Of a DNA stretch of 64,000 nucleotides, positions 1 to 64,000 are shown piece by piece. This DNA comes from Gemmatirosa kalamazoonensis. GTDB lineage: Bacteria; Gemmatimonadota; Gemmatimonadetes; Gemmatimonadales; Gemmatimonadaceae. The position numbers and the translations under genes are program-made. Within the stretch, counting starts at the first letter, position 1. Every line of letters begins with the position of its first letter. The notes under the pieces were generated by a model that saw only the letters and a program-made list of their open reading frames with translations, had not been told where the DNA came from and searched no databases. Where the stretch lies: positions 744,001-808,000 of the forward strand of contig NZ_CP007128.1 in NCBI RefSeq assembly GCF_000522985.1, written 5' to 3'.

Positions 1-475
1 GCGGGCCCACCACGAAGTGGTACTCGTCCACGAGCCCGTGCGCGCTGAGCTGCGACACCACGGACCCGCTGCCGAAGATCATGATGTCCTTCCCCGGCCC
101 GTTCTTGATCGCCTCGACCTCGGCGGGGTCGACGTCGCGCAGCAGGCGCGAGTTGGTCCACGTCACGTCGGCGCGCGTCTTCGAGAACACGATCTTCGTC
201 GCCGCGTCGATGTACTCGGCCATCGCGCGGATCGCCGGCGAGCTGCGGCCGGCGTGGTGCGGGTCGGTCGGCGCGTCGAGCACGTGCGGCCAGAACGCCT
301 CGAACATCTCGTACGTGCGCCGCCCGAACAGCATCGTCCCAGCGCCCGGCTCGCCGGCGCGGCCGCCGGTGTCGCGGTCGAGCTGCTCGTCGTTCACGGT
401 CCAGTCGAGCTTCCCGTCCGGCGTGGAGAAGTAGCCGTCGGCGGAGACGCGGTCGAACGCGATGATCTTGCGCAT
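1..475 (-). CDS. Dihydrofolate-reductase-fold (RibD C-terminal-like) protein, partial
   Basis: The gene reads leftwards from ATG at 475 and runs off the window, so about 158 N-terminal residues are visible and the C-terminus is missing. The translation opens MRKIIAFDRVSADGYFST, followed by a MLFGRRTYEMF segment and IMIFGSGSVVSQL, the usual order of conserved blocks in the RibD C-terminal/DHFR-like superfamily, where they line an NAD(P)H pocket. Family members are small cytoplasmic reductases, mostly of unknown substrate. It sits 45 bases downstream of a YCII-domain gene on the same strand, a common pairing. A second member of the fold lies at 54124-54768. The family call is confident; the substrate is unknown. 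Confidence 0.85.
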   Translation of the reverse strand, partial: MRKIIAFDRVSADGYFSTPDGKLDWTVNDEQLDRDTGGRAGEPGAGTMLFGRRTYEMFEAFWPHVLDAPTDPHHAGRSSPAIRAMAEYIDAATKIVFSKTRADVTWTNSRLLRDVDPAEVEAIKNGPGKDIMIFGSGSVVSQLSAHGLVDEYHFVVGP

Positions 476-520
476 GAGGGGGTCCTCGGAGGGTTGGTCT
501 GTCGTCGGCAGCCACGCAGC

Positions 521-871
521 TCACATCGCCAACGGCATCACCGGCCGAACCTCCACCGACCCGCCGCCCTGGGCGATCGGGCACCGCGCCGCGAGCTCGG
601 TGGCCTGCGCGAGATCGGTCGCCTCGACGACGATGAAGCCGAGGACGATGTCCTTCGCCTCGACGTACGGACCGTCGATGACCGCGCTGCCGCGCACGAC
701 GGCGCCCGTGCGCTCGAGCGGCTGGCCGCGCGCCGCGAGATGGCCGCCCGCCTCCAGCTCGTGGATCCACGCCATGTACGCCTGCAGGCTGCGCTGGGCG
801 CGCTCAGGGGTGCCGAGCGCTTCCTGCTGGCCCTCCGGCGTGGAGCGATAGAGGAAGACGAACTGGCTCAT
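521..871 (-). CDS. YCII/DGPF-domain protein
   Basis: This is a 116-residue protein spanning the whole YCII-related (DGPF) domain. It starts MSQFVFLYRSTPEG, carries the family signature VIDGPYVEAKDIVLGF near residues 64-79 (the DGPF box reads DGPY here), and ends in a beta strand, VEVRPVM. Known relatives are small dimeric alpha/beta-barrel proteins, many encoded beside ECF42 sigma factors; no reaction is established for most. It probably forms a unit with the DHFR-fold gene downstream. A second DGPF protein and an ECF42-type sigma factor lie 1 kb away on the other strand, so this gene may belong to the same regulon, which is inference. Confidence 0.85.
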   Translation of the reverse strand: MSQFVFLYRSTPEGQQEALGTPERAQRSLQAYMAWIHELEAGGHLAARGQPLERTGAVVRGSAVIDGPYVEAKDIVLGFIVVEATDLAQATELAARCPIAQGGGSVEVRPVMPLAM

Positions 872-962
872 CGTGGCGGACCTCGCGATGTCGGGGGAGT
901 CGGTGGAAGCTGCCGTCGGATCTACGACGCGCGAGCTCCGTCCCGCCGGACATCGGGCTCGG

Positions 963-1706
963 TCAGCGGCGATCGGCCTCCATCGGCGCCGTCACCATCG
1001 GGTCGGGGCGCGACGCGAGGAGGTTCGTCACGAAGCGCTGACCCTCGCCGATCCGCTCCACCTCCTCGGCGATCGCCTCCACGGCCTGCGTGAGCCGCGC
1101 GATGCGCTGGTCGTCGGCGGGCGTGGCGGCGAGCGGCGCGCCACCGGCCGCGCGGGCGCGCTTGCGGGCGCGGCGACGACGCAGGCCCACGAACGCGAGC
1201 GTGAGGAAGACGCCGAGCGTGAACGTGCCGACGGCCATCCCGGCCGCGTCGTCCTCGCTCACGCGCTGCCCCTCGCGGTTGTCCTCGAAGCTCGTCTGGG
1301 CGATGACGCCCGGCGGCGCGTTCGCGATCAGCCGCTCGGTGACCGCCTGGTCGCGCTCGAGCTGGAGGATGCGGGCGTCGAGCAGATCCAGGCGCTGCTG
1401 GACGCCGGTGCGCGCCTCCTGCGGGAGCGCCTGGTCGCCCTGGGCGTCGAGCGTGCGCACGAGCTGCCCGCGGCGGTTCGTGGCCCGCTCGAGCTGGTCG
1501 CGCAGGATCTCGCGCCGCTCGCGCAGCCCACGCAGCTCCTGCGCGTTCTTCGGGAGCCCGTCCAGCGGGAGCGGCCCGTCCGGCAGGGCCACCGCGGACG
1601 GCCTCGCGGCGCGCGGCGCAGGCGGGGGCGCCGGGGGCGCGATGGCGGGGACGACGTCCGGGGAGGGGGCCGGCGTCGGTGTGGGGGCGGGGGTGGGCTG
1701 CTGCAT
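963..1706 (-). CDS. Hypothetical proline-rich protein with coiled coil and one membrane segment
   Basis: I do not recognise this 247-residue protein. From the N-terminus it has a Pro/Ala/Thr-rich stretch (residues 1-45), a charged region rich in Arg, Glu, Leu and Gln with heptad-like spacing (about 52-125) that should form a coiled coil, a single hydrophobic segment GTFTLGVFLTLAFVGL (about 158-173), a strongly basic stop-transfer patch RRRRARKRARA, and a second short helical region ending in METADRR-like charged residues. The layout suggests a single-pass inner-membrane protein with an extended coiled coil. It is the first gene of a leftward group followed by the YCII and DHFR-fold genes, but no functional link is evident. 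Confidence 0.7.
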   Translation of the reverse strand: MQQPTPAPTPTPAPSPDVVPAIAPPAPPPAPRAARPSAVALPDGPLPLDGLPKNAQELRGLRERREILRDQLERATNRRGQLVRTLDAQGDQALPQEARTGVQQRLDLLDARILQLERDQAVTERLIANAPPGVIAQTSFEDNREGQRVSEDDAAGMAVGTFTLGVFLTLAFVGLRRRRARKRARAAGGAPLAATPADDQRIARLTQAVEAIAEEVERIGEGQRFVTNLLASRPDPMVTAPMEADRR

Positions 1707-1833
1707 GGCGGACCTACGGGCTGGCGGAACCGACGGTTTCCCGGACGCGGAACGCCGGAGAAGTTACTCTCGCACGGATGTCGAGCGCGCGCGGTCGGCT
1801 CCGACTTCCTGTCGAACCTCTCAGGAGACCACG

Positions 1834-2229
1834 ATGCGCTACATGCTCATGATGAACGCGCCGCGCGGCACGGGCGACTACCAGATCACCTCCTGGGCCC
1901 CCGAGGACCTCCGCGCCCACATCGACTTCATGCGCCGGCTCAACCAGGAGCTCACGGCGTCCGGGGAGCTGCTCGGCGCCGAGGGGCTCGCGCCGCCGGG
2001 CGAGGCGAAGATCGTGCGCGCCGGCAAGAACGGCGTCCCCGTCACCGACGGGCCGTTTCCCGAGTCGAAGGAGTTCCTCGTCGGCTACTGGATGGTGGAG
2101 GTCGACCGCCCGGAGCGCGCCTACGAGATCGCGGCGAAGGCCTCCACCGCGCCGGGGCCGGGCGGCGAGCCGCTCATCCTGCCGATCGAGGTGCGGCAGA
2201 TCATGAGCGCGCCCCCGACGGACCTCTGA
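1834..2229 (+). CDS. YCII/DGPF-domain protein linked to ECF sigma factor
   Basis: The start is ATG at 1834 with AGGAG seven bases upstream; reading further upstream would add unrelated low-complexity sequence. The 131-residue product starts MRYMLMMNAPRGTG and carries the signature VTDGPFPESKEFLVGYW at about residues 71-87, the classical DGPF box. The next gene, a sigma factor with the ECF42 layout, begins 12 bases after the stop. In known genomes ECF42 sigma factors are typically co-encoded with DGPF proteins, which are regulon members, so this pair is most likely one operon. The biochemical activity of the DGPF protein is not established. Confidence 0.92.
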   Translation: MRYMLMMNAPRGTGDYQITSWAPEDLRAHIDFMRRLNQELTASGELLGAEGLAPPGEAKIVRAGKNGVPVTDGPFPESKEFLVGYWMVEVDRPERAYEIAAKASTAPGPGGEPLILPIEVRQIMSAPPTDL

Positions 2230-2241
2230 CGGCCGACCAAC

Positions 2242-3504
2242 GTGACGGACGCGTTCGACCCCACGCTCGGGCGCCTGCTGCGCGATCTCGCACCGCAGGT
2301 GCTCGGCGCCGTGGCGCGCCGGCACCACGACTTCGCGGCGGCGGAGGACGCGGTGCAGGAAGCGCTCATCGCCGCGGCGGCGCAGTGGCCGACGCAGGGC
2401 GTCCCGGCGAACCCGCGCGGCTGGCTCTATCACGTCGCCGTCCGGCGGCTCACCGACCAGGTGCGGAGCGAGATGGCGCGTCGCCGGCGCGAGGACGCGG
2501 TGGCGGGCGCGCCGTGGGCGGAGTTCGCGTTCGTGCCGCCGCCCGACGCGACGATCGACGTGGAGCACGACGACGCGCTCGTGCTGCTGTTCATGTGCTG
2601 TCACCCCTCGCTCACGCCGCCGTCGGCGATCGCGCTCACGCTGCGCGCCGTCGGCGGCCTGACGACGGCGGAGATCGCGAGCGCGTTCCTCGTCCCCGAG
2701 GCGACGACGGCGCAGCGCATCAGTCGAGCGAAGGCGACCATCCGCGCGTCGCGCGTCCCGTTCGCGCTGCCTAACGACGCCGAGCGCGACGAGCGGCTCG
2801 GCGCCGTGCTCCACGTGCTGTACCTGATCTTCAACGAGGGCTACGCGAGCTCCTCGGGCCCCGCCGTGCACCGCGACGATCTCGCCGACGAGGCGATCCG
2901 GCTCGCGCGCATGCTGCACGCGCTGCTCCCCGACGATCCCGAGGCCACGGGGCTGCTCGCGCTCATGCTGCTCACCGACGCGCGCCGCGACGCGCGCACC
3001 GGCCCCGACGGCGAGGTGATCCCGCTCGACGAGCAGGACCGCGCGCTGTGGAACCGCGCACAGGTCGACGAGGGGACCGCGCTCGTCGGCCGCGCGATGG
3101 CCGGCGGCGTGATCGGCCCGTACGTGCTGCAGGCCGCCGTCGCCGCGGAGCACGACGCGGCGCCGAGCGTGACGGAGACGAACTGGACGCGCATCGAGTG
3201 GCTCTACGAGCTGCTGGAACGGTTAGGCGACAACCCCATGGTCGCGCTGAACCGCGCCGTCGCGACGGCGATGGTGCGCGGTCCCGCCGCGGGGCTCGAG
3301 CGGCTCGCGGCGCTCGACGCCGACGCGCGCATCGCGGGGCACTACCGGCTCGACGCGGTGCGCGCGCATCTGCACGAGATGGCGGGCGACGCCGAGCGCG
3401 CGGCGGCACACTACCGGGCCGCGGCGGCGCGCACGGCCAGCGTTCCCGAGCGCGACTACCTGGCGATGCGGGCCGCGCGGCTCGCGGGAGGATCTCCGAG
3501 ATGA
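2242..3504 (+). CDS. ECF42-type RNA polymerase sigma factor with C-terminal TPR-like extension
   Basis: The GTG start at 2242 gives 420 residues. Residues 1-80 form sigma region 2 (AAAEDAVQEALIAAAAQWP is the region-2 core), and about 105-170 form region 4 with a helix-turn-helix (GLTTAEIASAFLVPEATTA). The remaining 240 residues are helical and contain the conserved NEGYASSSG segment and repeats such as LERLGDNPMVALNRAVA that are typical of ECF42 C-terminal domains. No anti-sigma gene is adjacent, which is normal for this group, where the C-terminal extension is thought to control activity. It overlaps the alpha/beta hydrolase gene by four bases (ATGA), so the hydrolase is translated in tandem and may belong to the regulon. 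Confidence 0.95.
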   Translation: MTDAFDPTLGRLLRDLAPQVLGAVARRHHDFAAAEDAVQEALIAAAAQWPTQGVPANPRGWLYHVAVRRLTDQVRSEMARRRREDAVAGAPWAEFAFVPPPDATIDVEHDDALVLLFMCCHPSLTPPSAIALTLRAVGGLTTAEIASAFLVPEATTAQRISRAKATIRASRVPFALPNDAERDERLGAVLHVLYLIFNEGYASSSGPAVHRDDLADEAIRLARMLHALLPDDPEATGLLALMLLTDARRDARTGPDGEVIPLDEQDRALWNRAQVDEGTALVGRAMAGGVIGPYVLQAAVAAEHDAAPSVTETNWTRIEWLYELLERLGDNPMVALNRAVATAMVRGPAAGLERLAALDADARIAGHYRLDAVRAHLHEMAGDAERAAAHYRAAAARTASVPERDYLAMRAARLAGGSPR

Positions 3505-4436
3505 TCTGGCGCCTCGTCGCGCGTGCCGCGGCCGTGGCCGCGCTCGCGCAGCCGTCCCGGGACGGCGACTTCACGACCGCCGACGGCGCGCGGCTGCACT
3601 ACCGTGTGGTGGGCACCGCGGCCGACACGGTGATCGCGATCCACGGCGGTCCGGGCGTGGACCTCGAGAGCATCGCCGGCGACTTCGCGCCGCTCGCCGC
3701 GCGACACACGGTGATCTTCTACGACCAGCGCGGCGCCGGCCGCTCGGAGCTGCCCACGGACACGACCCGACTCGGCGCGCAGCAGCAGATCGACGACCTC
3801 GACGCGGTGCGCGATCACTTCGGGCTCGCACGCGCGACGCTCGTCGCGCACTCGTACGGGCCGCTGCTCGCGGCGAGCTACGCGATCGCGCACCCGGACC
3901 GCGTGAAGCGCATGGTGTTCTTCGGCCCCGTGCCGCCGGCGCGCGGCGACTTCTGGAAGCGGTTCGGCGACGCGATGGCGTCGCGGCTCGACGGCGCCGC
4001 GCGCGCGCGACTCGCCGCCGCGGGGCGCGTGCTCGCCGACGCGAACGCGGACGACGCGGCGATCCGTCGGGCGTGCCGCGAGTACTGGGGCGCCGCACTT
4101 CCCCCGCGGCTGGCCGACGCGCGCACGACCCTGCGCTCGGATCTCTGCGCGTCCGACGCGCGCGGCATCCGGTACGGTCTGCAGACGACGAACCGCGTCG
4201 TGATGGCGTCGTACGGCGACTGGGACCTGCGCCCGGCGCTGCGGCATCTCGCCGTGCCGACGCTCGTCGTGCACGGCGAGGCGGACGCGATCCCGATGGA
4301 CCTCGTGGCCGAGTGGGCGACGTCGCTGCCTAACGCGACGCTGCTGCGGGTTCCGGGCGCGGCACACTTCGCCTACGCCGAGCGGCCGGACGTCGTGTGG
4401 CCGGCGGTGGAGCGGTTCCTGGCGGGTGAGCGTTAG
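3501..4436 (+). CDS. Alpha/beta hydrolase, proline iminopeptidase-like (S33 family)
   Basis: The start is ATG at 3501, overlapping the sigma-factor stop as ATGA; a longer frame exists upstream but is out of frame with the sigma gene and unlike any family. The 311-residue product has a short hydrophobic N-terminus, the oxyanion motif IHGGPG (about residue 48), DQRGAGRS (about 76), a nucleophile elbow VAHSYG with catalytic Ser at about 116, an acid position in the VVHGEAD segment and a late His in GAAHFAY (about 290). HGGPG and DQRGAGRS are typical of proline iminopeptidases and related esterases. The substrate cannot be fixed from sequence. The gene ends ten bases before a long palindrome. Confidence 0.9.
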   Translation: MIWRLVARAAAVAALAQPSRDGDFTTADGARLHYRVVGTAADTVIAIHGGPGVDLESIAGDFAPLAARHTVIFYDQRGAGRSELPTDTTRLGAQQQIDDLDAVRDHFGLARATLVAHSYGPLLAASYAIAHPDRVKRMVFFGPVPPARGDFWKRFGDAMASRLDGAARARLAAAGRVLADANADDAAIRRACREYWGAALPPRLADARTTLRSDLCASDARGIRYGLQTTNRVVMASYGDWDLRPALRHLAVPTLVVHGEADAIPMDLVAEWATSLPNATLLRVPGAAHFAYAERPDVVWPAVERFLAGER

Positions 4437-4445
4437 CGCGAATCA

Positions 4446-4532
4446 TTGAACCGCAGAGGACGCAGAGGGCCGCAGAGGAAACCAACAACGAATGGTTTTC
4501 CTCTGCGGCCCTCTGCGTCCTCTGCGGTTCAA
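4446..4532. repeat. Intergenic palindrome, CCGCAGAGG family (single stem)
   Basis: Two 39-40 base arms are almost perfectly complementary, differing by one A in a run, around an 8-base loop. Each arm holds three tandem units ending in GCAGAGG. The element fills the gap between convergent genes, starting 10 bases after one stop codon and ending 2 bases before the other. It could act as a bidirectional terminator, although no T-run follows. Confidence 0.9.
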
Positions 4533-4533
4533 T

Positions 4534-5010
4534 TCAGACGGCCCCCGCGGCGCGCACGTAGCGGTAGCCGTGCGCCGCCGCGATCGCGCCGAGCACCGCG
4601 AAGTCGGGCGCGCCGGGCTGGGCGAGCGCTTCGGCGCTGTGCGCGTAGAAGCGGTCGAAGCCGGCCGCGTTCGTGAGCACCCAGTGCTTGCCGGCGCGGT
4701 CACCGGCCACGTGGAACGTGTGCGCGAGCCCGCGCGGCAGGAACACGACGCTTCCCGGCCCGGCCTCGCTCCAGTTCCCCTCGACGCAGACGCGGTAGTC
4801 GCCCTCGACGATGATGAACAGCTCGTCCTCGTGATCGTGCACGTGCATCGGCGGACCGGCCGAGCCCGCGGGAATGGTGGCGAGGCCGAGCACGAGCGCT
4901 CCCGCGGTCGCCTCGCTCGTGAGCTTGAACTGGATCTCGTTGCCGAACGCTTTGACGGCGCGGCCGCCGTTAGGCGGCACGATGACGGCGGCGGTCGCGG
5001 TGCTGGACAT
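4534..5010 (-). CDS. Cupin-domain protein
   Basis: The start is set at ATG 5010, preceded by GAGGAAG on the coding strand; an ATG 72 bases upstream would add a poorly conserved leader. The 158-residue product is a single cupin barrel. The metal-binding motif 1 reads PPMHVHDHEDELFIIVEG (about residues 53-70), with two His and a Glu, and motif 2 is PGSVVFLPRGLAHTFH (about 85-100), with the late His. This suggests a metal-binding small-molecule enzyme or sensor, as in quercetinase-like cupins; the substrate is unknown. It lies between two palindromes and is probably monocistronic. Confidence 0.9.
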   Translation of the reverse strand: MSSTATAAVIVPPNGGRAVKAFGNEIQFKLTSEATAGALVLGLATIPAGSAGPPMHVHDHEDELFIIVEGDYRVCVEGNWSEAGPGSVVFLPRGLAHTFHVAGDRAGKHWVLTNAAGFDRFYAHSAEALAQPGAPDFAVLGAIAAAHGYRYVRAAGAV

Positions 5011-5137
5011 GGACGGCTTCCTCGGTGGCGTGATGGCGTGAGGTGACGCCTGGAGGATGCCGTGTCGCGAGTCACGAGGCATGGGTCAGGCGACCCGGTG
5101 GCGTCGCGTCCATCCCGCGGAGCACTGGCGCTTTGCA

Positions 5138-5320
5138 TCGAACCGCAGAGGGCCGCAGAGGCCGCAGAGAACGACAACGGCTCTTTTACCACAGAGGACG
5201 CAGAGGACACGGAGGAAACCAACGAGAAGTGGTTCTCCTCCGTGTCCTCCGTGTCCTCTGTGGTTCAACAAAAAGCGGCACCTCTGCGGCCCTCTGCGGC
5301 CCTCTGCGGTTCAAATTCGA
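5138..5320. repeat. Nested intergenic palindrome, CCGCAGAGG outer and CCACAGAGG inner
   Basis: The outer arms (about 5138-5170 and 5280-5320) are tandem GCAGAGG units, the same family as 4446-4532. Inside lies a complete second palindrome (5188-5266) whose arms are tandem 9-base units of the type ACACGGAGG. The element separates two leftward genes, downstream of the permease and upstream of the cupin. Confidence 0.9.
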
Positions 5321-5342
5321 GCAGCCTCGCCCCACGTCCTCC

Positions 5343-8012
5343 TCAGTTCTCGGCCCGCAGCGCGAGCAACGGATCCGCGCGCATGGCGCGGCGCGCCGGG
5401 ACGAGGCTCGCGAGCAGCGCGACGAGCAGCAGCAGGAATGCAACGGTGGCGTACGTGAGCGCGTCGCGCGCGTTCGTCTCGAACAGCAGCGACGCGAGCG
5501 CGCCCGAGAGCCACGCCGCGCCGAGCAGGCCGATGGCGATCCCCGCGACGGCGAGCCGTGCGGCGCCACCGACGACGCTGCCGAGCATCGCGCGGCGCGG
5601 GGCGCCGAGCGCGGCACGGATGCCCATCTCGCGCGTGCGGAGACGCACCACGTACGACGTCACGCCGTAGATGCCGATCAGCGCGAGCGCGAGCGCCGTC
5701 GCCGCGAACACGCCGAACAGCGTGGCCGCGAACCGCGCCGTGGTCGTCGCCTCGCGCACGAGATCCGCGAGCGGCTGCACCGTCGGCGCCGGGAGCGACG
5801 CGTCGAGCGCGGCGATCGCGCGGCGCACCGCGGGCGCGAGCGACGCCGCGTCCGCACCGCGCACGACGAGCGTGAGCGGCGGGCGCGGGAACGCGGCGGC
5901 CGAGAAGTACAGCATCGGCCGCACCTCCGTCTGCTCGAGCGACATGTAGCGGGCGTCGCCGACCACGCCGACGACCGTGAACACCGGCCCCGCGACGACG
6001 TCGCCGAATCGGATCGTGCGCCCGATCGGATCCTCGTTCGGCCACGTGCGCCGGGCGAGCGTCTCGCTCACGACGGCCACGCCCGGACCGGTCGCGTCGT
6101 CGGTCGCGGCGAGGTCGCGGCCGCGCACGAGGCGGATGCCCATCGTGCGGAAGTATCCGGGCGTGACGACGCGGTAGTCGGCGTCGGGGGAGTCGCCCTG
6201 CGTCGCGGGGCGGTCGGCGCGCGCGTAGGCGCGGCCGGTGTTCGGCCCGCCGAACGGGACGGAGCTCGCCCCGGCGACCGCCGTCACGCCGGGGAGGCGC
6301 CCGACCGCCTCGAGCATCGCGGCGCGGAACGCGGCCGCGCGCACCGAGTCGTCGCGCGCCCCGTCCGGCACACGCACTGACACGACCGACACGCCCGCCG
6401 GGTCGAAGCCTAACGGCACGCGCTGCAGCCGCACGAAGCTCCGCCCGAGCAGCCCCGCGCCGACGAGGAGCACGAGCGTGAGCGCCACCTCCGCGACGAC
6501 GAGCGCCGCGCGCGCCGTCGAGGCGCCCTCGGTGCCGCCGCGCGCGCCCTCCTTCAGCACCGCGCCCGCGTCGGCGCGCGCCGCGTGCAGCGCCGGGAGG
6601 AGCCCGAACAGCACCACGCTGCCCAGCGCGACGAGCGCGACGACGGCGAGCACCGGCGCGTCCAGCTTCACGTCCTCGAGGCGCGGCACCGTCGTGTCGC
6701 CGACGGCACGGAGCAGCGCGAGCCCTGCCGCGGCGAGCCCCACGCCGGCCGCGGCGCCTAACGCGGCGAGCAGCGCGCTCTCCGTCACGAGCTGCCGCGC
6801 GAGCCGTCCGCGCGACGCGCCCAACGACGCGCGCAGCGCCATCTCGCGGCGGCGCGCCGTGGCGCGCGCGAGCTGGAGGTTCGCCGCGTTCACGCACGCC
6901 ACGAGCAGCACGAACCCGACGACCCCGAGCAGCACGCGCATCGCCTTGCCGAACGTGGGGCCGATGACGACCTCCATGATCGGCCGCGAGTTGACGTCCC
7001 AGCCGCGGCGCGTCCCCGGCGTCGCGCGCGCGAGCTGCGCCGCGACGACGTTCAGCCGCGCCACCGCGCGCTCGCGCGTCATCCCCGGCGCGAGCCGCGC
7101 GAGCACCCGCAGCTCGCGGTTCCCCGGATCGTCGCTCGCGCCGACCATCGACAGCGGCGTCCACACCTCGGCCGGCGTGCCGGGGACGAAGAAGCGCGGC
7201 GGCATCACGCCGACGACCGTGACCTTGCGGCCGTCGAGCACGATGTCGGCGCCGAGCACCGCGGAGTCGGCGCCGAAGCGCGAGCGCCACAGATCGTTCG
7301 CGAGGAGCGCGACGGGCGCCGCGCCGGGCCGCGCGTCGTCGGCGCGGAAGCGGCGGCCGAGCGCGACCGGGGTGCCTAACAGATCGAACACGTCCGGCAT
7401 GACCGCCGCGGCGTCGACGAGCTCCGGCGCGCCGGCGCGGCCGCCGCGCGAGAGCGTGACCTCGCGCTGCCGCATGAACGCGCCCATCCGCAGGAACGCG
7501 CCCCGCTCCTCGCGCCAGGCGAGGAAGTCCGGCGCCGACACGGAGAAGAACTCGAGGTTGTGCGCCAGGTTGCGCGACCAGAGGCGGACGAGCGCGTCCG
7601 GGTCGCGGTACGGGAGCGGGCGCAGGAGCACGCCGTATGCGACGCTGTAGACCGCCGTCGTCGCGCCGATGCCGACGGCGAGCGTGAGCGCGACGACGAG
7701 CGCGAAGCCGGGGTTCGCGCGGAGCCCGCGCACGCCGACGGCGAGGTCGCGCCGCAGCGCGTCCCACCATTCGACTCGGCGCGCCCGCTCGACCCGCTCG
7801 CGGCTCAGGCTCTCGCACTCGTCGCGCACGGGCGCGTAGCTGCCGAAGCGTCGCATGGTGGCCTCTCGCGCGTCGGCCTCGCTCACGCCGGAGCGCACGA
7901 GCTCCGCGACGCGCATCTCGATGTGGAACGCGAGCTCCTCGTCGACGTCGCGCGCGGGGTCGGCACCCCAGAAGCGGCGGAGCATCGGCAGGCGCACGGT
8001 GGACAGGCGCAC
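5343..8012 (-). CDS. Orphan ABC-type permease, ADOP family (MacB/FtsX domains)
   Basis: This 889-residue protein matches the ADOP layout (duplicated orphan permeases first noted in Acidobacteria). An N-terminal cytoplasmic region contains DVDEELAFHIEMRV (about residues 22-35); then come a first membrane helix (ALVVALTLAVGIGATTAVY), a MacB-like periplasmic domain, three membrane helices of an FtsX domain with ARATARRREMALRASLGA, and a second periplasmic and FtsX copy ending with TREMGIRAALGAPRRAM. No ATPase gene is adjacent. GTG at 8012 has GAGG six bases upstream and lies 7 bases from the padR stop, so the two are one operon. An internal ATG at 7985 is the alternative start. The transported substrate is unknown. 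Confidence 0.93.
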   Translation of the reverse strand: MRLSTVRLPMLRRFWGADPARDVDEELAFHIEMRVAELVRSGVSEADAREATMRRFGSYAPVRDECESLSRERVERARRVEWWDALRRDLAVGVRGLRANPGFALVVALTLAVGIGATTAVYSVAYGVLLRPLPYRDPDALVRLWSRNLAHNLEFFSVSAPDFLAWREERGAFLRMGAFMRQREVTLSRGGRAGAPELVDAAAVMPDVFDLLGTPVALGRRFRADDARPGAAPVALLANDLWRSRFGADSAVLGADIVLDGRKVTVVGVMPPRFFVPGTPAEVWTPLSMVGASDDPGNRELRVLARLAPGMTRERAVARLNVVAAQLARATPGTRRGWDVNSRPIMEVVIGPTFGKAMRVLLGVVGFVLLVACVNAANLQLARATARRREMALRASLGASRGRLARQLVTESALLAALGAAAGVGLAAAGLALLRAVGDTTVPRLEDVKLDAPVLAVVALVALGSVVLFGLLPALHAARADAGAVLKEGARGGTEGASTARAALVVAEVALTLVLLVGAGLLGRSFVRLQRVPLGFDPAGVSVVSVRVPDGARDDSVRAAAFRAAMLEAVGRLPGVTAVAGASSVPFGGPNTGRAYARADRPATQGDSPDADYRVVTPGYFRTMGIRLVRGRDLAATDDATGPGVAVVSETLARRTWPNEDPIGRTIRFGDVVAGPVFTVVGVVGDARYMSLEQTEVRPMLYFSAAAFPRPPLTLVVRGADAASLAPAVRRAIAALDASLPAPTVQPLADLVREATTTARFAATLFGVFAATALALALIGIYGVTSYVVRLRTREMGIRAALGAPRRAMLGSVVGGAARLAVAGIAIGLLGAAWLSGALASLLFETNARDALTYATVAFLLLLVALLASLVPARRAMRADPLLALRAEN

Positions 8013-8019
8013 GGTCGCC

Positions 8020-8361
8020 TCAGGCGGGCTGGCGCGTCGCGGTGACGACCTTCGTGATCGCGGCGGCGTACTGCACCCACGTCTCGATCTCCTCGCGCAG
8101 CGACCGGCGGCCGGCGGGGGTGAGCGCGTAGTACTTGGCCTGCCGGTTGTTCTCGGAGAGGCCCCACGACGTCGTGACGAGCCCCTTGTTCTCCAGCCGA
8201 TGGAGCGCGGGGTACAGCGACCCTTCCTCGACGCGCAGCGCGTCGTCGGCCGTGTCCTGGATCCATTTCGCGATCGCGTAGCCGTGCATCGGCCCCCACG
8301 ACAGCGTCTTGAGGATCAACAGCTCGATGGCGCCCCGCTTGAACGGCAGCTCGGTCGGCAC
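8020..8361 (-). CDS. PadR-family transcriptional regulator
   Basis: The 113-residue product is a compact PadR winged helix. It contains IELLILKTLSWGPMHGYAIA (about residues 12-31), the recognition region VEEGSLYPALHRLENKGLV (about 44-62), a YYALTPAGRR wing and a C-terminal dimerisation helix ending in VVTATRQPA. GTG at 8361 is preceded by AGGGGAG. PadR genes are regularly found directly upstream of ADOP-type permeases, as here, and presumably repress the pair in response to a small hydrophobic ligand. Its own promoter, with a small inverted repeat, is visible just upstream. Confidence 0.95.
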   Translation of the reverse strand: MPTELPFKRGAIELLILKTLSWGPMHGYAIAKWIQDTADDALRVEEGSLYPALHRLENKGLVTTSWGLSENNRQAKYYALTPAGRRSLREEIETWVQYAAAITKVVTATRQPA

Positions 8362-8379
8362 GCGTGCTCTCCCCTGGAT

Positions 8380-8420
8380 CTGACAAGGGTCAGCATACGG
8401 CGCGCGCCATAGATCTGCAA
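8380..8420 (-). promoter_or_regulatory. Sigma70-type promoter of the padR-permease operon with possible operator
   Basis: On the coding strand TTGCAG (8415-8420) and TATGCT (8392-8397) are separated by exactly 17 bases. Immediately downstream, CTGAC and GTCAG form a 5-base inverted repeat around AGGG (8380-8393), overlapping the expected transcription start, a plausible autoregulatory operator. The words GATCTGACAAGGG and GATCTGCAAGGGG also form an imperfect direct repeat across the promoter. Confidence 0.6.
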
Positions 8421-8442
8421 GGGGAGCGCGAAACCGCCGGCG

Positions 8443-8643
8443 TCAGCGCCGGTCGGGCGCGCGCGGGTCGTCGGGGTCGTGCGACTCGTCGTACTCGTAG
8501 TCGTCGCCGTGCTCGTGCGGGCCCTTGTGCGGGTGCGAGTGCACCACGTCGCCGTGCCGATGCTCGTTCGGATCCGCCGGGTTGTTGCCGGGCGCGTAGC
8601 CGCGGGCGCGATCGGGCCCGGTGCCGCGTGCGTCGTCGCTCAT
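8443..8643 (-). CDS. Small His/Asp/Pro-rich hydrophilic protein
   Basis: A 66-residue protein starts at ATG 8643 with AGGAGG at ideal spacing on the coding strand, which makes it a genuine gene despite its size. It has no hydrophobic segment. Its middle carries HRHGDVVHSHPHKGPHEH (about residues 28-45), seven His in 18 residues, followed by an acidic Asp/Tyr-rich tail. Such composition suggests metal binding (Ni, Zn or Cu) or a disordered buffer protein. I do not recognise a family. It is divergent from the protein at 8731 and stands alone between that gene and padR. Confidence 0.75.
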   Translation of the reverse strand: MSDDARGTGPDRARGYAPGNNPADPNEHRHGDVVHSHPHKGPHEHGDDYEYDESHDPDDPRAPDRR

Positions 8644-8730
8644 GAGGTCCTCCTGAGATCCGTCGGGGTCTTCCCCCATCCTCGCCGCGCGGCGCATCCT
8701 GTCAAGCACGCCCGACGAGAGAGAGCCCAC

Positions 8731-9678
8731 ATGCCCGACGGCCTGATCGAGCGCCTCGCGCGCGAGACCGGGGTGCCTAACCTGCTCGACGCGCTCGCCC
8801 GCCTCGCGCCCACCGACCTGCAGTCGCTGCTCATCGCCGTCCACGAGCGGCACGCCGCCGCGGTGACGCCGCGCCGTCTCGTGGCGCAGTACGCGGCGAA
8901 CCGCTTCGTGCGCCCGTCGCCGGTGGACCCGCGGCGGTTCGGCGAGGCGGAGCGGCTCGCGTGGTCGCTGCTGCCGGCGGGCTACGCGCCGATGGAGCTG
9001 TCGCCGCTCGCGCCGCTCGGCGCCTGCTCCGCGCTCGCCACGGTGAGTCAGAACAAGATCGTCGCCACCGACCGCAGCACGGAGGTCGTCTCCGACTGCA
9101 CGAACGTGCTCGCGCTGGAGTGCGCGGCGCGCCGTCGCGACCCGGGGTCGCGCCGCGAGCCCGTGCTGCTCGCCACGTCGCACCGGCTCGTGCGCACGCC
9201 GCTCTACCACGGCGCCCGCTCGTTCGCGCACTTCCGCGTGCTCGCGCTGTGCACGGCGGGGCGCGACGCGGGCGCGTTCCGGTTCGAGGCCGACCGCCTG
9301 CGCGAGCACGTCGAGTTCTACCTCCGGCTCGTCGGCGCGATGGCGTCGCTCGGCAAGCCGTTCACCGCGCCGCACGTCGCGATCACCGACGTGACCGATG
9401 GCGCGCTCACGTCGACGCTGACGGACCGCGTGCTCGAGCCGCTGGCGGCGCGGTTTCCCGAGGCGCGGATCGCGTTCGACCCGACGCGCACGGCGGGGCG
9501 CGGCTACTACGAGGGCGCGTGCTTCAAGGTCTACGCGACGGACGGCGCGGCGGGCGAGATCGAGCTCGCCGACGGCGGTCCCGTGCCGTGGACGCGGCGC
9601 CTGCTGAGCGACGACAAGGAGCGGCTCGTGATCAGCGGCCTCGGCATGGAGCGGCTGTGCGTCGACGCTTCGCCGTGA
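8731..9678 (+). CDS. Orphan protein with histidyl-tRNA-synthetase-like C-terminal motifs
   Basis: The start is ATG at 8731; a longer frame upstream overlaps the divergent small gene. The 315-residue product has no signal peptide. Two C-terminal segments resemble class II HisRS/HisZ signatures: AGRGYYEGACFKVY (about residues 258-271) looks like the HisRS RGLDYYTGTVFE-type block, and ISGLGMERL (about 302-310) looks like motif 3 (GxGxGxER). The middle block SQNKIVATDRSTEVVSDCTN is conserved-looking but unfamiliar. At 315 residues without an anticodon-binding domain it cannot be a full synthetase. A catalytically repurposed or regulatory class II fold, analogous to HisZ, is the best guess. The gene is not in an operon. 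Confidence 0.6.
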   Translation: MPDGLIERLARETGVPNLLDALARLAPTDLQSLLIAVHERHAAAVTPRRLVAQYAANRFVRPSPVDPRRFGEAERLAWSLLPAGYAPMELSPLAPLGACSALATVSQNKIVATDRSTEVVSDCTNVLALECAARRRDPGSRREPVLLATSHRLVRTPLYHGARSFAHFRVLALCTAGRDAGAFRFEADRLREHVEFYLRLVGAMASLGKPFTAPHVAITDVTDGALTSTLTDRVLEPLAARFPEARIAFDPTRTAGRGYYEGACFKVYATDGAAGEIELADGGPVPWTRRLLSDDKERLVISGLGMERLCVDASP

Positions 9679-9699
9679 CGACGTCTTCGTCGTGTGCAG

Positions 9700-9843
9700 G
9701 GCTCCACGTACGAGTTCGTGTAGGACTGAAGAAGGACTGAAAGGAGGACTGAAGAAGGACCAACAACGAAGACGTTGTGTTTGGTCCTTCTTCAGTCGCT
9801 CTTCAGTCCTTCTTCAGTCCTGGTCAAACACGTACGTGGAGTC
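9700..9843. repeat. Intergenic palindrome, ACTGAAGAAGG family with CTCCACGTACG ends
   Basis: Terminal inverted repeats GGCTCCACGTACG and CGTACGTGGAGTC bound arms made of three tandem 11-base units of the ACTGAAGAAGG type; the tip is ACGAAGACG-like. It lies between two rightward genes. Sister copies are at 15359-15457 and 30244-30388. Confidence 0.9.
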
Positions 9844-9902
9844 GTCCCAGGCGAGTCCTCCTCGGCCGTTCACACCTCGCGCCCTTCGCGCCAGATTCCG
9901 GC

Positions 9903-11594
9903 ATGCCCACGCGCCGCGACTTCCTCCACCAGAGCGCCGCCGCTGCCGCCGCGCTGTCGGTCGGCCGCCTAACGTTCCGCACCGACGACGCGCCGAGCGG
10001 CTTCGTCGACGTGCGGCGCGCGCCGGACGCGGTGCTCGTCCGCACCGCCGATGGCGAGCAGCGGCTGCGCGCGGCGGGCGGGCGGTGGGAGGGCGACGGC
10101 ATCACGGTCACGGTGCGGGAGGTGCCCGGCGACGCCGCAGGCGGCATGCGCGTGGAGCTCACGGCGCCCGACGCCGCGGTGACGCGCCTGCACCTCCGCT
10201 GGCGCGGCGACCTCGCCGGCACGCGCCTGCTGCTCGGCGACGCGTGGGAGCGAGGCTACGGGGACCTCGAGTGGCGCGGCTTCGTCCCCGACCGCGTGAT
10301 GCCGTGGTACGTCGCGGCATGGGACGGACGCGTCACGCACGGGTGGGGCGTGCGCACGGGCGCGCGCGCGTTCTGCGCGTGGCAGGGCGACCCGCGCGGC
10401 CTCAGCCTGCTCGCCGACGTGCGCAGCGGCGGCGTGGGCGTACGGCTCGGCGAGCGCGCGCTCGCCGTGTGCGACGTCGTCGGCCGCGCCGGATTGCCTA
10501 ACGAGACGCCGTTCGCCGCCGTGCGCGCGCTGTGTCGGCGACTGTGCGCCGCACCGCGGCTCCCTGCCCACCCCGTCTACGGCAGCAACGACTGGTACTG
10601 GGCGTACGGCAGGAACAGCGCGGCCACCGTCCTCGCCGACGCGCGGCACGTCGTCGAGCTGTCGCCGACCGGCGCGAACCGGCCGTACGCGGTCATCGAC
10701 GACGGCTGGCAGCCCGGGCGCGGTGCGGAGAAGGCCGGCGTGGGCACGTGGGACCGCGGCAACGACAAGTTCCCCGACATGCCGGGGCTCGCCGCCGAGA
10801 TCGGGCGCGCGGGCGCGCGGCCGGGACTCTGGATCCGCCCGCTGCAGGCGCCCGCCGACGCGCCCGACGCGTGGCGACTGTCGCGCGAGCGCACGGTGCT
10901 CGACCCCACCGTGGCCGAGGTGCGTCGCAAGGTCGCCGACGATCTCGCTCGGGCGCGCGGCTGGGGCTACGAGTTGATGAAGCACGACTACACGACGTTC
11001 GACGTCTTCGGCCGGTGGGGCTTCCAGATGGGACCGGGCCTCACGCGCGACGGGTGGACGTTCGCCGAGGGCCCCGTCCGCACGACGGCGGAGGTGATCG
11101 ACGAGCTGTATCGCACCATCCGCGACGCCGCGGGCGACGCGCTCGTCATCGGCTGCAACACGGTGAGCCACCTCTCGGCGGGCCGGTTCGAGCTCTGTCG
11201 CATCGGCGACGACACCAGCGGGACGGAATGGTCGCGCACGCGGAAGATGGGTGTGAACACGCTCGCCTTCCGCGCGCCGCAGCACGGTACGTTCTACGCC
11301 ACCGACGCCGATTGCGTCGGTGTGACCAACGCGATCCCGTGGGAGTACGACCGACAGTGGCTCGACCTGCTCGCGCGGAGCGGCACGCCGACGTTCGTGT
11401 CGCTCGCGCCGGACGCGTTGGACGAGACGCGGCGCCGCGATCTACGTGCGGCGCTCGCGCTCGCCGCGCGCCCGCAGCCGCTGGCCGAGCCGCTCGACTG
11501 GCAGCACACCGCGTGGCCCACACGCTGGCGGGTGGGCGGCGCGGCGCACGTCTACGACTGGACCGGCCCGGACGGCGCGGCCGCCGTGCCCTGA
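9903..11594 (+). CDS. Tat-exported alpha-galactosidase-like glycoside hydrolase (GH36/GH27-type barrel)
   Basis: ATG at 9903 opens MPTRRDFLHQSAAAAAALS, a twin-arginine signal. After a beta-rich N-terminal domain (to about residue 215) the protein continues as a TIM barrel: YGSNDWYWAYG (about 224-234), VIDDGWQPGRG (about 262-272), PGLWIRPLQAP, GYELMKHDYTTFDVFGRWG (about 355-373) with the Lys-x-Asp of melibiase-type enzymes, and IGDDTSGTEWSRTRK (about 438-452) with the candidate acid. The 563-residue length suits GH36-like alpha-galactosidases. Export through Tat suggests a cofactor or folding in the cytoplasm. The exact sugar specificity is uncertain. The dehydrogenase gene follows nine bases later. 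Confidence 0.8.
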   Translation: MPTRRDFLHQSAAAAAALSVGRLTFRTDDAPSGFVDVRRAPDAVLVRTADGEQRLRAAGGRWEGDGITVTVREVPGDAAGGMRVELTAPDAAVTRLHLRWRGDLAGTRLLLGDAWERGYGDLEWRGFVPDRVMPWYVAAWDGRVTHGWGVRTGARAFCAWQGDPRGLSLLADVRSGGVGVRLGERALAVCDVVGRAGLPNETPFAAVRALCRRLCAAPRLPAHPVYGSNDWYWAYGRNSAATVLADARHVVELSPTGANRPYAVIDDGWQPGRGAEKAGVGTWDRGNDKFPDMPGLAAEIGRAGARPGLWIRPLQAPADAPDAWRLSRERTVLDPTVAEVRRKVADDLARARGWGYELMKHDYTTFDVFGRWGFQMGPGLTRDGWTFAEGPVRTTAEVIDELYRTIRDAAGDALVIGCNTVSHLSAGRFELCRIGDDTSGTEWSRTRKMGVNTLAFRAPQHGTFYATDADCVGVTNAIPWEYDRQWLDLLARSGTPTFVSLAPDALDETRRRDLRAALALAARPQPLAEPLDWQHTAWPTRWRVGGAAHVYDWTGPDGAAAVP

Positions 11595-11603
11595 CCCACC
11601 ACC

Positions 11604-12548
11604 GTGCCTAACGCGACCGTGCCTGACGCCACCGTCCGCTTCTCCGTCGGCATCCTCGGCACCGGCTGGGTCGGCGCCAGCGTGGCGATGTCCGTGCTGC
11701 ACGCGGGGTTCGCGGGCGAGCTGCTGCTCTCCGACCTGCGCGCCGAGCTCGCAGAGGGAGAGGCGATGGACCTCGCGCACGGCGCCGCGTTCTACCCCGC
11801 CGCGACCGTGCGCGCCGCGCCGTTCGACGAGCTGCTCGCCACGAACGCGCTCGTGATCGCCGCCGGCCGTGGCGGCAAGCCGGGCGAGTCGCGCCTCGAC
11901 CTGCTGCGCGACAACGCGCGCGTCATGCGCGACGTCGGCGCGCGCCTGCGCGATTACCGTGGCCTGGTCGTCGTCGTCACGAACCCGGTGGACGTGCTGA
12001 CGTACGTCGTGGCCGAGTCGTCTGGGCTGCCGGTGGAGCGCGTGATCGGCACGGGCACGATGCTCGACAGCGCCCGGCTGCGGCAGGCGATCGGCGAGGC
12101 GCTGCACGTCGCGCCGCACTCGGTGCACGCGCACGTCGTCGGCGAGCACGGCGACTCCGAGGTGGTGCTCTGGTCGAGCGCGTGGGTCGGCGGGCGTCCG
12201 CTGCGGCAGTGGCCGGGATGGACGCGCGAGCGCGAGGCGCCGATGGCCGAGCAGGTGCGGCGGGCGGCGTACGAGATCATCCGGCGCAAAGGCGCGACGA
12301 ACCACGCGATCGGTCTCGTGACCGCGGCGCTGCTCCGGTCCAGCGCGCGCGGCGAGCGGCGCGTGCAGACGGTGTCCCGCGTGCAGCGCGGCGCGCTCGG
12401 GCTGCACGACGTCGCGCTGTCGCTGCCGACGATCGTCGACACGGGCGGCGCGGTGGAGGTGGTGGCGCCGGAGCTGGCGCCCGAGGAGCGCGCTGCCCTC
12501 GAGCGCTCGGCCGACGTGCTGCGCGACGCGATCCGATCCATCGCGTGA
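11604..12548 (+). CDS. L-lactate dehydrogenase-family 2-hydroxyacid dehydrogenase with unusual specificity loop
   Basis: The 314-residue product begins at GTG 11604, with a second in-frame GTG shortly after, and has the Rossmann motif GILGTGWVGASVA (about residues 15-27). It has NPVDVLTYV, the Asp-Arg pair in LDSARLRQ and the catalytic His in GEHGDSE (about residue 178), all of LDH type rather than malate dehydrogenase type. The substrate loop reads AGRGGKPGESRLDL (about 91-104). By alignment with typical LDHs (QKPGETR) the pyruvate-specifying Gln102 is Gly, and malate dehydrogenases carry Arg there. A 2-hydroxyacid NAD-dependent oxidoreductase acting on a larger keto acid is therefore possible. 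Confidence 0.88.
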   Translation: MPNATVPDATVRFSVGILGTGWVGASVAMSVLHAGFAGELLLSDLRAELAEGEAMDLAHGAAFYPAATVRAAPFDELLATNALVIAAGRGGKPGESRLDLLRDNARVMRDVGARLRDYRGLVVVVTNPVDVLTYVVAESSGLPVERVIGTGTMLDSARLRQAIGEALHVAPHSVHAHVVGEHGDSEVVLWSSAWVGGRPLRQWPGWTREREAPMAEQVRRAAYEIIRRKGATNHAIGLVTAALLRSSARGERRVQTVSRVQRGALGLHDVALSLPTIVDTGGAVEVVAPELAPEERAALERSADVLRDAIRSIA

Positions 12549-12580
12549 CGGGATGGACAGGACCACTGGCTCGTCTTTCT

Positions 12581-12680
12581 GGACAGGATGACAGGACGGA
12601 CAGGATGACAGTCACCAAGACGGCTGTCGCAGTTGCACTCTTTGGGAGGTTCTCATCCTGTCCGTCCTGTCATCCTGTCG
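12581..12680. repeat. Intergenic palindrome, GACAGGATGACAGG family
   Basis: Arms at 12581-12607 and 12654-12680 are reverse complements built from the tandem words GGACAGGATGACA and GGACGGACAGGATGA, around a unique centre of about 46 bases. The element may overlap the 5-prime end of the next gene. It is the only copy of this family that I saw in the window. Confidence 0.85.
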
Positions 12681-13135
12681 GGACGTTCCGCCGCTGGCGC
12701 CTAACGGCGATCGTGCTCGCGCTCCTGTCCGGGCTCGCGTGCCGCGCACCCACCGACGCGGAGTCGGATCTCTCGGCCGCGCTGCGTCGGTGGGCAGGTG
12801 CGGCGCCGTCGGCGTACGAGATCACGCTGCGGCGTACCTGCTTCTGCCCGCAGGAGGTCGTCGGGCCGGTCGTCGTGACGGTGCGCGGCGGGCGCGTCGA
12901 GAGCCGGCGCTATCTCACCGGCACGCCGGTCGACGCGCGGTTCGACGAGTCGTTCCCGACGGTGGAGGCGCTGTTCGCGTTCGTCGACGACGCGATCCGG
13001 CGGCGCGCGGCGCAGATCACGACCCGGTACGACGCGCGGTTCGGCTATCCGTCGAACGTGTTCGTCGACTACGTGGTGAACGTGGCCGACGAGGAGAACG
13101 GCTTCGTGGTGGACGCGTTCCGCGCCGTCCCCTAG
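12605..13135 (+). CDS. Putative lipoprotein, DUF6174-like
   Basis: The start is uncertain. ATG at 12605 lies inside the palindrome and would prepend about 36 residues; GTG at 12713 is in frame but leaves a very short signal. The mature part follows a lipobox-like LLSGLAC and contains ITLRRTCFCPQEVVGPVVVT, YLTGTPVDARFDESFPTVE and TRYDARFGYPSNVFVDYV, a pattern I associate with DUF6174 lipoproteins (a Cys-x-Cys-Pro near the N-terminus and a late FGYP). It is probably surface- or periplasm-anchored, of unknown function. The stop TAG is followed directly by the truncated membrane-protein frame. Confidence 0.65.
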   Translation: MTVTKTAVAVALFGRFSSCPSCHPVGTFRRWRLTAIVLALLSGLACRAPTDAESDLSAALRRWAGAAPSAYEITLRRTCFCPQEVVGPVVVTVRGGRVESRRYLTGTPVDARFDESFPTVEALFAFVDDAIRRRAAQITTRYDARFGYPSNVFVDYVVNVADEENGFVVDAFRAVP

Positions 13136-13483
13136 CCCGCGTCGCGTGCGAGCGACCGGGCCGGCTTCCAGCGCGCGCTGCCGGCGCTGTTCGGGTACGC
13201 GTGGCGCGACGCGCGCTTCCTCGCGGTGAACGCGGCGTGGCTCGCGGTGTTCGCGGCGAGCCTGTGGGCGATGCGCCGCCGCGGCCGCGCCGCCTCGTTA
13301 GGCGCGCTCGGCGCGACGTTCCTCGCGCTCGGCGGCGGCGTCGGGAACGGGGTCGCGCACCTCGCGCTCGCACTGCGCGCGGGCGGCTACTTCCCGGGAC
13401 TCTACACGGCGGCGCTGTGCCTCGTCGCCGGTGCGGTGCTGCTCGCGCGGCTGCGCGCGATCACTGGGGTCGGAGTCGATTGA
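13136..13483 (+). pseudogene. Probable 5-prime-truncated membrane protein (HXXEE-like C-terminal part)
   Basis: An open frame runs from directly after the preceding stop to 13483. A GTG at 13226 could begin an 85-residue protein, but coding-like sequence (ALPALFGYAWRDARFLAVNA) continues upstream with no start codon before the previous gene's in-frame stop. The readable part has three hydrophobic segments, including GVGNGVAHLALALRAGGYFP and GLYTAALCLVAGAVLLARL, resembling the C-terminal half of HXXEE-domain membrane proteins. The N-terminal half carrying the HxxEE residues is missing. I read it as a decayed gene; a genuine short protein from GTG 13226 is the alternative. Confidence 0.45.
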
Positions 13484-13534
13484 CGAGTGCGCGTGTTACC
13501 TTGGGAGTGCCAGCGTTCCCCGCACCACCCACCG

Positions 13535-15346
13535 ATGGAGAGCATTCCCGTGGACAGGCCCGAAGATCTCCTGGAAGCCGCATTCCCCGAGCTCGAGCGC
13601 CGCGCCGAGGAGGCCGCGGACACGACCGGCGTCGACCGGCGCGCCTTCCTGTTCGCATCGATCGCCGCCGCGGCGGCGACGACCTTCGGCGCGCACACGG
13701 GGCGCGCCCAGCCGCCCGCCGCGACGGCCGGCCAGCCCCCCGCGCAGCCGCAGGTGCCGCCCTATCCGTTAGGCAACGGCGAGCCGCCGGCCGAGCAGTT
13801 CATGCCGTATCCCGGCGGCACCGGCGCGCTGATGGAGAAGCTCGTGCGCGAGAAGGGTCCCGCCGCGTTCCAGCGCGCGACGTTCCCGCTCGCGCCGTGG
13901 AGCGGCCCGGTGCCGACGAGCGACGAGGACCTCGCGTTTCTCCCCGCGCACCGCATCTCGGCGCTCATCAAGGCGAAGAAGCTCACGTCGGCGCGCATCA
14001 CGAAGATCTACCTCGACCGGCTGGAGCGGCTGAACCCGACGCTGCTCTTCGCCGTGACGATCCTGCGCGACCAGGCGATGGCCGAGGCGGCGGAGCGCGA
14101 CCGCGAGATCGCGGCGGGCACGTGGCGCGGGCCGCTGCACGGCGTGCCGTACGGCGTGAAGGATCTCTTCGCCACGAAGGGCATCGCCACGACGTGGGGC
14201 GCGAAGGACTTCGAGACGCGCGTCATCGACGACGACGCGGAAGTCGTGAGGCGGCTGCGCGACGCGGGCGCCGTGCTGCTCGCGAAGCTCTCCACGGGTC
14301 TCTTCGCGCAGAACGACCAGTGGTTCGGCGGACGCACGAACAACCCGTGGAACCTGTCGCAGGGATCGAGCGGCTCGTCGGCCGGCCCCGCGTCGGCGAC
14401 GGCGGCGGGGTGCGTCGCGTTCGGCATCGGCACGGAGACGCAGGGCTCCATCGTGTCGCCGTCGCTGCGCTGTGGGACGAGCGCGCTGCGTCCGACGTTC
14501 GGGCGCGTGAGCCGCTACGGCGGGATGGTGCTCGCGTGGACCCAGGACCGCGTCGGCCCCATCACGCGGACGGTAGAGGACGCGGCGATGGTGTTCAACG
14601 TCATCCACGGCGTCGACGAGAAGGATCCATCCACGGTGACGACGCCGTTCAAGTTCGACCCGAGCATCAAGCTCGCGTCGCTGCGCGTCGGCGTGGACCC
14701 GCAGGCGCCGAAGGAGCTCGTCGACAAGCTGAAGGCGTTAGGCATGGCGCCGCGCGACATCGGCCCGCGCCCCACCGTGCCGGGGATTCGCGGAGAGGGG
14801 CTGGACGTGGAGGGGGCGGCGGCATTCGACGACTACGTGGTGCGCAAGGCGAAGGAGATCGGCCTCGACCTGAACACCGTGGTGGCCATGCCGAACCCGC
14901 GGAACGCACCCTACCCGGGCACCTCGCCCACGGCAACCGCCGGCACGCCGATGGCCGCGGCCGACTGGGACCCCCGCTTCGTGCAGGGGCGCATCATGAA
15001 GGCCTACGACTTCGTGCAGAACCAGCGGCGCCGCTACGTGCTCGTGCAGCGGTGGGCGGAGTTCATGAAGGACCTCGACCTGTTCATCGGCGCGCCCGGG
15101 GCGGACATCGCGCCGAACGCACAGACGGGGCATCCGTGCGCGGTGGTGCCGTACAAGTTCGACGTCCCGCAGCAGGTCGGCGGCGGGCGCGGCGCGACCG
15201 CGCCCGCGCAGCCCGCGCCGGAGCTCAAGCCGCAGCCGATCGGTGGGGTGATCACGGGGAATCTCTACAACGACGACCTCATTCTCTCCGTGGCGCACCA
15301 GTTCCAGAAGAACACGGACATCCATCTCAAGCGGCCAGCGATCTGA
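13535..15346 (+). CDS. Tat-exported amidase (amidase signature family)
   Basis: The start is ATG at 13535 (MESIPVDRPEDL), giving 603 residues. Twin arginines in VDRRAFLFASIAAAAATTFG (about residues 32-51) indicate Tat export, followed by a Pro/Gln-rich linker. The amidase-signature triad is complete: catalytic Lys in YGVKDLFATKG (about 205), cis-Ser in GSSGSSAGPAS (about 280-290) and nucleophile Ser in GTETQGSIVSPS (about 305-316). GatA-like exported amidases of this size are common in Gemmatimonadota and Acidobacteriota, with unknown natural amides. A GTTACCTT word 40 bases upstream may be part of its promoter. A CTCCACGTACG-type palindrome follows the stop. Confidence 0.93.
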   Translation: MESIPVDRPEDLLEAAFPELERRAEEAADTTGVDRRAFLFASIAAAAATTFGAHTGRAQPPAATAGQPPAQPQVPPYPLGNGEPPAEQFMPYPGGTGALMEKLVREKGPAAFQRATFPLAPWSGPVPTSDEDLAFLPAHRISALIKAKKLTSARITKIYLDRLERLNPTLLFAVTILRDQAMAEAAERDREIAAGTWRGPLHGVPYGVKDLFATKGIATTWGAKDFETRVIDDDAEVVRRLRDAGAVLLAKLSTGLFAQNDQWFGGRTNNPWNLSQGSSGSSAGPASATAAGCVAFGIGTETQGSIVSPSLRCGTSALRPTFGRVSRYGGMVLAWTQDRVGPITRTVEDAAMVFNVIHGVDEKDPSTVTTPFKFDPSIKLASLRVGVDPQAPKELVDKLKALGMAPRDIGPRPTVPGIRGEGLDVEGAAAFDDYVVRKAKEIGLDLNTVVAMPNPRNAPYPGTSPTATAGTPMAAADWDPRFVQGRIMKAYDFVQNQRRRYVLVQRWAEFMKDLDLFIGAPGADIAPNAQTGHPCAVVPYKFDVPQQVGGGRGATAPAQPAPELKPQPIGGVITGNLYNDDLILSVAHQFQKNTDIHLKRPAI

Positions 15347-15358
15347 CGCGCCTTGCAG

Positions 15359-15457
15359 GGCTCCACGTACGTGTTCGTGGAGGACTGAAGGAGGACTGAA
15401 GAGGGACTGTCCTCCTTCAGTCCTTCTTCAGTCCCACGAACACTCGTACGTGGAGCC
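15359..15457. repeat. Intergenic palindrome, ACTGAAGAAGG family with CTCCACGTACG ends
   Basis: Perfect 13-base terminal inverted repeats (GGCTCCACGTACG and its complement) enclose shorter arms of ACTGAAGG units with almost no loop. It lies between convergent genes, the amidase and the AlkB-like gene. Confidence 0.92.
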
Positions 15458-15483
15458 GTGCAGCGCGCACCCGATCCTGCCGT

Positions 15484-16062
15484 TCACGCGCCGCGGAGAT
15501 TCCGGTACGTGACGGAGTACCGCAGCGCCTCCACCGCCGGGATGCTGTGCTCCCACTCGGTGCGCGACGGCCCGCGCAGCACGTACGCGGAGCGCGGCTC
15601 GGCGACGAGATTCACGCGCTCCCACCGCTCGCCCACCGCGCGGCGCAGGCGGAACGTGCACGGCGAGAGCAGCGAGATCCCCACCACCTCGCCGAAGACG
15701 TCCTTGTCGCGGTGCCAGCCGATGGCCGCGCCGGGACCGTACTCCGTGACGAGCACGTGCTGCAGCGCGGCCGGCGCCAGCCCGGCGACGGAGGCCGCGG
15801 TCTCGCGCAGCGCGACGAGAAACGGCGGCATGTCGTCCGCCTCGTGCAGCACGCGCGCCTCGAAGTCGTACTTCCAGCCGAACGACACGACGCGGCGCTT
15901 GCCCGTGTAGCCGTGGAACTCGAACTCGCGGAACGGCAGCTCGCGCATGCGCGCGATCACGTCGCGCTCGACGTCGGGCGTGATCACTTCCTCGCGATAG
16001 AGGAAGCCGTCGGGGAGCGGCGGCAGTGGGGCGGCGCCGAAGATGTCGAGTTGGTCGGGCAT
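15484..16062 (-). CDS. AlkB-like Fe(II)/2-oxoglutarate dioxygenase
   Basis: This 192-residue single-domain protein has the complete AlkB signature: LVTEYGPGAAIGWHRDKD (about residues 104-121) with the His-x-Asp iron ligands, GISLLSPCTFRLRR, a third iron-ligand His in EWEHSIPAVE (about 171) and the 2-oxoglutarate-binding RYSVTYRNLR segment near the C-terminus. FGWKYDFEAR is also typical. Family members oxidatively remove alkyl groups from DNA or RNA bases; the bacterial ones of this short type are repair enzymes or RNA demethylases. It stands alone between convergent and divergent neighbours, with no ada gene nearby. Confidence 0.93.
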   Translation of the reverse strand: MPDQLDIFGAAPLPPLPDGFLYREEVITPDVERDVIARMRELPFREFEFHGYTGKRRVVSFGWKYDFEARVLHEADDMPPFLVALRETAASVAGLAPAALQHVLVTEYGPGAAIGWHRDKDVFGEVVGISLLSPCTFRLRRAVGERWERVNLVAEPRSAYVLRGPSRTEWEHSIPAVEALRYSVTYRNLRGA

Positions 16063-16281
16063 CGCTGGTAATTAACCGCGCGTCACGCCGCTTTCGTGGG
16101 GGCGGCGGTTCGAGCACACGAGCTTCCTGAGCGAGGCCACGGTGCGACCGCTCGAGGCGCGGGGCGGACGCGAGCGAGCCCGAGTTCGTCCGGCGGCGGC
16201 GCCGCTTCGTCCCGCAACGTTTGACGGAGCCGGCGTGACGAACGAACGTCGTGCCTCGCCACCCTCCACCAGGAGCCACCG

Positions 16282-18768
16282 ATGTTCGCCGACGTGCGCC
16301 ACGCCCTTCGCTCGCTCCGCCGGGAGCCGACGCTCGTCGCCGGTGTCGTGGCGAGCTTCGCGCTCGCCATCGGCGCGAACGCCGCGATGCTCGGCCTCGT
16401 GCGCCAGCTCATGCTCGCGCCGCCGCCGGGCGTGTCCGACGCGGCGCGCGTATCCCGCGTCGCGCTGCGCGTCACGACCGCGGACGGCGACGCGTACGCG
16501 GTGACGACGACGTCGTACCCGGCGTTCCGCGCGCTCGCCGGCGCGACGTCGGCGTTCGATGCGGCGGCCGCGGTGCGCACCGACACGCTCACGTTCGGCG
16601 CCGGCGCGGCGACGACGACGGTCACCGCGGTCGAGGCGACGGGGCGCTACTTCACGCTGCTCGGCGCGCGCCCCGCGCTCGGTCGGTTCTTCGACGCGGC
16701 CGACGACGCGCCGCCGGCGGGGAGGTCCGTCGTCGTGCTGGGACACGCGTTCTGGAAGCACCGGCTCGACGGCGACCCGGCCGTGCTCGGGCGCACGCTC
16801 GTCGTGGACGGCGCGCCGTTCACCGTCGTCGGCGTGGCGGCGCCCGACTTCCGGGGCGACGGCGCCGCGGCGGTGGACGTGTTCGTGCCGCTCTCCGCCG
16901 CGATGCGCGACCGGCCCGCGGCGTGGAGGAGCGAGCCGGGGATGAACGTCGTCTCGGTGCTCGCGAAGGTGCGCGCGGGCGTGGCGCCTAACGTCGCGAC
17001 GCAGGCGGCCACCGCGGCGCTGCGCGAGGTGACCGCGCGGCCCGACGCGTCGATCGAGGCGCGGCTCGAGCCGCTCGCGCCGGGACTCGGCGCGGCGCGC
17101 GAGTCGGCGCAGGCGCGGGTCGCGCTGTGGCTCTCCGGCGTGGCGCTCGTCGTGCTGCTCGTCGCCACGGCGAACGTCGCGACGCTGCTGCTGCTGCGCG
17201 GCGAGCGCCGTCGGCGCGAGGTGGCGGTGCGCGTGGCGTTGGGCGCCGGGCGCGGGCGGCTCGCGCGCATGCTGCTCGTGGAGAGTCTGCTGCTCGCGGC
17301 GGCGGGCGCGGCGTGCGGGCTCGTTGCGTCGCGATGGATCGCCGACGTCGTGCGCGTGACCCTGCTGCCGGGGCTCGCGCCGGCGGGCGCGTTCGACGCG
17401 CGCGTCGTGCTCGCGACGGTGCTCGCGGCGTGCGTGGCCGGGCTGCTCGCGGGGCTCTCGCCACTGGCCGCGGCGCGCGCGATCGCTCCCGCGCTGCATG
17501 CCGGCGGCGAGCGCGTCGCCGCGCGCCGCCCCGCCACGCAGCGCGCGCTCGTCGTGCTGCAGGTGGCGCTGTGCACGCTGCTCGCCGCGGGCGCCGGACT
17601 GTTCGTGCGCAGCCTGCACCGCGTGCGCGTGCAGGACCTCGGCTTCTCCCCCGACCGGCTGCTGCTCGCGACGCTCGACGTGCGCGACCCGCTGCCACCA
17701 CGCGAGCGGGACGCGCTGCACGTCGCGCTGGCCGAGCGCCTGACGCGGCTGGCGGGGGTCACCGGCGCGACGGTCGTGCAGGCGGTGCCGTTCGGGCCGC
17801 ATCACATTCCGCCGATCAGCGTCCCGGGGCGCGCCGAGCCGCCGATGGCCGGGGAGCAGCTGCCGCTGATGTACGGCGCGACGCCCGCGTACCTGAAGCT
17901 GTTAGGCGCGCGGCTGCGCGACGGCCGGCTGTTCGGGCCCGGCGACCGCCGCGGCGCGCCGCTCGTCGTGATCGTGAACGAGACGATGGCGCGCGAGGTG
18001 TGGCCCGGGCAGCGCGCGGTGGGCCAGTGCGTGCGCATCGGCTTCGATCCCGCGCTGCCGCCGTCGCCCGCGGCGCCGACGACGCTGCCGTGCCGCGAGG
18101 TGGTCGGCGTGGTCGCCGACTCGCGCGCGCGGTCGCTGCGCCCCGACGGACGCGAGGCGACGCTCATGCAGTACTACGTGCCGTTCGAGCAGCTGCCGCC
18201 GCCCGCGCCGGTCGCCGGCGACTTCCCGGAGGTGTTCGGGATCCTCGTCGGCGCGGCCGGCGACCCGGCGCGGCTCGCGCCCGCGGTGCAGCGGCTGCTG
18301 CAGGGCGCGAGCCCGCGTCCCGTGTACGCGCGCGTGCGCCCGTACGCCGACCTGCTCGATCCGCAGCTGCGCCCGTGGCGGCTCGGCGCGACGCTGTTCA
18401 CCGCGTTGGGCGCGCTGGCGCTCGCGATCGCCGCGGTGGGGCTGTTCGGCGTCGTGTCGTACCTCGCCGCGCGGCGCACGCGGGAGATGGGGGTGCGGCT
18501 CGCGTTAGGCGGCTCGCGCACGCGGGTGGGCGGCGCGGTCGTCGTGGACGCGGCGCGCATGACCGCGGCCGGCGTCGCCGGCGGCATCGTCGCCGCGCTC
18601 GCGCTCGCGCCGCTCGTGCAGCCGATGCTGTTCCGCACCTCGGCCCGCGACGCCCTCGTGCTCGCGGCGTCGGGCGCGGTGCTCGTGCTCGTGACCGTCG
18701 TCGCGGCGGCGGTGCCGGCGTGGCGCGCGGGGCGCGTGAGCCCGCTCGTGGCGCTGCGCGCGGAGTGA
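16282..18768 (+). CDS. Orphan ABC-type permease, ADOP-like (MacB/FtsX domains)
   Basis: ATG at 16282 follows CAGGAG. The 828-residue product starts MFADVRHALRSLRREPTLVA, without the long cytoplasmic N-terminal region of the copy at 5343. It has a first membrane helix, a MacB-like periplasmic domain, an FtsX membrane unit with ERRRREVAVRVALGAGRGR (about residues 312-330), a second periplasmic region and a C-terminal FtsX unit with TREMGVRLALGGSRTR (about 741-756). Neither a PadR regulator nor an ATPase is adjacent. The window holds three such permeases with divergent sequences, so they are not recent duplicates. The substrate is unknown. Confidence 0.92.
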   Translation: MFADVRHALRSLRREPTLVAGVVASFALAIGANAAMLGLVRQLMLAPPPGVSDAARVSRVALRVTTADGDAYAVTTTSYPAFRALAGATSAFDAAAAVRTDTLTFGAGAATTTVTAVEATGRYFTLLGARPALGRFFDAADDAPPAGRSVVVLGHAFWKHRLDGDPAVLGRTLVVDGAPFTVVGVAAPDFRGDGAAAVDVFVPLSAAMRDRPAAWRSEPGMNVVSVLAKVRAGVAPNVATQAATAALREVTARPDASIEARLEPLAPGLGAARESAQARVALWLSGVALVVLLVATANVATLLLLRGERRRREVAVRVALGAGRGRLARMLLVESLLLAAAGAACGLVASRWIADVVRVTLLPGLAPAGAFDARVVLATVLAACVAGLLAGLSPLAAARAIAPALHAGGERVAARRPATQRALVVLQVALCTLLAAGAGLFVRSLHRVRVQDLGFSPDRLLLATLDVRDPLPPRERDALHVALAERLTRLAGVTGATVVQAVPFGPHHIPPISVPGRAEPPMAGEQLPLMYGATPAYLKLLGARLRDGRLFGPGDRRGAPLVVIVNETMAREVWPGQRAVGQCVRIGFDPALPPSPAAPTTLPCREVVGVVADSRARSLRPDGREATLMQYYVPFEQLPPPAPVAGDFPEVFGILVGAAGDPARLAPAVQRLLQGASPRPVYARVRPYADLLDPQLRPWRLGATLFTALGALALAIAAVGLFGVVSYLAARRTREMGVRLALGGSRTRVGGAVVVDAARMTAAGVAGGIVAALALAPLVQPMLFRTSARDALVLAASGAVLVLVTVVAAAVPAWRAGRVSPLVALRAE

Positions 18769-18795
18769 TGGGGCGAGGTGACAGGCGAGTACCCT

Positions 18796-18853
18796 GGGGA
18801 TCCAACGGCGATGGGAAGGATTTCGAGATCCCTTCTTTCGCCATTGGATCCCC
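18796..18853. repeat. Intergenic palindrome, GGGGATCCA family
   Basis: A 58-base near-palindrome running from GGGGATCCAACGGCGATGG to its complement, centred on TTCGAG. Another copy with closely similar sequence is the inner part of the element at 45861-45955. It follows a rightward permease gene. Confidence 0.85.
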
Positions 18854-18957
18854 GGATGCGTTCCGCCGGGAGCTTGTGAGGTCATGAAGGGCGGCGGATA
18901 TTCGGCCGCGGGGCGGGCCGAGCGCCGTGATGCCCGTCCCCACGACGCGACCGCGCA

Positions 18958-19204
18958 GAGGATTTCGAGATCGGCAAGTCCGACGGCTTCTACCGGGCAG
19001 CGCGCGCGGTGGACGACCGGCACCTCGTGAAAGGCGTACGGGAGAAGGAGTGCTTCCGCTCCGGTCCACGACACGCAGCGCGACTACACGTGCTACTTCG
19101 AGGGCGAGATCGAGGTCGAGGGGATCAAGATGCCCCAGGTGAAGACGTGCTATCAGGACGGCAAGCTCATTCTGACGGACGTGTTCACGAACGTACGGCC
19201 GTGA
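18958..19204 (+). pseudogene. Frameshifted small gene of unknown family
   Basis: Two adjacent frames read as one protein if a single G is removed at 19063-19064. Upstream frame: EDFEIGKSDGFYRAARAVDD then HLVKGVREKECFRS. Downstream frame: VHDTQRDYTCYFEGEIEVEG then IKMPQVKTCYQDGKLILTDV and a stop at 19202. The combined composition (alternating strands, three Cys) looks like a small exported beta protein, but I do not recognise it and see no clear start. A real mutation and a one-base assembly error are both possible. It lies between two palindromes, in a region with no other gene from 18769 to 19352. Confidence 0.55.
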
Positions 19205-19247
19205 CGTGATGCGCGACCGTTCGGCGGCAGCTCGTGCTTATCTTGTC

Positions 19248-19324
19248 TCACGCGGAGCCGCGGAGCGCGCGGAGAACGCCACTCGTGTCGTCGGCGTTCC
19301 CCGCGTGCTCCGCGGCTCCGCGTG
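19248..19324. repeat. Intergenic palindrome, TCACGCGGAGCCGCGGAG family
   Basis: Arms TCACGCGGAGCCGCGGAG and its exact complement, extended by GCGCGGAGAACGCC against GGCGTTCCCCGCGTG, surround a short centre. It lies upstream of the MaoC gene; a TTATCTT word just before it (19239-19245) could be a -10 element. Copies: 26150-26225 and 39585-39665; left halves only at 20427, 45825 and 60491. Confidence 0.9.
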
Positions 19325-19352
19325 ACATGAACGGCACGGCCCGAGACCACCC

Positions 19353-19772
19353 ATGAGACCTCGCGTCGGAGACCGCGCGCGCCGCTCGCTCACGCTCACG
19401 CGTCGGCACGTCGAGACGTTCGCCGAGCTGACCGGCGACTACAACCCGCTGCACTTCGACGCCGACTTCGCCGCGCGCACGCGGTTCGGCGCGCTCGTCG
19501 TGCAGGGCGGCCTCACGACCGGGCTGCTGCACGCGCTCGTCGCGATGGATCTGCCCGGTCCCGGCTCGGTGTTCCTGAGCCAGAGCTGGAAGTTCACCGC
19601 GCCCGTCTACGTCGACGACACGATCACCGCCGAGGCGGAGGTCGTGAGCGTGCACGCCACGAAGCCGGTGACGCAGCTGCGCATCGTCGTCACGCGGCAG
19701 ACCGGCGAGACGGTGCTCGAGGGAGAGGCGTGGTGCTACACGATGTCGCCCGACGGCGGGACGGGCGCATGA
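19353..19772 (+). CDS. MaoC-like (R)-specific enoyl-CoA hydratase
   Basis: This 139-residue hot-dog-fold protein has the MaoC/PhaJ active-site block FAELTGDYNPLHFDADFA (about residues 25-42), in which the Asp and His of GDxNPxH form the catalytic dyad, followed by VVQGGLTTGLL and FTAPVYVDDTITAEAEV. The length matches monofunctional PhaJ-type hydratases, which hydrate trans-2-enoyl-CoA to (R)-3-hydroxyacyl-CoA. It overlaps the following ACT-domain gene by four bases (ATGA), so the two are translationally coupled. Alternatively it acts on a specialised acyl-CoA; no polyhydroxyalkanoate gene is nearby. Confidence 0.92.
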   Translation: MRPRVGDRARRSLTLTRRHVETFAELTGDYNPLHFDADFAARTRFGALVVQGGLTTGLLHALVAMDLPGPGSVFLSQSWKFTAPVYVDDTITAEAEVVSVHATKPVTQLRIVVTRQTGETVLEGEAWCYTMSPDGGTGA

Positions 19773-20425
19773 GCGACCGCATCGGCGTGCTGGTGCGCAC
19801 CGACGCCGGCCCCGGCATCCTGCACCAGCTCACGGGCGTCATCGCGCGGCACCGCGGCGACATCGCGTCGGTGGAGATTTCGAGCCGCGGCGGCGGCGAG
19901 GACCAGGTGTACTTCGAGATCGATCTCCCCGACGATCCCGCGCCGCTGCTCGACGAGCTGCGCGCGCTCCGCGTCGTGCGCGCGGTGGAGCGCGTGGAGT
20001 CGATGCGCGCGATCTACGGCAAGCGCGTGATCATCATGGGCGGCGGCGCGCAGGTCGGGCAGGTCGCGATCGGCGCCATCTCCGAGGCCGATCGCCACAA
20101 CATCCGCGGCGAGCGCATCTCGGTGGACACGATCCCGCTCGTCGGCGAGCAGCCGCTGGCCGACGCGGTGCGCGCGGTCGCGCGGCTGCCGCGCGCCGCC
20201 GCGCTCGTGCTCGCGGGCTCGCTCATGGGCGGCGACATCGAGCGCGCGGTGCGCGAGGTGCGCGCGCAGGGGCTGCTCGTCGTGAGCCTCAACATGGCCG
20301 GCAGCGTCCCCGACGCGGCGGATCTCGTCGTCACCGATCCGGTGCAGGCCGGCGTGATGACCGTGATGGCGATCGCCGAGACGGCGCGGTTCACCGTGAG
20401 TCGACTGCAGCGGCGCGTGTTCTGA
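19769..20425 (+). CDS. ACT-domain protein with DUF5612-like C-terminal domain
   Basis: ATG at 19769 overlaps the MaoC stop. The 218-residue product has an N-terminal ACT domain (residues 1-75: RIGVLVRTDAGPGILHQLTG, then HRGDIASVEIS) and a C-terminal alpha/beta domain with VIIMGGGAQVGQVAIGAISE (about 90-109), VLAGSLMGGDIERAVREV and VVSLNMAGSVPDAADLVVTDP, resembling DUF5612. ACT domains bind amino acids and control metabolic enzymes. No dehydrogenase partner is adjacent, so the sensed ligand and target are unknown. Coupling to a MaoC hydratase is suggestive of acyl-CoA or amino-acid metabolism but remains inference. Confidence 0.8.
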   Translation: MSDRIGVLVRTDAGPGILHQLTGVIARHRGDIASVEISSRGGGEDQVYFEIDLPDDPAPLLDELRALRVVRAVERVESMRAIYGKRVIIMGGGAQVGQVAIGAISEADRHNIRGERISVDTIPLVGEQPLADAVRAVARLPRAAALVLAGSLMGGDIERAVREVRAQGLLVVSLNMAGSVPDAADLVVTDPVQAGVMTVMAIAETARFTVSRLQRRVF

Positions 20426-20426
20426 T

Positions 20427-20456
20427 CACCCGGAGCCCCGGAGGGCGCGGAGAGCT
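20427..20456. repeat. Half-element related to the CGCGGAG family
   Basis: The stretch directly after the ACT gene contains CGGAGCCCCGGAGGGCGCGG, which resembles the left arm of the TCACGCGGAG palindromes, but no matching right arm follows; instead a complete CCGCAGAGG element begins. Similar solitary left halves precede elements at 45861 and 60546. Confidence 0.6.
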
Positions 20457-20474
20457 GCCGTCGCCATATGAATG

Positions 20475-20658
20475 AACGAACCGCAGAGGACGCAGAGGGT
20501 CGCAGAGGACTGCCCTCTTCGATTGGACCACGGAGGACACGGAGGACACAGAGGAAACCCACTCTCTTGAAAGGGTTCTCCTCCGTGTCCTCTGTGTCCT
20601 CTGTGGTTGAAGAAGCAGTTGACGTTCTCTGCGGCCCTCTGCGTCCTCTGCGGTTCAA
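20475..20658. repeat. Nested intergenic palindrome, CCGCAGAGG outer and CCACGGAGG inner
   Basis: Outer arms are three tandem GCAGAGG-type units (about 20477-20505 and 20628-20656). A complete inner palindrome of ACACGGAGG/ACACAGAGG units spans about 20525-20610. It sits between convergent genes (ACT protein and moeB). Confidence 0.92.
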
Positions 20659-20689
20659 ATGCACGGCAGAAGGCCCTCCCCGCTCGAGA

Positions 20690-21811
20690 TCACCCGACCC
20701 CGACGTCGTCCTCCCACCGCAGGATCCCACCGGCGAGCGACACCGCGGGAATGCCCGCCGCGCGGAGCTGGTGCACGGCGTGGAGGCTGCGCACGCCCGA
20801 GCGGCAGTAGACGACGACCTCGCGCGAGCCGTCGATCGACGGGATCGCGCCGGCGAGCGTGCCTAACGGGATGTGGCGCGCGCCGGCGATGCGGCCCTCG
20901 GCCCACTCGTGCGGCTCGCGCACGTCGATGAGGTCGAGGTCCGCGCCGGCGGCCCGTCGGGCCGCGAGCTCCTGCGGCGTGATCTCCAGCGCGTCGTCGT
21001 CCTGGTTGGGCATCGGTGTCCCGCAGTAGGCGTCGTAGTCGATGAGCGTCGTGATCTCGCGCGTCCCGCACGCGCGGCACGCCGGGTCGCGCGGCACGCG
21101 CACGGTGCGGAAGCTCATGCCGAGCGCGTCGACGAGCAGCAGGCGGCCGACGAGCGGATCGCCGAGCCCCAGCACGAGCTTCAGCGTCTCGGTGGCCTGG
21201 ATCGTCCCGACGAGTCCCGGCAGCACGCCGAGCACCCCGCCCTCCGCGCAGCTCGGCACGAGCCCCGGCGGCGGCGGCTCGGGGAACAGGCACCGGTAGC
21301 ACGGCCCATCGGGCGTGCAGAACACCGACGCCTGCCCCTCGAACTGGAAGATGGCGCCGTGCACGTTCGGCTTCCCGAGCAGCACGCACGCGTCGTTCAC
21401 GAGGTAGCGCGTGGCGAAGTTGTCGGTGCCGTCGACGACGACGTCGTAGTCGCGGAGGATCTCCATCGCGTTCGCCGACGTGAGCCGCGTCTCGTGCGTC
21501 TCCACGCACACGTGCGGGTTCACGTCGGCCAGTCGCGCGCGCGCCGAGTCGAGCTTCGGCGTGCCGATGGCGGCGGTGCCGTGCAGGATCTGGCGGTGCA
21601 GGTTCGACGCGTCGACGACGTCGAAGTCCACGAGCCCCAGCGTGCCGACGCCCGCCGCGGCGAGGTACAGCGCCGCCGGCGACCCGAGCCCGCCCGCGCC
21701 GACGAGCAGCACGCGCGCGTGCTTCAGCCGCCGCTGCCCCTCGGCCCCGACGTTGGGCAGCGTGATCTGGCGCGCGTAGCGGCGCGCCTCCTCGCGCGAG
21801 AGATCCGTCAC
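20690..21811 (-). CDS. moeB: MoeB/ThiF-family sulfur-carrier adenylyltransferase fused to rhodanese
   Basis: GTG at 21811 gives 373 residues starting VTDLSREEARRYARQITLP. Residues 1-250 form the E1-like domain: VLLVGAGGLGSPAALYLA (about 35-52) binds ATP, NLHRQI and DGTDNFATRYLVND follow, and zinc ligands are CYRC and CRACG. Residues 270-373 form a rhodanese domain whose active-site loop is VVYCRSGVRS (about 337-346), with the persulfide Cys. This MOCS3/UBA4-like fusion adenylates the C-terminal glycine of a MoaD/ThiS carrier and can load sulfur onto it. The carrier gene ends 5 bases upstream, so the pair is one operon. Use for molybdopterin, thiamine or tRNA thiolation cannot be decided. Confidence 0.93.
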   Translation of the reverse strand: MTDLSREEARRYARQITLPNVGAEGQRRLKHARVLLVGAGGLGSPAALYLAAAGVGTLGLVDFDVVDASNLHRQILHGTAAIGTPKLDSARARLADVNPHVCVETHETRLTSANAMEILRDYDVVVDGTDNFATRYLVNDACVLLGKPNVHGAIFQFEGQASVFCTPDGPCYRCLFPEPPPPGLVPSCAEGGVLGVLPGLVGTIQATETLKLVLGLGDPLVGRLLLVDALGMSFRTVRVPRDPACRACGTREITTLIDYDAYCGTPMPNQDDDALEITPQELAARRAAGADLDLIDVREPHEWAEGRIAGARHIPLGTLAGAIPSIDGSREVVVYCRSGVRSLHAVHQLRAAGIPAVSLAGGILRWEDDVGVG

Positions 21812-21816
21812 GCGAC

Positions 21817-22098
21817 TCAGCCGCCGCTCACCGCGGCGACGATCATGATCGTGTCGCCGTCGTCGACGCGCGTCGCGAGCCCCTCGGCGAACCGCACGTT
21901 CTCCTCGCCGACGAAGATGTTCACGTGCTCGCGCACGTCGCCGCGCTCCGTCATCACGCGGTCCGCCACGCCGGGCCACCGCGCCTTCACCACCGACAGC
22001 GCATCGCCCACCGTTAGGCACCGCTCGTCCAGCCGCAGCGTGGCGCTGCCGCGGGCGTACGGGTACAGGGCACGAGGGAGGAGGACGGTGAGGGACAT
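21817..22098 (-). CDS. MoaD/ThiS-family sulfur carrier protein
   Basis: This 93-residue ubiquitin-fold protein ends in the required diglycine (VAAVSGG), the site of adenylation and thiocarboxylation. SLTVLLPRALYPYARG at the start, an internal HVNIFVGEENVRF segment and VDDGDTIMIVAAVSG are standard for MoaD/ThiS-like carriers. It lies 5 bases upstream of the MoeB-rhodanese gene. Upstream in the same direction is a BNR beta-propeller gene, separated only by a GCTGCGTG palindrome. Which pathway uses the thiocarboxylate is open, since no moaA, moaE, thiG or cysteine-synthase gene is in the window. Confidence 0.93.
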   Translation of the reverse strand: MSLTVLLPRALYPYARGSATLRLDERCLTVGDALSVVKARWPGVADRVMTERGDVREHVNIFVGEENVRFAEGLATRVDDGDTIMIVAAVSGG

Positions 22099-22103
22099 TC
22101 GCG

Positions 22104-22171
22104 GCGTGGCTGCGTAGCTGCGTGGCTGCGTGTGGGTCTGAAGTTACGCACCGACGCAGCTACGCAGCAGG
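22104..22171. repeat. Intergenic palindrome, GCTGCGTG family
   Basis: Left arm 22104-22132 repeats GGCTGCGT and AGCTGCGT; right arm 22143-22171 repeats the complement. The right arm overlaps the end of the propeller gene and supplies its final codons and TAG stop (22160-22162). Copies: 24213-24284 and 27882-27951. Confidence 0.88.
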
Positions 22172-23281
22172 CGTCCCGACCACTCCCACTTTCACGCAGC
22201 AGATCGACGGCAGCGCGTCCGCCAGGCAGGTCCACGAGTCGCCGCCGTCGGCCGAGGCGTACACCTTGCCGCTGCGCGTGCCGAAGTAGACGCCCGCCGG
22301 GTCGTGCGCGTCGGTGGCGAGCGCGTCGCGCAGCACCGTCTCGTACGCGTCCTCCTGGGGCAGCCCCGCGGTCAGCGGCTCCCACGACGCGCCGGCGTTG
22401 CGCGTGCGGTAGACGCGCAGCTTCGCGTCGGGCGTGATGCGGAACTCGTCCGACTGGATCGGCACGATGTACACCGTGTCGACGTCGCGCGGGTGCATCG
22501 CCATCGCGAAGCCGAAGTCGGACGGGACGCCGTTCGCGACGTCGGTCCACGAGTCGCCCCAGTCGTCGCTGCGGTAGAGCCCCCAGTGGTTCTGCAGAAA
22601 CAGCCGCTCGGGGCGCGCGGGATGGTGCACCACCTTGTGCACGCACTGGCCGAACTCCGGGTACTTGTTCGGCAGGAACTCCGCGCGCACGCCCTCGTTG
22701 CGCGGCCGCCACGTCGCGCCGCCGTCGTCGGTGCGGTACACGCCGGCGGTGGAGATCGCGACGAGCATCCGCTCCGCGCGCGTCGGGTCGGGGACGATCG
22801 TGTGCAGACAGAGGCCGCCGCCGCCGGGCTGCCAGCGCGGGCGGTGCTCGTGCCGCAGCAGCCCGTCCACCGCCGCCCAGCTCTCGCCGCCGTCGCGCGA
22901 CTCGAACAGCGCCGCCGGCTCGACGCCCGCCCACAGCCGGTCCGGCTCGTCCGCCGGGCCGGGGACGATCTGCCACACCTGCACGAGCGCGAGCCCCGAG
23001 TCCTCCGGGAAGCGCACGTTCTGCCGCTCCGGCCCCGACCACGTCGCGCCGAAGTCGTCGCTCGTGCGGATCGCGCTTCCCCAGTGGAAGCTCCGCGTCG
23101 CGGCGAGCAGGCGGTTCCGGCCTCCCCGCCCGTCGTACGCCATCGCGTAGACCGACTCGCCCGGGAAGTGCGGGCCGTCGATCGTCCACGCGCCGCGCTC
23201 GGCGTCGGCGCGGAGGATGAAGGCGCCTTTCACGGTGCCGACGAGCAGGAGGACGTCGCCGGCCTGGGGAGCGGTGGGCAT
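22160..23281 (-). CDS. BNR/sialidase-like beta-propeller protein
   Basis: The start is placed at ATG 23281 (MPTAPQAGDVLLLVGTVKGA). The 373-residue product has no signal peptide and consists of repeated propeller blades with Asp-box (BNR) motifs: SDDFGATWSG, SRDGGESWAA, TDDGGATWRP, SDDWGDSWTD, TRNAGASWEP and SADGGDSWTC, six in all. Such proteins are annotated as exo-alpha-sialidase or photosystem-II-stability-like, but no sialidase catalytic arginine triad is evident. The MoaD and MoeB-rhodanese genes follow in the same direction, an association that suggests a shared, still unknown, pathway. Its last residues (TPAA) are encoded by a palindrome arm. Confidence 0.88.
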   Translation of the reverse strand: MPTAPQAGDVLLLVGTVKGAFILRADAERGAWTIDGPHFPGESVYAMAYDGRGGRNRLLAATRSFHWGSAIRTSDDFGATWSGPERQNVRFPEDSGLALVQVWQIVPGPADEPDRLWAGVEPAALFESRDGGESWAAVDGLLRHEHRPRWQPGGGGLCLHTIVPDPTRAERMLVAISTAGVYRTDDGGATWRPRNEGVRAEFLPNKYPEFGQCVHKVVHHPARPERLFLQNHWGLYRSDDWGDSWTDVANGVPSDFGFAMAMHPRDVDTVYIVPIQSDEFRITPDAKLRVYRTRNAGASWEPLTAGLPQEDAYETVLRDALATDAHDPAGVYFGTRSGKVYASADGGDSWTCLADALPSICCVKVGVVGTPAA

Positions 23282-23453
23282 GGGCGGGGGGTTGGGAGGG
23301 ACGGGCAAGGTGCAGCGCGCACGTCGCCGCGGCAACGTGCCTCTCACGTTCGACGAACGGCGGTGGCCCCGATCGACAACGCCGCCAGCCGGTGCGGCGT
23401 ATTCCTGGCGGGCCGGGTCGCTCGCGACGCCGGCTCGGCGCGCGCCCGGCGGA

Positions 23454-23546
23454 GCTCCACGGTGGGTGTTTTCAATTCAAGCCATGCACGGCAATTCGGC
23501 GAATTGCCTTCCATTCCCTGAATTGCGAACGAGCGAACGTGGAGTC
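23454..23546. repeat. Intergenic palindrome, CAATTCGGCGAATTG centre with GCTCCACG ends
   Basis: Arms containing TTCAATTCAAGCC and GGCAATTCG are mirrored by CGAATTGCC and GGGAATTGCGAA-like words (23470-23530). Outside them GCTCCACG (23454) faces CGTGGAGT (23538), resembling the ends of the ACTGAAGAAGG family. It lies between divergent genes, ending about 27 bases before the DUF305 start, so it occupies the promoter region. The rest of the 290-base gap (23282-23572) shows nothing clear. Confidence 0.7.
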
Positions 23547-23572
23547 TTCCCCGGCGCGCGGGACTCGCCAAC

Positions 23573-24214
23573 GTGACGATGCTCACACTCTCGCGCCCCC
23601 TGCTCACGCTCGCCGCCGCGACGCTGCTCGGCGCCGCTGCCGCGCACGCCCAGCCCGCCGCCCCGCCCGCCGCCTCGCCGGCCGCGAAGGCGCGCGCGGA
23701 CAACGGCCGGCCCCCGTTCACCCCGGCCGACGTGCGGTTCATGTCCGGCATGATCGGCCACCACGCGCAGGCCGTGCTCATGGCCGGCTGGGCCCCGACG
23801 CACGGCGCGAGCCGCGCGGTGAGCGTGCTCGCCGAGCGGATCGTCGTCGCGCAGCGCGACGAGATCGCGTTCATGCAGCGGTGGCTCGGGGACCGCGCGC
23901 TCGACGTGCCCGACCCGGCCCACGTCGCCGGCATGCCCGGCATGGAAGGGATGCACCACGAGATGATGCCGGGGATGGCGACCGCCGAGGAGCTGCAGCG
24001 GCTCGACCACGCGCGCGGCGCCGAGTTCGACCGGCTCTTCCTCACGCTGATGATCAAGCACCACCAGGGCGCGCTCACCATGGTGGACCAGCTCCTCGCC
24101 GCGCCCGGAGCGGCGAACGACGACGCCGTCTACAAGTTCGTCTCCGACGTCAGCGCCGATCAGTCGACGGAGATCGACCGGATGACCTCCATGCTGGAGA
24201 GCATGAAACCTTGA
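23573..24214 (+). CDS. Exported DUF305 family protein
   Basis: The 213-residue product begins with a Sec signal, LTLAAATLLGAAAAHAQP (cleavage after about residue 27). The mature part is a DUF305 four-helix bundle with FMSGMIGHHAQAVLMA (about residues 56-71), a Met/His-rich linker GMPGMEGMHHEMMPGMA (about 121-137) and LMIKHHQGALTMVDQL (about 160-175). The paired His and Met residues suggest periplasmic copper or other metal binding, as proposed for this family. An LVIVD-repeat gene follows in the same direction; in other genomes DUF305 and LVIVD proteins are frequent neighbours, so a shared periplasmic role is plausible. Confidence 0.93.
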   Translation: MTMLTLSRPLLTLAAATLLGAAAAHAQPAAPPAASPAAKARADNGRPPFTPADVRFMSGMIGHHAQAVLMAGWAPTHGASRAVSVLAERIVVAQRDEIAFMQRWLGDRALDVPDPAHVAGMPGMEGMHHEMMPGMATAEELQRLDHARGAEFDRLFLTLMIKHHQGALTMVDQLLAAPGAANDDAVYKFVSDVSADQSTEIDRMTSMLESMKP

Positions 24215-24284
24215 ACGGCGCTGCGTGGCTGCGTGCGATCCGACATCCACGCAGCCACGCAGCTACGCAGCCACGCAGCGTTCC
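24213..24284. repeat. Intergenic palindrome, GCTGCGTG family
   Basis: GAACG-CTGCGTGGCTGCGTG on the left is mirrored by CACGCAGCCACGCAG-CGTTC on the right, with an extra pair of units in the right arm. It starts on the last base of the DUF305 stop codon region and lies between two rightward genes. Confidence 0.88.
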
Positions 24285-24305
24285 TCACCCCCAGAGGCTT
24301 CACCC

Positions 24306-26147
24306 GTGAGACCCACCCCGTTCGCGTTCCTCGCGGCCGCCGCCGCCGCCGTCGCCGCCTGCGCCCACTCCACCGCCTCCGTCCCGGGGATGCCTAACGC
24401 GACGACGGCCGCGGCGCCGCGGCCCGATCCGCGCGTCGGGCTCAAGGCGGGGTGGTTCGACGCCGGCCAGGCGATCTGGAACCTCAAGCTCGTCTCCAGC
24501 ACGAAGCCGTCGGCGGACTTCCTCAACCTCAGCACGCCGGGCGACAACCGGCTCACGAACTCCGACCTCGCGTTCACCGGGAACCTCGTCTTCCAGGGCA
24601 ACTACAGCGGCTGGCAGGTGTGGGACATCACGAACCCGGCGGCGCCGACGCTGCGCACGGCGTTCGTGTGCCCCGGCTCGCAGAGCGACGTGACGGTGTA
24701 CAAGAACCTGCTGTTCGTCTCCGCCGAGGCGCTCTCGGGGCGCACCGACTGCGGGCTGCAGGGCGTGCAGGACACCGTGAGCCGCGAGCGCGCGCGCGGC
24801 ATCCGCATCATCGACATCAGCGACGTCGCGCACCCGAAGCCGATCACGATCGTGCAGACGTGCCGCGGGTCGCACACGAACACGCTCGTCACCGACCCGA
24901 AGGATCCGGAGAACGTCTACATCTACGTCTCCGGCTCGGCCACCGTGCGCTCGTCCGCCGAGCTCGCGGGCTGCTCCGGCGCGACGCTCGAGGAGGACCC
25001 GAACTCCGCGCTGTTCCGCATCGAGGTGATCCAGGTGCCGGTCGCGCACCCCGAGCAGGCGCACATCGTGAGCAGCCCGCGCATCTTCTCGAACCTCGCC
25101 GCGCCGCCGGTCCATCACGAGACGCCGGCGGACAGCGCGGCGGCGGCGCAGCGGCGCGCGGCGCGCGCGACGGCGGGCGGCGGCGGTGCGGGCCGCACGC
25201 GCGGCCCGCGCACCGGCCCCACGCAGTGCCACGACATCACGGCGTACCCGGCGATCGGGCTCGCGGGCGGCGCGTGCGCGGGCTACGGGCTCCTGCTCGA
25301 CATCCACGACGTCGCGCACCCGACGCGCATCGGCGCGGTGGCCGACTCGAACTTCTCGTTCTGGCACTCCGCCACGTTCAGCAACGACGGCGACAAGATC
25401 CTGTTCAGCGACGAGTGGGGCGGCGGCACCGCGCCGCGCTGCCGCGTGACCGACAAGCCGGAGTGGGGCGCCGACGCGATCTTCACGCTCCGGAACAACC
25501 AGATGGAGTTCCAGAGCTACTACAAGATGCCCGCGCCGCAGACGCCGCAGGAGAACTGCGTCGCGCACAACGGCACGCTCATCCCGATCCCCGGGCGCGA
25601 CGTCATGGTGCAGTCGTGGTACCAGGGCGGCATCTCGGTGTTCGACTGGACCGACCCGAAGCACCCGACGGAGATCGCGTACTTCGACCGCGGCCCGATG
25701 GACGCGACGAAGCTCGTCGGCGCGGGCTACTGGTCGTCGTACTGGTACAACGGCCACATCGTGGCGTCCGAGATCGCGCGCGGCCTCGACATCTTCGACC
25801 TCGCGCCGAGCGCGTACCTCTCGCAGAACGAGATCGACGCCGCGAAGACGGTGGTGTTCGACCACTTCAACGCGCAGGAGCAGCCGAAGCTCGTGTGGCC
25901 GCCGTCGTTCGCGCTCGCCCGCGCCTACGTCGATCAGCTCGAGCGCGACGGCGGCCTGTCGCGCGAGCGCATCGCCGCCGTTAGGCAGGAGCTCGCGCGT
26001 GCCGAGGGGCTGTCCGGCCAGACGCGCACGGACGCGCTCACGAGCCTCTCCACCCAGCTGCACGGCGACGCCCGCTCGTCGTCCGACGCGGCCCGCGCGC
26101 ACAAGCTCGCGTACGCGGTCGGGGATCTCGCGAAGGCGGCCATGTGA
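24306..26147 (+). CDS. LVIVD-repeat lipoprotein
   Basis: GTG at 24306 gives 613 residues with a lipobox, AAAVAACAHS (Cys at about 20), so it is an outer- or inner-membrane-anchored periplasmic protein. The body has LVIVD-type propeller blades, each ending in an IxDIS or VWDIT strand: GWQVWDITNPAAPTLRTAF (about 104-122), GIRIIDISDVAHPKPITIV (about 162-180), LLLDIHDVAHPTRIG and GISVFDWTDPKHPTEIAYF. A Gly/Arg/Ala-rich insertion (about 285-300) interrupts one blade. The function of LVIVD proteins is unknown. A TAG-AGG-containing GTTAGGC word near 25979 encodes Val-Arg here. Confidence 0.9.
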   Translation: MRPTPFAFLAAAAAAVAACAHSTASVPGMPNATTAAAPRPDPRVGLKAGWFDAGQAIWNLKLVSSTKPSADFLNLSTPGDNRLTNSDLAFTGNLVFQGNYSGWQVWDITNPAAPTLRTAFVCPGSQSDVTVYKNLLFVSAEALSGRTDCGLQGVQDTVSRERARGIRIIDISDVAHPKPITIVQTCRGSHTNTLVTDPKDPENVYIYVSGSATVRSSAELAGCSGATLEEDPNSALFRIEVIQVPVAHPEQAHIVSSPRIFSNLAAPPVHHETPADSAAAAQRRAARATAGGGGAGRTRGPRTGPTQCHDITAYPAIGLAGGACAGYGLLLDIHDVAHPTRIGAVADSNFSFWHSATFSNDGDKILFSDEWGGGTAPRCRVTDKPEWGADAIFTLRNNQMEFQSYYKMPAPQTPQENCVAHNGTLIPIPGRDVMVQSWYQGGISVFDWTDPKHPTEIAYFDRGPMDATKLVGAGYWSSYWYNGHIVASEIARGLDIFDLAPSAYLSQNEIDAAKTVVFDHFNAQEQPKLVWPPSFALARAYVDQLERDGGLSRERIAAVRQELARAEGLSGQTRTDALTSLSTQLHGDARSSSDAARAHKLAYAVGDLAKAAM

Positions 26148-26149
26148 TC

Positions 26150-26225
26150 TCACGCGGAGCCGCGGAGGACGCGGAGACCACCCAAAGCCGTTGGTGTTCT
26201 CCGCGTGCTCCGCGGCTCCGCGTGA
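26150..26225. repeat. Intergenic palindrome, TCACGCGGAGCCGCGGAG family
   Basis: Its arms are the same words as the copy at 19248 (TCACGCGGAGCCGCGGAG and complement) extended by GACGCGGAGA-type units. It begins 3 bases after the LVIVD stop codon and ends 16 bases before the SGNH hydrolase start. Confidence 0.92.
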
Positions 26226-26241
26226 CCCGACCGAGCACAAC

Positions 26242-26865
26242 ATGAACGTCCTCTTCGTCGGCAACAGCTTCACCGCCCGCAACGACGTCCCCGCGCTGCT
26301 CGCGTCGCTCGCCGAGTGGGCCGGCGAGCGCGTGACGCACGACCTGATCTGGGCCGGCGGCGCGTCGCTGAAGATGCACTGGAACAAGGGCGTCGCGGCC
26401 GAGCGCATCGCGACGGGCGCGTACGACGTCGTCGTGCTGCAGGAGCAGAGCACGCTCCCGGTCAAGAACGCGAAGCGCTTCCACGAGAACGTGCGGCTGT
26501 TCGACGAGGCCGTTCGCGCGAGCGGCGCGCGCCTGGCGCTGTACATGACGTGGGCGCGCCGTCACGCGCCGGAGACGCAGCGCACGCTCACCGACGCGTA
26601 CGAGGCGATCGGCGCGGAGCTCGGCGCGCTCGTCGTGCCGGTGGGCGTGGCGTGGGAGCGGGTGCTCGCGCGCCCCGACGCGCCGTCGCTGTACGACACC
26701 GATGGCAGCCACCCGTCGCCGGCCGGGTCGTACCTCGCGGCGTGCACGTTCCTCGCCGCGCTGCTCGGGAAGAATCCGACGGGCGCGCCCGTCCACGTCC
26801 GCGGCCTCGAGCCCGACGCGGCGACGCTGCTGCAGACCACGGCGTGGGAGGCCGCGCGCGGGTAG
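26242..26865 (+). CDS. SGNH/GDSL-family hydrolase
   Basis: The 207-residue product starts MNVLFVGNSFTARNDVP, with the block-I Ser in GNSFT (residue 9). VVVLQEQSTLPVKN (about 68-81) covers the oxyanion region, and DTDGSHPSPAGSY (about 152-164) provides the catalytic Asp and His. There is no signal peptide, so it is probably a cytoplasmic esterase or acyl hydrolase of unknown substrate. It is a single gene: a palindrome precedes it and a promoter-like TATCTT word follows its stop. Confidence 0.9.
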   Translation: MNVLFVGNSFTARNDVPALLASLAEWAGERVTHDLIWAGGASLKMHWNKGVAAERIATGAYDVVVLQEQSTLPVKNAKRFHENVRLFDEAVRASGARLALYMTWARRHAPETQRTLTDAYEAIGAELGALVVPVGVAWERVLARPDAPSLYDTDGSHPSPAGSYLAACTFLAALLGKNPTGAPVHVRGLEPDAATLLQTTAWEAARG

Positions 26866-26867
26866 TA

Positions 26868-26873
26868 TCTTCC
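26868..26873 (+). promoter_or_regulatory. Possible -10 element of the dienelactone-hydrolase-like gene
   Basis: TATCTT lies about 40 bases before the GTG start at 26914, in the only AT-containing stretch of the gap. The same hexamer precedes the nitroreductase gene (54940-54945), and a TTATCTT word precedes the element at 19248. No convincing -35 box is seen. Confidence 0.35.
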
Positions 26874-26913
26874 GGCGGGAGACCGCCCAACGACCAACCG
26901 ATCGGAGCGCACC

Positions 26914-27879
26914 GTGTCCATCCTTCGTGTCCTCGCCGTCCCCGCCGTCGCGGGGATGACATTGGCCGCCTGCCACCGCAACGCGCCGATGGACGAGCAC
27001 TCGGCGCACATGTCCGCCGCCGACATGGCCGCGCCTAACGCGAACGGCGGTGGCTCGCAGGGCATCGCCGGGCTGCCGCCGAGCAACAACGCGGCCCCGG
27101 CACGGCTCTCGGCCAGCCCGCGGCACGGCGAGTGGGTGAAGGTCGCGTGGGAGCCCGGATCGCGCGACTCGCTCATGGCGTGGGTCGTCTACCCGTCGAC
27201 GAACCGCGCGAAGTCGCCGGTCGTCGTCGTCGTGCACGAGATCTTCGGCCTGTCGACGTGGGTGCGCGGCGTCGCCGACCAGGTCGCGGCCGAGGGGTTC
27301 ATCGCCGTCGCACCGGATCTGCTGTCACGCGTCCGCGGCGGACCGACCACCGTGGAGCTCTCCGGCGACTCGGCGCGGAAGCTGATCCAGGGCGTCGAGC
27401 CGGCCGAGAAGAACCGCGGCATCGACGCCGTCGCGCGCTGGGCGATGTCGCAGGCGTCGGCGGCGCCGCGCTACGCGGTCATCGGCTACTGCTGGGGCGG
27501 ATCGACGGTGTGGCAGCACGCCGTGAACGGCGGCATCAGCGGCTTCTCCGGCGGCGTCGCGTTCTACGGGCTGCCGTACATGACCGGCGCGGTGCCCACC
27601 GCCGACTCGCTTCGCAAGATCACGAAGCCGGTGATGCTCCTCAGCGGCTCGAAGGACGCGCGCATCGGCTCGGCCATGCCGGCCGTCGACTCGACGATGA
27701 AGGCGTTAGGCAAGAGCTACGTCGGGATCAACTACCCGGGCGCGATCCACGGCTTCCTCCGCGCGCAGGACGACCCGAAGCCGCAGCGCGACGAGGCCGA
27801 GGAGCAGGCGAACCTCGCGGCGACGAAGGACGGGTGGCCGCGGACGGTGGCGTTCCTGAAGAAGAATCTGGGGATCTGA
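26914..27879 (+). CDS. Dienelactone-hydrolase-family lipoprotein
   Basis: GTG at 26914 gives 321 residues starting with a lipoprotein signal, VAGMTLAACHR (Cys at about 20). A Met/His-rich stretch follows (residues 26-42). The DLH domain has VVVVVHEIFGLSTWVRGVAD (about 108-127) with the conserved Glu, the nucleophile elbow VIGYCWGGST (about 188-197) with Cys as in true dienelactone hydrolases, a catalytic Asp in SGSKDARIG and the His in YPGAIHGFLR (about 280-289). Export is less usual for this family. It may hydrolyse lactones or esters in the periplasm; the substrate is unknown. Confidence 0.92.
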   Translation: MSILRVLAVPAVAGMTLAACHRNAPMDEHSAHMSAADMAAPNANGGGSQGIAGLPPSNNAAPARLSASPRHGEWVKVAWEPGSRDSLMAWVVYPSTNRAKSPVVVVVHEIFGLSTWVRGVADQVAAEGFIAVAPDLLSRVRGGPTTVELSGDSARKLIQGVEPAEKNRGIDAVARWAMSQASAAPRYAVIGYCWGGSTVWQHAVNGGISGFSGGVAFYGLPYMTGAVPTADSLRKITKPVMLLSGSKDARIGSAMPAVDSTMKALGKSYVGINYPGAIHGFLRAQDDPKPQRDEAEEQANLAATKDGWPRTVAFLKKNLGI

Positions 27880-27881
27880 CG

Positions 27882-27951
27882 GTGCTGCGTGGCTGCGTGG
27901 CTGCGTGACGACCGAACGCAGCCACGCAGCCACGCAGCCACGCAGCTACGC
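27882..27951. repeat. Intergenic palindrome, GCTGCGTG family
   Basis: Three GCTGCGTG units are mirrored by four complementary units, ending beside the citrate-synthase stop at 27946. It lies between convergent genes. Confidence 0.9.
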
Positions 27952-29022
27952 CACCGGCCCGACGTACCGCGACTGCGGCCGGATCAAGCGACCCGTCGCG
28001 CGCTGCTCGCGGGCGTGGGCGATCCATCCGGCCACGCGGCCCATCGCGAACACGCACGTGAACGCCTCCGGGGGGAAGCCCAGCGCCTCCAGCAGGAGCG
28101 CGGTGTAGAACTCGACGTTGGTGTCGAGCGCGCGGTCGGGCTTCCTCTCGCGCAGCACGTCGAGCGCCGCGCGCTCCACCGACTCGGCGAGCGCGAGGCG
28201 GGAGCCGCCGCCGCGCGCCGCGGCGAGCCGACGCACGGCGCCCTTCAGCGCGTCGGCGCGCGGATCGCGCACCCGGTACACGCGGTGGCCGAAGCCCATG
28301 AGCCGCTCGCCGCGCGCCACCGAGTCTTCCAGCCAGCCCCGCGCATCGCCGCTCGCGGCGATCGCGTCGAGCATCGCGATCACGGGGCCCGGCGCGCCGC
28401 CGTGCAGCGGCCCCTTGAGCGCGGCGAGCCCCGCGAGCACGGCCGACGCGAGCCCCGCCCGCGTCGACGCCACGACGCGCGCGGCGAACGTCGACGCGTT
28501 GAGCCCGTGGTCGCTCACGGTCACGAGATACGCGTCGAGCGCCGCCGCGAGATCGGCGTCGGGCGTGCCGCGCAGCATGCGCACGACGTCGGCGGCGTGA
28601 CCGCGCGCCTCGTCGGGCGCGATCGCCTCGCACCCGCGCCGCGCGCGCACCAGCGCCGGCGCGAGCACCGCCGGCGCGGCGACGAGGCGCAGCGCGTCCG
28701 CCGCCGCATCGCCGTCGGGGAGCAGCGCCACGCCGGCCCGCACGCCGTCGTACGGGTCGAGCGCCGCGAGCGCGGGGAGCAGCGGCGCGCAGCGCGCGAA
28801 CACCTCGCGCCGCGCCGCGCCGAGCGCCGCGGCGAGCGCGTCGTCGCTTCGCGGCAGGTCGTCGACGAGCCCGTCGAGCAGCAGCCGCGCCACCGCCTCG
28901 AACCGCCACGCGCCGGCCAGCTCGTCGAGCGCGTGCCCGCGAATCGTTAGGCGCCCCGCCGCGCCGTCGACGTCGGAGAGCACCGTCTCCGCCGCCACCA
29001 CGTCCTCCAGCCCGCTCGTCAT
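27946..29022 (-). CDS. Citrate synthase-family protein
   Basis: The 358-residue product has the three catalytic blocks of citrate and methylcitrate synthases: VSDHGLNASTFAARVVAST (about residues 192-210, first His), RLMGFGHRVYRVRDPRAD (about 264-281, second His and substrate Arg) and LDTNVEFYTALLLEALGFP (about 319-337, catalytic Asp). It condenses oxaloacetate with acetyl- or propionyl-CoA. The short length and N-terminus fit prokaryotic dimeric enzymes. A second, HTH-bearing homologue starts 59 bases away in the opposite direction, so the two share a control region. No methylisocitrate lyase or methylcitrate dehydratase is in the window. Confidence 0.93.
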   Translation of the reverse strand: MTSGLEDVVAAETVLSDVDGAAGRLTIRGHALDELAGAWRFEAVARLLLDGLVDDLPRSDDALAAALGAARREVFARCAPLLPALAALDPYDGVRAGVALLPDGDAAADALRLVAAPAVLAPALVRARRGCEAIAPDEARGHAADVVRMLRGTPDADLAAALDAYLVTVSDHGLNASTFAARVVASTRAGLASAVLAGLAALKGPLHGGAPGPVIAMLDAIAASGDARGWLEDSVARGERLMGFGHRVYRVRDPRADALKGAVRRLAAARGGGSRLALAESVERAALDVLRERKPDRALDTNVEFYTALLLEALGFPPEAFTCVFAMGRVAGWIAHAREQRATGRLIRPQSRYVGPVA

Positions 29023-29081
29023 CCGTCGCTCCTTGACCCCGGTTTACCGGAGCATGATCGTCCGCCCGGAGGGGCTCAATC

Positions 29082-30230
29082 TTGACCGACACGATCAACA
29101 TCGACGCCGTCGTCGCCGCGGGCTGGCTGGAGCGCCGCGCAGCCCTCGCGCGACTCGGCGTGCGCGCGCAGACGCTCTACGCGTACGTGAGCCGAGGCCG
29201 CGTCGCCGTGCGGCCCGATCCCGTCGATCCGCGGCGGAGCCTGTACAGCGCGGCGGACGTCGACGCGCTCGCGGCGCGTCGTGCGCGCGGGCGGCGCGCA
29301 TCGGTCATCGCGGCGAGCGCCATCGCGTGGGGCGAGCCCGCCGTCGCGACGTCGATCTCCACGGTGCGCCACGGACGGCCGATCTATCGCGGCGCGGACG
29401 CGATCGCGCTCGCCGAGCACGCGACGCTCGAGGCGGTCGCGGCGCTGCTGTGGGAGGCGGACGGGCCGGTGCGGCTCTCCGCGCGCACGACGGCGACTTC
29501 GCCGCTCGCCGCGCTCGCCGCGCTCGCCGATCGCGCGCCGCCGAGTACGGGGCGGCCGGTCGATGCGCTGCGCGGGGACGCCGCGCGCGCGGTGGCGGCG
29601 CTGGTCCGCGCGTTAGGCGCCGCCGGAGGCGCCGCACCGGCGCACGCTCGGCTCGGGCGCGGCTGGTCGCTCGACGACGCCGGCGCCGACGCGGTGCGCC
29701 GCGCGCTCGTCGTGCTCGCCGACCACGAGCTGAACGCCTCGACGTTCGCGGCGCGCGTCGCGGCGTCGACCGGCGCGTCGATCGCCGCGTGCCTGCTCGC
29801 CGGCCTCGCCACGCTCTCCGGCCCGCGCCACGGCGGGGCCGCCGACGCGGTCGCCGCGCTCGTGCACCACGCCGCCCGGCACGGCCCCGTCGCCGCGCTG
29901 GCCGACGCGCGCACGCGCGGCGCGCTCCCCGGCTTCGGCCACCCGCTGTACCCCGACGGCGACTCGCGCGCGGCGGCGCTCCTCGCGCACGCGCCGCTCG
30001 ACGACGCGCTGGCCGAGCTGCGCGACGCCGCGGCGGCGCGCGGCGAGCGGCCGAACGTCGACTTCGCGCTGCTCGCCCTCGCGCGCGCGCACGGCATGCC
30101 GCCCGACGCGCCGTTCCGCCTGTTCGCGCTCGGCCGCAGCGTGGGATGGGCGGCGCACGCGATGGAGCAGGCGGCCACGGGACAGCTCATCCGGCCGCGG
30201 GCGCGGTACGAGGGACCGCCGCTGCGTTAG
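29082..30230 (+). CDS. Citrate synthase-like protein with N-terminal helix-turn-helix
   Basis: TTG at 29082 follows GGAGGGG at suitable spacing. Residues 1-65 form a MerR/excisionase-like winged helix (ARLGVRAQTLYAYVSRGRV then PRRSLYSAADVDALAARR), and the rest is a citrate synthase domain with ADHELNASTFAARVAAST (about 214-231), LPGFGHPLYPDGDSRA (about 286-301) and NVDFALLALARAHGMP (about 325-340). His and Asp catalytic positions are kept, but the Arg after GFGH is Pro, as in the CitA-like subgroup. The HTH suggests self-regulation or DNA-bound sensing. It is divergent from the canonical homologue, and its stop TAG lies inside a GTTAGGC word. Confidence 0.9.
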   Translation: MTDTINIDAVVAAGWLERRAALARLGVRAQTLYAYVSRGRVAVRPDPVDPRRSLYSAADVDALAARRARGRRASVIAASAIAWGEPAVATSISTVRHGRPIYRGADAIALAEHATLEAVAALLWEADGPVRLSARTTATSPLAALAALADRAPPSTGRPVDALRGDAARAVAALVRALGAAGGAAPAHARLGRGWSLDDAGADAVRRALVVLADHELNASTFAARVAASTGASIAACLLAGLATLSGPRHGGAADAVAALVHHAARHGPVAALADARTRGALPGFGHPLYPDGDSRAAALLAHAPLDDALAELRDAAAARGERPNVDFALLALARAHGMPPDAPFRLFALGRSVGWAAHAMEQAATGQLIRPRARYEGPPLR

Positions 30231-30243
30231 GCGCCGCCAGTCG

Positions 30244-30388
30244 GGGCTCCACGTACGTGGTTTCATTGGACTGAAGAAGGACTGAAGAGAGACTGAAGAA
30301 GGACCAAACACAAAAGAAGGTGTTGTTGGTCCTTCTTCAGTCCTCCTTCAGTCCTCCTTCAGTCCCACACGAACTCGTACGTGGAGCC
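30244..30388. repeat. Intergenic palindrome, ACTGAAGAAGG family with CTCCACGTACG ends
   Basis: GGCTCCACGTACG at 30244 and its complement at 30376 bound arms with three to four ACTGAAGAAGG-type units. It lies between convergent genes. Because of frame coincidence the right end translates as GSTYEFVWD, producing spurious tails on open frames. Confidence 0.92.
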
Positions 30389-30404
30389 ATGCCCGGCGCG
30401 CCCA

Positions 30405-30985
30405 TCACCGCCGACCCGCCTTCCCGCCCGCGTGGGCCCACAGCGCGCGCTCCACGTCCGCCGGCGTGAGGCCGAGCGACGCGCCGCGCGCGCGCGCAGC
30501 GCCTCGGCGTACCGGGCGTAGTACGGGACGGTGTACTTCACGGGGCCTAACGAGGGCACCTGGGCCGACACCAGCTCGTCGAAGAACGGGTAGACGTCGG
30601 GCGCCGCCGCCGCGAGCACGGCGGACGCGGTCGCGGGACCCACGCCGGCGAGCGTGGCGAGCGTCGCCACCGGCTCCGACGGGCGCGGCACGAGCGCCAG
30701 CGCGTCGCCGCTCGTGCGCGCGACGAGCGCCGCGTCGTTGCCGCGCACGAGCACGAGGTTCGGCGCGCGCCACACGCCGCGCGCCATCTTCCACTCCGTC
30801 ACGCGCACGAGCTCCGCGTGCGTCACGTGCGGCCGCACGCGCGTCGCGATCGCCGGCGGCAGCTCGTCGCGGTACCAGCGCTCGAGCTCCGGCAGGCGCG
30901 CGACACCCTGCGCGGCGATCACCTCGTCGTAGCGGTCCAGCGCGCGGCGCCAGGCCGCGGGTGCGTCGTCGGTCCAGAGGTTCAT
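30405..30985 (-). pseudogene. Helix-hairpin-helix protein of unknown function, frameshifted in a CG run
   Basis: ATG at 30985 (MNLWTDDAPAAWRRALDRY) starts a protein with VTEWKMARGVWR, an HhH motif LATLAGVGPATASAVLAAA (about residues 108-126), YPFFDELVSAQVP and VPYYARYAEALRARA. The frame then breaks inside an uninterrupted CG dinucleotide run (about 30484-30497). The natural C-terminus GASLGLTPADVERALWAHAG, ending at 30405, is in another frame, and restoring it needs removal of one CG pair or gain of one base. HhH and context suggest DNA binding, possibly glycosylase-like, but there is no FeS or catalytic motif. It may be a slippage-controlled gene or an assembly error. Confidence 0.65.
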
Positions 30986-30993
30986 GTGCCGGT

Positions 30994-31021
30994 ACTGTAC
31001 GTGGCTCCGCCCGTCGGGCAA
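30994..31021 (-). promoter_or_regulatory. Promoter of the HhH gene, probably leaderless
   Basis: On the coding strand TTGCCC (31016-31021) and TACAGT (30994-30999) are 16 bases apart. TACAGT ends 8 bases before the ATG and there is no Shine-Dalgarno sequence, so transcription should begin at or next to the start codon. Confidence 0.55.
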
Positions 31022-31090
31022 CGTTCGAGCGGTCGCCAGCGTTGCTCTCGGGAGGTTCCGCTCCCGCCCGTTCTCTCCGTCGAGTTCCCG

Positions 31091-33331
31091 ATGAGAAGGC
31101 TTCTCACGCTCGCCATCCTCGCCCCCGCGCTGGCTTCCGCCCAGCGCGTCTCGAAGGACGCCACCGCCGACGTCACGCGCTGGCAGAAGCAGGCCCAGGC
31201 CGTCACCATCACGCGCGACGACCACGGCATCGCCCACGTCCGCGGCCGCACCGACGCCGACGCCGTGTTCGGCATGGTGTACGCCCAGGCCGAGGACGAC
31301 TTCAACCGCGTCGAGACGAACTTCATCAACTCGCAGGGGCGGCTCGCCGAGGCGGAGGGCGAGCGCGCGATCTGGCAGGACCTGCGCATGAAGCTCTTCA
31401 TCGACCCCGACACGCTGAAGGCGCAGTACGCCGCGAGCCCGGCGTGGCTCAAGTCGCTCATGACCGCATGGGCCGACGGGTTGAACTACTACCTCGCCAC
31501 GCATCCACAGGTGAAGCCGCGCGTCATCACGCGCTTCGAGCCGTGGATGGCGCTGTCGTTCAGCGAGGGGAGCATCGGCGGCGACATCGAGAGCGTGTCG
31601 CTGCGCGACCTCGAGGCGTTCTACGGCAAGCGCGCGGGCGCAACGTCCACGCCGGAGGGCGACGCCGGGCCGGGGGCGGCGCGGAAGGGGCGCCCGGAGC
31701 GCGAGCAGGACATCGACGACATCCTGCCGCCGGAGCCCACCGGCTCGAACGGCATCGCGATCGGGCCGAAGAACTCCGCGAACGGGCACGCGTTCCTCCT
31801 CATCAACCCGCATACGACGTTCTTCTTCCGCTCCGAGCTGCAGATGACGAGCGACGAGGGGCTGAACGCGTACGGCGCGGCGACGTGGGGACAGTTCTTC
31901 CTCTACCAGGGCTTCAACGACCGACTCGGCTGGATGCACACGTCGAGCGCGGTGGACGTCATCGACGAGTACGCGGAGACCATCGTCGACCACGGGGGGC
32001 GGTTCGCGTACAAGTACGGCACCGGGGAGCGCCCCGTCGTGACGCAGACCGTGCGCGTGCCGTACCGCGCGCCCGACGGGACGATGGCCGAGCGCGCGTT
32101 CACCGTGTACCGCACGCATCACGGTCCCGTCGTGCGCGAGGCGGACGGCAAGTGGATCACCGTCAGCCTGATGAACACGCCCGTGGCCGCCCTGAGCCAG
32201 TCGTACCTGCGCACGAAGGCGCGGTCGCTCGCCGAGTACGAGAAAGTGTTCGCGTACAAGGCGAACTCGTCGAACAACACCATCTACGCCGACGCGGACG
32301 GGCACATCGCGTACTTCCATCCGCAGTTCGTGCCGAAGCGCGACGATCGCTTCGACTGGACGAAGCCCGTGGACGGCAGCGATCCGGCGACCGACTGGCG
32401 CGGCGTGCACGACACCGAGAGCATGCCGCATCTCGTCGATCCGGCGACCGGGTGGCTGTACAACTCGAACAACTGGCCGTACACGGCGGCGGGGCCCGAG
32501 AGCCCGAAGCAGTCGGCGTTCCCGCGCTACATGGACACCGCGGGCGAGAACGAGCGCGGCCTGCACGCGCTGCAGCTGCTGCCTAACGCGAAGCACGTCA
32601 CGCTCGACTCGGTGCTCGCGATCGCGTACGACTCGTGGCAGCCGTTCTTCGCGCGGTTCGTGCCGCAGCTCGTCGCGGCGTACGACGCCGCGCCGGCGAC
32701 GGATCCGCTGAAGCCGAAGCTCGCCGACCCGATCGCGGCGCTGCGCGCGTGGGACTATCGCTGGGGCGTGCAGTCGGTGCCGACGACCGTCGCGGTGTTC
32801 TGGGCGGAGGAGCTGTTCCGCCGCAGCCAGGGGCGCGGCCTCGGCTCCGTCGTGGGCGACGACGCGCTGTTCGCGCGCACGTCGGCGGCCGACAAGCTCG
32901 CGGCGCTCGACGCGGCGGTCGCGCGGCTGACGACCGACTTCGGGTCGTGGCGCACGCCGTGGGGAGAGTTCAACCGCTTCCAGCGGCTGACGGGCGATCT
33001 CGTGGCGCACTACGACGACGCGCAGCCGAGCGTGCCGGTGGGATTCACGTCGGCGCTGTGGGGATCGCTGGCGTCGTTCCGCGCGCGCCGCGGTCCGGAC
33101 ACGAAGCGCGAGTACGGCTACTCCGGCAACAGCTTCGTGGCGGCGATCGAGTTCGGGAAGGACAGCGTGCGCGCGCGCGCCGTGAGCGCCGGGGGCGAGA
33201 GCGGCGATCCGAAGTCGCCGCACTTCACCGACCAGGCCGTGCGCTACGCGACCGGCAACCTGCGGCCCGTGTACTTCTACCCGAACCAGCTCGTCGGGCA
33301 CACGGAGCGGACGTACCATCCGGGGCAGTGA
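31091..33331 (+). CDS. Penicillin acylase-family (Ntn-hydrolase) amidohydrolase
   Basis: ATG at 31091 begins a Sec signal, LLTLAILAPALASAQR (cleavage near 18), so the enzyme is exported. The 746-residue precursor has an alpha chain (about residues 19-200), a charged spacer around AARKGRPEREQDIDDILPPE, and a beta chain beginning with the autocatalytic N-terminal nucleophile Ser in TGSNGIAIGPKNSANG (about 219-234). LLINPHTTFFFRSELQM and NDRLGWMHTSSAVDV match the beta-chain core. Relatives cleave penicillin G, acyl-homoserine lactones or aculeacin; which amide is used here is unknown. The gene is divergent from the HhH gene and followed by a compact hairpin. Confidence 0.93.
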   Translation: MRRLLTLAILAPALASAQRVSKDATADVTRWQKQAQAVTITRDDHGIAHVRGRTDADAVFGMVYAQAEDDFNRVETNFINSQGRLAEAEGERAIWQDLRMKLFIDPDTLKAQYAASPAWLKSLMTAWADGLNYYLATHPQVKPRVITRFEPWMALSFSEGSIGGDIESVSLRDLEAFYGKRAGATSTPEGDAGPGAARKGRPEREQDIDDILPPEPTGSNGIAIGPKNSANGHAFLLINPHTTFFFRSELQMTSDEGLNAYGAATWGQFFLYQGFNDRLGWMHTSSAVDVIDEYAETIVDHGGRFAYKYGTGERPVVTQTVRVPYRAPDGTMAERAFTVYRTHHGPVVREADGKWITVSLMNTPVAALSQSYLRTKARSLAEYEKVFAYKANSSNNTIYADADGHIAYFHPQFVPKRDDRFDWTKPVDGSDPATDWRGVHDTESMPHLVDPATGWLYNSNNWPYTAAGPESPKQSAFPRYMDTAGENERGLHALQLLPNAKHVTLDSVLAIAYDSWQPFFARFVPQLVAAYDAAPATDPLKPKLADPIAALRAWDYRWGVQSVPTTVAVFWAEELFRRSQGRGLGSVVGDDALFARTSAADKLAALDAAVARLTTDFGSWRTPWGEFNRFQRLTGDLVAHYDDAQPSVPVGFTSALWGSLASFRARRGPDTKREYGYSGNSFVAAIEFGKDSVRARAVSAGGESGDPKSPHFTDQAVRYATGNLRPVYFYPNQLVGHTERTYHPGQ

Positions 33332-33351
33332 CGCGTCGCGATGGGGTACGA

Positions 33352-33390
33352 TGGGGTCGGAGCCGGTCGATGCGACCGCCTCCGACCCCA
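33352..33390 (+). terminator. Long perfect hairpin after the acylase gene
   Basis: TGGGGTCGGAG and CGGTCG pair perfectly with CGACCG and CTCCGACCCCA around ATG, giving an 18-base-pair stem with one C-C mismatch pair. It lies 20 bases after the acylase stop and directly before the ArsR promoter. It is a plausible terminator, though the following T-run is only TTG. Confidence 0.6.
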
Positions 33391-33429
33391 TTGACGTCCC
33401 GTCGACAGTTCGATAGTCATAAAACCATG
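33391..33429 (+). promoter_or_regulatory. ArsR gene promoter overlapping operator copy 1; probably leaderless
   Basis: TTGACG (33391-33396) and TAGTCA (33414-33419) are 17 bases apart, and the ATG follows 7 bases later with no Shine-Dalgarno sequence. The stretch 33409-33429 (TTCGATAGTCATAAAACC and on) matches two similar 21-mers upstream of the efflux operon, so it is a candidate autoregulatory operator covering the -10 element. Confidence 0.6.
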
Positions 33430-33744
33430 TACACGCCGCAGACCACCACCGGCCAGCTCGCGCCCGGGCAGTTCGAGCGCATCGCGAAGGCGCTCGCCGA
33501 CCCGCGGCGCTTCGCGATGCTCGAGACGATCGGCGGGGGGGAGTGCCCGAACCAGGCGCTCTGCCAGCGGTTCCCGGTCTCGAAGGCGACCATCTCGCAC
33601 CACCTGAAGGAGCTGGTGCAGGCCGGGCTGGTGGAGCCGGAGCGCGAGGGGCAGTACGTCAGCTACCGCGTCTGCCGCGAAGTCGTCCAGGCCTACTCGG
33701 CCGAGCTGCTGCGGCGCGTGGCGGTGTCCGCGGCGGGCGCGTAG
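33427..33744 (+). CDS. ArsR-family winged-helix repressor
   Basis: The start is ATG at 33427; a frame continues upstream through the acylase gene but is a shadow. The 105-residue product is a minimal ArsR/SmtB fold: IAKALADPRRFAMLETIGGG (about residues 19-38), CQRFPVSKATISHHLKELVQ (about 46-65, recognition helix) and the wing EREGQYVSYRVCREVV. Cys residues at about 40, 46 and 82 are present, but not the classical ELCVCDL arsenic motif, so the ligand is unclear. Its position and three operator-like sequences suggest that it represses itself and the RND efflux operon downstream. Confidence 0.92.
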   Translation: MYTPQTTTGQLAPGQFERIAKALADPRRFAMLETIGGGECPNQALCQRFPVSKATISHHLKELVQAGLVEPEREGQYVSYRVCREVVQAYSAELLRRVAVSAAGA

Positions 33745-33793
33745 CGACGCAGGGAGAGGGAGAGGAGCAGCAGCCGCAGGCGCACGCCATCAC

Positions 33794-33921
33794 CCGTTCG
33801 GCCGAGTGGTCGGGCCGGATGTTTGATGGTTGTATGACCGTCGTATGGTTCATTCGACTCATGCCGCCCCGTTCGGCCGATCGTACCATCCGGTCGTTCG
33901 ATGGTTGTATGACGGTGTAAT
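33794..33921 (+). promoter_or_regulatory. Duplicated operator region upstream of the RND efflux operon
   Basis: An imperfect tandem duplication with a 75-base period: CCCGTTCGGCCGA at 33794 and 33869, and TTTGATGGTTGTATGACC at 33822 against TTCGATGGTTGTATGACG at 33897. Both match the ArsR-promoter sequence at 33409. A further inverted-looking GATGGTACGAT lies at about 33879-33889 on the other strand. TGTAAT at 33916-33921 may be the -10 element. The gap between the genes is otherwise empty. Confidence 0.6.
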
Positions 33922-33965
33922 CATCTGAATCTCCACGCCCGGCGCCGCGCGCCGCGGAGGACCCC

Positions 33966-35111
33966 ATGGCAGCTCCCGATTCTCCCGCCCCTCGTCACCA
34001 CGCGCGCCGCCGACTGGTCGGATCCGTGGCCCTGCTCGCGACCGTCGCCGGCACCGGGGCGCTCCTCGCCGCGTGGAAGAGCGCCGCCGCCCGCGAGGCG
34101 AACGCCGCCGCCGCCCAACAGCCCGAGCCCGCCGAAGTCGTCGCCGCCGCGGTCGCCGGGGAGCGCGAGCACCGCCCGACCACCACCGCGATCGGCACCG
34201 TGCTCGCCCTCCGCTCCATCAGCCTCCGCAACGAGCTCGCGGGCACGGTCCGCTACGAGCAGCTCACGCCGGGCCGCATCGTGGGGCCGGGCACGGTGCT
34301 CGTCGCGCTCGACGTCTCCGTCGAGGAGGCCGAGCTGCGCGCCCAGGAAGCGCAGGCGCAGCTCGCCCAGACCACGCTCGACCGCATGCAGCGCATGGCC
34401 GAGCGCAGGGCCGCGTCGGCCATCGAGGTCGACAACGCGCGGGCCGAGCGTGACGTCGCGCTCGCCCAGATCGCGCGCACGAAGGCGATCATCGCCCGCA
34501 AGACGATCCGCGCGCCGTTCCGCGCGCGCGTCGGCATCGCCGACGTGCACATCGGCCAGTTCCTCGAGGCCGGCACGCCGCTCACCACGCTCCAGGGCGT
34601 CGACGAGGCGGAGAACGTCGACTTCTCCGTCGCGCAAGCCGTCGCCGCCGGGCTCCACGCCGGTCAGGCGGTGCGCATCGTCGCCGCCGACTCGGCACCG
34701 TTAGGCGCCACCATCGTCGCCGTCGACGCGCGCGTCGATCCGGCCACGCGCACCGCGATGGTGCGCGCGCGCATCGCGGATCCGCGTCAGGCGATCGCGC
34801 CCGGCGCGTCGGTGCGCGTCGAGGTGCCGGTCGGCGCCTCCGAGCGCGCGGTCGTCGTGCCGGCGAGCGCGCTCCGCAAGGGCCCCGCGGGCGACCACGT
34901 CTTCGTGCTCACGCAGGAGAAGGACGGGAAGACTCGCGCCCACGTCCGCCAGGTCACGAGCGGTCCGGTGCTCGGCGACGAGATCGTCATCGTCGACGGG
35001 CTGCAGGCCGGCGAGCGCGTGGCGGCGTCGGGCTCCTTCAAGCTGCGCGAGGCGGCGCTCGTCGCGCTCGCGCCGTCGACGCCTAACGGCAACCACACCG
35101 CCGCGCGGTGA
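33966..35111 (+). CDS. RND efflux periplasmic adaptor (membrane fusion protein)
   Basis: The 381-residue product has an N-terminal anchor (RRLVGSVALLATVAGTGALL, about residues 15-34), a lipoyl/barrel-sandwich half-motif RNELAGTVRYEQLTPGRIV (about 87-105), a coiled-coil hairpin rich in Ala, Gln and Glu (about 118-165), the second half IRAPFRARVGIADVHIGQFL (about 182-201) and the membrane-proximal domain with TRAHVRQVTSGPVLGDEIVI. It bridges the inner-membrane pump and the outer-membrane channel. The pump gene follows with essentially no gap. The upstream candidate operators place it under ArsR control. Confidence 0.93.
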   Translation: MAAPDSPAPRHHARRRLVGSVALLATVAGTGALLAAWKSAAAREANAAAAQQPEPAEVVAAAVAGEREHRPTTTAIGTVLALRSISLRNELAGTVRYEQLTPGRIVGPGTVLVALDVSVEEAELRAQEAQAQLAQTTLDRMQRMAERRAASAIEVDNARAERDVALAQIARTKAIIARKTIRAPFRARVGIADVHIGQFLEAGTPLTTLQGVDEAENVDFSVAQAVAAGLHAGQAVRIVAADSAPLGATIVAVDARVDPATRTAMVRARIADPRQAIAPGASVRVEVPVGASERAVVVPASALRKGPAGDHVFVLTQEKDGKTRAHVRQVTSGPVLGDEIVIVDGLQAGERVAASGSFKLREAALVALAPSTPNGNHTAAR

Positions 35112-35125
35112 GCCGGAGACCACTC

Positions 35126-38100
35126 ATGCGCTCCTTCACCGACGTCTTCATCAAGCACCCCGTCCTCGCGATCGTCGTGAACCTCGTCATCGCCCTCGTG
35201 GGCTGGCGGGCCGTGACGACGCTGGCGGTGCAGCAGTACCCGAAGATCGAGAGCTCGTCCGTCGTCATCCGCACGGTCTATTACGGCGCGAGCGCCGAGA
35301 CCGTGCGCGGCTTCCTCACGACGCCGATCGAGCGCGCGGTGTCCGCCATCGCGGGCGTCGACCACATCGAGTCGACGAGCCGCGCCGGCATCAGCACGAT
35401 CACCGTGCACCTCAAGCTGAACCACAGCAGCACCGCCGCGCTGGCCGAGGTGACGGCGCGCCTGCAGCAGGTGCGCTCGGAGCTGCCGGGCGACGCGGAG
35501 CCGCCGGCCGTGGAGGTGCAGCGCGCCGACCGGCCGTACGCGTCGTTCTATCTCAGCTTCTCGTCGAGCAAGCGCGACATCCCCGCGATCACCGACTGGC
35601 TCACCCGCACGCTGCAGCCGCAGCTCTCCACGCTGCCCGGCATCCAGCGCGTGACGGTCGAGGGCGGCCGGCAGATCGCGATGCGCGTGTGGATCGACCC
35701 CGACAAGCTCGCCGCGCTGAACCTCGCGCCGGGCGACGTGCAGGCCGCGCTGCGCCGCAACAACTACCTCGCCGCGGTCGGCCAGACGAAGGGCGACCTG
35801 GTGCAGGTGAACCTGCTCGCGAACACCGACCTGCGCTCGGCCGAGGAGTTCAAGGACCTCATCGTCGCCGATCGCGGCGGCGCCGTCGTGCGGCTGCGCG
35901 ACGTGGCGCGCGTCGAGCTCGGAGCCGAGGAGGCCGACATGGTCGCGAAGTACAACGGCAAGGAGGCCGTGTACCTCGGCGTGTGGCCGCTCGTCGGCGT
36001 GAACGAGATCGAGGTCGCGCACCGGCTGCGCGCCGAGATGGACCGGCTGCGTCCGACGCTGCCGCCGGACATCGACATGCACCTCGCGTACGACGCGACG
36101 ACGTTCATGGAGGACGCGCTCGAGGAGATCACGAAGACGCTGACCGAGACGGTGCTCATCGTCGGCCTGGTGGTGTTCCTGTTCATGGGATCGATCCGCA
36201 CGGCGCTCGTGCCGCTCGTCGCGATGCCGATCTCGCTCGTCGGATCCGCGGCGGTGATGTACGCGTTCGGCTTCAGCCTCAACCTGCTGACGATCCTCGC
36301 GATCGTGCTGTCGGTGGGCCTCGTCGTCGACGACGCGATCGTGGTGGTGGAGAACGTCGAGCGACACGTGCGGCTCGGGAAGACGCGCATCGAGGCGGCG
36401 CTGATCGGCGCGCGCGAGCTGGTGGGCCCGATCATCGCCATGACGATCACGCTCGCCGCGGTGTACACGCCGATCGGCTTCCAGGGCGGCCTCACGGGCT
36501 CGCTGTTCCTCGAGTTCGCGATCACGCTCGCCGCGGCCGTCGTGCTGTCGGGCATCGTCGCGGTGACGCTGTCGCCGGTCATGAGCTCGCGCTTCGTGCA
36601 CGAGCACGGCGAGGAGGGGCGGCTCACGCGTCTCGTGAACCGCGCGTTCGACGCGGTGCGTGACCGCTACGCGCGCGCGCTCGACGCGGCGCTGCAGATC
36701 CGTCCCGCGGTGGTGGCCGCGGCGGTGCTGGTGATGGCCGCGGCGGTGCCGCTCTACACGTACTCCAAGCGCGAGCTCGCGCCGGTGGAGGACCAGAGCC
36801 ACATCAGCCTGTTCATGCAGGCGTCGCCCGACGCGTCGCTCGCCGCGAGCAACCGCGCGTCGCTGCAGGTGGTCGACGCGATCACGAAGTTCCCGGAGAC
36901 GGAGTTCATGTGGTCGCTGACCGCGAACTGGGGCGCGTTCGGCGGCATGAAGGCGAAGAACTGGAAGGAGCGGAGCCGCACGACGGCGGAGCTGTACGGG
37001 CAGGTGTACGGCGCGGTGTCGCAGGTGCCGGGGCTGCGCGTCTTCCCGCGCCTCGATCCGCCGCTGCCGACGCCCGGGCAGTACGACGTGGAGCTGGTGC
37101 TGCAGAGCGACGCGCCGCCGGAGCAGATGCTGGAGACGGTGGGCGCGGTGGTCGGTGCCGGCTGGCAGAGTGGCAAGTTCCTGTACGTCGACACGGACCT
37201 GAAGATCGACCTGCCGGAGGCGCGCGTCGTCATCGACCGCGACGCGGTGGCGGACCTCGGCCTCGACCTCGCGTCGGTGGGCCGGGAGCTCGGCACGATG
37301 CTCGGCGGCGGCTACGTGAATCGCTTCAACTTCTTCGAGCGGAGCTACAAGGTCATCCCGCAGCTCGGCGAGGAGAACCGCGCGACCGTCGCCCCGCTGC
37401 TCGACCTCAAGATCAAGACGCCCGACGGGCGGCTCGTGCCGGTGTCGAGCTTCACGCGCATCGAGACGGCGGCCGCGCCGCGCACGCTGGAGCGGTTCCA
37501 GCAGCGCAACGCCGTGCGCGTGTTCGGCGGCGTGAAGCCCGGCGTGACGAAGGAGGAAGGGCTGCGCGTGCTGGAGGACGCGGCGCGCAAGGCCAGCGGG
37601 CCTAACGGCGGCGTCATCCTCGACTACGCCGGCGAGTCGCGGCAGATCCGCCGCGAGAGTGCCGCGCTCACCGCGTCGCTCGGCTTCGCGGTCGTGCTGA
37701 TCTACCTGGTGCTCGCGGCGCAGTTCCAGAGCTTCCGTGATCCGCTGATCGTGCTCCTGGGCTCCGTGCCGCTCGCGATCTCCGGTGCGCTCGTGTTCAG
37801 CTATCTCGGTCTGACGACGATCAACATCTACTCGCAGGTGGGGCTGATCACGCTCGTCGGGCTGATCGCGAAGAACGGCATCCTCATCGTGGAGTTCGCG
37901 AACAAGCTGCAGGCGCAGGGCGCGGAGAAGCTCGCCGCGCTTCGCGAGGCGTCGCTCACGCGGCTCCGGCCCGTGCTCATGACGACCGTCGCCACGGTGT
38001 TCGGGCACCTGCCGCTGGTGTTCGTGACGGGTCCCGGCTCGCAGGCGCGTAACAGCATCGGCATGGTGCTCGTGACGGGCATGGTGGTCGGCACGGTGTT

Positions 38101-38224
38101 CACGCTGTTCGTCGTCCCGGTGTTCTACTCGCTCATCGCCGCGGACCATCGGCGCGCGGAGGCGCTCGCGCCCGTGGCCGTTCCCACGCCGCAGCCGTTC
38201 GCGCCCGAGGTGGCGCTGTCATGA
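35126..38224 (+). CDS. RND-family efflux permease (HAE-1-like)
   Basis: The start is ATG at 35126 after GGAGAC; a GTG at 35108 is in frame and overlaps the adaptor stop. The 1032-residue product has the full RND layout: first helix VLAIVVNLVIALVGWRAV, a large periplasmic loop, helices 2-6 with SVGLVVDDAIVVVENVER (about residues 395-412, the proton-relay Asp pair), a second loop and helices 8-12 with VGLIAKNGILIVEFANK (about 912-928, the partner Lys). This pattern is that of hydrophobe/amphiphile exporters rather than heavy-metal pumps. It overlaps the TolC-like gene by four bases, so the three components form one operon. Confidence 0.95.
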   Translation: MRSFTDVFIKHPVLAIVVNLVIALVGWRAVTTLAVQQYPKIESSSVVIRTVYYGASAETVRGFLTTPIERAVSAIAGVDHIESTSRAGISTITVHLKLNHSSTAALAEVTARLQQVRSELPGDAEPPAVEVQRADRPYASFYLSFSSSKRDIPAITDWLTRTLQPQLSTLPGIQRVTVEGGRQIAMRVWIDPDKLAALNLAPGDVQAALRRNNYLAAVGQTKGDLVQVNLLANTDLRSAEEFKDLIVADRGGAVVRLRDVARVELGAEEADMVAKYNGKEAVYLGVWPLVGVNEIEVAHRLRAEMDRLRPTLPPDIDMHLAYDATTFMEDALEEITKTLTETVLIVGLVVFLFMGSIRTALVPLVAMPISLVGSAAVMYAFGFSLNLLTILAIVLSVGLVVDDAIVVVENVERHVRLGKTRIEAALIGARELVGPIIAMTITLAAVYTPIGFQGGLTGSLFLEFAITLAAAVVLSGIVAVTLSPVMSSRFVHEHGEEGRLTRLVNRAFDAVRDRYARALDAALQIRPAVVAAAVLVMAAAVPLYTYSKRELAPVEDQSHISLFMQASPDASLAASNRASLQVVDAITKFPETEFMWSLTANWGAFGGMKAKNWKERSRTTAELYGQVYGAVSQVPGLRVFPRLDPPLPTPGQYDVELVLQSDAPPEQMLETVGAVVGAGWQSGKFLYVDTDLKIDLPEARVVIDRDAVADLGLDLASVGRELGTMLGGGYVNRFNFFERSYKVIPQLGEENRATVAPLLDLKIKTPDGRLVPVSSFTRIETAAAPRTLERFQQRNAVRVFGGVKPGVTKEEGLRVLEDAARKASGPNGGVILDYAGESRQIRRESAALTASLGFAVVLIYLVLAAQFQSFRDPLIVLLGSVPLAISGALVFSYLGLTTINIYSQVGLITLVGLIAKNGILIVEFANKLQAQGAEKLAALREASLTRLRPVLMTTVATVFGHLPLVFVTGPGSQARNSIGMVLVTGMVVGTVFTLFVVPVFYSLIAADHRRAEALAPVAVPTPQPFAPEVALS

Positions 38225-39573
38225 CACCCCGCATCCGACTTCTGTTAGGCGGCGCCCTGCTGCTGGGCGCCGCCGTCGCCCCGGCACAGGCCCCCACGGG
38301 GGGCGCCGAGCGCTCGCCGATCGCGTTCTGGACTTCCGTGCGCGACACGACGCTCGAGCGGCTGATGAACGACGCGCTCGCCGCGAGCCGCGACGTGCGC
38401 GCCGCTGCCGCCCGTGTGCGCGGCGCGCGCGCCGCCCGCACCGCCGCGACGTTCGACTTCGCGCCGACGGTGACGGCGAGCGCCGGCTACACGCGGCAGC
38501 GGCTCGCCAGCCCGTCGTTCCCCGGCTCGCGCGGCTCGCTCCCCGAGCAGGAGCTGTGGGACGCCGGACTGCGCATGAGCTGGGAGGTGGACGTGTTCGG
38601 CCGCGTGCGGCGCGCGGTGCGTGCGCGCACCGCGCTCGCCGACGCGGCCGGTGAAGACCTGCGCGACGTGCGCGTGCTGCTCACCGCGGAGGTGGCCGAC
38701 GCGTACTTCGACCTGCGCGGCGCGCAGGACCGGCTCGCGGTCGCGCGGCGCAACGCGGAGAACCAGCGCGGCACGCTCGATCTCACGGTGCAGCGACTGG
38801 AGGGCGGCCGCGGCACGGAGCTCGACACCGAGCGCGCACGCGCGCAGCTCGCGACGACGCTGGCCGAGGTCCCGACGCTCGAGGCGGCGGTCGACGCGGC
38901 GCGCTATCGACTCGGCGTGCTGACGGCGCGCGACGCGTCGACGCTCGCGATCGGCGACGCCACGGCATCGGTGACGCTGCCGGCGAACGTCGGCGTCGAG
39001 CGCACGGACTCGCTCGTGCGTGCGGTCGTGAATCGGCGGCCGGACGTGCGAAGCGCCGAGCAGCAGGTGGCCGCGCGGTCTGCGTTCGTCGGCGCCGCGC
39101 GTGCCGAGTACCTGCCGCGTCTGTCGATCGGGGGCGCGAGCGGCTACACCAGCTCCGGGTTGGGCACGCTCGGAAACACCGGCACGCCGCGGTTCGCGAT
39201 CGGCCCGGTGATCTCGTGGCCGGCGCTCGACCTCGGCCGCGTGCGCGCGGGCGTCGACGCGGCGCGGGCGGACGAGGAGGAGGCGAAGGCGGAGTACGAG
39301 GGCGCCGTGCTGCGCGCGACCGGCGAGGTGGAGACCGCGCTCACCGCGTACCGCAAGGCGCGCGAGCGGCTCGCGCAGCTCGACGCCGCCGCGACGGCGA
39401 GCGCGAAGGCCGCCGAGCTGGCGCGCCTGCGCTTCACCGAGGGCGCGTCCGACTTCCTGCAGGTCCTCGACGCCGAGCGCACGCTGCTGGAGGCGCAGAA
39501 CCGGCGCGCGGTCGGCCTCGCGGATGCGTCGACGAAGCTGGTGACGGTGTACCGTGCGTTAGGCGGGTCGTAG
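38221..39573 (+). CDS. TolC/NodT-family outer-membrane efflux protein
   Basis: ATG at 38221 overlaps the permease stop (ATGA). The 450-residue product starts with a Sec signal, LLLGGALLLGAAVAPAQA. Two outer-membrane efflux repeats follow, each with long Ala/Arg/Glu-rich helices: MSWEVDVFGRVRRAVRART (about residues 119-137) and VISWPALDLGRVRAGVDAAR (about 330-349), the conserved positions of the family, and a final LRFTEGASDFLQVLDAERTL (about 403-422). There is no lipobox Cys, so it is TolC-like rather than a lipidated OprM. It completes the tripartite pump. Confidence 0.95.
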   Translation: MTPRIRLLLGGALLLGAAVAPAQAPTGGAERSPIAFWTSVRDTTLERLMNDALAASRDVRAAAARVRGARAARTAATFDFAPTVTASAGYTRQRLASPSFPGSRGSLPEQELWDAGLRMSWEVDVFGRVRRAVRARTALADAAGEDLRDVRVLLTAEVADAYFDLRGAQDRLAVARRNAENQRGTLDLTVQRLEGGRGTELDTERARAQLATTLAEVPTLEAAVDAARYRLGVLTARDASTLAIGDATASVTLPANVGVERTDSLVRAVVNRRPDVRSAEQQVAARSAFVGAARAEYLPRLSIGGASGYTSSGLGTLGNTGTPRFAIGPVISWPALDLGRVRAGVDAARADEEEAKAEYEGAVLRATGEVETALTAYRKARERLAQLDAAATASAKAAELARLRFTEGASDFLQVLDAERTLLEAQNRRAVGLADASTKLVTVYRALGGS

Positions 39574-39584
39574 GGGACTGCATT

Positions 39585-39665
39585 CTCACACGGAGGCGCG
39601 GAGAACGCGGAGAACTGCAACACACTCGTGTTGGTTTCTCCGCGTTCTCCGCGCCTCCGCGTGAG
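39585..39665. repeat. Intergenic palindrome, TCACGCGGAGGCGCGGAG family
   Basis: CTCACACGGAGGCGCGGAG with GAACGCGGAGA-type extension is mirrored by TCTCCGCGTTCTCCGCGCC and TCCGCGTGAG. It lies between convergent genes, ending at the UvrA-like stop. Confidence 0.92.
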
Positions 39666-39666
39666 C

Positions 39667-42204
39667 TCAGCCCAGCTCGCGCGCGAGATAGGGCGCCGTG
39701 CGACTCGCCTTCGACCGTGCCACCTCGGCCGGCGGGCCCGCGGCGACGACGCGGCCGCCTTCGTCGCCGGCGCCTGGGCCGATGTCGATCACCCAGTCGG
39801 AGCGCGCGATGACGTGCATGTCGTGCTCGACGACGATCACGGTGTTCCCCGCGTCGACGAGCCGCTCGAGCTGTGTGAGCAGCTTCTCGACGTCGGACGG
39901 GTGCAGCCCGGTGGTCGGCTCGTCGAGGACGTAGAGCGTGTTGCCGCGCGTGGCGCGCTGCAGCTCGGTCGCCAGCTTGATGCGCTGCGCCTCGCCGCCG
40001 GACAGCTCGGTCGCGGGCTGGCCCAACCGCAGGTAACCAAGCCCCACCTCGCGGAGCACGTCGAGCGAGCGGCACACCGGTGGGTCGTCGGCGAAGAAGT
40101 CGCGGGCCGCGTCGACCGTCATGCCGAGCACCTCCGCGACGTTCCTGCCGCGGTACGTGATCTCGAGCGTCTTCGCGTTGTAGCGCGCGCCGTGGCACAC
40201 CGGGCAGGGCGCGTACACGCTCGGCAGGAACAGCAGCTCCACCGACACGAAGCCCTCGCCCTCGCAGTTCTCGCAGCGCCCCTTCGCGACGTTGAACGAG
40301 AAGCGGCCCGCGTCGTACTTGCGCGCCCGCGCCGTCTTCGTCGCCGCGAACAGCTTGCGCACGTGGTCGAACAGCCCGGTGTAGGTCGCGAGGTTCGAGC
40401 GCGGCGTGCGGCCGATCGGCTTCTGGTCCACCGGCACGAGGCGCCGCACGCCGGCCGTGCCGCCGACGACGTGGCCGCCCAACGGCGCGGGTGCCACGTC
40501 CTCGAGCGACGGCGGCTCGCCCTCGGCCTCGTCGGCGATCTCGTGGCCCAGCTCCTCCGCCACGAGCTCGACGAGCGCCTGCGACACGAGCGTCGACTTG
40601 CCGGAGCCGGACACGCCGGTGACCGTCGTCAGCGCGCCCACCGGGAACGCGACGTCGAGGCCGTGCAGGTTGTTGCGGGTGACGTCGGCGAGCCTCAGCC
40701 ATCCGTTAGGCACCCGCGGCGTGCGCGGCGCGGGGCGTCCGCCGTCGAACAGCCAGCGGCGCGTGTGCGACTCCCTCACCCGCTCGAGCCCCGCCGGCGG
40801 CCCGCTGTACAGCACGCGGCCGCCGAGCTCCCCCGCGGCCGGGCCGACGTCGACGATCCAGTCCGCGCGACGCACGACGTCGAGCTCGTGCTCGACGACG
40901 AACAGCGTGTTGCCGCTCGCCTTCAGCCTGTCCAGCGCGCGCAGCAGCGCCTCGGTGTCGGCGGGGTGCAGCCCCGCGCTCGGCTCGTCGAGCACGTAGA
41001 CCACGCCGAACAGGTTCGAGCGGACCTGCGTCGCGAGCCGCAGCCGCTGCAGCTCGCCCGGCGACATCGTCGGCGTGCTGCGGTCGAGTGCGAGGTAGCC
41101 GAGTCCGAGATCGAGCAGGACGTGCAGGCGCCCGCAGAGGTCCTGTGCGATGCGCTGCCGCACCATGGCCTGCTCGGGATGCTCGGCGGTCGCGCGCTTG
41201 CCTAACGATTTGCCGTCCGCGACGGGCTTCATGATCTCGGCCAGCCGCTTCATCGGCAGCCGCGACATCTCCGCGATGTCGAGCCCCGCGAACGTCACCG
41301 ACAGCGCCTCGCGCTTGAGCCGCTTGCCGCCGCACACCGGGCACTCGGTGCTCACCATGTAGCGCGCCACGCGGCGACGCACCATCGCGCTCTCCGTCGT
41401 CGCGAACGTGTGCAGCACGAAGCGCTTCGCGCTCGTGAACGTCCCCATGTACGCCGGCGGCTCCTTCTTGCGGATCGCGCGCCGGACCTCGTCGTGGGTG
41501 TACCCGGGGTACACGGGCACCTGCGGCTGCTCATCGGTGAAGAGGATCCACTGGCGATCCTTCTTCGGCAGGTCGCGCCACGGCGTGTCCACGTCGTAGC
41601 CCAGCGTGATGAGGATGTCGCGCAGGTTCTGGCCGTGCCACGCCGGCGGCCACGCGGCGATCGCGCGATCGCGGATGGTGAGCGAGTCGTCGGGCACCAT
41701 CGACTGCTCCGTGACCTCGTACACGCGCCCGAGCCCGTGGCAGTTCGGGCATGCGCCCTGCGGCGTGTTCGGCGAGAACCCTTCGGCGTAGACGATGTCC
41801 TGCCCGGGCGGGTAGTCGCCGCCGCGCGAGTACAGCATGCGGAGCAGGTTCGACAGCGTGGTGACGCTCCCCACGCTGGAGCGCGACGTCGGCGCGCCGC
41901 GCTGCTGCTGGAGCGCGACGGCCGGCGGCAGCCCGTCGATCGCGTCGACCTCGGGGACGCCCATCTGGTCGAACAGCCGCCGCGCGTACGGCGCCACCGA
42001 CTCGAGGTACCGCCGCTGGGCCTCGGCGTAGAGCGTGCCGAACGCGAGCGACGACTTCCCCGAGCCGGACACGCCGGTGAACACGACGAGCGCGTCGCGC
42101 GGGATCTCGACGTCGACGCTCTTGAGATTGTGCACGCGGGCCCCGCGCACGTGCACGAAGCCGGACTGGCCGTTGTCGGTCATGGCCGGCCGGGTCGCCA
42201 GCAT
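39667..42204 (-). CDS. UvrA-like ABC ATPase (short UvrA paralogue)
   Basis: ATG at 42204 has GAGG upstream; ATG 42183 is an alternative. The 845-residue protein has two ABC modules: Walker [10 protein letters not shown] (about residue 44) and GVSGSGKST (about 545); signatures [13 protein letters not shown] (about 392) and [13 protein letters not shown] (about 741); Walker [10 protein letters not shown] and DEPTTGLHP. Zinc Cys pairs are CPNCHG, CPVCGG, CENCEG and CPVCHG. It is about 100 residues shorter than housekeeping UvrA and probably lacks the UvrB-binding insertion, like class II UvrA2 proteins linked to DNA-damage tolerance and intercalator resistance. The first signature has SPGE instead of SGGE. 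Confidence 0.93.
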
Positions 42205-42220
42205 CGTGCCATGCCTCTAA

Positions 42221-42405
42221 ATCGAACCGCAGAGGACGCAGAGGGCCGCAGAGGACTGCCTCTTCTTGGTTTGAACCACAGAGGGCGCAGAGGACACAGA
42301 GGACCCCAACTGAAGGGATCTCCTCCGTGTCCTCCGTGTCCGCTGTGGTTAAAAAGAAGAGAGAATGGTGTTCTCTGCGGCCCTCTGCGTCCTCTGCGGT
42401 CGATT
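42221..42405. repeat. Nested intergenic palindrome, CCGCAGAGG outer and CCACAGAGG inner
   Basis: Outer GCAGAGG-unit arms (about 42224-42252 and 42374-42403) enclose an inner palindrome (about 42274-42352) of ACACAGAGG units with one substitution (GTCCGCTGTGG). It separates two leftward genes and touches the stop codon of the monooxygenase. Confidence 0.92.
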
Positions 42406-43559
42406 CAAGCCGACATCGCCTCCGCCAACGGCGGCGCCACGTACCGCGTCTCGCCGGCCCGGCTCGCGATCACGTCCGCCACGTACGCCGCGTCGCGACC
42501 CACGCCGTGCACCATCGACGACGACACGGCGTACTGGAAGTGCATGCCGACGAAGTAGAGCCCCGGCTCGCCCACGGCCACGCCCCGCGCGTGCACCGGT
42601 TCCCCGTCCTCGTCGAACACCGGCAGGTGCAGCCACGCGAAGCTCGGCTCGAAGCCGGTGGACCACACCACGGTGCGCACGTCGAGCGCGCGGCCGTCGC
42701 CGAGCACGGGCCGTCCGTCGCGCGCGCCGGCCACGCGCGGCACGCGCTGCACGCCGACGGCGTCGAGGTCGCGCGGCTTCGTGCGCACGAGCGGCGTGCC
42801 GCGGCCGTGCGTCGACGCGCGCATGCGGCGTCCCATCGGCGTGCGCTCGGTGAGCACGCGGTGGAAGAACACGCGCAGCAGCAGCGGCGAGAGCAGCGTG
42901 AGCGCGAGCCGGCCGTCGATGCGCCACGGCACGTGCCCCGGGTGGCGTCCGGCGAGCCACGTCGGGTGCCCGGCGCGCGCCGCCTCGAGCGCGATCTCCG
43001 CTCCCGAGTTCCCCGCGCCGACGACGAGCACGCCGCCGTCGGCGAGCTGCGACGGATTGCGGTAGTCGGAGGAGTGCAGCTGCATGAGCGACGCATCCAG
43101 CTCCGCGGCGAACGCCGGCACGCGGGGACGCTGGTAGCTCGCCGTCGCCACCACGACGTGCGCCGCCTCGATGCACTGCCCGCCGGTCCACACGCGATAC
43201 GTCGCGCCGTCGCGCTCCACGCGGTCGACGCGCGCGCCGGTGCGCACGGGCAGGCGGAAGTGCGCGGCGTAGCCCTCGAGGTAGTCCGCCATCTCGTCCT
43301 TCGTCGGGAAGACGTTAGGCGGCAGCGGGAACGGCAGCCCGTCGAGCGACGTGTACTTCGCGGGGGTGAACAGCCGCAGCGAGTCCCAGCGGTTGCGCCA
43401 CGCGTCCCCCACGCGCGCGCCCGCGTCCAGGATCACGAACTCGCGCCCGCGCCGCGCGAGGTGATGACCGACCGACAGCCCCGCCTGTCCGGCGCCGATG
43501 ATCACGGTTTGGACGCGCTGCGACGCCTGGATGCCCTGCACTCCCGGTATGTCCTGCAT
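42405..43559 (-). CDS. FAD/NAD(P)-dependent monooxygenase-like oxidoreductase (CzcO-like)
   Basis: ATG at 43559 has GGAGG at good spacing. The 384-residue product has the FAD-binding motif VIIGAGQAGLSVGHHLARRG (about residues 19-38), WRNRWDSLRLFTPAKY (about 54-69), the NADPH-binding second Rossmann motif VLVVGAGNSGAEIALEAARA (about 171-190) and ATG-like VVWSTGFEPSFAWL (about 305-318). These define flavin-containing monooxygenase-type CzcO proteins, which are not cation transporters despite the name. A LuxR-type regulator and a helical protein are encoded directly upstream in the same direction. The substrate is unknown. Confidence 0.92.
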   Translation of the reverse strand: MQDIPGVQGIQASQRVQTVIIGAGQAGLSVGHHLARRGREFVILDAGARVGDAWRNRWDSLRLFTPAKYTSLDGLPFPLPPNVFPTKDEMADYLEGYAAHFRLPVRTGARVDRVERDGATYRVWTGGQCIEAAHVVVATASYQRPRVPAFAAELDASLMQLHSSDYRNPSQLADGGVLVVGAGNSGAEIALEAARAGHPTWLAGRHPGHVPWRIDGRLALTLLSPLLLRVFFHRVLTERTPMGRRMRASTHGRGTPLVRTKPRDLDAVGVQRVPRVAGARDGRPVLGDGRALDVRTVVWSTGFEPSFAWLHLPVFDEDGEPVHARGVAVGEPGLYFVGMHFQYAVSSSMVHGVGRDAAYVADVIASRAGETRYVAPPLAEAMSA

Positions 43560-43695
43560 GTGGCGACCTCCACGAAGAGTTCGACGACACACGACGAGGA
43601 ACATGGTACGGCCGGCGGCCGGGACGCGCGTCGACCGAAGTGTGCACGGCACCCACGGCGCGGCGTGGGTAATTCTGTGTAGGGCGGCTACGGGG

Positions 43696-45303
43696 CTACA
43701 GCAGCGCGTGCGTGTACGCGTACGCCGTGGCGGCGGCGCGCGTGGAGAGCGAGAGCTTGAGGAAGATGTTCGCCACGTGCCGGGCGACGGTCTTCTCGCT
43801 GATGGCGAGCGCCTCGGCGATCGCGCGGTTCGTCTTCCCCGTGGCCACGAGCCGCAGCACCTCCAGCTCACGCGACGTGAGCGGCACCCCCGGCTGCCGT
43901 TGATCCAGCCGCGCGAGGTCGGCCGTCGCGCCGAGCTGGCGGAAGAGCGCGCGGGCCGCGTCCCGCTCGAGCGCCGCGGTGTCGTCGTCGCCGAGGGTGG
44001 CGAGCGCGGTGGCGAGCAGCTCGGCGGCGCGCGCCGCGTCGTACGGGGCATCGAGCTCGCGCCACCGTGCGCGCGCCCGCCGGAGCGCGGCGAGCGCGGC
44101 CTCCGCGTCGCCGTCGGCGAGGCACACCGCGCCAGCCGCCTGGTCGGCGAGCGCGAGGAGGTACGGCGCGTCGAGCCGGCACGCGAGCTCCGCGAGCTCC
44201 GACGCCGCGCCACGCGCCGCGTCGACGTCGTGCGTGGCGAGCAGGATCTCCACGCACGCCGCGAGCACGCGCGCGCGGGTCGGATTCGGGCGCGCCTCGG
44301 TCATCGTGCCGCGGATGGCGGCCGCGGCGGCGTCGGGCTGCCCCTGCATGAGACGGAGCAGCGCGAACCCCGGCTGCGGGCTCACGCCGAACGTGCTCGC
44401 CTCGCGGTAGGCCGCCTCCGCCTCCGCGAACTCGCCGCGCAGCCGGTGCAGCTCCGCGCGCCGGTAGTACGCGCTGCCGGCGAGGCGGCGTCCCGGACGG
44501 TCGGCGAGCCGCGCGCACGCGCGCCGGGCCTCCTCGAGCGCGACCGGCCACGCGCCGTGGATCTGCAGCACCTCGGCGCGATGCACGAGACACTCGCCGC
44601 GGTGCGCGACGAGCTCGGGATGCGACGCGCACCACGCGTCGAGCGCGTCGGTCCACTCCTGCGCGCGGCGCAGGTCGACGATCTCGTGGCAGGCGTCGAG
44701 CACCGCGCAGTACAGGTCGCCCATCGACGGCGGCGCGATCTCGCCCGCCGTCGCGCCGACCATGACCTCGTCGAGTAGCGCGACGCCGAACGGGATCTGT
44801 CCCTGCTTGATCAGCACGCGTCCCTCGCCCATGCGCGAGAACGACACGAGCGTGGAATCGCCGAACCGCGCGCCGATCGCCGCGGCCTCCCGGAACGCGG
44901 CGAGCGCGTCATCGAGCTGGCGCGCGCCGATGCAGCGGATCGCCGCCGCCATACGCAGATGGCCGCGCACGACCGAGTCGAGCGCCGCGTCGTCGAGCAG
45001 CCGCGCGGCGCGGCCGAGCCATCCGCTGCTGCGCGCGCCCTCGCCCTGGAACAGGAGGGTGAAACCGATCCAGAACGCCGTGCGCGCCGCGCCCTCCACG
45101 TCGCCGGCGCTCAGGTACTCGCCGTGCGCGCGCTCCATGAGCGCCACCGCCTCGGCGTCGCGCTCGACGAGGCGCGCGGCGACGGCGAGCCGCTCGATGT
45201 CGTTAGGCGCGAGCGGCGTGTCGCGGTCGGCGGCCGTGAACGCGCCGTACGCGGTGGCCCATGCGCCCCGCTCGAACGCTTCGCGGCCGGCCGCCACGCT
45301 CAT
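43696..45303 (-). CDS. LuxR-family regulator with N-terminal TPR-like repeats
   Basis: The 535-residue product has an all-helical N-terminal region of tetratricopeptide-like repeats (residues 1-455, for example AERAYYRRAELHRLRGEF-type blocks near 270-290) and a C-terminal LuxR/GerE helix-turn-helix: LTSRELEVLRLVATGKTNRA (about 473-492) and AISEKTVARHVANIFLKLSL (about 497-516). There is no AAA or response-regulator domain. LuxR proteins of this kind frequently sit next to CzcO-like monooxygenases and probably control them. It begins 9 bases after the helical protein's stop, forming a three-gene operon. Confidence 0.93.
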   Translation of the reverse strand: MSVAAGREAFERGAWATAYGAFTAADRDTPLAPNDIERLAVAARLVERDAEAVALMERAHGEYLSAGDVEGAARTAFWIGFTLLFQGEGARSSGWLGRAARLLDDAALDSVVRGHLRMAAAIRCIGARQLDDALAAFREAAAIGARFGDSTLVSFSRMGEGRVLIKQGQIPFGVALLDEVMVGATAGEIAPPSMGDLYCAVLDACHEIVDLRRAQEWTDALDAWCASHPELVAHRGECLVHRAEVLQIHGAWPVALEEARRACARLADRPGRRLAGSAYYRRAELHRLRGEFAEAEAAYREASTFGVSPQPGFALLRLMQGQPDAAAAAIRGTMTEARPNPTRARVLAACVEILLATHDVDAARGAASELAELACRLDAPYLLALADQAAGAVCLADGDAEAALAALRRARARWRELDAPYDAARAAELLATALATLGDDDTAALERDAARALFRQLGATADLARLDQRQPGVPLTSRELEVLRLVATGKTNRAIAEALAISEKTVARHVANIFLKLSLSTRAAATAYAYTHALL

Positions 45304-45312
45304 GCGCGCTCC

Positions 45313-45807
45313 TCACGCGCCCGCGGGCGCGTCCAGCTCGGTGACGACGTCCTCGATCCCGGGCCACCCCTCGCGCGCATAGCGGGCGAGCGTGCGCAGG
45401 TAGCGCGCGCCCTCCTCGCCGTGCCGCTCGCGCACCGCCGCCGCGCCGCGTCGAACGGCCTCGGCGTCGGCGTACGGCGGCTCCAGCTCCTCGGCCATGC
45501 GGCCGTTCTCGTGCTTCACGCCGGCGGCGTCGAGGAACGTCGCCTGGATCGCCGGCTCGACCTCGACGTAGAGCAGGTGCAGCAGGTCGAGCTCGTCCTG
45601 CGCGCTCTCGGCACCGAGCCGCACGACCTCGCGCGCGAGCTTGTCGGCGGGCCACGACATGAGCGTGACGGCGCGGAACCCGCGCCCCTTGGAGACGATG
45701 CGGTCGACGTACACGGCGCGCATCTCGCGGCTCGCCTTCAGCATGTGCGCGACGAGCGCGACGCGGCGCTCGACGGGAAGCGATCGGTACGGGGAGGAGG
45801 TAGCCAT
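45313..45807 (-). CDS. Helical protein of unknown function, first in the LuxR-monooxygenase operon
   Basis: I do not recognise this 164-residue protein. ATG at 45807 is preceded by a purine-poor leader, so the start is moderately sure. It has no signal peptide or membrane segment and is predicted almost entirely helical: VERRVALVAHMLKASREMRA (about 12-31), KGRGFRAVTLMSWPADKLAR (about 40-59), a short acidic linker and GARYLRTLARYAREGWPGIE (about 134-153). Because it is co-transcribed with the LuxR regulator it may be a ligand-binding or accessory partner, but that is only context. Confidence 0.75.
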   Translation of the reverse strand: MATSSPYRSLPVERRVALVAHMLKASREMRAVYVDRIVSKGRGFRAVTLMSWPADKLAREVVRLGAESAQDELDLLHLLYVEVEPAIQATFLDAAGVKHENGRMAEELEPPYADAEAVRRGAAAVRERHGEEGARYLRTLARYAREGWPGIEDVVTELDAPAGA

Positions 45808-45824
45808 ACGGGGGAACTTAGCGG

Positions 45825-45955
45825 TCTCACGCGGAGGCGCGGAGGGCGCGGAGGATTCCCTTCTTTGCAGCGACCACTGGGGATCCAGCGGCGATGGAAC
45901 GGATCTCGAGATCGCTTCCATCGCCGCTGGATCCCCAGTGGTCCTTGCAAAGAAA
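45825..45955. repeat. Half TCACGCGGAGG element followed by GGGGATCCA palindrome
   Basis: 45825-45860 is a solitary left arm of the CGCGGAG family. 45861-45955 is a 95-base palindrome: CTTCTTTGCA, CCACTGGGGATCCAGCGGCG and GATGGAACGGATC are mirrored about CTCGAG. It lies between two leftward genes. Confidence 0.88.
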
Positions 45956-45962
45956 GCGGTCC

Positions 45963-47774
45963 TCACCGGGAGCACATCGGCATCGTCGGATCCGCCCCCG
46001 AGATGGCCGGCCGGTCGCGGCGGTCGGCGATGGCGAGCATCACGTCGTGGATGAAGCGGCCCACCTTCGCCGCGTGGTCGTAGTCGATGTACCGCGGCTC
46101 GTCGGTCACCTGATGGTAGTCCTGCGCGTAGCCTAACGAGAAGTACGTCACCGGCACGTCGTGGTTGACGTAGTTCACCTGGTCGCTGCGGCAGAAGCGG
46201 TTCAGCGGGTTCGCCGGCACCTCCCAGCTGCGGTCGATCGCCATCGGCTCCGCGCGCACCGCGTTCACCGAGTCGATGATGTCGCCGAACTCGCGCGACA
46301 GGCGGCGCGCGCCGAGCATCTGCAGCGAGTTCGGGCCGCCGAACTTCACCTGCTCCACGCGCCCCTTCCCCACCATGTCCATGTTGTGCGCGGCGACGAC
46401 CTGCGCGAGCGGCACGGTGGGATGATCGGTGAAGTACTTCGAGCCGAGCAGCCCGCCCTCCTCGCCGTTGTGCGACACGAAGACGATGGAGCGCGCCGGC
46501 CGCTCGGTCGCGAACCGCTCCGCGATCTCGAGCAGCACCACCGTGCCCGAGCCGTCGTCGTCGGCGCCGTTGTTGATGGAGTCGCGCCGCGCCGGTCGGA
46601 TCCTCCGCGCGCGCGCGATGAGCGAGTCGATGCGCCGCTGCTGCTCCATGGTCGGGCGGCACACCGGATCGTTCTGCCCCTGCCGGCGCGTCACGGTGTT
46701 CACCGCGCGCAGCGAGTCGTGGTCGACGGCGAAGTCGTTCACGCCGACGTGGTCGTTGTGGGCGCTCACGAGCACGTACTCGCCCGCGCGCGCTGGATCG
46801 GTGCCCGGGAGCACGGCGATCACGTTGCGCGCCGGCGTCGGCGAGATCTTCCACGCGTAGCTCCAGCTCCCCGATACCGGCTTGCCCGCCGTGCCGACCG
46901 TTAGGCCGTCGAGCGGCCGGTCGAACAGCCGCGCCGCCGCCGCGCGCGAGATCGACGCGCTCGGCACGGCGCCCGTTCCGGGCTCGGGGCGCATCACCAT
47001 GCGGTCCGCGAACGCGCCGCGCACGGTGGCGCGCGACGTCGCGTCGAGGTTCACGAGCAGCACCGCCGCCGCGCCGGCCGCCTGCGCGCGCCGGTCGCGC
47101 GACGGCGTCGTGCGCGCGAACCGCCCGACGCCGCGCCGCGCCTCGCCGACTTCGGCGTCGATCGCGGCCTGCGCGCCGAACTTGTCGACCACCGAGTCGC
47201 AGCGGAGCGTCGGCGACGCCGCCGGGCGCTCGGTGCTGCCGGCGAGGAACACGGCGACCTTGCCGCGCACGAGCGCGGGATCGAGCGCCGTCGTGTCGCC
47301 CCACCGGCCCGCGAACACGGTGGGCACGTCGGTGAGGCTGGCCGAGAGCGCGGCACCGTTCGCCGACGTCGGCACCGTCGGGATCCAGTCGGTGCGCGGC
47401 GCGAGCGGCGCGCCGCCCGCCTCGAGCCGCGATGCCGCGACGTCGAAGCCGCCCGGCCCGAACGGCAGCACCTGGAAGTACGTCCCGCCCTCCCCCGCTG
47501 GCTTCAGGCCGAGCCGCGCGAACTCGCGCGCGATGTACTCGGTCCCCTTGTAGTTCCCCGGCTCGCCGATGCGGCGGCCGAGCATGGAGTCGTCGGCGAA
47601 CTGATAGAGGCGGGTGCGGAGATCGTTCGCCGAGATGTCGGGGGACGTGGAGCGGCGCGTCCACGTGCTCGGTCCCTCGTCGGGCCACACGGGCTTTGTG
47701 GCGCGCGGTTGGGCGGCGAGCGGGGCGGCGACCGTGAGCGTGGCGGCGAGCGTCAGTATGTCGATGCGTGACAC
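45963..47774 (-). CDS. Exported M28-family zinc aminopeptidase
   Basis: The start is placed at GTG 47774, giving a signal LTLAATLTVAAPLAAQP and 603 residues. A PA-type insert precedes the M28 catalytic domain. Zinc ligands are visible in order: His in VSAHNDHVGVND, Asp in NNGADDDGSGTVVLLE, catalytic Glu pair in SHNGEEGGLLGS, Asp in HNMDMVGKG and the final His in DYHQVTDEPRY (about residue 570). Ligand spacing matches M28 aminopeptidases. The enzyme probably degrades peptides in the periplasm or outside. No inhibitor or partner gene is adjacent. It is divergent from the DAACS transporter. Confidence 0.93.
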   Translation of the reverse strand: MSRIDILTLAATLTVAAPLAAQPRATKPVWPDEGPSTWTRRSTSPDISANDLRTRLYQFADDSMLGRRIGEPGNYKGTEYIAREFARLGLKPAGEGGTYFQVLPFGPGGFDVAASRLEAGGAPLAPRTDWIPTVPTSANGAALSASLTDVPTVFAGRWGDTTALDPALVRGKVAVFLAGSTERPAASPTLRCDSVVDKFGAQAAIDAEVGEARRGVGRFARTTPSRDRRAQAAGAAAVLLVNLDATSRATVRGAFADRMVMRPEPGTGAVPSASISRAAAARLFDRPLDGLTVGTAGKPVSGSWSYAWKISPTPARNVIAVLPGTDPARAGEYVLVSAHNDHVGVNDFAVDHDSLRAVNTVTRRQGQNDPVCRPTMEQQRRIDSLIARARRIRPARRDSINNGADDDGSGTVVLLEIAERFATERPARSIVFVSHNGEEGGLLGSKYFTDHPTVPLAQVVAAHNMDMVGKGRVEQVKFGGPNSLQMLGARRLSREFGDIIDSVNAVRAEPMAIDRSWEVPANPLNRFCRSDQVNYVNHDVPVTYFSLGYAQDYHQVTDEPRYIDYDHAAKVGRFIHDVMLAIADRRDRPAISGADPTMPMCSR

Positions 47775-47844
47775 GACGATGCGGGTGTGAGGTCCAACGA
47801 TCGAAGCTAATGGGCGGACTGGGCGGAGTCCTGTCCCGAGATCG

Positions 47845-47862
47845 GAGGCGAGCGAGCGCCTC
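47845..47862. promoter_or_regulatory. Small inverted repeat in the transporter leader
   Basis: GAGGCG and CGCCTC flank AGCGAG, about 40 bases before the transporter start, in the divergent gap 47775-47900. It could be a regulator site or a leader hairpin. The evidence is limited to symmetry. Confidence 0.3.
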
Positions 47863-47900
47863 TCGCTGATCGCGAGATCCTCTTCGATCCTTTCACCCCC

Positions 47901-49244
47901 ATGAGGTCCTCGCCTCGCACCCGACGTCTGGTCGTCGACCGGTCCGCGCCGCACCTTCCCCGCGTGCCCCGCCGCTCGCCCACCACGCGCGTCCTCCTCG
48001 CGCTCCTCGCCGGCCTCGCCATCGGCATCGCCATCGCGCAGGCCCGCGAGCCGACGCTGCTCCGCGCCGCCGCCGCGCTCGAGCCGCTCGGCACGCTGTG
48101 GGTGAACGCGATCCGCATGACGGTCGTGCCGCTCGTGGTGTCGCTGCTCATCACGCGCATCGCGGCAACGCCGTCGGGCGCGGTGGGCCGCACGAGCGGA
48201 CGCGCGTTAGGCATGTTCGCGCTGTTCTCCGTCGCGGCGGGGCTGTTCGCGCTGCTCGCCGCGCCGCCGCTGCTCGCCGGCGTGCGCCTCGACGCCGATG
48301 CGCTCGCCGCCATCCGCGACCGCGCCGCCGCGACGCCCGCCGCGCTGCCGCCGTTCCGCGACTGGCTCACGGGGCTCGCGCCGCCGAACCCGATCAAGGC
48401 CGCCGCCGACGGCGCGCTGCTGCCGCTGCTCGTGTTCACGGCGCTGTTCGCGCTCGCGTTGAGCCGCCTCCCCGACGCGACGCGCGAGGGAGCGACGCGG
48501 CTGTTCGAGGCGGTGGGCGAGGCGATGTTCGTGCTCGTCGGCTGGGTCATCGCGGCGGCGCCGATCGGCGTGTTCGCGCTCGCGCTCGGCCTCGCGGCGC
48601 GCGGCGGCGTGGGGCTCGCCAGTGCGCTCGGACACTTCGTCGTCGTCGTGTGCGCGCTGCTCGTCGCGAGCATCGTCGCGCTCTACCCGGTCGTCGCGCT
48701 CGGCGGCACGTCGATCGCCCGCTTCGCGCGCGTGTGCGCGGCGTCGCAGGCGGTGGGATTCAGCACGCGCTCGTCGTTCGCCGCGCTGCCGGTGATGATC
48801 GACACGGCGCAGCGCGGGCTCGGCGTGCCGTCGCACGTCGCGGGGCTCGTGCTTCCCGTGGCGGCATCGATGTTCAAGTACGGCACGCCCACCGCGCGCA
48901 TCACGGGCACGTTCTTCGTCGCACGGCTGTACGGCGTGGAGCTCGGCGCGACGGAGATGGCGCTCGTCGCCGCGGCGATCACGGCGCTCAGCCTGTACAC
49001 GCCGGGGATCCCGAGCGCGAGCCTGTTCACGCTCGCGCCGGTCTACTCCGCGTTCGGCCTGCCGGTCGAGGGCGTCGGGCTGCTGCTCGCGGTGGATCTC
49101 GTGCCCGACATGTTCCTCACGACGGCGAACGTCACCGCCGACATGGCGATCGCGACGCTCATGGCGCGTGGCGCGAGCGAGGCGGCCCGGGCGACGGAGT
49201 CGAGCACGCCGCTGCTGCGGCCCGTCGCCGAGGGGGACGCGTGA
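47901..49244 (+). CDS. Dicarboxylate/amino-acid:cation symporter (DAACS family)
   Basis: ATG at 47901 starts a 447-residue membrane protein with about eight helices and two re-entrant loops. Hairpin 1 carries AVGFSTRSSFAALPVMID (about residues 287-304), a variant of the Ser-rich loop; helix 7 carries AASMFKYGTPTARITG (about 325-340) in place of NMDGT; and LAVDLVPDMFLTTANVTAD (about 395-413) is the helix 8 substrate and cation site. These differences from GltP suggest a different substrate from glutamate or aspartate. It is the first gene of a five-gene operon in which every junction overlaps, and its GTGA end starts the first acetyltransferase. Confidence 0.9.
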   Translation: MRSSPRTRRLVVDRSAPHLPRVPRRSPTTRVLLALLAGLAIGIAIAQAREPTLLRAAAALEPLGTLWVNAIRMTVVPLVVSLLITRIAATPSGAVGRTSGRALGMFALFSVAAGLFALLAAPPLLAGVRLDADALAAIRDRAAATPAALPPFRDWLTGLAPPNPIKAAADGALLPLLVFTALFALALSRLPDATREGATRLFEAVGEAMFVLVGWVIAAAPIGVFALALGLAARGGVGLASALGHFVVVVCALLVASIVALYPVVALGGTSIARFARVCAASQAVGFSTRSSFAALPVMIDTAQRGLGVPSHVAGLVLPVAASMFKYGTPTARITGTFFVARLYGVELGATEMALVAAAITALSLYTPGIPSASLFTLAPVYSAFGLPVEGVGLLLAVDLVPDMFLTTANVTADMAIATLMARGASEAARATESSTPLLRPVAEGDA

Positions 49245-49792
49245 CCGTGCTGGAGACCGAGCGGCTCGCGCTGCGACGGCTCACGGCGGACGACGCGCCG
49301 TTCCTGCTCGAGCTGCTGAACGACCCGGCGTTCCTGCGCTTCATCGGCGATCGCGGCGTGCGCACGCTCGACGATGCGCGCGCCTACGTCGAGCGCGGCC
49401 CCGCGGCGAGCTACGAGCAGCACGGCTTCGGGCTCTATCGCGTCGCCCGGCGCGAGGACGACATGCCGGTGGGAATGTGCGGTCTGCTGAAGCGCGACGC
49501 GCTGGAGCACGCGGACCTCGGCTACGCGTTCCTCCCCGCGCACCGCGGGCTCGGCTACGCGCGCGAGTCGGCCGCCGCCGTGGTGGCGCACGCGCGGCGC
49601 GACCTCGGGCTCGGTCGGCTGCTCGCGATCACGTCGCCGGACAACGACGCGTCGATCCGCGTGCTCGAGAAGCTCGGCTTCCGTTTCGAGCGCGTGACGA
49701 AGCTCTCCGACGACGCGCACGAGGTGAAGCTGTTCGCGCTGGAGGCGCCGTCGGCCGCAGAGCACGCAGAGAAGAACGGTGATCCCCCGTGA
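49241..49792 (+). CDS. GNAT acetyltransferase (RimJ/RimL type)
   Basis: GTG at 49241 overlaps the transporter stop. The 183-residue product starts LETERLALRRLTADDAPFLL (residues 4-23) and has the acetyl-CoA pyrophosphate loop near LPAHRGLGYARESAAAVV (about 99-116) and the late SPDNDASIRVLEKLGFRFE (about 130-148), all typical of RimJ/RimL-like N-acetyltransferases. Its last 14 residues, PSAAEHAEKNGDPP, are encoded partly by a CCGCAGAGCACGCAGAG half-repeat, so the natural end may have been about residue 168. The acceptor is unknown. It overlaps the methyltransferase gene (GTGA). Confidence 0.9.
   Translation: MTVLETERLALRRLTADDAPFLLELLNDPAFLRFIGDRGVRTLDDARAYVERGPAASYEQHGFGLYRVARREDDMPVGMCGLLKRDALEHADLGYAFLPAHRGLGYARESAAAVVAHARRDLGLGRLLAITSPDNDASIRVLEKLGFRFERVTKLSDDAHEVKLFALEAPSAAEHAEKNGDPP
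49755..49773. repeat. Half-element of the CCGCAGAGG family inside a coding 3-prime end
   Basis: CCGCAGAGCACGCAGAGAA matches the left arm of the CCGCAGAGG palindromes and is read in frame as the C-terminal tail of the GNAT protein. No right arm follows. Confidence 0.6.
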
Positions 49793-50409
49793 CCGACCTC
49801 CGCGCCCAGTTCGGCGACATCGACATCTACCTGTTCGACCAGCTCCTGCGCGGCCGCGTGCCCTCCGGCGCGACGGTGCTCGACGCCGGGTGCGGGTCGG
49901 GGCGCAACGTCGTGTACTTCTTGCGCGAGGGCTACCGCGTGTCGGGCGCCGACGTCGACCCGGACGCGGTCGACGCGGTGCGGCGGCTCGCCGCGCGACT
50001 CGCCCCGGACGCCGACCTCGCGCCGGAGCGGGCGTTCCGCGTCGAGCCGGTGGAGGCGATGAGCTTCGACGACGACGCCGCCGACTTCGTGATCAGCAGC
50101 GCGGTGCTGCACTTCGCGCGCGACGAGGCGCACTTCCACGACATGCTGCGCGGCACGTGGCGCGTGCTGCGGCCGGGCGGCACGCTGTTCTGCCGCGTCG
50201 CCGGACGGGCGGGGCTCGACGGGCAGCTTCGTCCGCTCGGCGGTGGGCGGTTCGCGCTCCCCGACGGCAGCGAGCGGTTCCTCACGGACGAGCGCATGCT
50301 GCGCGACGCCACCGAGGCGTTAGGCGGCGAGCTGCTCGACCCGCTGAAGACGACGCTCGTCCACGGCCGGCGGTCGATGACGACGTGGGTCGTGCGGCGC
50401 CGGCCGTGA
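49789..50409 (+). CDS. Class I SAM-dependent methyltransferase
   Basis: GTG at 49789 overlaps the previous stop. The 206-residue product has SAM motif I TVLDAGCGSGRNVVYFLREG (about residues 29-48), the acidic end of strand 2 (VSGADVDPDAV), motif II DDDAADFVISSAVLHFARD (about 94-112) and motif III WRVLRPGGTLFCRVAG (about 124-139). It resembles small-molecule methyltransferases of the UbiE/Methyltransf_11 type. The C-terminus contains no recognisable specificity domain. Within the operon it stands directly before a dimethylargininase, but whether it acts on a guanidino compound is speculation. Confidence 0.9.
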   Translation: MTDLRAQFGDIDIYLFDQLLRGRVPSGATVLDAGCGSGRNVVYFLREGYRVSGADVDPDAVDAVRRLAARLAPDADLAPERAFRVEPVEAMSFDDDAADFVISSAVLHFARDEAHFHDMLRGTWRVLRPGGTLFCRVAGRAGLDGQLRPLGGGRFALPDGSERFLTDERMLRDATEALGGELLDPLKTTLVHGRRSMTTWVVRRRP

Positions 50410-51179
50410 GCGCGCGCGTCGTCGCCTTCACGCGCGAGGTGCCGCGCACGATCGCCGAGTGCGAGCTGACGCACGTCGCGCGCGAGCCGATCGACGTCGC
50501 GGCCGCGCGAGCCGAGCACGCGGCGTACGAGCGCGCGCTCGCGGACGCGCGGTGCGAGGTGCGCCGCCTGGCGGACGACGACGATCATCCGGACGCGGTG
50601 TTCGTCGAGGACACCGCGGTGGTGCTCGACGAGCTCGCGGTGCTCGCCCGCCCTGGTGCGGCGTCGCGGCGCGGCGAGATCGACACCGTGGCCGACGCGT
50701 TGGGCACGCTCCGCCCGCTCGCGCGCATCGACGCGCCGGCCACGCTCGACGGCGGCGACGTGCTGCGCGTGGGGCGCCGGATCTGGGTCGGTGTCGGCGG
50801 ACGCACGAGCGCCGAGGGCGCCGCGCAGCTTCGCGCGCACGCGGCGCCGCTCGGCTACGACGTACGCGCCGTGGCGACGCGCGGCTGCCTGCACCTCAAG
50901 AGCGCCGTCACCGCGGTCGCCGACGATCTGCTGCTCGTCAATCCCGACTGGGTCGACGCCGACGTCTTCGGCCTGCGCACGCTCGCCGTCGATCCCGCCG
51001 AGCCGTTCGCGGCGAACGCGCTGCTCGTGAGCGGACGCGTGCTGCACGGCGCGCACTTCGCGCGCACGCGGCGCCGGCTCGAAGCGGCGGGCGTGCGCGT
51101 GGTCCCGGTGCCCGCGGAGGAGCTGGCGAAGGCGGAAGGCGGCGTGACCTGCGGATCCATCCTCGTGACCGTCCCATGA
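50406..51179 (+). CDS. Dimethylargininase (DDAH)-family amidinohydrolase
   Basis: GTG at 50406 overlaps the methyltransferase stop. The 257-residue product has the DDAH active site: DDDHPDAVFVEDTAVVLDE (about residues 60-78) with the substrate-binding Asp/Glu, DGGDVLRVGRRIWVG (about 117-131), the catalytic His in RGCLHLKSAVT (about 161-171) and the nucleophile Cys in GGVTCGSILV (about 244-253). DDAH converts N-omega-methylated arginines to citrulline and methylamines. The gene is central in an overlapping operon with a transporter, a methyltransferase and two acetyltransferases, which suggests uptake and processing of an arginine-like compound. Confidence 0.92.
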   Translation: MSARVVAFTREVPRTIAECELTHVAREPIDVAAARAEHAAYERALADARCEVRRLADDDDHPDAVFVEDTAVVLDELAVLARPGAASRRGEIDTVADALGTLRPLARIDAPATLDGGDVLRVGRRIWVGVGGRTSAEGAAQLRAHAAPLGYDVRAVATRGCLHLKSAVTAVADDLLLVNPDWVDADVFGLRTLAVDPAEPFAANALLVSGRVLHGAHFARTRRRLEAAGVRVVPVPAEELAKAEGGVTCGSILVTVP

Positions 51180-51727
51180 CGCTGCCCACGCTCGGCACCG
51201 AGCGCCTGCTCCTGCGTCCGTTCGTCGAGTCCGACGCGGCCGCGGTGGAGCGGCTGGCGGGCGCGCGCGAGGTGGCCGACACGACGCTCCACATCCCGCA
51301 CCCGTACCCGGCCGGCGGCGGCGCGTGGTGGATCGGCACGCACGCGTCCGCATGGGAGGAGGGCGCCGGCCTCACGCTCGCCATCGTCGCGCGCGAGGCG
51401 CCCGACGCGCTGCTCGGCACGATGGGCATCTCGATCGTGCGCGAGCACGCACGGGGAGAGCTCGGGTACTGGATCGGCGCGCACGCGTGGGGGCGCGGCT
51501 ACGCGACGGAGGCGGCGCGTGCCATGACGGCGTACGCGTTCGACACGCTTCGCCTGCACCGCGTGCAGGCGCGGCACTTCACCCGCAACCCGGCGTCGGG
51601 TCGCGTGATGCAGAAGCTCGGCATGCGCCTCGAGGGCGTCCACCGCGAGGCGTACCTGCGATGGGAGCGGTTCGAGGACGTCGCGGTGTACGGCATCCTG
51701 GCGGCAGAGTGGCCTCCGACGGCGTGA
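51176..51727 (+). CDS. GNAT acetyltransferase (RimJ/RimL type)
   Basis: ATG at 51176 overlaps the DDAH stop. The 183-residue product has LGTERLLLRPFVESDAAAVE (residues 6-25), the acetyl-CoA loop IGAHAWGRGYATEAARAM (about 98-115) and TRNPASGRVMQKLGMRLEG (about 135-153). It resembles ribosomal-protein or amino-acid N-acetyltransferases. It is the last gene of the five-gene operon and shares only general family similarity with the acetyltransferase at 49241, so the two are probably not recent duplicates. A nested palindrome begins 26 bases after the stop. Confidence 0.92.
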   Translation: MTLPTLGTERLLLRPFVESDAAAVERLAGAREVADTTLHIPHPYPAGGGAWWIGTHASAWEEGAGLTLAIVAREAPDALLGTMGISIVREHARGELGYWIGAHAWGRGYATEAARAMTAYAFDTLRLHRVQARHFTRNPASGRVMQKLGMRLEGVHREAYLRWERFEDVAVYGILAAEWPPTA

Positions 51728-51752
51728 GCTGCGCCAATGCGCCGTGCACGGC

Positions 51753-51896
51753 GCGGGCGGTACGGCGCTGACGGATGCGGCGCTGTGAAGCGCACGCGGC
51801 GCTCACACCGCTGAACCGCGCAATACGGCGCAGTGCCGCGGTGTGAGACGAGGTTTGCGCCTCATCGCGCCGTATCGTCGACGCAGTACCGCCCGC
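51753..51896. repeat. Nested intergenic palindrome, GCGGGCGGTAC outer and CTCACACCGC inner
   Basis: Perfect outer ends GCGGGCGGTAC (51753) and GTACCGCCCGC (51886) continue as imperfect arms with GGCGC-type units, and a perfect inner pair CTCACACCGC/GCGGTGTGAG is at 51802-51847. It lies between convergent genes. It is the only copy of this family in the window. Confidence 0.8.
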
Positions 51897-51924
51897 GTCG
51901 GCCCGAGCGTCGTTCGCGTCGTGG

Positions 51925-53019
51925 TCACGTTCGCGTCCGCGCGAGGAGGATCAACCCGGTGAATCCGAAGATGGCGCTGGGGATCCAGGCGGCGACTTCG
52001 GGGACGACGAGGCCCTTGCCGCCGATGGCGCGGGTGAGCTGGATGAGGACGAGGAAGATGACCGTGGTGCCGAGCGAGAGCCCGACGCCGAACGCCGCGC
52101 CGCCGCGCTGGGTGCTCGTGGCGAGGGGGGCGCCGAAGAGCAGGATGATCACGCAGGTCACCGGGATGGTGATCTTCAGCATCCGGCTGACGCGCAGCGC
52201 ATTCACGTCGGCGCCGGAGCGGGCCTGGGCGGCGATGAAGCGGCCCAGCTCCGCGTAGTCCATGTCCTCCGGCGCCTTCGGCGTCAGCATCAGGTCGCGC
52301 GGCCGCTCGCGCATCTGCCGATCGACGAGCGAGTCGAACGCGAACGCCGCGTCGACGGTGTCGCTCGGCATCAGGTGCAGCGTGCCGCGGCGCAGCATCC
52401 ACCCGCGGGGCACGCGCCAGCGCGCGTCGTTCGCCGCGACGAGCGCCGTCGGGTAGTCGGGGCCCGTGCCCTTGCGCTCGATCTCGACGACGATCATGGA
52501 GCCCGAGTCGACGACCAGCTGCGCGGCCTTGTACACGCGCCCGTTCTCGCCCGCGTACGCGAACCGCGTGCGCACGTTGCCCTCGGAGGAGCGCGTCTCC
52601 TTGATGAGCGCGAGCCGCGTCTCGTTCCACCGCGGCGCGATCTCGCCGAGTCCGAGGTCGAGCGCCATGGCGAACGACGCGCCGGCGAAGATCGGCAGGA
52701 TGAAGCGGTAGAAGCTGATGCCGCTCGCCTTCGCCGCAGTGATCTCGGAGTGGCGCGTGACGGCGCCGATCGTGAACACCGTCGCGAACAGCACCGCCGC
52801 CGGCAGTACGTTGAACATCGTGTCCGGCAGCCAGTACACGTAGCTCAGCGCGAGGTCGGCCTTCGGGATGCGGCGGCCGAGGTACTTGTCCAGGTTCTGG
52901 AGCAGGTCCATGACGAAGACGAGCACCGGAAAGCCGAGCGCGGTCGGCACGAAGACGCGCGCGAACTCGCCGAGCACGTAGCGGTCGAGCGCGTGGCCGA
53001 GGCGGAAGCGGGAGCGCAT
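51925..53019 (-). CDS. LptF/LptG-family lipopolysaccharide export permease
   Basis: The 364-residue product has the LptG layout: first helices with VLGEFARVFVPTALGFPVLV (about residues 15-34) and LPDTMFNVLPAAVLFATVFT (about 64-83), the cytoplasmic coupling segment TRHSEITAAKASGISFYRF (about 88-106), a periplasmic beta-jellyroll (about 125-270) and three C-terminal helices ending LTRAIGGKGLVVPEVAAWIP. With LptB and a partner permease it pulls LPS from the inner membrane, so the cell has an LPS-bearing outer membrane. No partner permease is adjacent. Its -10 element TATACT lies 7 bases before the ATG. Confidence 0.92.
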   Translation of the reverse strand: MRSRFRLGHALDRYVLGEFARVFVPTALGFPVLVFVMDLLQNLDKYLGRRIPKADLALSYVYWLPDTMFNVLPAAVLFATVFTIGAVTRHSEITAAKASGISFYRFILPIFAGASFAMALDLGLGEIAPRWNETRLALIKETRSSEGNVRTRFAYAGENGRVYKAAQLVVDSGSMIVVEIERKGTGPDYPTALVAANDARWRVPRGWMLRRGTLHLMPSDTVDAAFAFDSLVDRQMRERPRDLMLTPKAPEDMDYAELGRFIAAQARSGADVNALRVSRMLKITIPVTCVIILLFGAPLATSTQRGGAAFGVGLSLGTTVIFLVLIQLTRAIGGKGLVVPEVAAWIPSAIFGFTGLILLARTRT

Positions 53020-53026
53020 GTGCCGG

Positions 53027-53037
53027 AGTATAGTGTA
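53027..53037. promoter_or_regulatory. Overlapping divergent leaderless promoters (lptG-like / dinB-like)
   Basis: AGTATAGTGTA serves both directions: TATAGT (53029-53034) is 8 bases before the rightward ATG at 53043, and TATACT on the other strand (53027-53032) is 7 bases before the leftward ATG at 53019. The gap between start codons is only 23 bases and neither gene has a Shine-Dalgarno sequence. Confidence 0.55.
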
Positions 53038-53042
53038 CCGGC

Positions 53043-53567
53043 ATGGACTTCGACCTCACCGACGGCGTGGCGGTCCTCGAGCGGACGCCCGCCGCGCTGC
53101 GCACGATGCTCGCCGGGCTCCCCGCTGCGTGGACCGATGCGACCGAGGGCCCCGAGACGTGGAGCCCGTACGTCATCCTCGGCCATCTCATCCACGGCGA
53201 GCGCGCCGACTGGATCCCGCGTGCGCAGATCATCCTCGCGCAGGGTGCCGACCGCCGCTTCGTGCCGTTCGATCGGCTCGCGCAGTTCCGCGAGAGCGAG
53301 GGGAAGTCGCTCGCCCAGCTGCTCGACGAGTTCGCGAGCCTGCGCGCCGAGAGCCTGCGCACGCTCGCCGGCTGGCGCCTCGACGACGCGCAGCTCGCGC
53401 TCGAGGGCGAGCACCCCGCGTTCGGCACCGTGACGCTGCGCCAGCTCCTCGCGACGTGGGTGGCGCACGACCTGGGACACATCGCGCAGACGGCGCGCGT
53501 GATGGCGAAGCAGTACCGGGAAGCGGTCGGTCCGTGGCGCGCGTATCTGCCGGTGATGGATCGTTAG
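53043..53567 (+). CDS. DinB-family protein
   Basis: This 174-residue four-helix-bundle protein has the metal-binding His of the DinB superfamily in SPYVILGHLIHGERADWIP (about residues 41-59) and ATWVAHDLGHIAQTARVMA (about 138-156). Family members include mycothiol- and bacillithiol-dependent transferases and stress-induced proteins; no thiol-specific features are visible here. It starts 8 bases after a TATAGT -10 hexamer and is probably leaderless. The DUF488 gene begins 2 bases after its TAG stop, which lies within a GTTAGGC word, so the two are one operon. Confidence 0.9.
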   Translation: MDFDLTDGVAVLERTPAALRTMLAGLPAAWTDATEGPETWSPYVILGHLIHGERADWIPRAQIILAQGADRRFVPFDRLAQFRESEGKSLAQLLDEFASLRAESLRTLAGWRLDDAQLALEGEHPAFGTVTLRQLLATWVAHDLGHIAQTARVMAKQYREAVGPWRAYLPVMDR

Positions 53568-53569
53568 GC

Positions 53570-54115
53570 GTGCACGGCACGGAGCTCGCCGCCGCGCCGG
53601 CGACGGTGTGGACGATCGGCCACTCCACGCGCCCGATCGAGGAGTTCCGCGACGCGCTCGCCGCATACGACATCGAGCTCGTCGCCGACGTGCGCCGCTT
53701 CCCAGGCTCGCGACGCCTGCCGCAGTTCGCCGGCCCCGCGCTGGAGGCGGCGCTCGCCGAGCGCGGCGTCGCGTACCGATGGATGGAAGCGTTAGGCGGC
53801 CGGCGTCGTCCGGATCCCGACTCGCCGAACACCGGCTGGCGCCACGCCGCGTTCCGCGCCTACGCCGACTACGTCGCCACCGAGCCGTTCGCCGACGGGC
53901 TGTTCGAGCTGCTGATGCTCTCGGGTGGTCTCCGCACCGCCGTGATGTGCGCCGAGGTGCTGTGGTGGCGCTGCCATCGTCGACTCGTCGCCGACGTGCT
54001 CACGTGGCTCGGCATCCGGGTCGTGCACATCCGCGACGCACGCGTGAGCGAGCTGCACCGTCTCACCGCGCCGGCCCGCGTCGTTCGCGGCCGGCTCACC
54101 TACGAGCCCGAGTGA
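53570..54115 (+). CDS. DUF488-family protein
   Basis: GTG at 53570 gives 181 residues. Diagnostic segments are TVWTIGHSTRPIEEFRDAL (about residues 11-29), VADVRRFPGSRRLPQFAG (about 37-54), GWRHAAFRAYADYV (about 84-97), VMCAEVLWWRCHRRLVADVL (about 118-137) and VVHIRDARVSELH. These are the standard blocks of DUF488, including the Cys-x-Glu and Cys-His-Arg positions that suggest a metal or nucleic-acid role. In many genomes DUF488 is linked to DNA repair genes; here it lies directly after a DinB-family gene and before a DHFR-fold gene 8 bases downstream. Confidence 0.93.
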   Translation: MHGTELAAAPATVWTIGHSTRPIEEFRDALAAYDIELVADVRRFPGSRRLPQFAGPALEAALAERGVAYRWMEALGGRRRPDPDSPNTGWRHAAFRAYADYVATEPFADGLFELLMLSGGLRTAVMCAEVLWWRCHRRLVADVLTWLGIRVVHIRDARVSELHRLTAPARVVRGRLTYEPE

Positions 54116-54123
54116 TCTCCGCC

Positions 54124-54768
54124 ATGTCCAAGCTCCGCCTCCGCTTCTCCATGTCGCTCGACGGCTACCTCGCCGGCCCGAACCAGAGCGTGTCCGAACC
54201 GTTAGGCGCCGGCGGAGAGCGGCTGCACGAGTGGGTCGTCGCGCTCGCCGTATGGCGCGAGGCGCATGGCATGACGGGTGGGATCGACAACGAGAGCTCG
54301 CGCATCGTGGCGGACTCGAACGCGAACGTCGGTGCCACGATCATGGGACGCAACATGTTCGGCGGGCACCCCGGCCCCTGGCGCGCGGACGCCCCGTGGA
54401 ACGGCTGGTGGGGCGACGACCCGCCGTTCCATCACCCGGTGTTCGTGCTCACGCACCACCCGCGCGAGCCGCTCGCGCTGCAGGGTGGCACCACGTTCCA
54501 CTTCGTGACCGACGGCATCGAGTCGGCGCTCGACCAGGCCCGCGCGGCGGCCGGCGGCAGGGACGTCTCGCTCGGCGGCGGCGCGAGCGCGGCGCGTCAG
54601 TACCTCGCGGCGGGCCTCGTCGACGAGATGCTCGTCAGCCTCGTCCCCATCCTCCTCGGCGCCGGCGAGCGCCCGTTCGACGGACTCGGCGACGACCTCC
54701 ACGGCCTCACCCTCGCCCGCACCGTCGCGACGCCGGACGTGGTCCATCTGCTATTCGAGCGCCGCTAG
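54124..54768 (+). CDS. Dihydrofolate-reductase-fold (RibD C-terminal-like) protein
   Basis: The 214-residue product starts RLRFSMSLDGYLAGPNQS (about residues 5-22), has GATIMGRNMFGGHPGPW (about 68-84), PVFVLTHHPREPLAL (about 105-119), VSLGGGASAARQYLAAGLVD (about 147-166) and a C-terminal VVHLLFERR. This is the complete RibD C-terminal/DHFR-like reductase fold; the partial gene at the start of the window is a more distant relative. It lies 8 bases after the DUF488 gene in a likely DinB-DUF488-DHFR operon. The substrate is unknown. Confidence 0.92.
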   Translation: MSKLRLRFSMSLDGYLAGPNQSVSEPLGAGGERLHEWVVALAVWREAHGMTGGIDNESSRIVADSNANVGATIMGRNMFGGHPGPWRADAPWNGWWGDDPPFHHPVFVLTHHPREPLALQGGTTFHFVTDGIESALDQARAAAGGRDVSLGGGASAARQYLAAGLVDEMLVSLVPILLGAGERPFDGLGDDLHGLTLARTVATPDVVHLLFERR

Positions 54769-54772
54769 AGAC

Positions 54773-54928
54773 ATCGAACCGCAGAGGGTCGCAGAGGACC
54801 GCCCCTTTCTTGTATGAACCACAGAGGACACAGAGGACACGGAGGAAACCCAACAAGAGAGGTTTCTCCTCTGTGTCCTCTGTGTCCTCTGTGGTCAAAA
54901 GCCGTTTGATGTCCTCTGCGGTTCGATT
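54773..54928. repeat. Nested intergenic palindrome, CCGCAGAGG outer and CCACAGAGG inner
   Basis: The outer arms carry ATCGAACCGCAGAGG and its complement, with a shortened right arm of one unit; the inner palindrome (54817-54896) has three ACACAGAGG units per arm. It lies between two rightward genes, and its right end is 12 bases before a promoter-like TATCTT. Confidence 0.92.
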
Positions 54929-54939
54929 GTCTTCGCGCG

Positions 54940-54945
54940 TATCTT
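54940..54945 (+). promoter_or_regulatory. -10 element of the nitroreductase gene, probably leaderless
   Basis: TATCTT ends 7 bases before the ATG at 54953 and there is no Shine-Dalgarno sequence between them. No clear -35 hexamer is visible because the palindrome arm occupies that region. Confidence 0.4.
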
Positions 54946-54952
54946 CGACCGC

Positions 54953-55513
54953 ATGCGAACCTCAGACGCCATCCAGTCCCGCCGCTCCATCAAGCGCTTC
55001 ACCGACCGCCCCGTCACGCGCGGGGAGATCGAGACGCTCCTCGCCGCCGCGACGCAGGCGCCGAACCATCGGCTCACGAACCCGTGGCGCTTCTACGTCC
55101 TCGGCCCCGAGGCGCGCCACGCGTACGGCGTCGCGCTCGGCGACCGCAAGGCGCGCAAGATCGAGGACCCCGAGAAGGCCCGCGCCACCCGCGAGACCGT
55201 CGCCGGCGAGCACCGCGCGCTCCCGGCGATGATCGCCGTGGCCGTGGTGCAGAACGAGAACCCCGAGATCCGGGAGGAGGACTATGCCGCGGCGATGATG
55301 GCCGTGCAGACCATCGCGCTCACCGCCGTGGAGCTCGGCCTCGGCACCCACATCAAGTCCGGCGCGGTGATGGACGACCCGGCGGCCCGGGCCGCGATCG
55401 GCGTCCGCGACGGCGAGCGGATCGTCGCCCTGATCAACGTCGGCGAGCCGGCCGAGGTGCCCCCGCCGAAGCCGCGCACACCCGCGGCCGAGCACACGGT
55501 CTGGCTGCCGTAG
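54953..55513 (+). CDS. Nitroreductase-family flavoprotein
   Basis: The 186-residue product begins TSDAIQSRRSIKRFTDRPV (residues 3-21), the FMN-binding RRSIRxF pattern, continues AATQAPNHRLTNPWRFYVL (about 32-50) and has YAAAMMAVQTIALTAVELGL (about 108-127) and GTHIKSGAV, then ERIVALINVGEPAE (about 155-168). The length suits the short NADH-dependent nitroreductases that act as FMN dimers on nitroaromatics or quinones. The physiological substrate is unknown. The VOC gene follows 95 bases later, with a weak GAGCTGCGAGCC symmetry in between. Confidence 0.93.
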   Translation: MRTSDAIQSRRSIKRFTDRPVTRGEIETLLAAATQAPNHRLTNPWRFYVLGPEARHAYGVALGDRKARKIEDPEKARATRETVAGEHRALPAMIAVAVVQNENPEIREEDYAAAMMAVQTIALTAVELGLGTHIKSGAVMDDPAARAAIGVRDGERIVALINVGEPAEVPPPKPRTPAAEHTVWLP

Positions 55514-55608
55514 GCTCCCGTCACAGCCATGTCGAGCTGCGAGCCTCGGCTCCGACTCGGGAGTGAAGGCCCCGATACCGAACCCACTTCATTCCGAGGA
55601 TCCGCCCC

Positions 55609-56070
55609 ATGCTCGACATCAAGCCCTGCCTCTGGTTCCAGTCCCAGGCCGAGGACGCCGCGAGCTTCTACGTCTCCGTCTTCCCGAACTCCCGCGTCGG
55701 CTCGGTGATGCGCGGCGCCCCGGACGCCCCGCCGATCGCGGTGGAGCTCGTGATCGACGGCAAACCGGTCCTCGCCCTGAACGGTCGGCCTCAGAACGGC
55801 TTCACCGACGCCAGCTCGTTCGTCGTCACCTGCGAGACGCAGGCGGACATCGACCGGTACTGGGACGCCCTCACCCGCGACGGCGGCGCCGAGGGGAGGT
55901 GCGGCTGGCTCACCGACCGGTACGGGGTCTCCTGGCAGATCGTCCCCCGTGCCCTCGGCTCCCTCCTCGGCGGCTCCGACCCCGCCGCGTCCGGCAGGGC
56001 GATGCAGGCGATGCTCGGCATGGGCAAGCTCGACATCGCGGCGCTGGAGCGGGCCCGGGCGACGGCCTAG
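55609..56070 (+). CDS. VOC-family protein (PhnB/3-demethylubiquinone methyltransferase-like domain)
   Basis: The 153-residue product has IKPCLWFQSQAEDAASFYVS (about residues 4-23), VFPNSRVGSVMRGAPDAPP (about 24-42), VELVIDGKPVLALNGRPQ and the second half with DIDRYWDALTRDGGAEGRCG (about 80-99) and LTDRYGVSWQIVPRAL (about 101-116). This is the standard PhnB-like vicinal-oxygen-chelate fold. Such proteins are common near ECF and YCII genes in other genomes. No catalytic function is assigned. GAGG lies upstream of the ATG at suitable spacing. Confidence 0.92.
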   Translation: MLDIKPCLWFQSQAEDAASFYVSVFPNSRVGSVMRGAPDAPPIAVELVIDGKPVLALNGRPQNGFTDASSFVVTCETQADIDRYWDALTRDGGAEGRCGWLTDRYGVSWQIVPRALGSLLGGSDPAASGRAMQAMLGMGKLDIAALERARATA

Positions 56071-56071
56071 C

Positions 56072-56327
56072 CGTCTCACGCGGAGCGCGGCGCCTTTCGT
56101 GGGGCACGGCTCCTCGCATGGAGACGCGGATGGCGCGGATGACGCGGATTCGCGCGGAGAACACCGACACATTCTTGGTAGCTCTCCGCGTGATCCGCGT
56201 CATCCGCGAGATCCGCGTCTCCCCTTCGACGAGCCGTGCCCGGCGCACTCGACGTGCCCGGTGCGACGAAGCCGGACCCCAGGTCCGTGCCGTTCGCCGA
56301 GCCCTCGGCGTCTCCGTGTGAGAGACG
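56072..56327. repeat. Triple-nested intergenic palindrome, GCGGATGACGCGGAT inner
   Basis: Three levels are visible: GTCTCACGCGGAG against CTCCGTGTGAGAGAC (outermost), GGGCACGGCTC against GAGCCGTGCCC (perfect, 56102 and 56231), and inner arms of ACGCGGATGGCGCGGATG units against CATCCGCGAGATCCGCGTC (56121-56221). It fills most of the gap before the permease; 56328-56511 shows no further feature apart from the gene leader. Confidence 0.85.
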
Positions 56328-56511
56328 CCTGCGGGTTCGCACGGCCCCGTCCGCCGTCCGGAGCGGACGCCGACAGGAGATGACGCGCGTCGTGTCGATT
56401 CCGGCGCCGGTCGATCGTCGATGTCATGAAGCTGTGAAGGCGGCCGGTGAGTCGTTTCGCCGGGCTCCGCCGAACCGTAGGTTGGCGATCCCGTCCTCCC
56501 CCCGCCCCGCC

Positions 56512-58968
56512 ATGCTCCTCCACGACCTCCGCTACGCGGCCCGCTCCCTGACGCGCGCCCGGGGTTTCACCCTCGCCGTCGTCCTCACGCTCGGACTCGG
56601 CATCGGTGCCAACACCGCCATCTTCAGCGTCGTGCGCGGCGTGCTCCTGAAGCCGCTGCCGCACCGGGACGGCGACCGCCTGATCTACCTGCGGCAGTCC
56701 ATCAAGGGACCCGGGGGCGAGAACATCGCGTTCTCGGTTCCCGAGATCAACGACTTCCGCCAGGGCGCGAAGTCGCTCCAGGGGGTGGCCGAGTACTCGC
56801 CGCTCACGCTGACCATGCTGCGCGCCGACGGCACCGACCCGGTGCGGATCAACGTCGGCCTCGTGACCGGCAACTTCTTCCAGGTCATGGGGCTGCACAC
56901 GATTCTCGGCCGGCAGACGAACGACGCCGACGACGGCCCGAAGCCACCCCCGGTGATGGTGCTGACCTACGACTACTGGAAGTCGCACTTCGGCGGCGAC
57001 CCGAAGGTGATCGGCCAGGTGGTGCGCGTGGAGGGGAAGCCGGCGACGATCGTCGGCGTGGCGCAGCCGGCGCCGTTCTTCCCCGGCCGCTACGACGCGC
57101 TCATGAACATGGTGATCAGCGAGCACCACGTGAGCGCGACGATGGTGCAGGGCCGCTCGCACCGCATGACCGAGATGATCGCGCGGCTCGCGCCCGGCGT
57201 GTCGGTCGAGCAGGCGCGCACCGAGGTGGCGACGATCCGCCGGCGGGTGCAGGCGCAGTTCGTCCAGGACTACGACCCGGGCTCGGGCTACAAGGTGGAC
57301 GTGCTGCCGTTCCGCGAGGTGCTCGGCGAGAAGGCGCGCCTCACGCTCGGGCTGCTCATGGCGGCGGCGGTGTTCGTCATGATCATCTCGTGCGCGAACG
57401 TCACGAACCTCACGCTGATGCGCGGCGTCCGGCGCGAGCACGAGCTCGTGGTGCGCGCCGCGGTCGGTGCCGGCACCGCGCCGCTCCGCCGCCTCATGCT
57501 CGCCGAGAACCTGCTGCTCGCCAGCGCCGGTGCGCTGCTGGGCCTCGTGCTCGCGTTCGGCGGCGTCGGCCTGCTCACGAGCTTCGCCGAGCGCTACTCG
57601 CCGCGCGCCGACGAGATCCGCATCGACGGCATGGTGCTCGGCTTCACCGTCGCCGTGACGTTGGGCGTCGCGCTGCTGCTGTCGTACGCGCCGCGGCTGC
57701 CGAAGGAGGGCACGCTCGGCGGGTGGGTCGCCGCCGGCGTGTCGCGCGTCAGCGGCAGCCTGCGCAAGCAGCGCATGCAGCGCTCGCTCGTCGTCGCGCA
57801 GATCGCGGTGTCCGTCGTGCTGCTCGCCGGCGCGGGGCTGCTCACGCGCACGATGATGCGCCTCGCGAGCGTCGACGACGGCTTGAAGCGCGGCGAGGTG
57901 CTGACGATGGAGGTGCCGCTCATCATGGGCGAGCGCAGCGACGCCGACTCGCGCGCGCTGTATCAGCGCATCAGCGACGAGGTGCAGGGACTTCCCGGCG
58001 TGCAGGCCGTGGGCGTGGGCTCGACGATGCCGCTCCGCTCCACGCAGTTCCAACTCGACGTGAAGGCCGAGGGGCGCGCGCTCGCCGCCGGCGAGGCGCA
58101 GCCGCACGCCGAGCTCCGCTCCGCCGACCCGGGCTACTTCCGCGCGGCGGGGATCCCGCTGGTCGCCGGCCGCGACTTCGTGGCGACGGACCGCGACAGC
58201 GCGGCGCGCGTCGTCGTGGTGAACAAGACGCTGGCCGAGAAGTTCTGGCCCGGCCGCGACCCGATCGGGCAGCGCGTCGCGTGGACGGGACCGGTGCTGC
58301 AGTTCATCGGCATGAAGGAGGACCAGTGGATGACGGTGGTCGGCGTGGTGGCCGACACGCGTGACGGTGGTCTCGACGCCGAGCCGCGCAACGTCGTCTT
58401 CCAGCCGTTCGCGCAGACGCCGGTCTTTCAGGGCGGCGGCCTCGTGGTGCGCACCGGCAGCGTCGCGGCGAACCTCGCGCCCAACGTGATGCGCGTCGTC
58501 CGCGCCGTCGCGCCGCGCGAGCCGATCGAGCACGTGCTCACTGTCGGGCAGATCCGCGAGGAGAGCGTCGCGCCGCGGCGGCTCAACGCGGCGCTCGTGT
58601 CGTCGTTCGGCATCCTCGCCGTCATCATCGCGGCGGTCGGCATCGCGGGCGTGCTCGCGTTCTCGGTGAGCGCGCGCACCACGGAGATCGGCATCCGCAT
58701 GAGCCTCGGCGCCACGCGCTCCGCGGTGCATCGCATGGTGCTCGGCGAGGGCGGCGTGCTGCTCGTCGTCGGCCTCGTGCTCGGCGTCGTCGGCGCGCTC
58801 GTCGTCACGCGGCTGATGGCGGGGCTGCTGTTCGGCGTGTCGCCGTACGATCCGGTGACGCTCTCCGTCGTCGCGGTGGTGATGGCCGCGGTCGGTGTCG
58901 CGGCGTGCTGGCTGCCGGCGCGGCGCGCCGCGGCGATCCATCCGACGATCGCGATCCGGGGGCGATGA
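56512..58968 (+). CDS. Orphan ABC-type permease, ADOP-like (MacB/FtsX domains)
   Basis: The start is ATG at 56512 (MLLHDLRYAARSLTRARGF); the frame is open far upstream through the palindrome, but that part is not coding-like. The 818-residue product has a first helix (FTLAVVLTLGLGIGANTAIF), a MacB-like periplasmic domain, an FtsX unit with RGVRREHELVVRAAVGAGT (about residues 304-322), a short cytoplasmic linker, a second periplasmic domain and a C-terminal FtsX unit with ARTTEIGIRMSLGATRSA (about 719-736). No ATPase or PadR is adjacent. It is the third such permease in the window and differs from the other two in the N-terminus. Confidence 0.93.
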   Translation: MLLHDLRYAARSLTRARGFTLAVVLTLGLGIGANTAIFSVVRGVLLKPLPHRDGDRLIYLRQSIKGPGGENIAFSVPEINDFRQGAKSLQGVAEYSPLTLTMLRADGTDPVRINVGLVTGNFFQVMGLHTILGRQTNDADDGPKPPPVMVLTYDYWKSHFGGDPKVIGQVVRVEGKPATIVGVAQPAPFFPGRYDALMNMVISEHHVSATMVQGRSHRMTEMIARLAPGVSVEQARTEVATIRRRVQAQFVQDYDPGSGYKVDVLPFREVLGEKARLTLGLLMAAAVFVMIISCANVTNLTLMRGVRREHELVVRAAVGAGTAPLRRLMLAENLLLASAGALLGLVLAFGGVGLLTSFAERYSPRADEIRIDGMVLGFTVAVTLGVALLLSYAPRLPKEGTLGGWVAAGVSRVSGSLRKQRMQRSLVVAQIAVSVVLLAGAGLLTRTMMRLASVDDGLKRGEVLTMEVPLIMGERSDADSRALYQRISDEVQGLPGVQAVGVGSTMPLRSTQFQLDVKAEGRALAAGEAQPHAELRSADPGYFRAAGIPLVAGRDFVATDRDSAARVVVVNKTLAEKFWPGRDPIGQRVAWTGPVLQFIGMKEDQWMTVVGVVADTRDGGLDAEPRNVVFQPFAQTPVFQGGGLVVRTGSVAANLAPNVMRVVRAVAPREPIEHVLTVGQIREESVAPRRLNAALVSSFGILAVIIAAVGIAGVLAFSVSARTTEIGIRMSLGATRSAVHRMVLGEGGVLLVVGLVLGVVGALVVTRLMAGLLFGVSPYDPVTLSVVAVVMAAVGVAACWLPARRAAAIHPTIAIRGR

Positions 58969-59003
58969 GCGGCTAGGTTACGGGCGAACCTCCGCCCGAT
59001 CGA

Positions 59004-59675
59004 ATGCCGCAGACGCTTCACACCACCGCCGGCGACATCCCCCTCGACGAGTACCGGCTGCGGCTGAACGGCCGCGAGTGGCGCGTGCTCCACACCGGCC
59101 AGGTGCTGTCGTTCGAGGACGAGCAGCGGTTCCTCGGCGAGGAGCGCGCGCGTGTCCCGTACGGCGTCGTGCTGTGGCCCGCCGCGATCGCGCTCGCGCA
59201 CGAGGTAGCGTCGCGCGGCGACGCGATGCGCGGCGCGCGGGTGCTGGAGCTCGGCGCGGGCACGGGGCTGCCGGGGATCGTCGCCGCGTCGCTCGGCGCG
59301 CGCGTCGTGCAGACCGACAAGCAGTCGGTCGCGCTCTCGGTCTGCCGCGACAACGGCGCGCGCAACGGCGCCGCGGGAATCGAGTACCGCACCGCCGATT
59401 GGGCCGCGTGGGACGACGCCGCGCGCTACGACGTCATCCTCGGCGCGGACGTCACCTACGGCGACGCGATGCATCCGCACCTGCGGCAGATCTTCGAGAC
59501 GAACCTCGCCCCCGGCGGACGCGTGCTGCTGTCCGACCCGTTCCGGCCGTTCAGCTACCGCTTCCTCGAGTCGCTCGACGCCGACGGCTGGACGATCACG
59601 TTCAGCAGGTGGCGCGTCGGCGAGGAGCGCGCGCCGCGGGCGATCGCCGTCTACGAGCTGACGCCGCCGCGATGA
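59004..59675 (+). CDS. SAM-dependent methyltransferase (METTL/EtfB-KMT-like)
   Basis: The 223-residue product has an N-terminal cap (residues 1-55), VPYGVVLWPAAIALAHEVAS (about 51-70), SAM motif I VLELGAGTGLPGIVAASLGA (about 80-99), an acidic QTDKQSVAL, DVILGADVTYGDAMHPHL (about 142-159) and APGGRVLLSDPFRP (about 168-181). The LWPAA and GADVTY blocks resemble the methyltransferase-16 family of protein-lysine or small-molecule methyltransferases (nicotinamide N-methyltransferase-like, Etf-beta lysine methyltransferase). The target is unknown. It overlaps the nucleosidase gene by four bases (ATGA), an attractive pairing because nucleosidases remove the S-adenosylhomocysteine product. Confidence 0.9.
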   Translation: MPQTLHTTAGDIPLDEYRLRLNGREWRVLHTGQVLSFEDEQRFLGEERARVPYGVVLWPAAIALAHEVASRGDAMRGARVLELGAGTGLPGIVAASLGARVVQTDKQSVALSVCRDNGARNGAAGIEYRTADWAAWDDAARYDVILGADVTYGDAMHPHLRQIFETNLAPGGRVLLSDPFRPFSYRFLESLDADGWTITFSRWRVGEERAPRAIAVYELTPPR

Positions 59676-60472
59676 CGCGCCGCGCGCGGCTGCTCCTGCT
59701 CTCGTTAGGCGCCCCCGTCGCGTCCGGCGCCCAGGAGCGCCGGGCCACGGTCGCCGTGCTCGGCGCCATCCCGGTGGAGGTGGAGCTGCTGCGCGCGCGG
59801 CTCCAGCACCCGGTCGTGCGCACGATCGGCGGGATCGAGTTCGCCGAGGGGCTGCTCGCCGGCCGCCGCGTCGTCGTGGCGCGCGTCGGCGTCGGCAAGG
59901 TGAACGCGGCGATGACGACGACGCTGCTCCTCGAGCACTACCGTCCGCGGCGCGTGATCTTCACCGGCGTCGCCGGCGCGCTCGACACCACGCTCGCGCC
60001 GGGCGACCTGGTGCTCGGCAGCTACGCCGCACAGCACGACCTCGGCGCGTGGGACGCGCGCGGCATGACGAACGCCACGAACGACTCGGCCACGGCGATC
60101 ACGAGCAACCCCGTGCGCTTCCCGGGCGACACGCTGCTGCTCCGCGTCGCGCGCACGGTGGCCGGCGCGCGCACCGGGTGGCACGTGCGCGAGGGCGGCG
60201 TGCTCACGGGCGACGTGTTCCTCGCGAACGACTCCGTGCGCCGCGACCTGCGGCGCCGCTTCCCCGACGCGCTCGCCGTGGAGATGGAGGGCGCCGCGGT
60301 CGCGCAGGTGTGCTGGCAGCAGGGCCGCGTGCCGCTGCTCGTGGTGCGCAGCATCAGCGACGGCGCGGGCGCGAAGGCGCGCGAGACGTTCGCCCAGTTC
60401 GTGCGCCGCGCCGCCGAGCGGTCGAGCGAGCTCGTGACGCGCATCGTGGCCGGGGTGCCGGCGTCGCGTTGA
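59672..60472 (+). CDS. Exported MTA/SAH nucleosidase-like phosphorylase-superfamily protein
   Basis: ATG at 59672 overlaps the methyltransferase stop. The 266-residue product starts with an apparent signal, RRARLLLLSLGAPVASGAQ (residues 3-21), unusual for this family. The enzyme core then has VAVLGAIPVEVELLRARL (about 27-44, MTAN Glu position), VVVARVGVGKVNAAMTTTLL (about 69-88), FTGVAGALDTTLAPGDLVLG (about 96-115), AVEMEGAAVAQVCWQ (about 208-222) with the MEG ribose-binding Glu, and RSISDGAGAKARETF with the catalytic Asp. It cleaves the glycosidic bond of nucleosides such as S-adenosylhomocysteine. A periplasmic location is inferred only from the signal. Confidence 0.88.
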   Translation: MTRRARLLLLSLGAPVASGAQERRATVAVLGAIPVEVELLRARLQHPVVRTIGGIEFAEGLLAGRRVVVARVGVGKVNAAMTTTLLLEHYRPRRVIFTGVAGALDTTLAPGDLVLGSYAAQHDLGAWDARGMTNATNDSATAITSNPVRFPGDTLLLRVARTVAGARTGWHVREGGVLTGDVFLANDSVRRDLRRRFPDALAVEMEGAAVAQVCWQQGRVPLLVVRSISDGAGAKARETFAQFVRRAAERSSELVTRIVAGVPASR

Positions 60473-60490
60473 GGGATGCGGGCTCGGCGT

Positions 60491-60728
60491 GTCTCACGCG
60501 GAGGCGCGGAGACCGTGGAGAGCCGCAGGGGGCTGCGCCTTTGAATTGAACCGCACAGGGCCGCAGAGGGCCGCAGAGGACTGCCTCTTTGTATCGAACC
60601 ACAGAGGACACGGAGGACACAGAGGGAACCCGTTCTCTTGAAGGGTTCTCCTCCGTGTCCTCTGTGTCCTCTGTGGTAAGAAAGCAGTTGCCGTTCTCTG
60701 CGGCCCTCTGCGGCCCTCGGCGGTTCAT
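60491..60728. repeat. Half CGCGGAG element followed by nested CCGCAGAGG palindrome
   Basis: 60491-60520 is a solitary left arm (TCTCACGCGGAGGCGCGGAG). 60546-60728 has outer GCAGAGG-unit arms with a few substitutions (CACAGGG, CTCGGCGG), and an inner palindrome of ACACGGAGG/ACACAGAGG units (60597-60677). It lies between convergent genes; nothing else is seen in this 300-base gap. Confidence 0.9.
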
Positions 60729-60773
60729 CTCGAGGAGGCCGCCCTCCGCGGTCCCAGCGCGAGGACTCGCTGC

Positions 60774-61435
60774 CTAACGGGCAGCACCCCCCATCAATCG
60801 GTCGAGCAGCGCGAGATCCCGCGCCGCCACGTCGGCGACCGCCGATGCGACGCGGGTCAGCGCGTCGATCACCTCGGCCGGGCTCGCGATGCGGCCCGCC
60901 TGCGCGTCGCCGCCCCATCGCACGAGCCGGATCGCGCGCGACGGCACGCGGCGCAGTCGCATGTCGTCCCACGGCAGCGCGTCGGTCGTCGATTCCACGC
61001 CCTCGGGGAGCGTGATCATCTCCCACAGCTCGCCCCGGCGCAGCACGCCGTCGGCGCCGAGTCCCACGACGGCGATGCGCGCCCCGCAGACCGTGTAGCC
61101 GCTTCCCGCGTTCTGCGGCACGGTGAGCGACAGGTAGCGGCCGAGCACCACACGGTGCGGCACCGCGCGCGGCGGCACGAGCCAGCCCCACGTGCCGGGC
61201 GCGCGCGGCACGCGGCCCGTGAACGGGTGCATCGGCAGGTCGTCGAAGTGCGTCGCCAGCTCGGCGGCGAGCCCCTGCGCCAGCTCGGCGAGCACGGCGC
61301 GCGGCGGCGCGCCGCCGGTCGTGCCGGTGAGGGCGGTGCGGATCTGCTGCAGCTGCGCGCGCGCGCGTGCGCGATCGCCTCGGCGGGATCGGGCGGGGCG
61401 GCGGCCAGCTCTCGGCGCGCGTCATCGGGCGTCAT
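60774..61435 (-). pseudogene. Unknown conserved-looking protein, frameshifted in a CG run
   Basis: ATG at 61435 starts TPDDARRELAAAPPDPAEA in one frame. Within the run ACGCGCGCGCGCAG (about 61356-61369) the natural continuation switches frame to AQLQQIRTALTGTTGGAPPR and proceeds to the stop at 60774; removing one CG pair or adding one base joins them into about 219 residues. The body contains MHPFTGRVPRAPGTWGWLVP, LSLTVPQNAGSGYTVCGARI and GELWEMITLPEGVESTTDAL. I do not recognise the family. If the frameshift is real, a shorter protein from GTG 61295 could still be made. A TACATT hexamer 6 bases before the ATG suggests a leaderless promoter. Confidence 0.6.
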
Positions 61436-61441
61436 GCGCGA

Positions 61442-61447
61442 AATGTA
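61442..61447 (-). promoter_or_regulatory. -10-like hexamer before a leaderless start
   Basis: TACATT on the coding strand lies 6 bases before ATG 61435, without a Shine-Dalgarno sequence. No -35 box is evident. Confidence 0.35.
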
Positions 61448-61578
61448 CGAGCGGGGACCGCGCCCGTGCGGCGGCCGGCGGCGGGATGCATCTTCCGCGA
61501 CGGACCGGCCCGGACGTGAACATGCGCACGCACCGCCCCCGCCGCCGCGCGGCGCCGCCACCGGCGTTAGGCACCTGA

Positions 61579-62121
61579 ATGGACGCGGCGCTCGGCACCG
61601 ACTCGCTCCGCCTCGCGCTCGACGCGCTGTCCCGCACGCGCCTCCTCGGCGCCGGCGTCGCGCTGTCGGCGGTGGTCGTGCCGCTCACCGCGATCGCCCT
61701 GCTCGCGCGCTGGCGGCCGCCCGGCGGGCGCGCGGTCCGCGCGACGCTGCGCACGGTCGGCTCGCTCACCGCGCTCGCGTACGGCGTGTATGGGGCGAGC
61801 CTCGCCGGGGAATGGGGGCGGCGCGCGGTGGGGCCCGCGCGCGGCCGCGTGGCGCGCGCGCTCGGCGCCCCGGTCGTCGCGGCGCTCGGGCGCTATCGCA
61901 CCGAGCATGGCGCGTATCCGCCGAGCCTGGCCGAGCTCGTGCCGCGCTACCTGCCCGAGACGGCGCTGGACGCGCCGACGCGGTCGCCGCTCGCGCACCC
62001 GTTCGAGTTCCGGACGCGCGGCGACGCATTCATGCTGCGGGTGCGCGAGGCGCCGCCGAGGTACAGCGGCTGCGAGTACTCGTCGCGGACGCAGCGGTGG
62101 TACTGCAGCGGGTACTTCTAG
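61579..62121 (+). CDS. Hypothetical membrane-anchored protein with pseudopilin-like tail domain
   Basis: I do not recognise a named family for this 180-residue protein. It has two hydrophobic segments, LGAGVALSAVVVPLTAIALL (about residues 23-42) and a weaker one near 58-75 (TVGSLTALAYGVYGASLAG). The C-terminal domain contains LGRYRTEHGAYPPSLAELVP (about 103-122) and RSPLAHPFEFRTRGDAF, followed by Cys, Tyr and Trp-rich TQRWYCSGYF. The YRxxxGxYPxSLxELVP pattern resembles the C-terminal region of type II secretion pseudopilins, where it follows the pilin helix. Without a prepilin signal it is probably a stand-alone periplasmic domain. Confidence 0.65.
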   Translation: MDAALGTDSLRLALDALSRTRLLGAGVALSAVVVPLTAIALLARWRPPGGRAVRATLRTVGSLTALAYGVYGASLAGEWGRRAVGPARGRVARALGAPVVAALGRYRTEHGAYPPSLAELVPRYLPETALDAPTRSPLAHPFEFRTRGDAFMLRVREAPPRYSGCEYSSRTQRWYCSGYF

Positions 62122-62134
62122 CAGATTGCGTCCC

Positions 62135-63049
62135 ATGACCCACGTCCCGGTCTTCGGCACGACGCTCGACGGTGTCCACTACGTCGAGCGCCCGAGCGCC
62201 TACGTCCTCGTGCGCGACGATGCCGGCGACCTCGCCGTCGTGCGCACGCCGAAGGGACACTTCCTTCCCGGCGGCGGCATCGAGGCCGGCGAGAGCGCGG
62301 AGACGGCCGCGGCGCGCGAGGCGCGCGAGGAGACGGGGCTCGTCGTCGACATCATCGGCACCGTGTGCCGCGCCGTGGAGTTCACGCGCGCGCTCGACGA
62401 GGACGCGTGGTACCGGAAGGTGAGCGCGTTCCTCGCCGCCCGCGTCGCCGAGCGCGCCGCCGCGGTCGAGCACGACCACGAGCTGCTCTGGCTCCCCGTC
62501 GCGCGCGCGCTCGACGCGCTCACGCCGCCGAGCCACCGGTGGGCCGTGGAGCGGTTCGCCGAGCCGCCGTACGCGGCCCGTCTGCGCGAGGTCGTCGATG
62601 CCGCAACGCGCGCGCTCGGCGCGATCGACGACGCGGCGAGCGCGCGCCGTCCCGCACCCGACAAGTGGTCGCCGCGCGAGATCGTCGGCCATCTCGTCGA
62701 CTCGGCGGCGAACAACCACGGCCGCTTCGTGCGCGCGCAGGCGCAGGACGACCTCGCATTCCCCGGCTACGCGCAGGAGGCGTGGGTGGACGCGCAGGGC
62801 TACCGGAGCGCGCCGTGGACGGATCTCGTCGCGCTGTGGGCCGCGTACAACCGTCACCTCGCGCGCGTCATGACGCTCGCCCCCGAGGCGGCACGCATGC
62901 GACCGCGGGCCCGCCACAACCTGGACGAGATCGGGTGGCGCGCCGTCCCCGCCGACGTGCCGGCGACGCTCGACCACCTCATGGCCGACTACGTCGACCA
63001 CCTCGAGCACCACCTGCGGCAGGTGCTCGGCCCCGACTGGAGCCGTTAG
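62135..63049 (+). CDS. Nudix hydrolase-DinB fusion protein
   Basis: The start is ATG at 62135. The 304-residue product joins two domains. Residues 1-140 are a Nudix fold with a perfect Nudix box (from GGIEAGESAETAAAREAREE to TGL, about residues 47-69). Residues 145-304 are a DinB-like four-helix bundle with KWSPREIVGHLVDSAANNHG (about 179-198, first His) and LMADYVDHLEHHLRQVLG (about 282-299, later His residues). Nudix enzymes hydrolyse nucleoside diphosphate derivatives; DinB bundles bind a metal and may transfer groups to thiols. The stop TAG lies in a GTTAGGC word 7 bases before the kinase gene. Confidence 0.9.
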   Translation: MTHVPVFGTTLDGVHYVERPSAYVLVRDDAGDLAVVRTPKGHFLPGGGIEAGESAETAAAREAREETGLVVDIIGTVCRAVEFTRALDEDAWYRKVSAFLAARVAERAAAVEHDHELLWLPVARALDALTPPSHRWAVERFAEPPYAARLREVVDAATRALGAIDDAASARRPAPDKWSPREIVGHLVDSAANNHGRFVRAQAQDDLAFPGYAQEAWVDAQGYRSAPWTDLVALWAAYNRHLARVMTLAPEAARMRPRARHNLDEIGWRAVPADVPATLDHLMADYVDHLEHHLRQVLGPDWSR

Positions 63050-63056
63050 GCGCGTC

Positions 63057-63569
63057 GTGCGCCGCGTGCTCGTCATCGGATCCGGCGGCGCCGGCAAGTC
63101 GACGTTCGCGACGCGGCTCGGCGCGGCGACGGGGCTGCCGGTGGTGCATCTCGACGCGTGCTACTGGCGCGCGGGATGGGATCCCACACCGGCCGACGAG
63201 TGGACGCGGACGGTCGACGCGCTCGCGGCGGGCGACGCGTGGATCATGGACGGCAACTACGGCGGCACGCTCGACCGCCGCCTCGCCCTGTGCGACACCG
63301 TCGTGTTCCTCGACCTGCCGCGCCTGCTCTGCGTGTGGCGCGCGGTGCGGCGCGCGGCGCGCTACGCCGGCCGCACGCGTCCCGACATGGCGCCCGGATG
63401 CCCGGAGCGCCTAACGTGGGAGTTCCTGCGGTGGATCTGGGACTACCCGCGCACGCGCCGCCCGGGCGTCCTGCGCAAGCTCGCCGCCGTCGCCGCCGAG
63501 AAGCGCGTCGTCATCCTTCGTTCGCGGCGCGACGTCGAGCGGTTCCTGCGCGACGCCGCGACCGGCTGA
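63057..63569 (+). CDS. P-loop NTPase, adenylate-kinase-like (FlaR-type)
   Basis: GTG at 63057 gives 170 residues. Walker A is VLVIGSGGAGKSTFATRLG (about residues 4-22); the fold continues with LDACYWRAGWDPTPADEW (about 32-49), DAWIMDGNYGGTLDRRL (about 60-76), VVFLDLPRLLCVWRAVRR (about 82-99) and a lid-like YPRTRRPGVL. This matches the topology-modulation/FlaR-like kinases, whose substrates are unknown. It lies 7 bases after the Nudix-DinB gene and may be co-transcribed with it. Confidence 0.88.
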   Translation: MRRVLVIGSGGAGKSTFATRLGAATGLPVVHLDACYWRAGWDPTPADEWTRTVDALAAGDAWIMDGNYGGTLDRRLALCDTVVFLDLPRLLCVWRAVRRAARYAGRTRPDMAPGCPERLTWEFLRWIWDYPRTRRPGVLRKLAAVAAEKRVVILRSRRDVERFLRDAATG

Positions 63570-63622
63570 CTCGCCCGGAGCACCCTGGCGCGCGTGACGA
63601 GCGGCGAGCATCGTCCGCCCTC

Positions 63623-64000
63623 GTGGCACCGCCCCGCTTTCTCCTCCGGCGCGCACGCGCCGCGTGTGCGGTCGCGTCGTTGGTCGCGGCCGGCTGCCGC
63701 CCCGAGCGGGCGCCGTCACCGCCCGCCGCGCCGGAGGGGATGGTCTACGTCCCGGGCGGCGTGGTGCACGTCGGCTCGACGCGGGGCGGGCCCGACGAGC
63801 GACCCGTGTTCGCGGCGCGGGTGCGCCCGTTCTTCCTCGACCGGCGCCTCGTCGCCGTCGCGCAGTTCCGCCGCTTCGTCGAGTCGACCCACTACGTGAC
63901 CGACGCCGAGCGATTCGGCGACGCGGGCGTGATGGATCCGGACACCGGCGAGTGGGTGCTCGTGTCCGGCGCCACGTGGCACCACCCGTTAGGCCCCGGC
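63623..64000 (+). CDS. Lipoprotein with formylglycine-generating-enzyme-like (SUMF1) domain, partial
   Basis: Only the N-terminal 126 residues are in the window. GTG at 63623 starts a lipoprotein signal, RRARAACAVASLVAAGCRPE, with lipobox VAAGC, followed by a short Pro-rich linker. The mature region reads GMVYVPGGVVHVGSTRGGPD (about residues 39-58), VRPFFLDRRLVAVAQFRRFV (about 68-87) and ATWHHPLGPG at the edge, the canonical opening of SUMF1/FGE-sulfatase-modifying domains. The catalytic Cys region lies outside the window. Exported SUMF1-like lipoproteins are common in Gemmatimonadota-like genomes, often without sulfatase activity. The start codon choice is moderately sure. Confidence 0.82.
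   Translation, partial: MAPPRFLLRRARAACAVASLVAAGCRPERAPSPPAAPEGMVYVPGGVVHVGSTRGGPDERPVFAARVRPFFLDRRLVAVAQFRRFVESTHYVTDAERFGDAGVMDPDTGEWVLVSGATWHHPLGPG

Follow-up and report, generated by a model that had tools for sequence, protein, structure and literature searches.

The palindromes scattered through the window, i.e. the 64,000-nt stretch of Gemmatirosa kalamazoonensis DNA analysed here, probably belong, as gene-less and non-autonomous copies, to a family of palindromic mobile elements that also comprises copies with a GxxExxY or IVP gene, new members landing in the tips of hairpins already in place. The evidence comes from the anatomy and nesting of the palindromes, from the match between arm motifs and particular genes in the home genome and across phyla, and from empty and differently filled sites in Thioalkalivibrio.

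Palindromes of the window and of the home genome

The window is part of a 7.48-Mb genome of four contigs and 73% GC. It contains 20 matches to CCGCAGAGG against 1.39 expected, a number that none of 100 shuffles reaches, and 19 matches to ACACRGAGG against 0.66 expected; genome-wide, AACCGCAGAGG has 131+131 copies and its backward control 1+1. The DNA of 5138-5320 folds at -80.9 kcal/mol, shuffles of it at -29.3 +/- 3.3 (z -15.9). According to the initial annotation, five of the six CCGCAGAGG elements (5138, 20475, 42221, 54773, 60546) hold a complete inner CCACAGAGG palindrome and only that at 4446 lacks one; both statements are borne out, the nesting being far above chance and the loop at 4446 measuring 21 nt. 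The likeness that it saw among linkers is real but was understated, as each linker is a short inverted repeat and the same few types recur; likewise, its picture of two families is right about the nesting and too simple as to families and levels, which include A, B, C and D and reach A>B>C (outer>inner). Those window palindromes that were compared with ORFs are intergenic (Table 1).

Table 1. Palindromes located in the window (positions are those of the window)
Feature	Position	Strand	Remark
B-type (CCGCAGAGG) palindrome, short loop, without inner element	4445..4533	.	
Outer B arm, left	5141..5170	.	
Inner C (CCACAGAGG) palindrome in loop	5189..5263	.	
Outer B arm, right	5281..5311	.	
GGACTGAAG (E) palindrome	9722..9821	.	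arms identical in type to those around GxxExxY gene L012
GACAGGATGA (K) palindrome	12582..12679	.	arms as around GxxExxY gene L010
A-type palindrome	19248..19325	.	
B>C composite	20479..20656	.	inner C 20528-20606
A-type palindrome	26150..26225	.	
GGCTGCGT (W) palindrome	27884..27946	.	arms as around IVP gene L009
A-type (ACGCGGAG) palindrome, short loop	39585..39665	.	
B>C composite	42225..42401	.	inner C 42276-42348
GGGGATCC (D') palindrome	45861..45954	.	arms related to those around GxxExxY gene L013
B>C composite	54777..54923	.	inner C 54819-54894
CGCGGAT (H) palindrome	56120..56222	.	arms as beside GxxExxY gene L011
B>C composite	60547..60727	.	inner C 60599-60676

A survey of 1.65 Mb (C2:1-1,648,000) yielded 233 clusters of palindromes, whose arms are nearly always built of tandem 7-14-nt units and which fall into more than 12 families, among them, by arm unit, A (CGCGGAG), B (CGCAGAG), C (CACRGAG) and D (GGGGAT...). 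Nesting takes the forms A>B, A>C, A>D, B>C, B>D and A>B>C, the last being the deepest stack (C2:1510070), and once B>(D'+C); within the same 1.65 Mb, no nesting with other families was seen for T (TCGGGAC), S, G, W and J. The loops of A and B form a short class of 13-37 nt, followed by a gap up to 66 nt, and nearly all loops of 66 nt or more have another palindrome inside.

Genes within the palindromes

The home genome has nine IVP genes (PF05635) and about seven GxxExxY genes (PF13366), some of them in pieces. Most lie inside or between palindromes of the surveyed families, nearly every gene with a different family, and 197 of the 233 palindromes have a 13-mer in common with the flanks of one of these 16 genes, against a mean of 49 and a maximum of 127 in 100 draws of 16 random loci. 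When 250-bp flanks were searched, with shifted windows as controls, inverted arms were found to enclose 28 of 33 IVP genes (controls, 1/66) and 15 of 30 GxxExxY genes (controls, 1/60) in the home genome and its relatives among the Gemmatimonadota, half of the GxxExxY loci in relatives being without an arm pair at the threshold used. The GxxExxY gene flanked by A arms (C2:1535069-1535301) is missing the middle of its domain, where the active site should lie, and the one flanked by B arms (C3:993804-994150) is split between frames; C-type palindromes have no gene partner in the home genome. Tandem CRCRGAG units are enriched in only five of 40 relatives, and GxxExxY is present in all five.

The association extends across phyla. 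A scan of 84,980 species genomes returned 80 GxxExxY loci, 78 of them testable for arms, from Proteobacteria, Bacteroidota, Chloroflexota, Acidobacteria, Planctomycetes, Verrucomicrobia, Cyanobacteria, Methanothrix and others. The gene sits inside inverted arms, mostly of CRCRRAG units, at 52 of the 78 loci, against 0 of 140 control windows; roughly one locus in three has no arm pair at the threshold used. Moreover, the arm motif follows the subgroup of the GxxExxY protein (48/59 vs 0/7, p 4e-5, the sequences being related and one locus, L118, being wrongly placed in the second group). The gene-bearing and gene-less copies inspected are intergenic, beside protein genes, and not in the tip of a 23S rRNA helix. 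Read by eye, one such element (L156) stands between an apparent trpE and an apparent trpG. At another locus (L109, 1900-2470), two long near-identical palindromes with AAGGATAACGAAAAGGATGC arms and stems of more than 100 bp adjoin the GxxExxY gene.

The protein scores 138 bits against the TIGR04256 profile (cut-off 35; family TIGR04256/PF13366). Its AlphaFold2 model (pLDDT 92.9) has Cas4 SSO0001 as closest fold (Z 10.4), and next, at Z of 7.5 or less and partly tied with common folds, come Hjc, other Cas4 proteins, lambda exonuclease and AddAB. Residues D59, E69 and K71 are fully conserved, and Q83 and Y87 almost so (D, ExK, QxxxY). By its model and conserved residues, GxxExxY has the PD-(D/E)XK fold of Cas4- and RecB-like nucleases, and nuclease activity is to be expected of it. 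PADLOC gave no match for GxxExxY or IVP proteins; searched by sequence against the PDB, GxxExxY found no match and IVP found 2gsc.

Presence, empty sites and inner families in Thioalkalivibrio

Fifteen Thioalkalivibrio genomes served for the study of empty sites. Seven of them carry GxxExxY, in single copy and at one constant locus, in three sequence types that go with three arm types (CACAGAG, CACGAAG, ACAGGAAG); scattered copies of the arms occur in all seven and in none of the eight genomes without the gene. The genes flanking the element adjoin directly in G061, which offers a clean empty site, G048 and G057, and the element is absent in five further congeners. Since Thioalkalivibrio species have a single GxxExxY gene and palindromes of three arm types, not every palindrome family requires a gene of its own in the genome.

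In the gene-less stacks of these genomes, X (CACGAAG) is outside, Y (CACAGAG) inside and Z (ACAGGAAG) innermost. At an orthologous site upstream of glnB, the palindrome is X>Y in G040 and G054, and the same X, with a matching linker, has Z inside in G056 and G062; it is absent in G048, G057, G055 and G060, and G061 keeps one arm. One outer palindrome thus holds Y or Z in different species, which suggests that an inner palindrome arrives in the tip of a hairpin already standing, and insertion of this kind is the simplest reading of this site; an ancestor that had both Y and Z, followed by loss, is a possible but less simple alternative. Some of the empty sites could be losses. A MITE of a DDE transposon would have terminal inverted repeats and a target duplication of fixed length; at the empty sites of the GxxExxY locus and of glnB, no clear duplication could be read. 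In species without the X palindrome, REP-like GTCATTGCGAGGAGGCGAAG repeats fill the site upstream of glnB (L279, L281, L287, L288).

Proposed insertion into hairpin tips and competing explanations

Two routes to the nesting had been envisaged from the outset, namely a composite spreading as a unit and inner elements inserting into the hairpin tip, to be told apart by the congruence of arm histories. Across 16 home-genome B>C composites, distances among the outer arms do not correlate with those among the inner palindromes (Mantel r -0.03, p 0.60, the sequences being short and the power small), linker and inner distances are weakly correlated (r 0.24, p 0.017), and two inner C copies that are near-identical (C2:786276 and C2:1618384) have linkers that differ. 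This mismatch favours repeated insertion, and together with the differing inner families of one orthologous outer palindrome in Thioalkalivibrio it supports insertion into the hairpin tip. Inner and outer arms do not occur mostly apart and at random offsets, a pattern that the initial annotation would have taken as counter-evidence: A/B arms are on both sides of 17 of the 21 C copies, on one side of three and on neither side of one. Because C lies inside A/B arms and outer and inner distances are uncorrelated, the inner element appears to target A/B loops.

That the composite of outer arms, linker and inner palindrome had one or a few origins and spreads as a whole, so that nesting is inherited, would agree with the near absence of C outside A/B arms and with linkers such as ACTGCCTCTTCGAA, which recur in B>C, B>D and A>D. 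It would agree also with CTCCACGTACG arms, which nearly always enclose GGACTGAAG palindromes (P>E, at least 18 copies); this composite, which surrounds the GxxExxY gene L012 and of which the window has a GGACTGAAG copy at 9722-9821, does look like a fixed unit. As a general account it is nonetheless unlikely, given the uncorrelated distances, the occurrence of inner C, D and D' in both A and B, or alone, and the Y or Z found by species within one outer X. A fixed composite is therefore not the main explanation of nesting; the recurrent linkers common to A>D and B>D do imply that some composites also multiply whole or exchange parts as units. Host replication offers another route, in which template switching or slippage at hairpins nests related palindromes and GxxExxY and IVP are passengers or site protectors. 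Tandem-repeat arms can slip, CRCRGAG units are common to the arms of A, B and C, and the linkers are themselves inverted repeats; this explanation, very unlikely in our estimate, accounts neither for the match of arm families to particular genes, nor for the joint absence of gene and copies, nor for inserted palindromes whose arms are unrelated to those outside (Z in X; D in B).

TnpA enzymes target hairpins, and the initial annotation had thought of transposases for single-stranded palindromes. A Y1/HUH transposase of the RAYT/TnpA-REP or IS200/IS605 type would move palindromes as in REPINs, with the same general logic, a gene in single copy having members of its own palindrome family on its flanks (PMC3116915). 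The landing in hairpin tips stands; the enzyme is scarcely probable, for a profile search of the 7.48-Mb home genome found no match to PF01797, 8 of 14 control profiles matching, by which Y1/RAYT is ruled out as the mover there. Further, Y1_Tnp does not track the palindromes in Thioalkalivibrio, being present in all 15 genomes with or without them, whereas GxxExxY occurs only in the seven that have them. Hardly credible is the view that selection keeps the palindromes as transcription terminators or regulatory hairpins, the gene link being incidental: it fits their intergenic position in the window, but terminators would not be expected to nest, to exist in 200+ copies, to be present or absent by species or to be linked to a gene, CRCRGAG units are enriched only in relatives that have GxxExxY, and no conserved T-run is apparent by eye.

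Proposed mechanism and significance

An element consists of a pair of inverted arms, each with some three tandem 7-11-nt units, around a loop of 13-37 nt, another palindrome, or a GxxExxY gene (in sister families, a four-helix-bundle IVP gene), each gene lineage being paired with its own arm motif. Under the preferred reading, new palindromes would insert into the tips of existing hairpins and build Russian-doll stacks with the older families outside. GxxExxY is likely the dissemination factor of the palindromes, as judged from association; it would bind the repeated arm units where a hairpin has been extruded, in single-stranded or cruciform DNA, and then, more tentatively, might cut the hairpin tip, whereupon the broken loop would capture a copy of another palindrome.

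The chances seem evenly poised that these are a separate class of mobile element, namely tandem-arm palindromes moved in trans by a stand-alone Cas4-like GxxExxY or a pentameric four-helix-bundle IVP and landing in hairpin tips, spread over many environmental phyla and explaining orphan repeats including cyanobacterial heptamers and rRNA intervening sequences. In the full-text literature (preprints and most subscription papers being outside its scope), neither a description of the arm sequences nor a link between GxxExxY or IVP and palindromes was found; the element is widespread in bacteria and apparently undescribed. If the proposal is true, two very common families of 'unknown' proteins, GxxExxY and the four-helix bundle/S23, would gain a function, orphan classes of short repeats in many genomes would be explained, the old idea of a mobility role for the ORF of rRNA intervening sequences would become testable, and the order of nesting would be a record of the order of invasion.

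Relation to known elements

The present element works like REPIN-RAYT systems and rRNA intervening sequences (IVS) but is neither. In the former, REP palindromes are associated with TnpA-REP, related to IS200/IS605 (PMC3116915, PMC2817692). Both systems have many gene-less intergenic palindromes and one or a few trans-acting genes, each flanked by its own palindrome family, GxxExxY or IVP here taking the place of RAYT; in contrast, the protein is a predicted Cas4-like nuclease or a four-helix bundle and not Y1/HUH, the arms are of tandem 7-11-nt units, the loop may hold a gene, and palindromes are nested. Intervening sequences of 23S rRNA with an S23p/IVP ORF are known, e.g., in Coxiella (PMC4990558), where Ralph and McClelland are cited as having proposed a mobility role for that ORF. 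There too, an inverted repeat that has entered at a hairpin carries in its loop a gene for an IVP-family protein, an arrangement found here in the sister IVP families (28/33 in Gemmatimonadota) and not in the nested families, which use GxxExxY. Unlike IVS, the present elements are outside rRNA, have tandem-unit arms and comprise hundreds of gene-less copies.

For the hairpin elements of mitochondria, we know of no linked gene. The double-hairpin and repetitive hairpin elements described there (PMC2800124) are scattered between genes and in this resemble the present ones, although they belong to eukaryotic organelles.

The heptamer repeats of cyanobacteria (STRR) and the GGGAATC inverted repeats of Xanthomonas, of unexplained origin (PMC4692102), likewise consist of 7-nt units in tandem, often as inverted pairs, lie between genes and are of high copy. 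One Xanthomonas species has about 70 inverted pairs of GGGAATC heptamers (PMC4692102), and its S23 protein Xcc0516 has been crystallised (2gsc); the pairs may be arms of the same IVP element. Differently from those accounts, such arms here enclose IVP genes, namely on ten cyanobacterial plasmids (L296-L305), where the inverted heptamer arms, which look like STRR heptamers, score 13-31, the weakest four or five (13-16) being short and one, L301, being a long repeat with high controls. On these plasmids, the S23 four-helix-bundle genes stand between operon partners, i.e. cas6/cas4, RNR subunits and cmr2/cmr3.

Follow-up and report, generated by a model that had tools for sequence, protein, structure and literature searches.

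A nested palindrome behind a VOC-family gene of Gemmatirosa kalamazoonensis is probably a composite of two repeat elements

The 64,000-nt stretch analysed here (the window) lies on the largest contig of the 4-contig, 7.48-Mb genome of Gemmatirosa kalamazoonensis. A gap of 441 nt between the stop codon of a VOC/3-dmu-9_3-mt family gene and the start of a MacB/FtsX-type permease gene on the same strand holds a nested palindrome (Table 1). Permeases of this type are abundant in the genome, with 119 matches to the N-terminal 163 residues. An earlier note on this DNA described three concentric pairs of arms in the gap, and all three are present. The outer pair joins GTCTCACGCGGAG (56073-56085) to CTCCGTGTGAGAGAC (56312-56326) with one mismatch and a 2-nt bulge, and in the middle pair GGGCACGGCTC (56102-56112) has its exact complement at 56231-56241. 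The outer left 13-mer occurs in four copies in the window, all on the + strand. The arms are indeed nested, but they are unevenly spaced, with about 11 nt between the middle arm and the outer arm on the left and about 42 nt on the right. A fourth, innermost layer had been overlooked: a tip at 56151-56192 that resembles the outer arms, which we assign below to repeat family A. Its two halves pair with RNA pair probabilities of at least 0.85 save for one base, and the right half has 15 nt in common with the tip of an A hairpin at L133:9957-10034. In an alignment of 28 arms of the element formed by the middle and inner layers (MAFFT, by eye), the basal box of the right arm had no visible left-side counterpart at this site.

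Table 1. Genes and palindrome arms at the locus, in window coordinates.
Feature	Position	Strand	Basis or remark
VOC/3-dmu-9_3-mt family gene	55609-56070	+	Pfam PF06983, E 8.1e-37; ORF; stop codon 56068-56070
Outer left arm, truncated A-family arm (GTCTCACGCGGAG...)	56073-56090	+	A profile, family match; two bases past VOC stop
Middle left arm, basal N part of ND (GGGCACGGCTCCTCG)	56102-56116	+	Pairs with 56227-56241 at 14/15; N motif recurs beside D arrays
Inner left arm, D array of 9-nt words	56120-56149	+	28/30 complementary to 56193-56222
Innermost left arm, A-like tip (CGCGCGGAGAACA)	56151-56163	+	Pairing with 56176-56192
Innermost right arm, A-like tip (TGGTAGCTCTCCGCGTG)	56176-56192	+	A profile match 56211-56174, minus strand, E 0.011
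Inner right arm, D array complement	56193-56222	+	28/30 complementary to 56120-56149
Middle right arm, N part of ND	56227-56241	+	14/15 pairs with 56102-56116
Outer basal box of ND right arm (TTCGTCGCACCG; compare TTCGTCGCGCCG in other ND arms)	56259-56270	-	MAFFT, 28 ND arms, by eye
Outer right arm, near-complete A-family arm including half-tip (GAACGGCA)	56284-56323	-	A profile 56327-56288, E 0.057 in 864 kb
MacB/FtsX-type permease gene, downstream	56512-58968	+	Pfam PF12704, PF02687

All three layers, the outer one included, are paired in both the RNA fold (-181.7 kcal/mol, z -10.8) and the DNA fold (z -9.2) of the site. The outer left arm has pair probabilities of 0.94-1.0 in the RNA model and 0.71-1.0 in the DNA model, the last base excepted (56086: 0.01 as DNA). 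Values are near 1 over the middle arms and over most of the length of the inner ones, whose two mismatched bases are unpaired. When the middle and inner stems are chained, the hairpin scores 35, against 21.5 for the best of the shuffles (one Markov-2 shuffle per locus for the first 41 loci); these two layers are far above chance. The outer pairing is not significant by complementarity alone, being equalled in 473 of 5000 shuffles and at 719 of 4938 places used as controls within the window. Because the pairing by itself is not above chance, its support has to come from the identity of each arm as a member of the A family (TCACGCGGAG). The alignment of the right outer arm to a known A arm spans 40 columns, half-tip included, and is equalled by none of 1384 controls; that of the left outer arm spans about 23 columns and is equalled by two of the same controls, all of which were drawn away from the 16 known repeat sites of the window. 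A profile built from 35 A arms of other loci and scanned against 864 kb gave a short, weak match on the left arm (56066-56085, plus strand, E 0.77).

Elsewhere in the genome, the middle-arm motif (ACGGCTCCTCG) is repeatedly found together with the inner array (CGCGGAT). By a loose pattern, 10 of the 16 places with a D array have the middle motif beside the array, on one flank or both. When 14 of these elements were aligned, leaving out the one-armed places L135 and L136, the motif was by eye clear in 11, weak in two (L123:9549 and L137) and hardly visible in one (L119). All 14 sites are intergenic according to our home-made gene calls. Since the middle and inner arms mostly co-occur, we read them as one element, ND, which makes two insertions unnecessary. 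Three independent layers had been proposed; the joint recurrence argues against this count, and the situation that the earlier note had named as speaking against itself, layers that always occur together, largely describes the middle and inner ones. What survives of its proposal of repeated insertion into a hairpin tip is that one palindromic element lies within a different, older-looking one; 'more than once' does not hold at this site. The arms had also been assigned to different families, which is only partly right: the outer, inner and tip words have one 9-nt scaffold in common (CGCGGAG or CGCGGAT plus two bases).

A scan with the A profile of 150 nt around each of the 14 ND sites revealed two-sided A arms here only, so that ND lies inside A at one of 14 sites; a further site, L123:9549, has a weak one-sided A-like match (9.8 bits) far outside the element. 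As matches to the A profile lie both outside and inside ND, the order of layers follows as A > ND > A-like tip. Judged by these family matches, the best reading of the locus would be an A hairpin that surrounds ND, which in turn surrounds an A-like tip; part of the left A arm would be missing.

The site belongs to a large population of hairpins. With a stem-chaining script and a score cut-off of 23, we detected 118 strong hairpins in 864 kb (about 137 per Mb) made up of the window and samples not chosen for repeats; adding 400 kb taken for their repeat matches brought the number of distinct hairpins to 182, with spans of 63-395 nt (median 98). Among chromosome samples, density is 188-250 per Mb at 0.74-1.98 Mb, 100 at 3.0-3.16 Mb and 38 at 4.0-4.08 Mb. 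It thus drops along the chromosome (C2) from 250 to 38 per Mb, and the samples from C3 and C4 have 12.5 per Mb each. The arms often consist of repeated 7-12-nt words that fall into many families: A (CGCGGAG), B (CGCAGAGG), C (CACAGAGG), D (CGCGGAT), E (GACTGAAG), F (CCACGTACG), G (AGGGCAGG), H (CGGGACT), J (ACAGGATGA), K (CTGGGGAT) and others. Perhaps a separate element is GGGGGCTCCCCCCCTTCGCCC, which, or its complement, occurs at nine places, at some of them central in inverted repeats of the CGGCGGGACG type (L123:12768, L139:5465, L140:6800, L140:8667, L140:17452, L143:1273, L145:8505, L197:9033 and L200:9037).

Hairpin positions are strongly biased. Tests used the home-made gene calls, made by codon score, and were run on the 118 hairpins less 27 that overlap calls and one that could not be placed; 56 lie in co-directional gaps, 28 in convergent and 6 in divergent gaps. 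Relative to the gaps of at least 20 nt available, hairpins occupy 28 of 75 convergent, 56 of 275 co-directional and 6 of 110 divergent ones (convergent versus divergent, Fisher p 5e-8). Within co-directional gaps the hairpins stand a median of 13.5 nt past the upstream stop and 35.5 nt before the next start, and 50 of the 56, with one tie, are closer to the upstream stop; 54 start within 40 nt past that stop and 31 end within 40 nt before the next start. Most likely, the hairpins are tolerated or kept mainly behind stop codons.

Nesting is common in this population. Family profiles matched 93 of the 182 hairpins, of which 35 are nested (two or more families along an arm), 57 contain a single family and one is mixed, with A on one arm and B on the other; the profiles of A, B and C have a common scaffold and training members from the same loci, so these family calls are not fully independent. 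The nesting orders are A>B, A>C, A>K, B>C, B>K, N>D, A>N>D and F>E, N being under-called because its profile derives from three sequences, and no reversed order occurs among the 35 nested hairpins. Elsewhere in the genome, inner units sit in differing outer hairpins, and outer hairpins also occur empty. By eye, some B hairpins are empty, such as L198:698-775 with its GACTGC...GCAGTC tip, and others hold C or K (L195:16584, L197:16055 and L130:13996 for K); K also lies inside A at L148:16596, L195:5610 and, one-sided, at window position 45824, and L130:5834 has A outside B outside K. The K hairpin at 45824-45964 of the window has a left A arm and no evident right A arm, and is another one-sided remnant of an outer layer. 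In the apices of the window, L119-L158 and L195-L214, the motif ACCAAC/GTTGGT is found 31 times in 7.5 kb of tips, 4.1 per kb compared with 0.11 per kb overall (36 times denser), and it is present in 28 of 78 hairpins of families A, B, C, E and J and in none of the 104 others.

If pairing is selected in the transcript, G-U mismatches are expected to outnumber A-C mismatches. On the transcribed strand of the 87 co-directional hairpins among the 182, G-U mismatches number 54 and A-C mismatches 61 (p 0.58), with 72 of other kinds. A T-run after the stem was not found: the T fraction is 0.16 in the 12 nt downstream, and TTTT follows 1.1% of the 87 hairpins. Given neither a G-U excess nor a T-run, roles as intrinsic terminators or under strong RNA-level selection are unsupported; a weaker RNA-level role is possible. 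The hairpins lack the T-run directly past the stem that defines a Rho-independent terminator, and Rfam gave nothing at gathering score, with seven sub-threshold matches.

The Y1/RAYT domain PF01797 had no match in the genome itself, compared with matches in 5 of 14 control genomes and in 14 of 59 family genomes. No hairpin with a score of 17 or above was detected at six of the family's Y1 loci (1.8-3.4 kb). Neither of the tags sought at the palindrome base is enriched: GTAG is found at 3 of 182 hairpins versus 41 of 2467 background places, and CGTC at 18 of 182 versus 354 of 2467. Membership of the GTAG or CGTC superfamily of REP elements was rejected, as the tags are unenriched, the genome gave no Y1 match and spans are 63-395 nt, not 20-40 bp. 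By eye, no target-site duplication, one of the marks of a MITE, was noticed in the hairpin flanks.

The sets searched contained no genome of the same genus, and among the relatives in them we found no orthologous gap, empty site or intermediate. A permease match lies within about 3.4 kb of the VOC gene at one of 29 loci in relatives, and at none of 80 VOC loci, out of 546, from a contig collection; in relative G015 the best VOC and best permease matches are on different contigs. None of 32 VOC loci of relatives has a strong hairpin. An exact D-hairpin pattern matched, among 59 family genomes, its own locus only, and a 26-nt AGAGG-type pattern, which is too narrow, matched 3 of 200 genomes of the phylum, one of them the own genome with a single match. 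When six candidates were scored per genome, words related to the site were found in at least 20 of 118 family genomes and words related to a B+C composite in at least 24 of 118, the own genome included in both counts. Un-nested C-type hairpins are present in five other family genomes (L259-L263), two of them above the cut-off. Five relatives have hairpin loads of 13, 5, 3, 1 and 0 per 80 kb, with differing words. G015, from another genus, has a similar hairpin load (L175-L178) with the words GGATGCTCCGGAT and GATAACGACGGATGGCTCC, several of its hairpins adjoining GGCGCGCCGGACC. A plasmid collection, from which records near the own genome are possibly absent, held no match for the site or the B+C composite. 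In a literature search covering open sources and few subscription journals, we recognised no account of these hairpin families, and the retrieved part of PMC12306157 has no mention of Gemmati, RAYT or nested.

We consider the site to be probably a composite in which two repeat elements of the same genome are combined, ND lying within a hairpin of the A family. The outer arms would then be the two halves of an A hairpin that formerly stood just past the VOC stop codon, and ND, its middle arms and inner array together, would have come to lie in the apex of A, presumably as the younger of the two. Part of the left A arm would subsequently have gone missing, and the apex of ND would carry the A-like tip. 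Both elements belong to the large set of long REP-like repeats, which most likely spread as DNA-level, non-autonomous elements, by a putative mobiliser, or by hairpin-to-hairpin copying; template switching from arm to arm plausibly keeps the arms matched. The fixed order of nesting may reflect composites that spread as units or an exchange of apices between similar stems.

Several other histories are to be weighed against this composite, and our confidence in them overlaps with that in the composite because an RNA role and an exchange of apices are each compatible with parts of it. The hairpins might be selected as RNA, as terminators or 3'-end stabilisers of the upstream mRNA, with the layers merely lengthening the stem. 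The proximity to upstream stops, tempered by the number of hairpins that also end close to the next start, the avoidance of divergent gaps and the very stable folds all fit this idea, but the mismatch counts and the near absence of TTTT (about 1 of 87) do not, and the five relatives have either differing words or few or no strong hairpins; we regard it as possible, if doubtful. Somewhat less credible to us is that tips are swapped by homologous recombination or template switching between hairpins with common 9-nt words, leaving conversion tracts and involving no insertion. Such an exchange would account for outer, inner and tip words on one scaffold and for the same tip motif on different stems, as well as for the A-like tip inside ND here, and template switching is reported to create and fix perfect stems (PMC8794818). 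It fits less well with K units in A and B hairpins, which by eye have no evident homology of arm words at their ends, and, with copies of ND and A scattered over many places whose flanks differ, a spreading step would still be needed.

The outermost pairing could also be chance, with an ordinary ND element beside unrelated A-like scraps, given how often shuffles pair as well and how uneven the spacing is on the two sides. We judge this improbable, as each outer arm is independently A-like, in the right order and orientation, folding keeps the two paired, and no other of the 14 ND sites is alike. That each pair of arms arrived by an insertion of its own, as first proposed from three pairs with different words, is very improbable and largely refuted by the occurrence of middle and inner arms together at most D-array sites.

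The elements have points in common with several known systems. REP and BIME sequences are high-copy intergenic palindromes behind or between co-directional or convergent genes, with several families per genome, of which a few are reported to be inserted within other palindromes (PMC3733652, section 7). The hairpins described here are likewise intergenic, lie behind co-directional and convergent genes and form several families in one genome, but they are longer than the 20-40 bp of REP elements, their arms often consist of repeated 7-12-nt words, they have neither GTAG nor CGTC enrichment, and the genome gave no Y1 match (PMC3733652). Intergenic stem-loop families (SLS) favour the 3' side of genes, with convergent gaps enriched and divergent gaps depleted (PMC1590033); our hairpins show the same preference for gaps and 3' sides (PMC1590033, section 9), but differ from SLS as described in their layered nesting in fixed order (PMC1590033). 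The palindromic GC clusters of yeast mitochondria are mobile-like, and merge and shuffle into larger palindromes (PMC4478555). The present palindromes similarly appear mobile-like and merge into larger ones, whereas GC clusters are mitochondrial, measure 42 nt for the best studied and are flanked by short direct repeats, none of which were noticed here (PMC4478555). Template-switch mutation is reported to create and fix perfect stems (PMC8794818), and is comparable in making and repairing perfectly matched arms; unlike the repeats, it does not by itself spread copies (PMC8794818). By this comparison, the elements appear to work like REP-type or GC-cluster-type repeats while falling, on the features tested, outside the tagged REP superfamilies.

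We place the locus in a modular and apparently lineage-specific collection of long palindromic repeats. Its appearance is that of known repeat hairpins in an unusual, modular form, not that of novel machinery. More speculatively, and in our view rather unlikely, the set could constitute a hairpin-on-hairpin system in which apices serve as landing sites, layers are added in one-way order (A>B>C or K; A>ND), an apical ACCAAC is common to several families and composites spread further, all without a Y1 transposase. Cases of palindromes within palindromes are already on record for a few REP families (PMC3733652, section 7). The sampled part of this genome provides 35 nested cases beside empty or differently filled outer hairpins, their fixed order and a tip motif common to several families. 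This nested set makes the spread of palindromic repeats without a known transposase testable.
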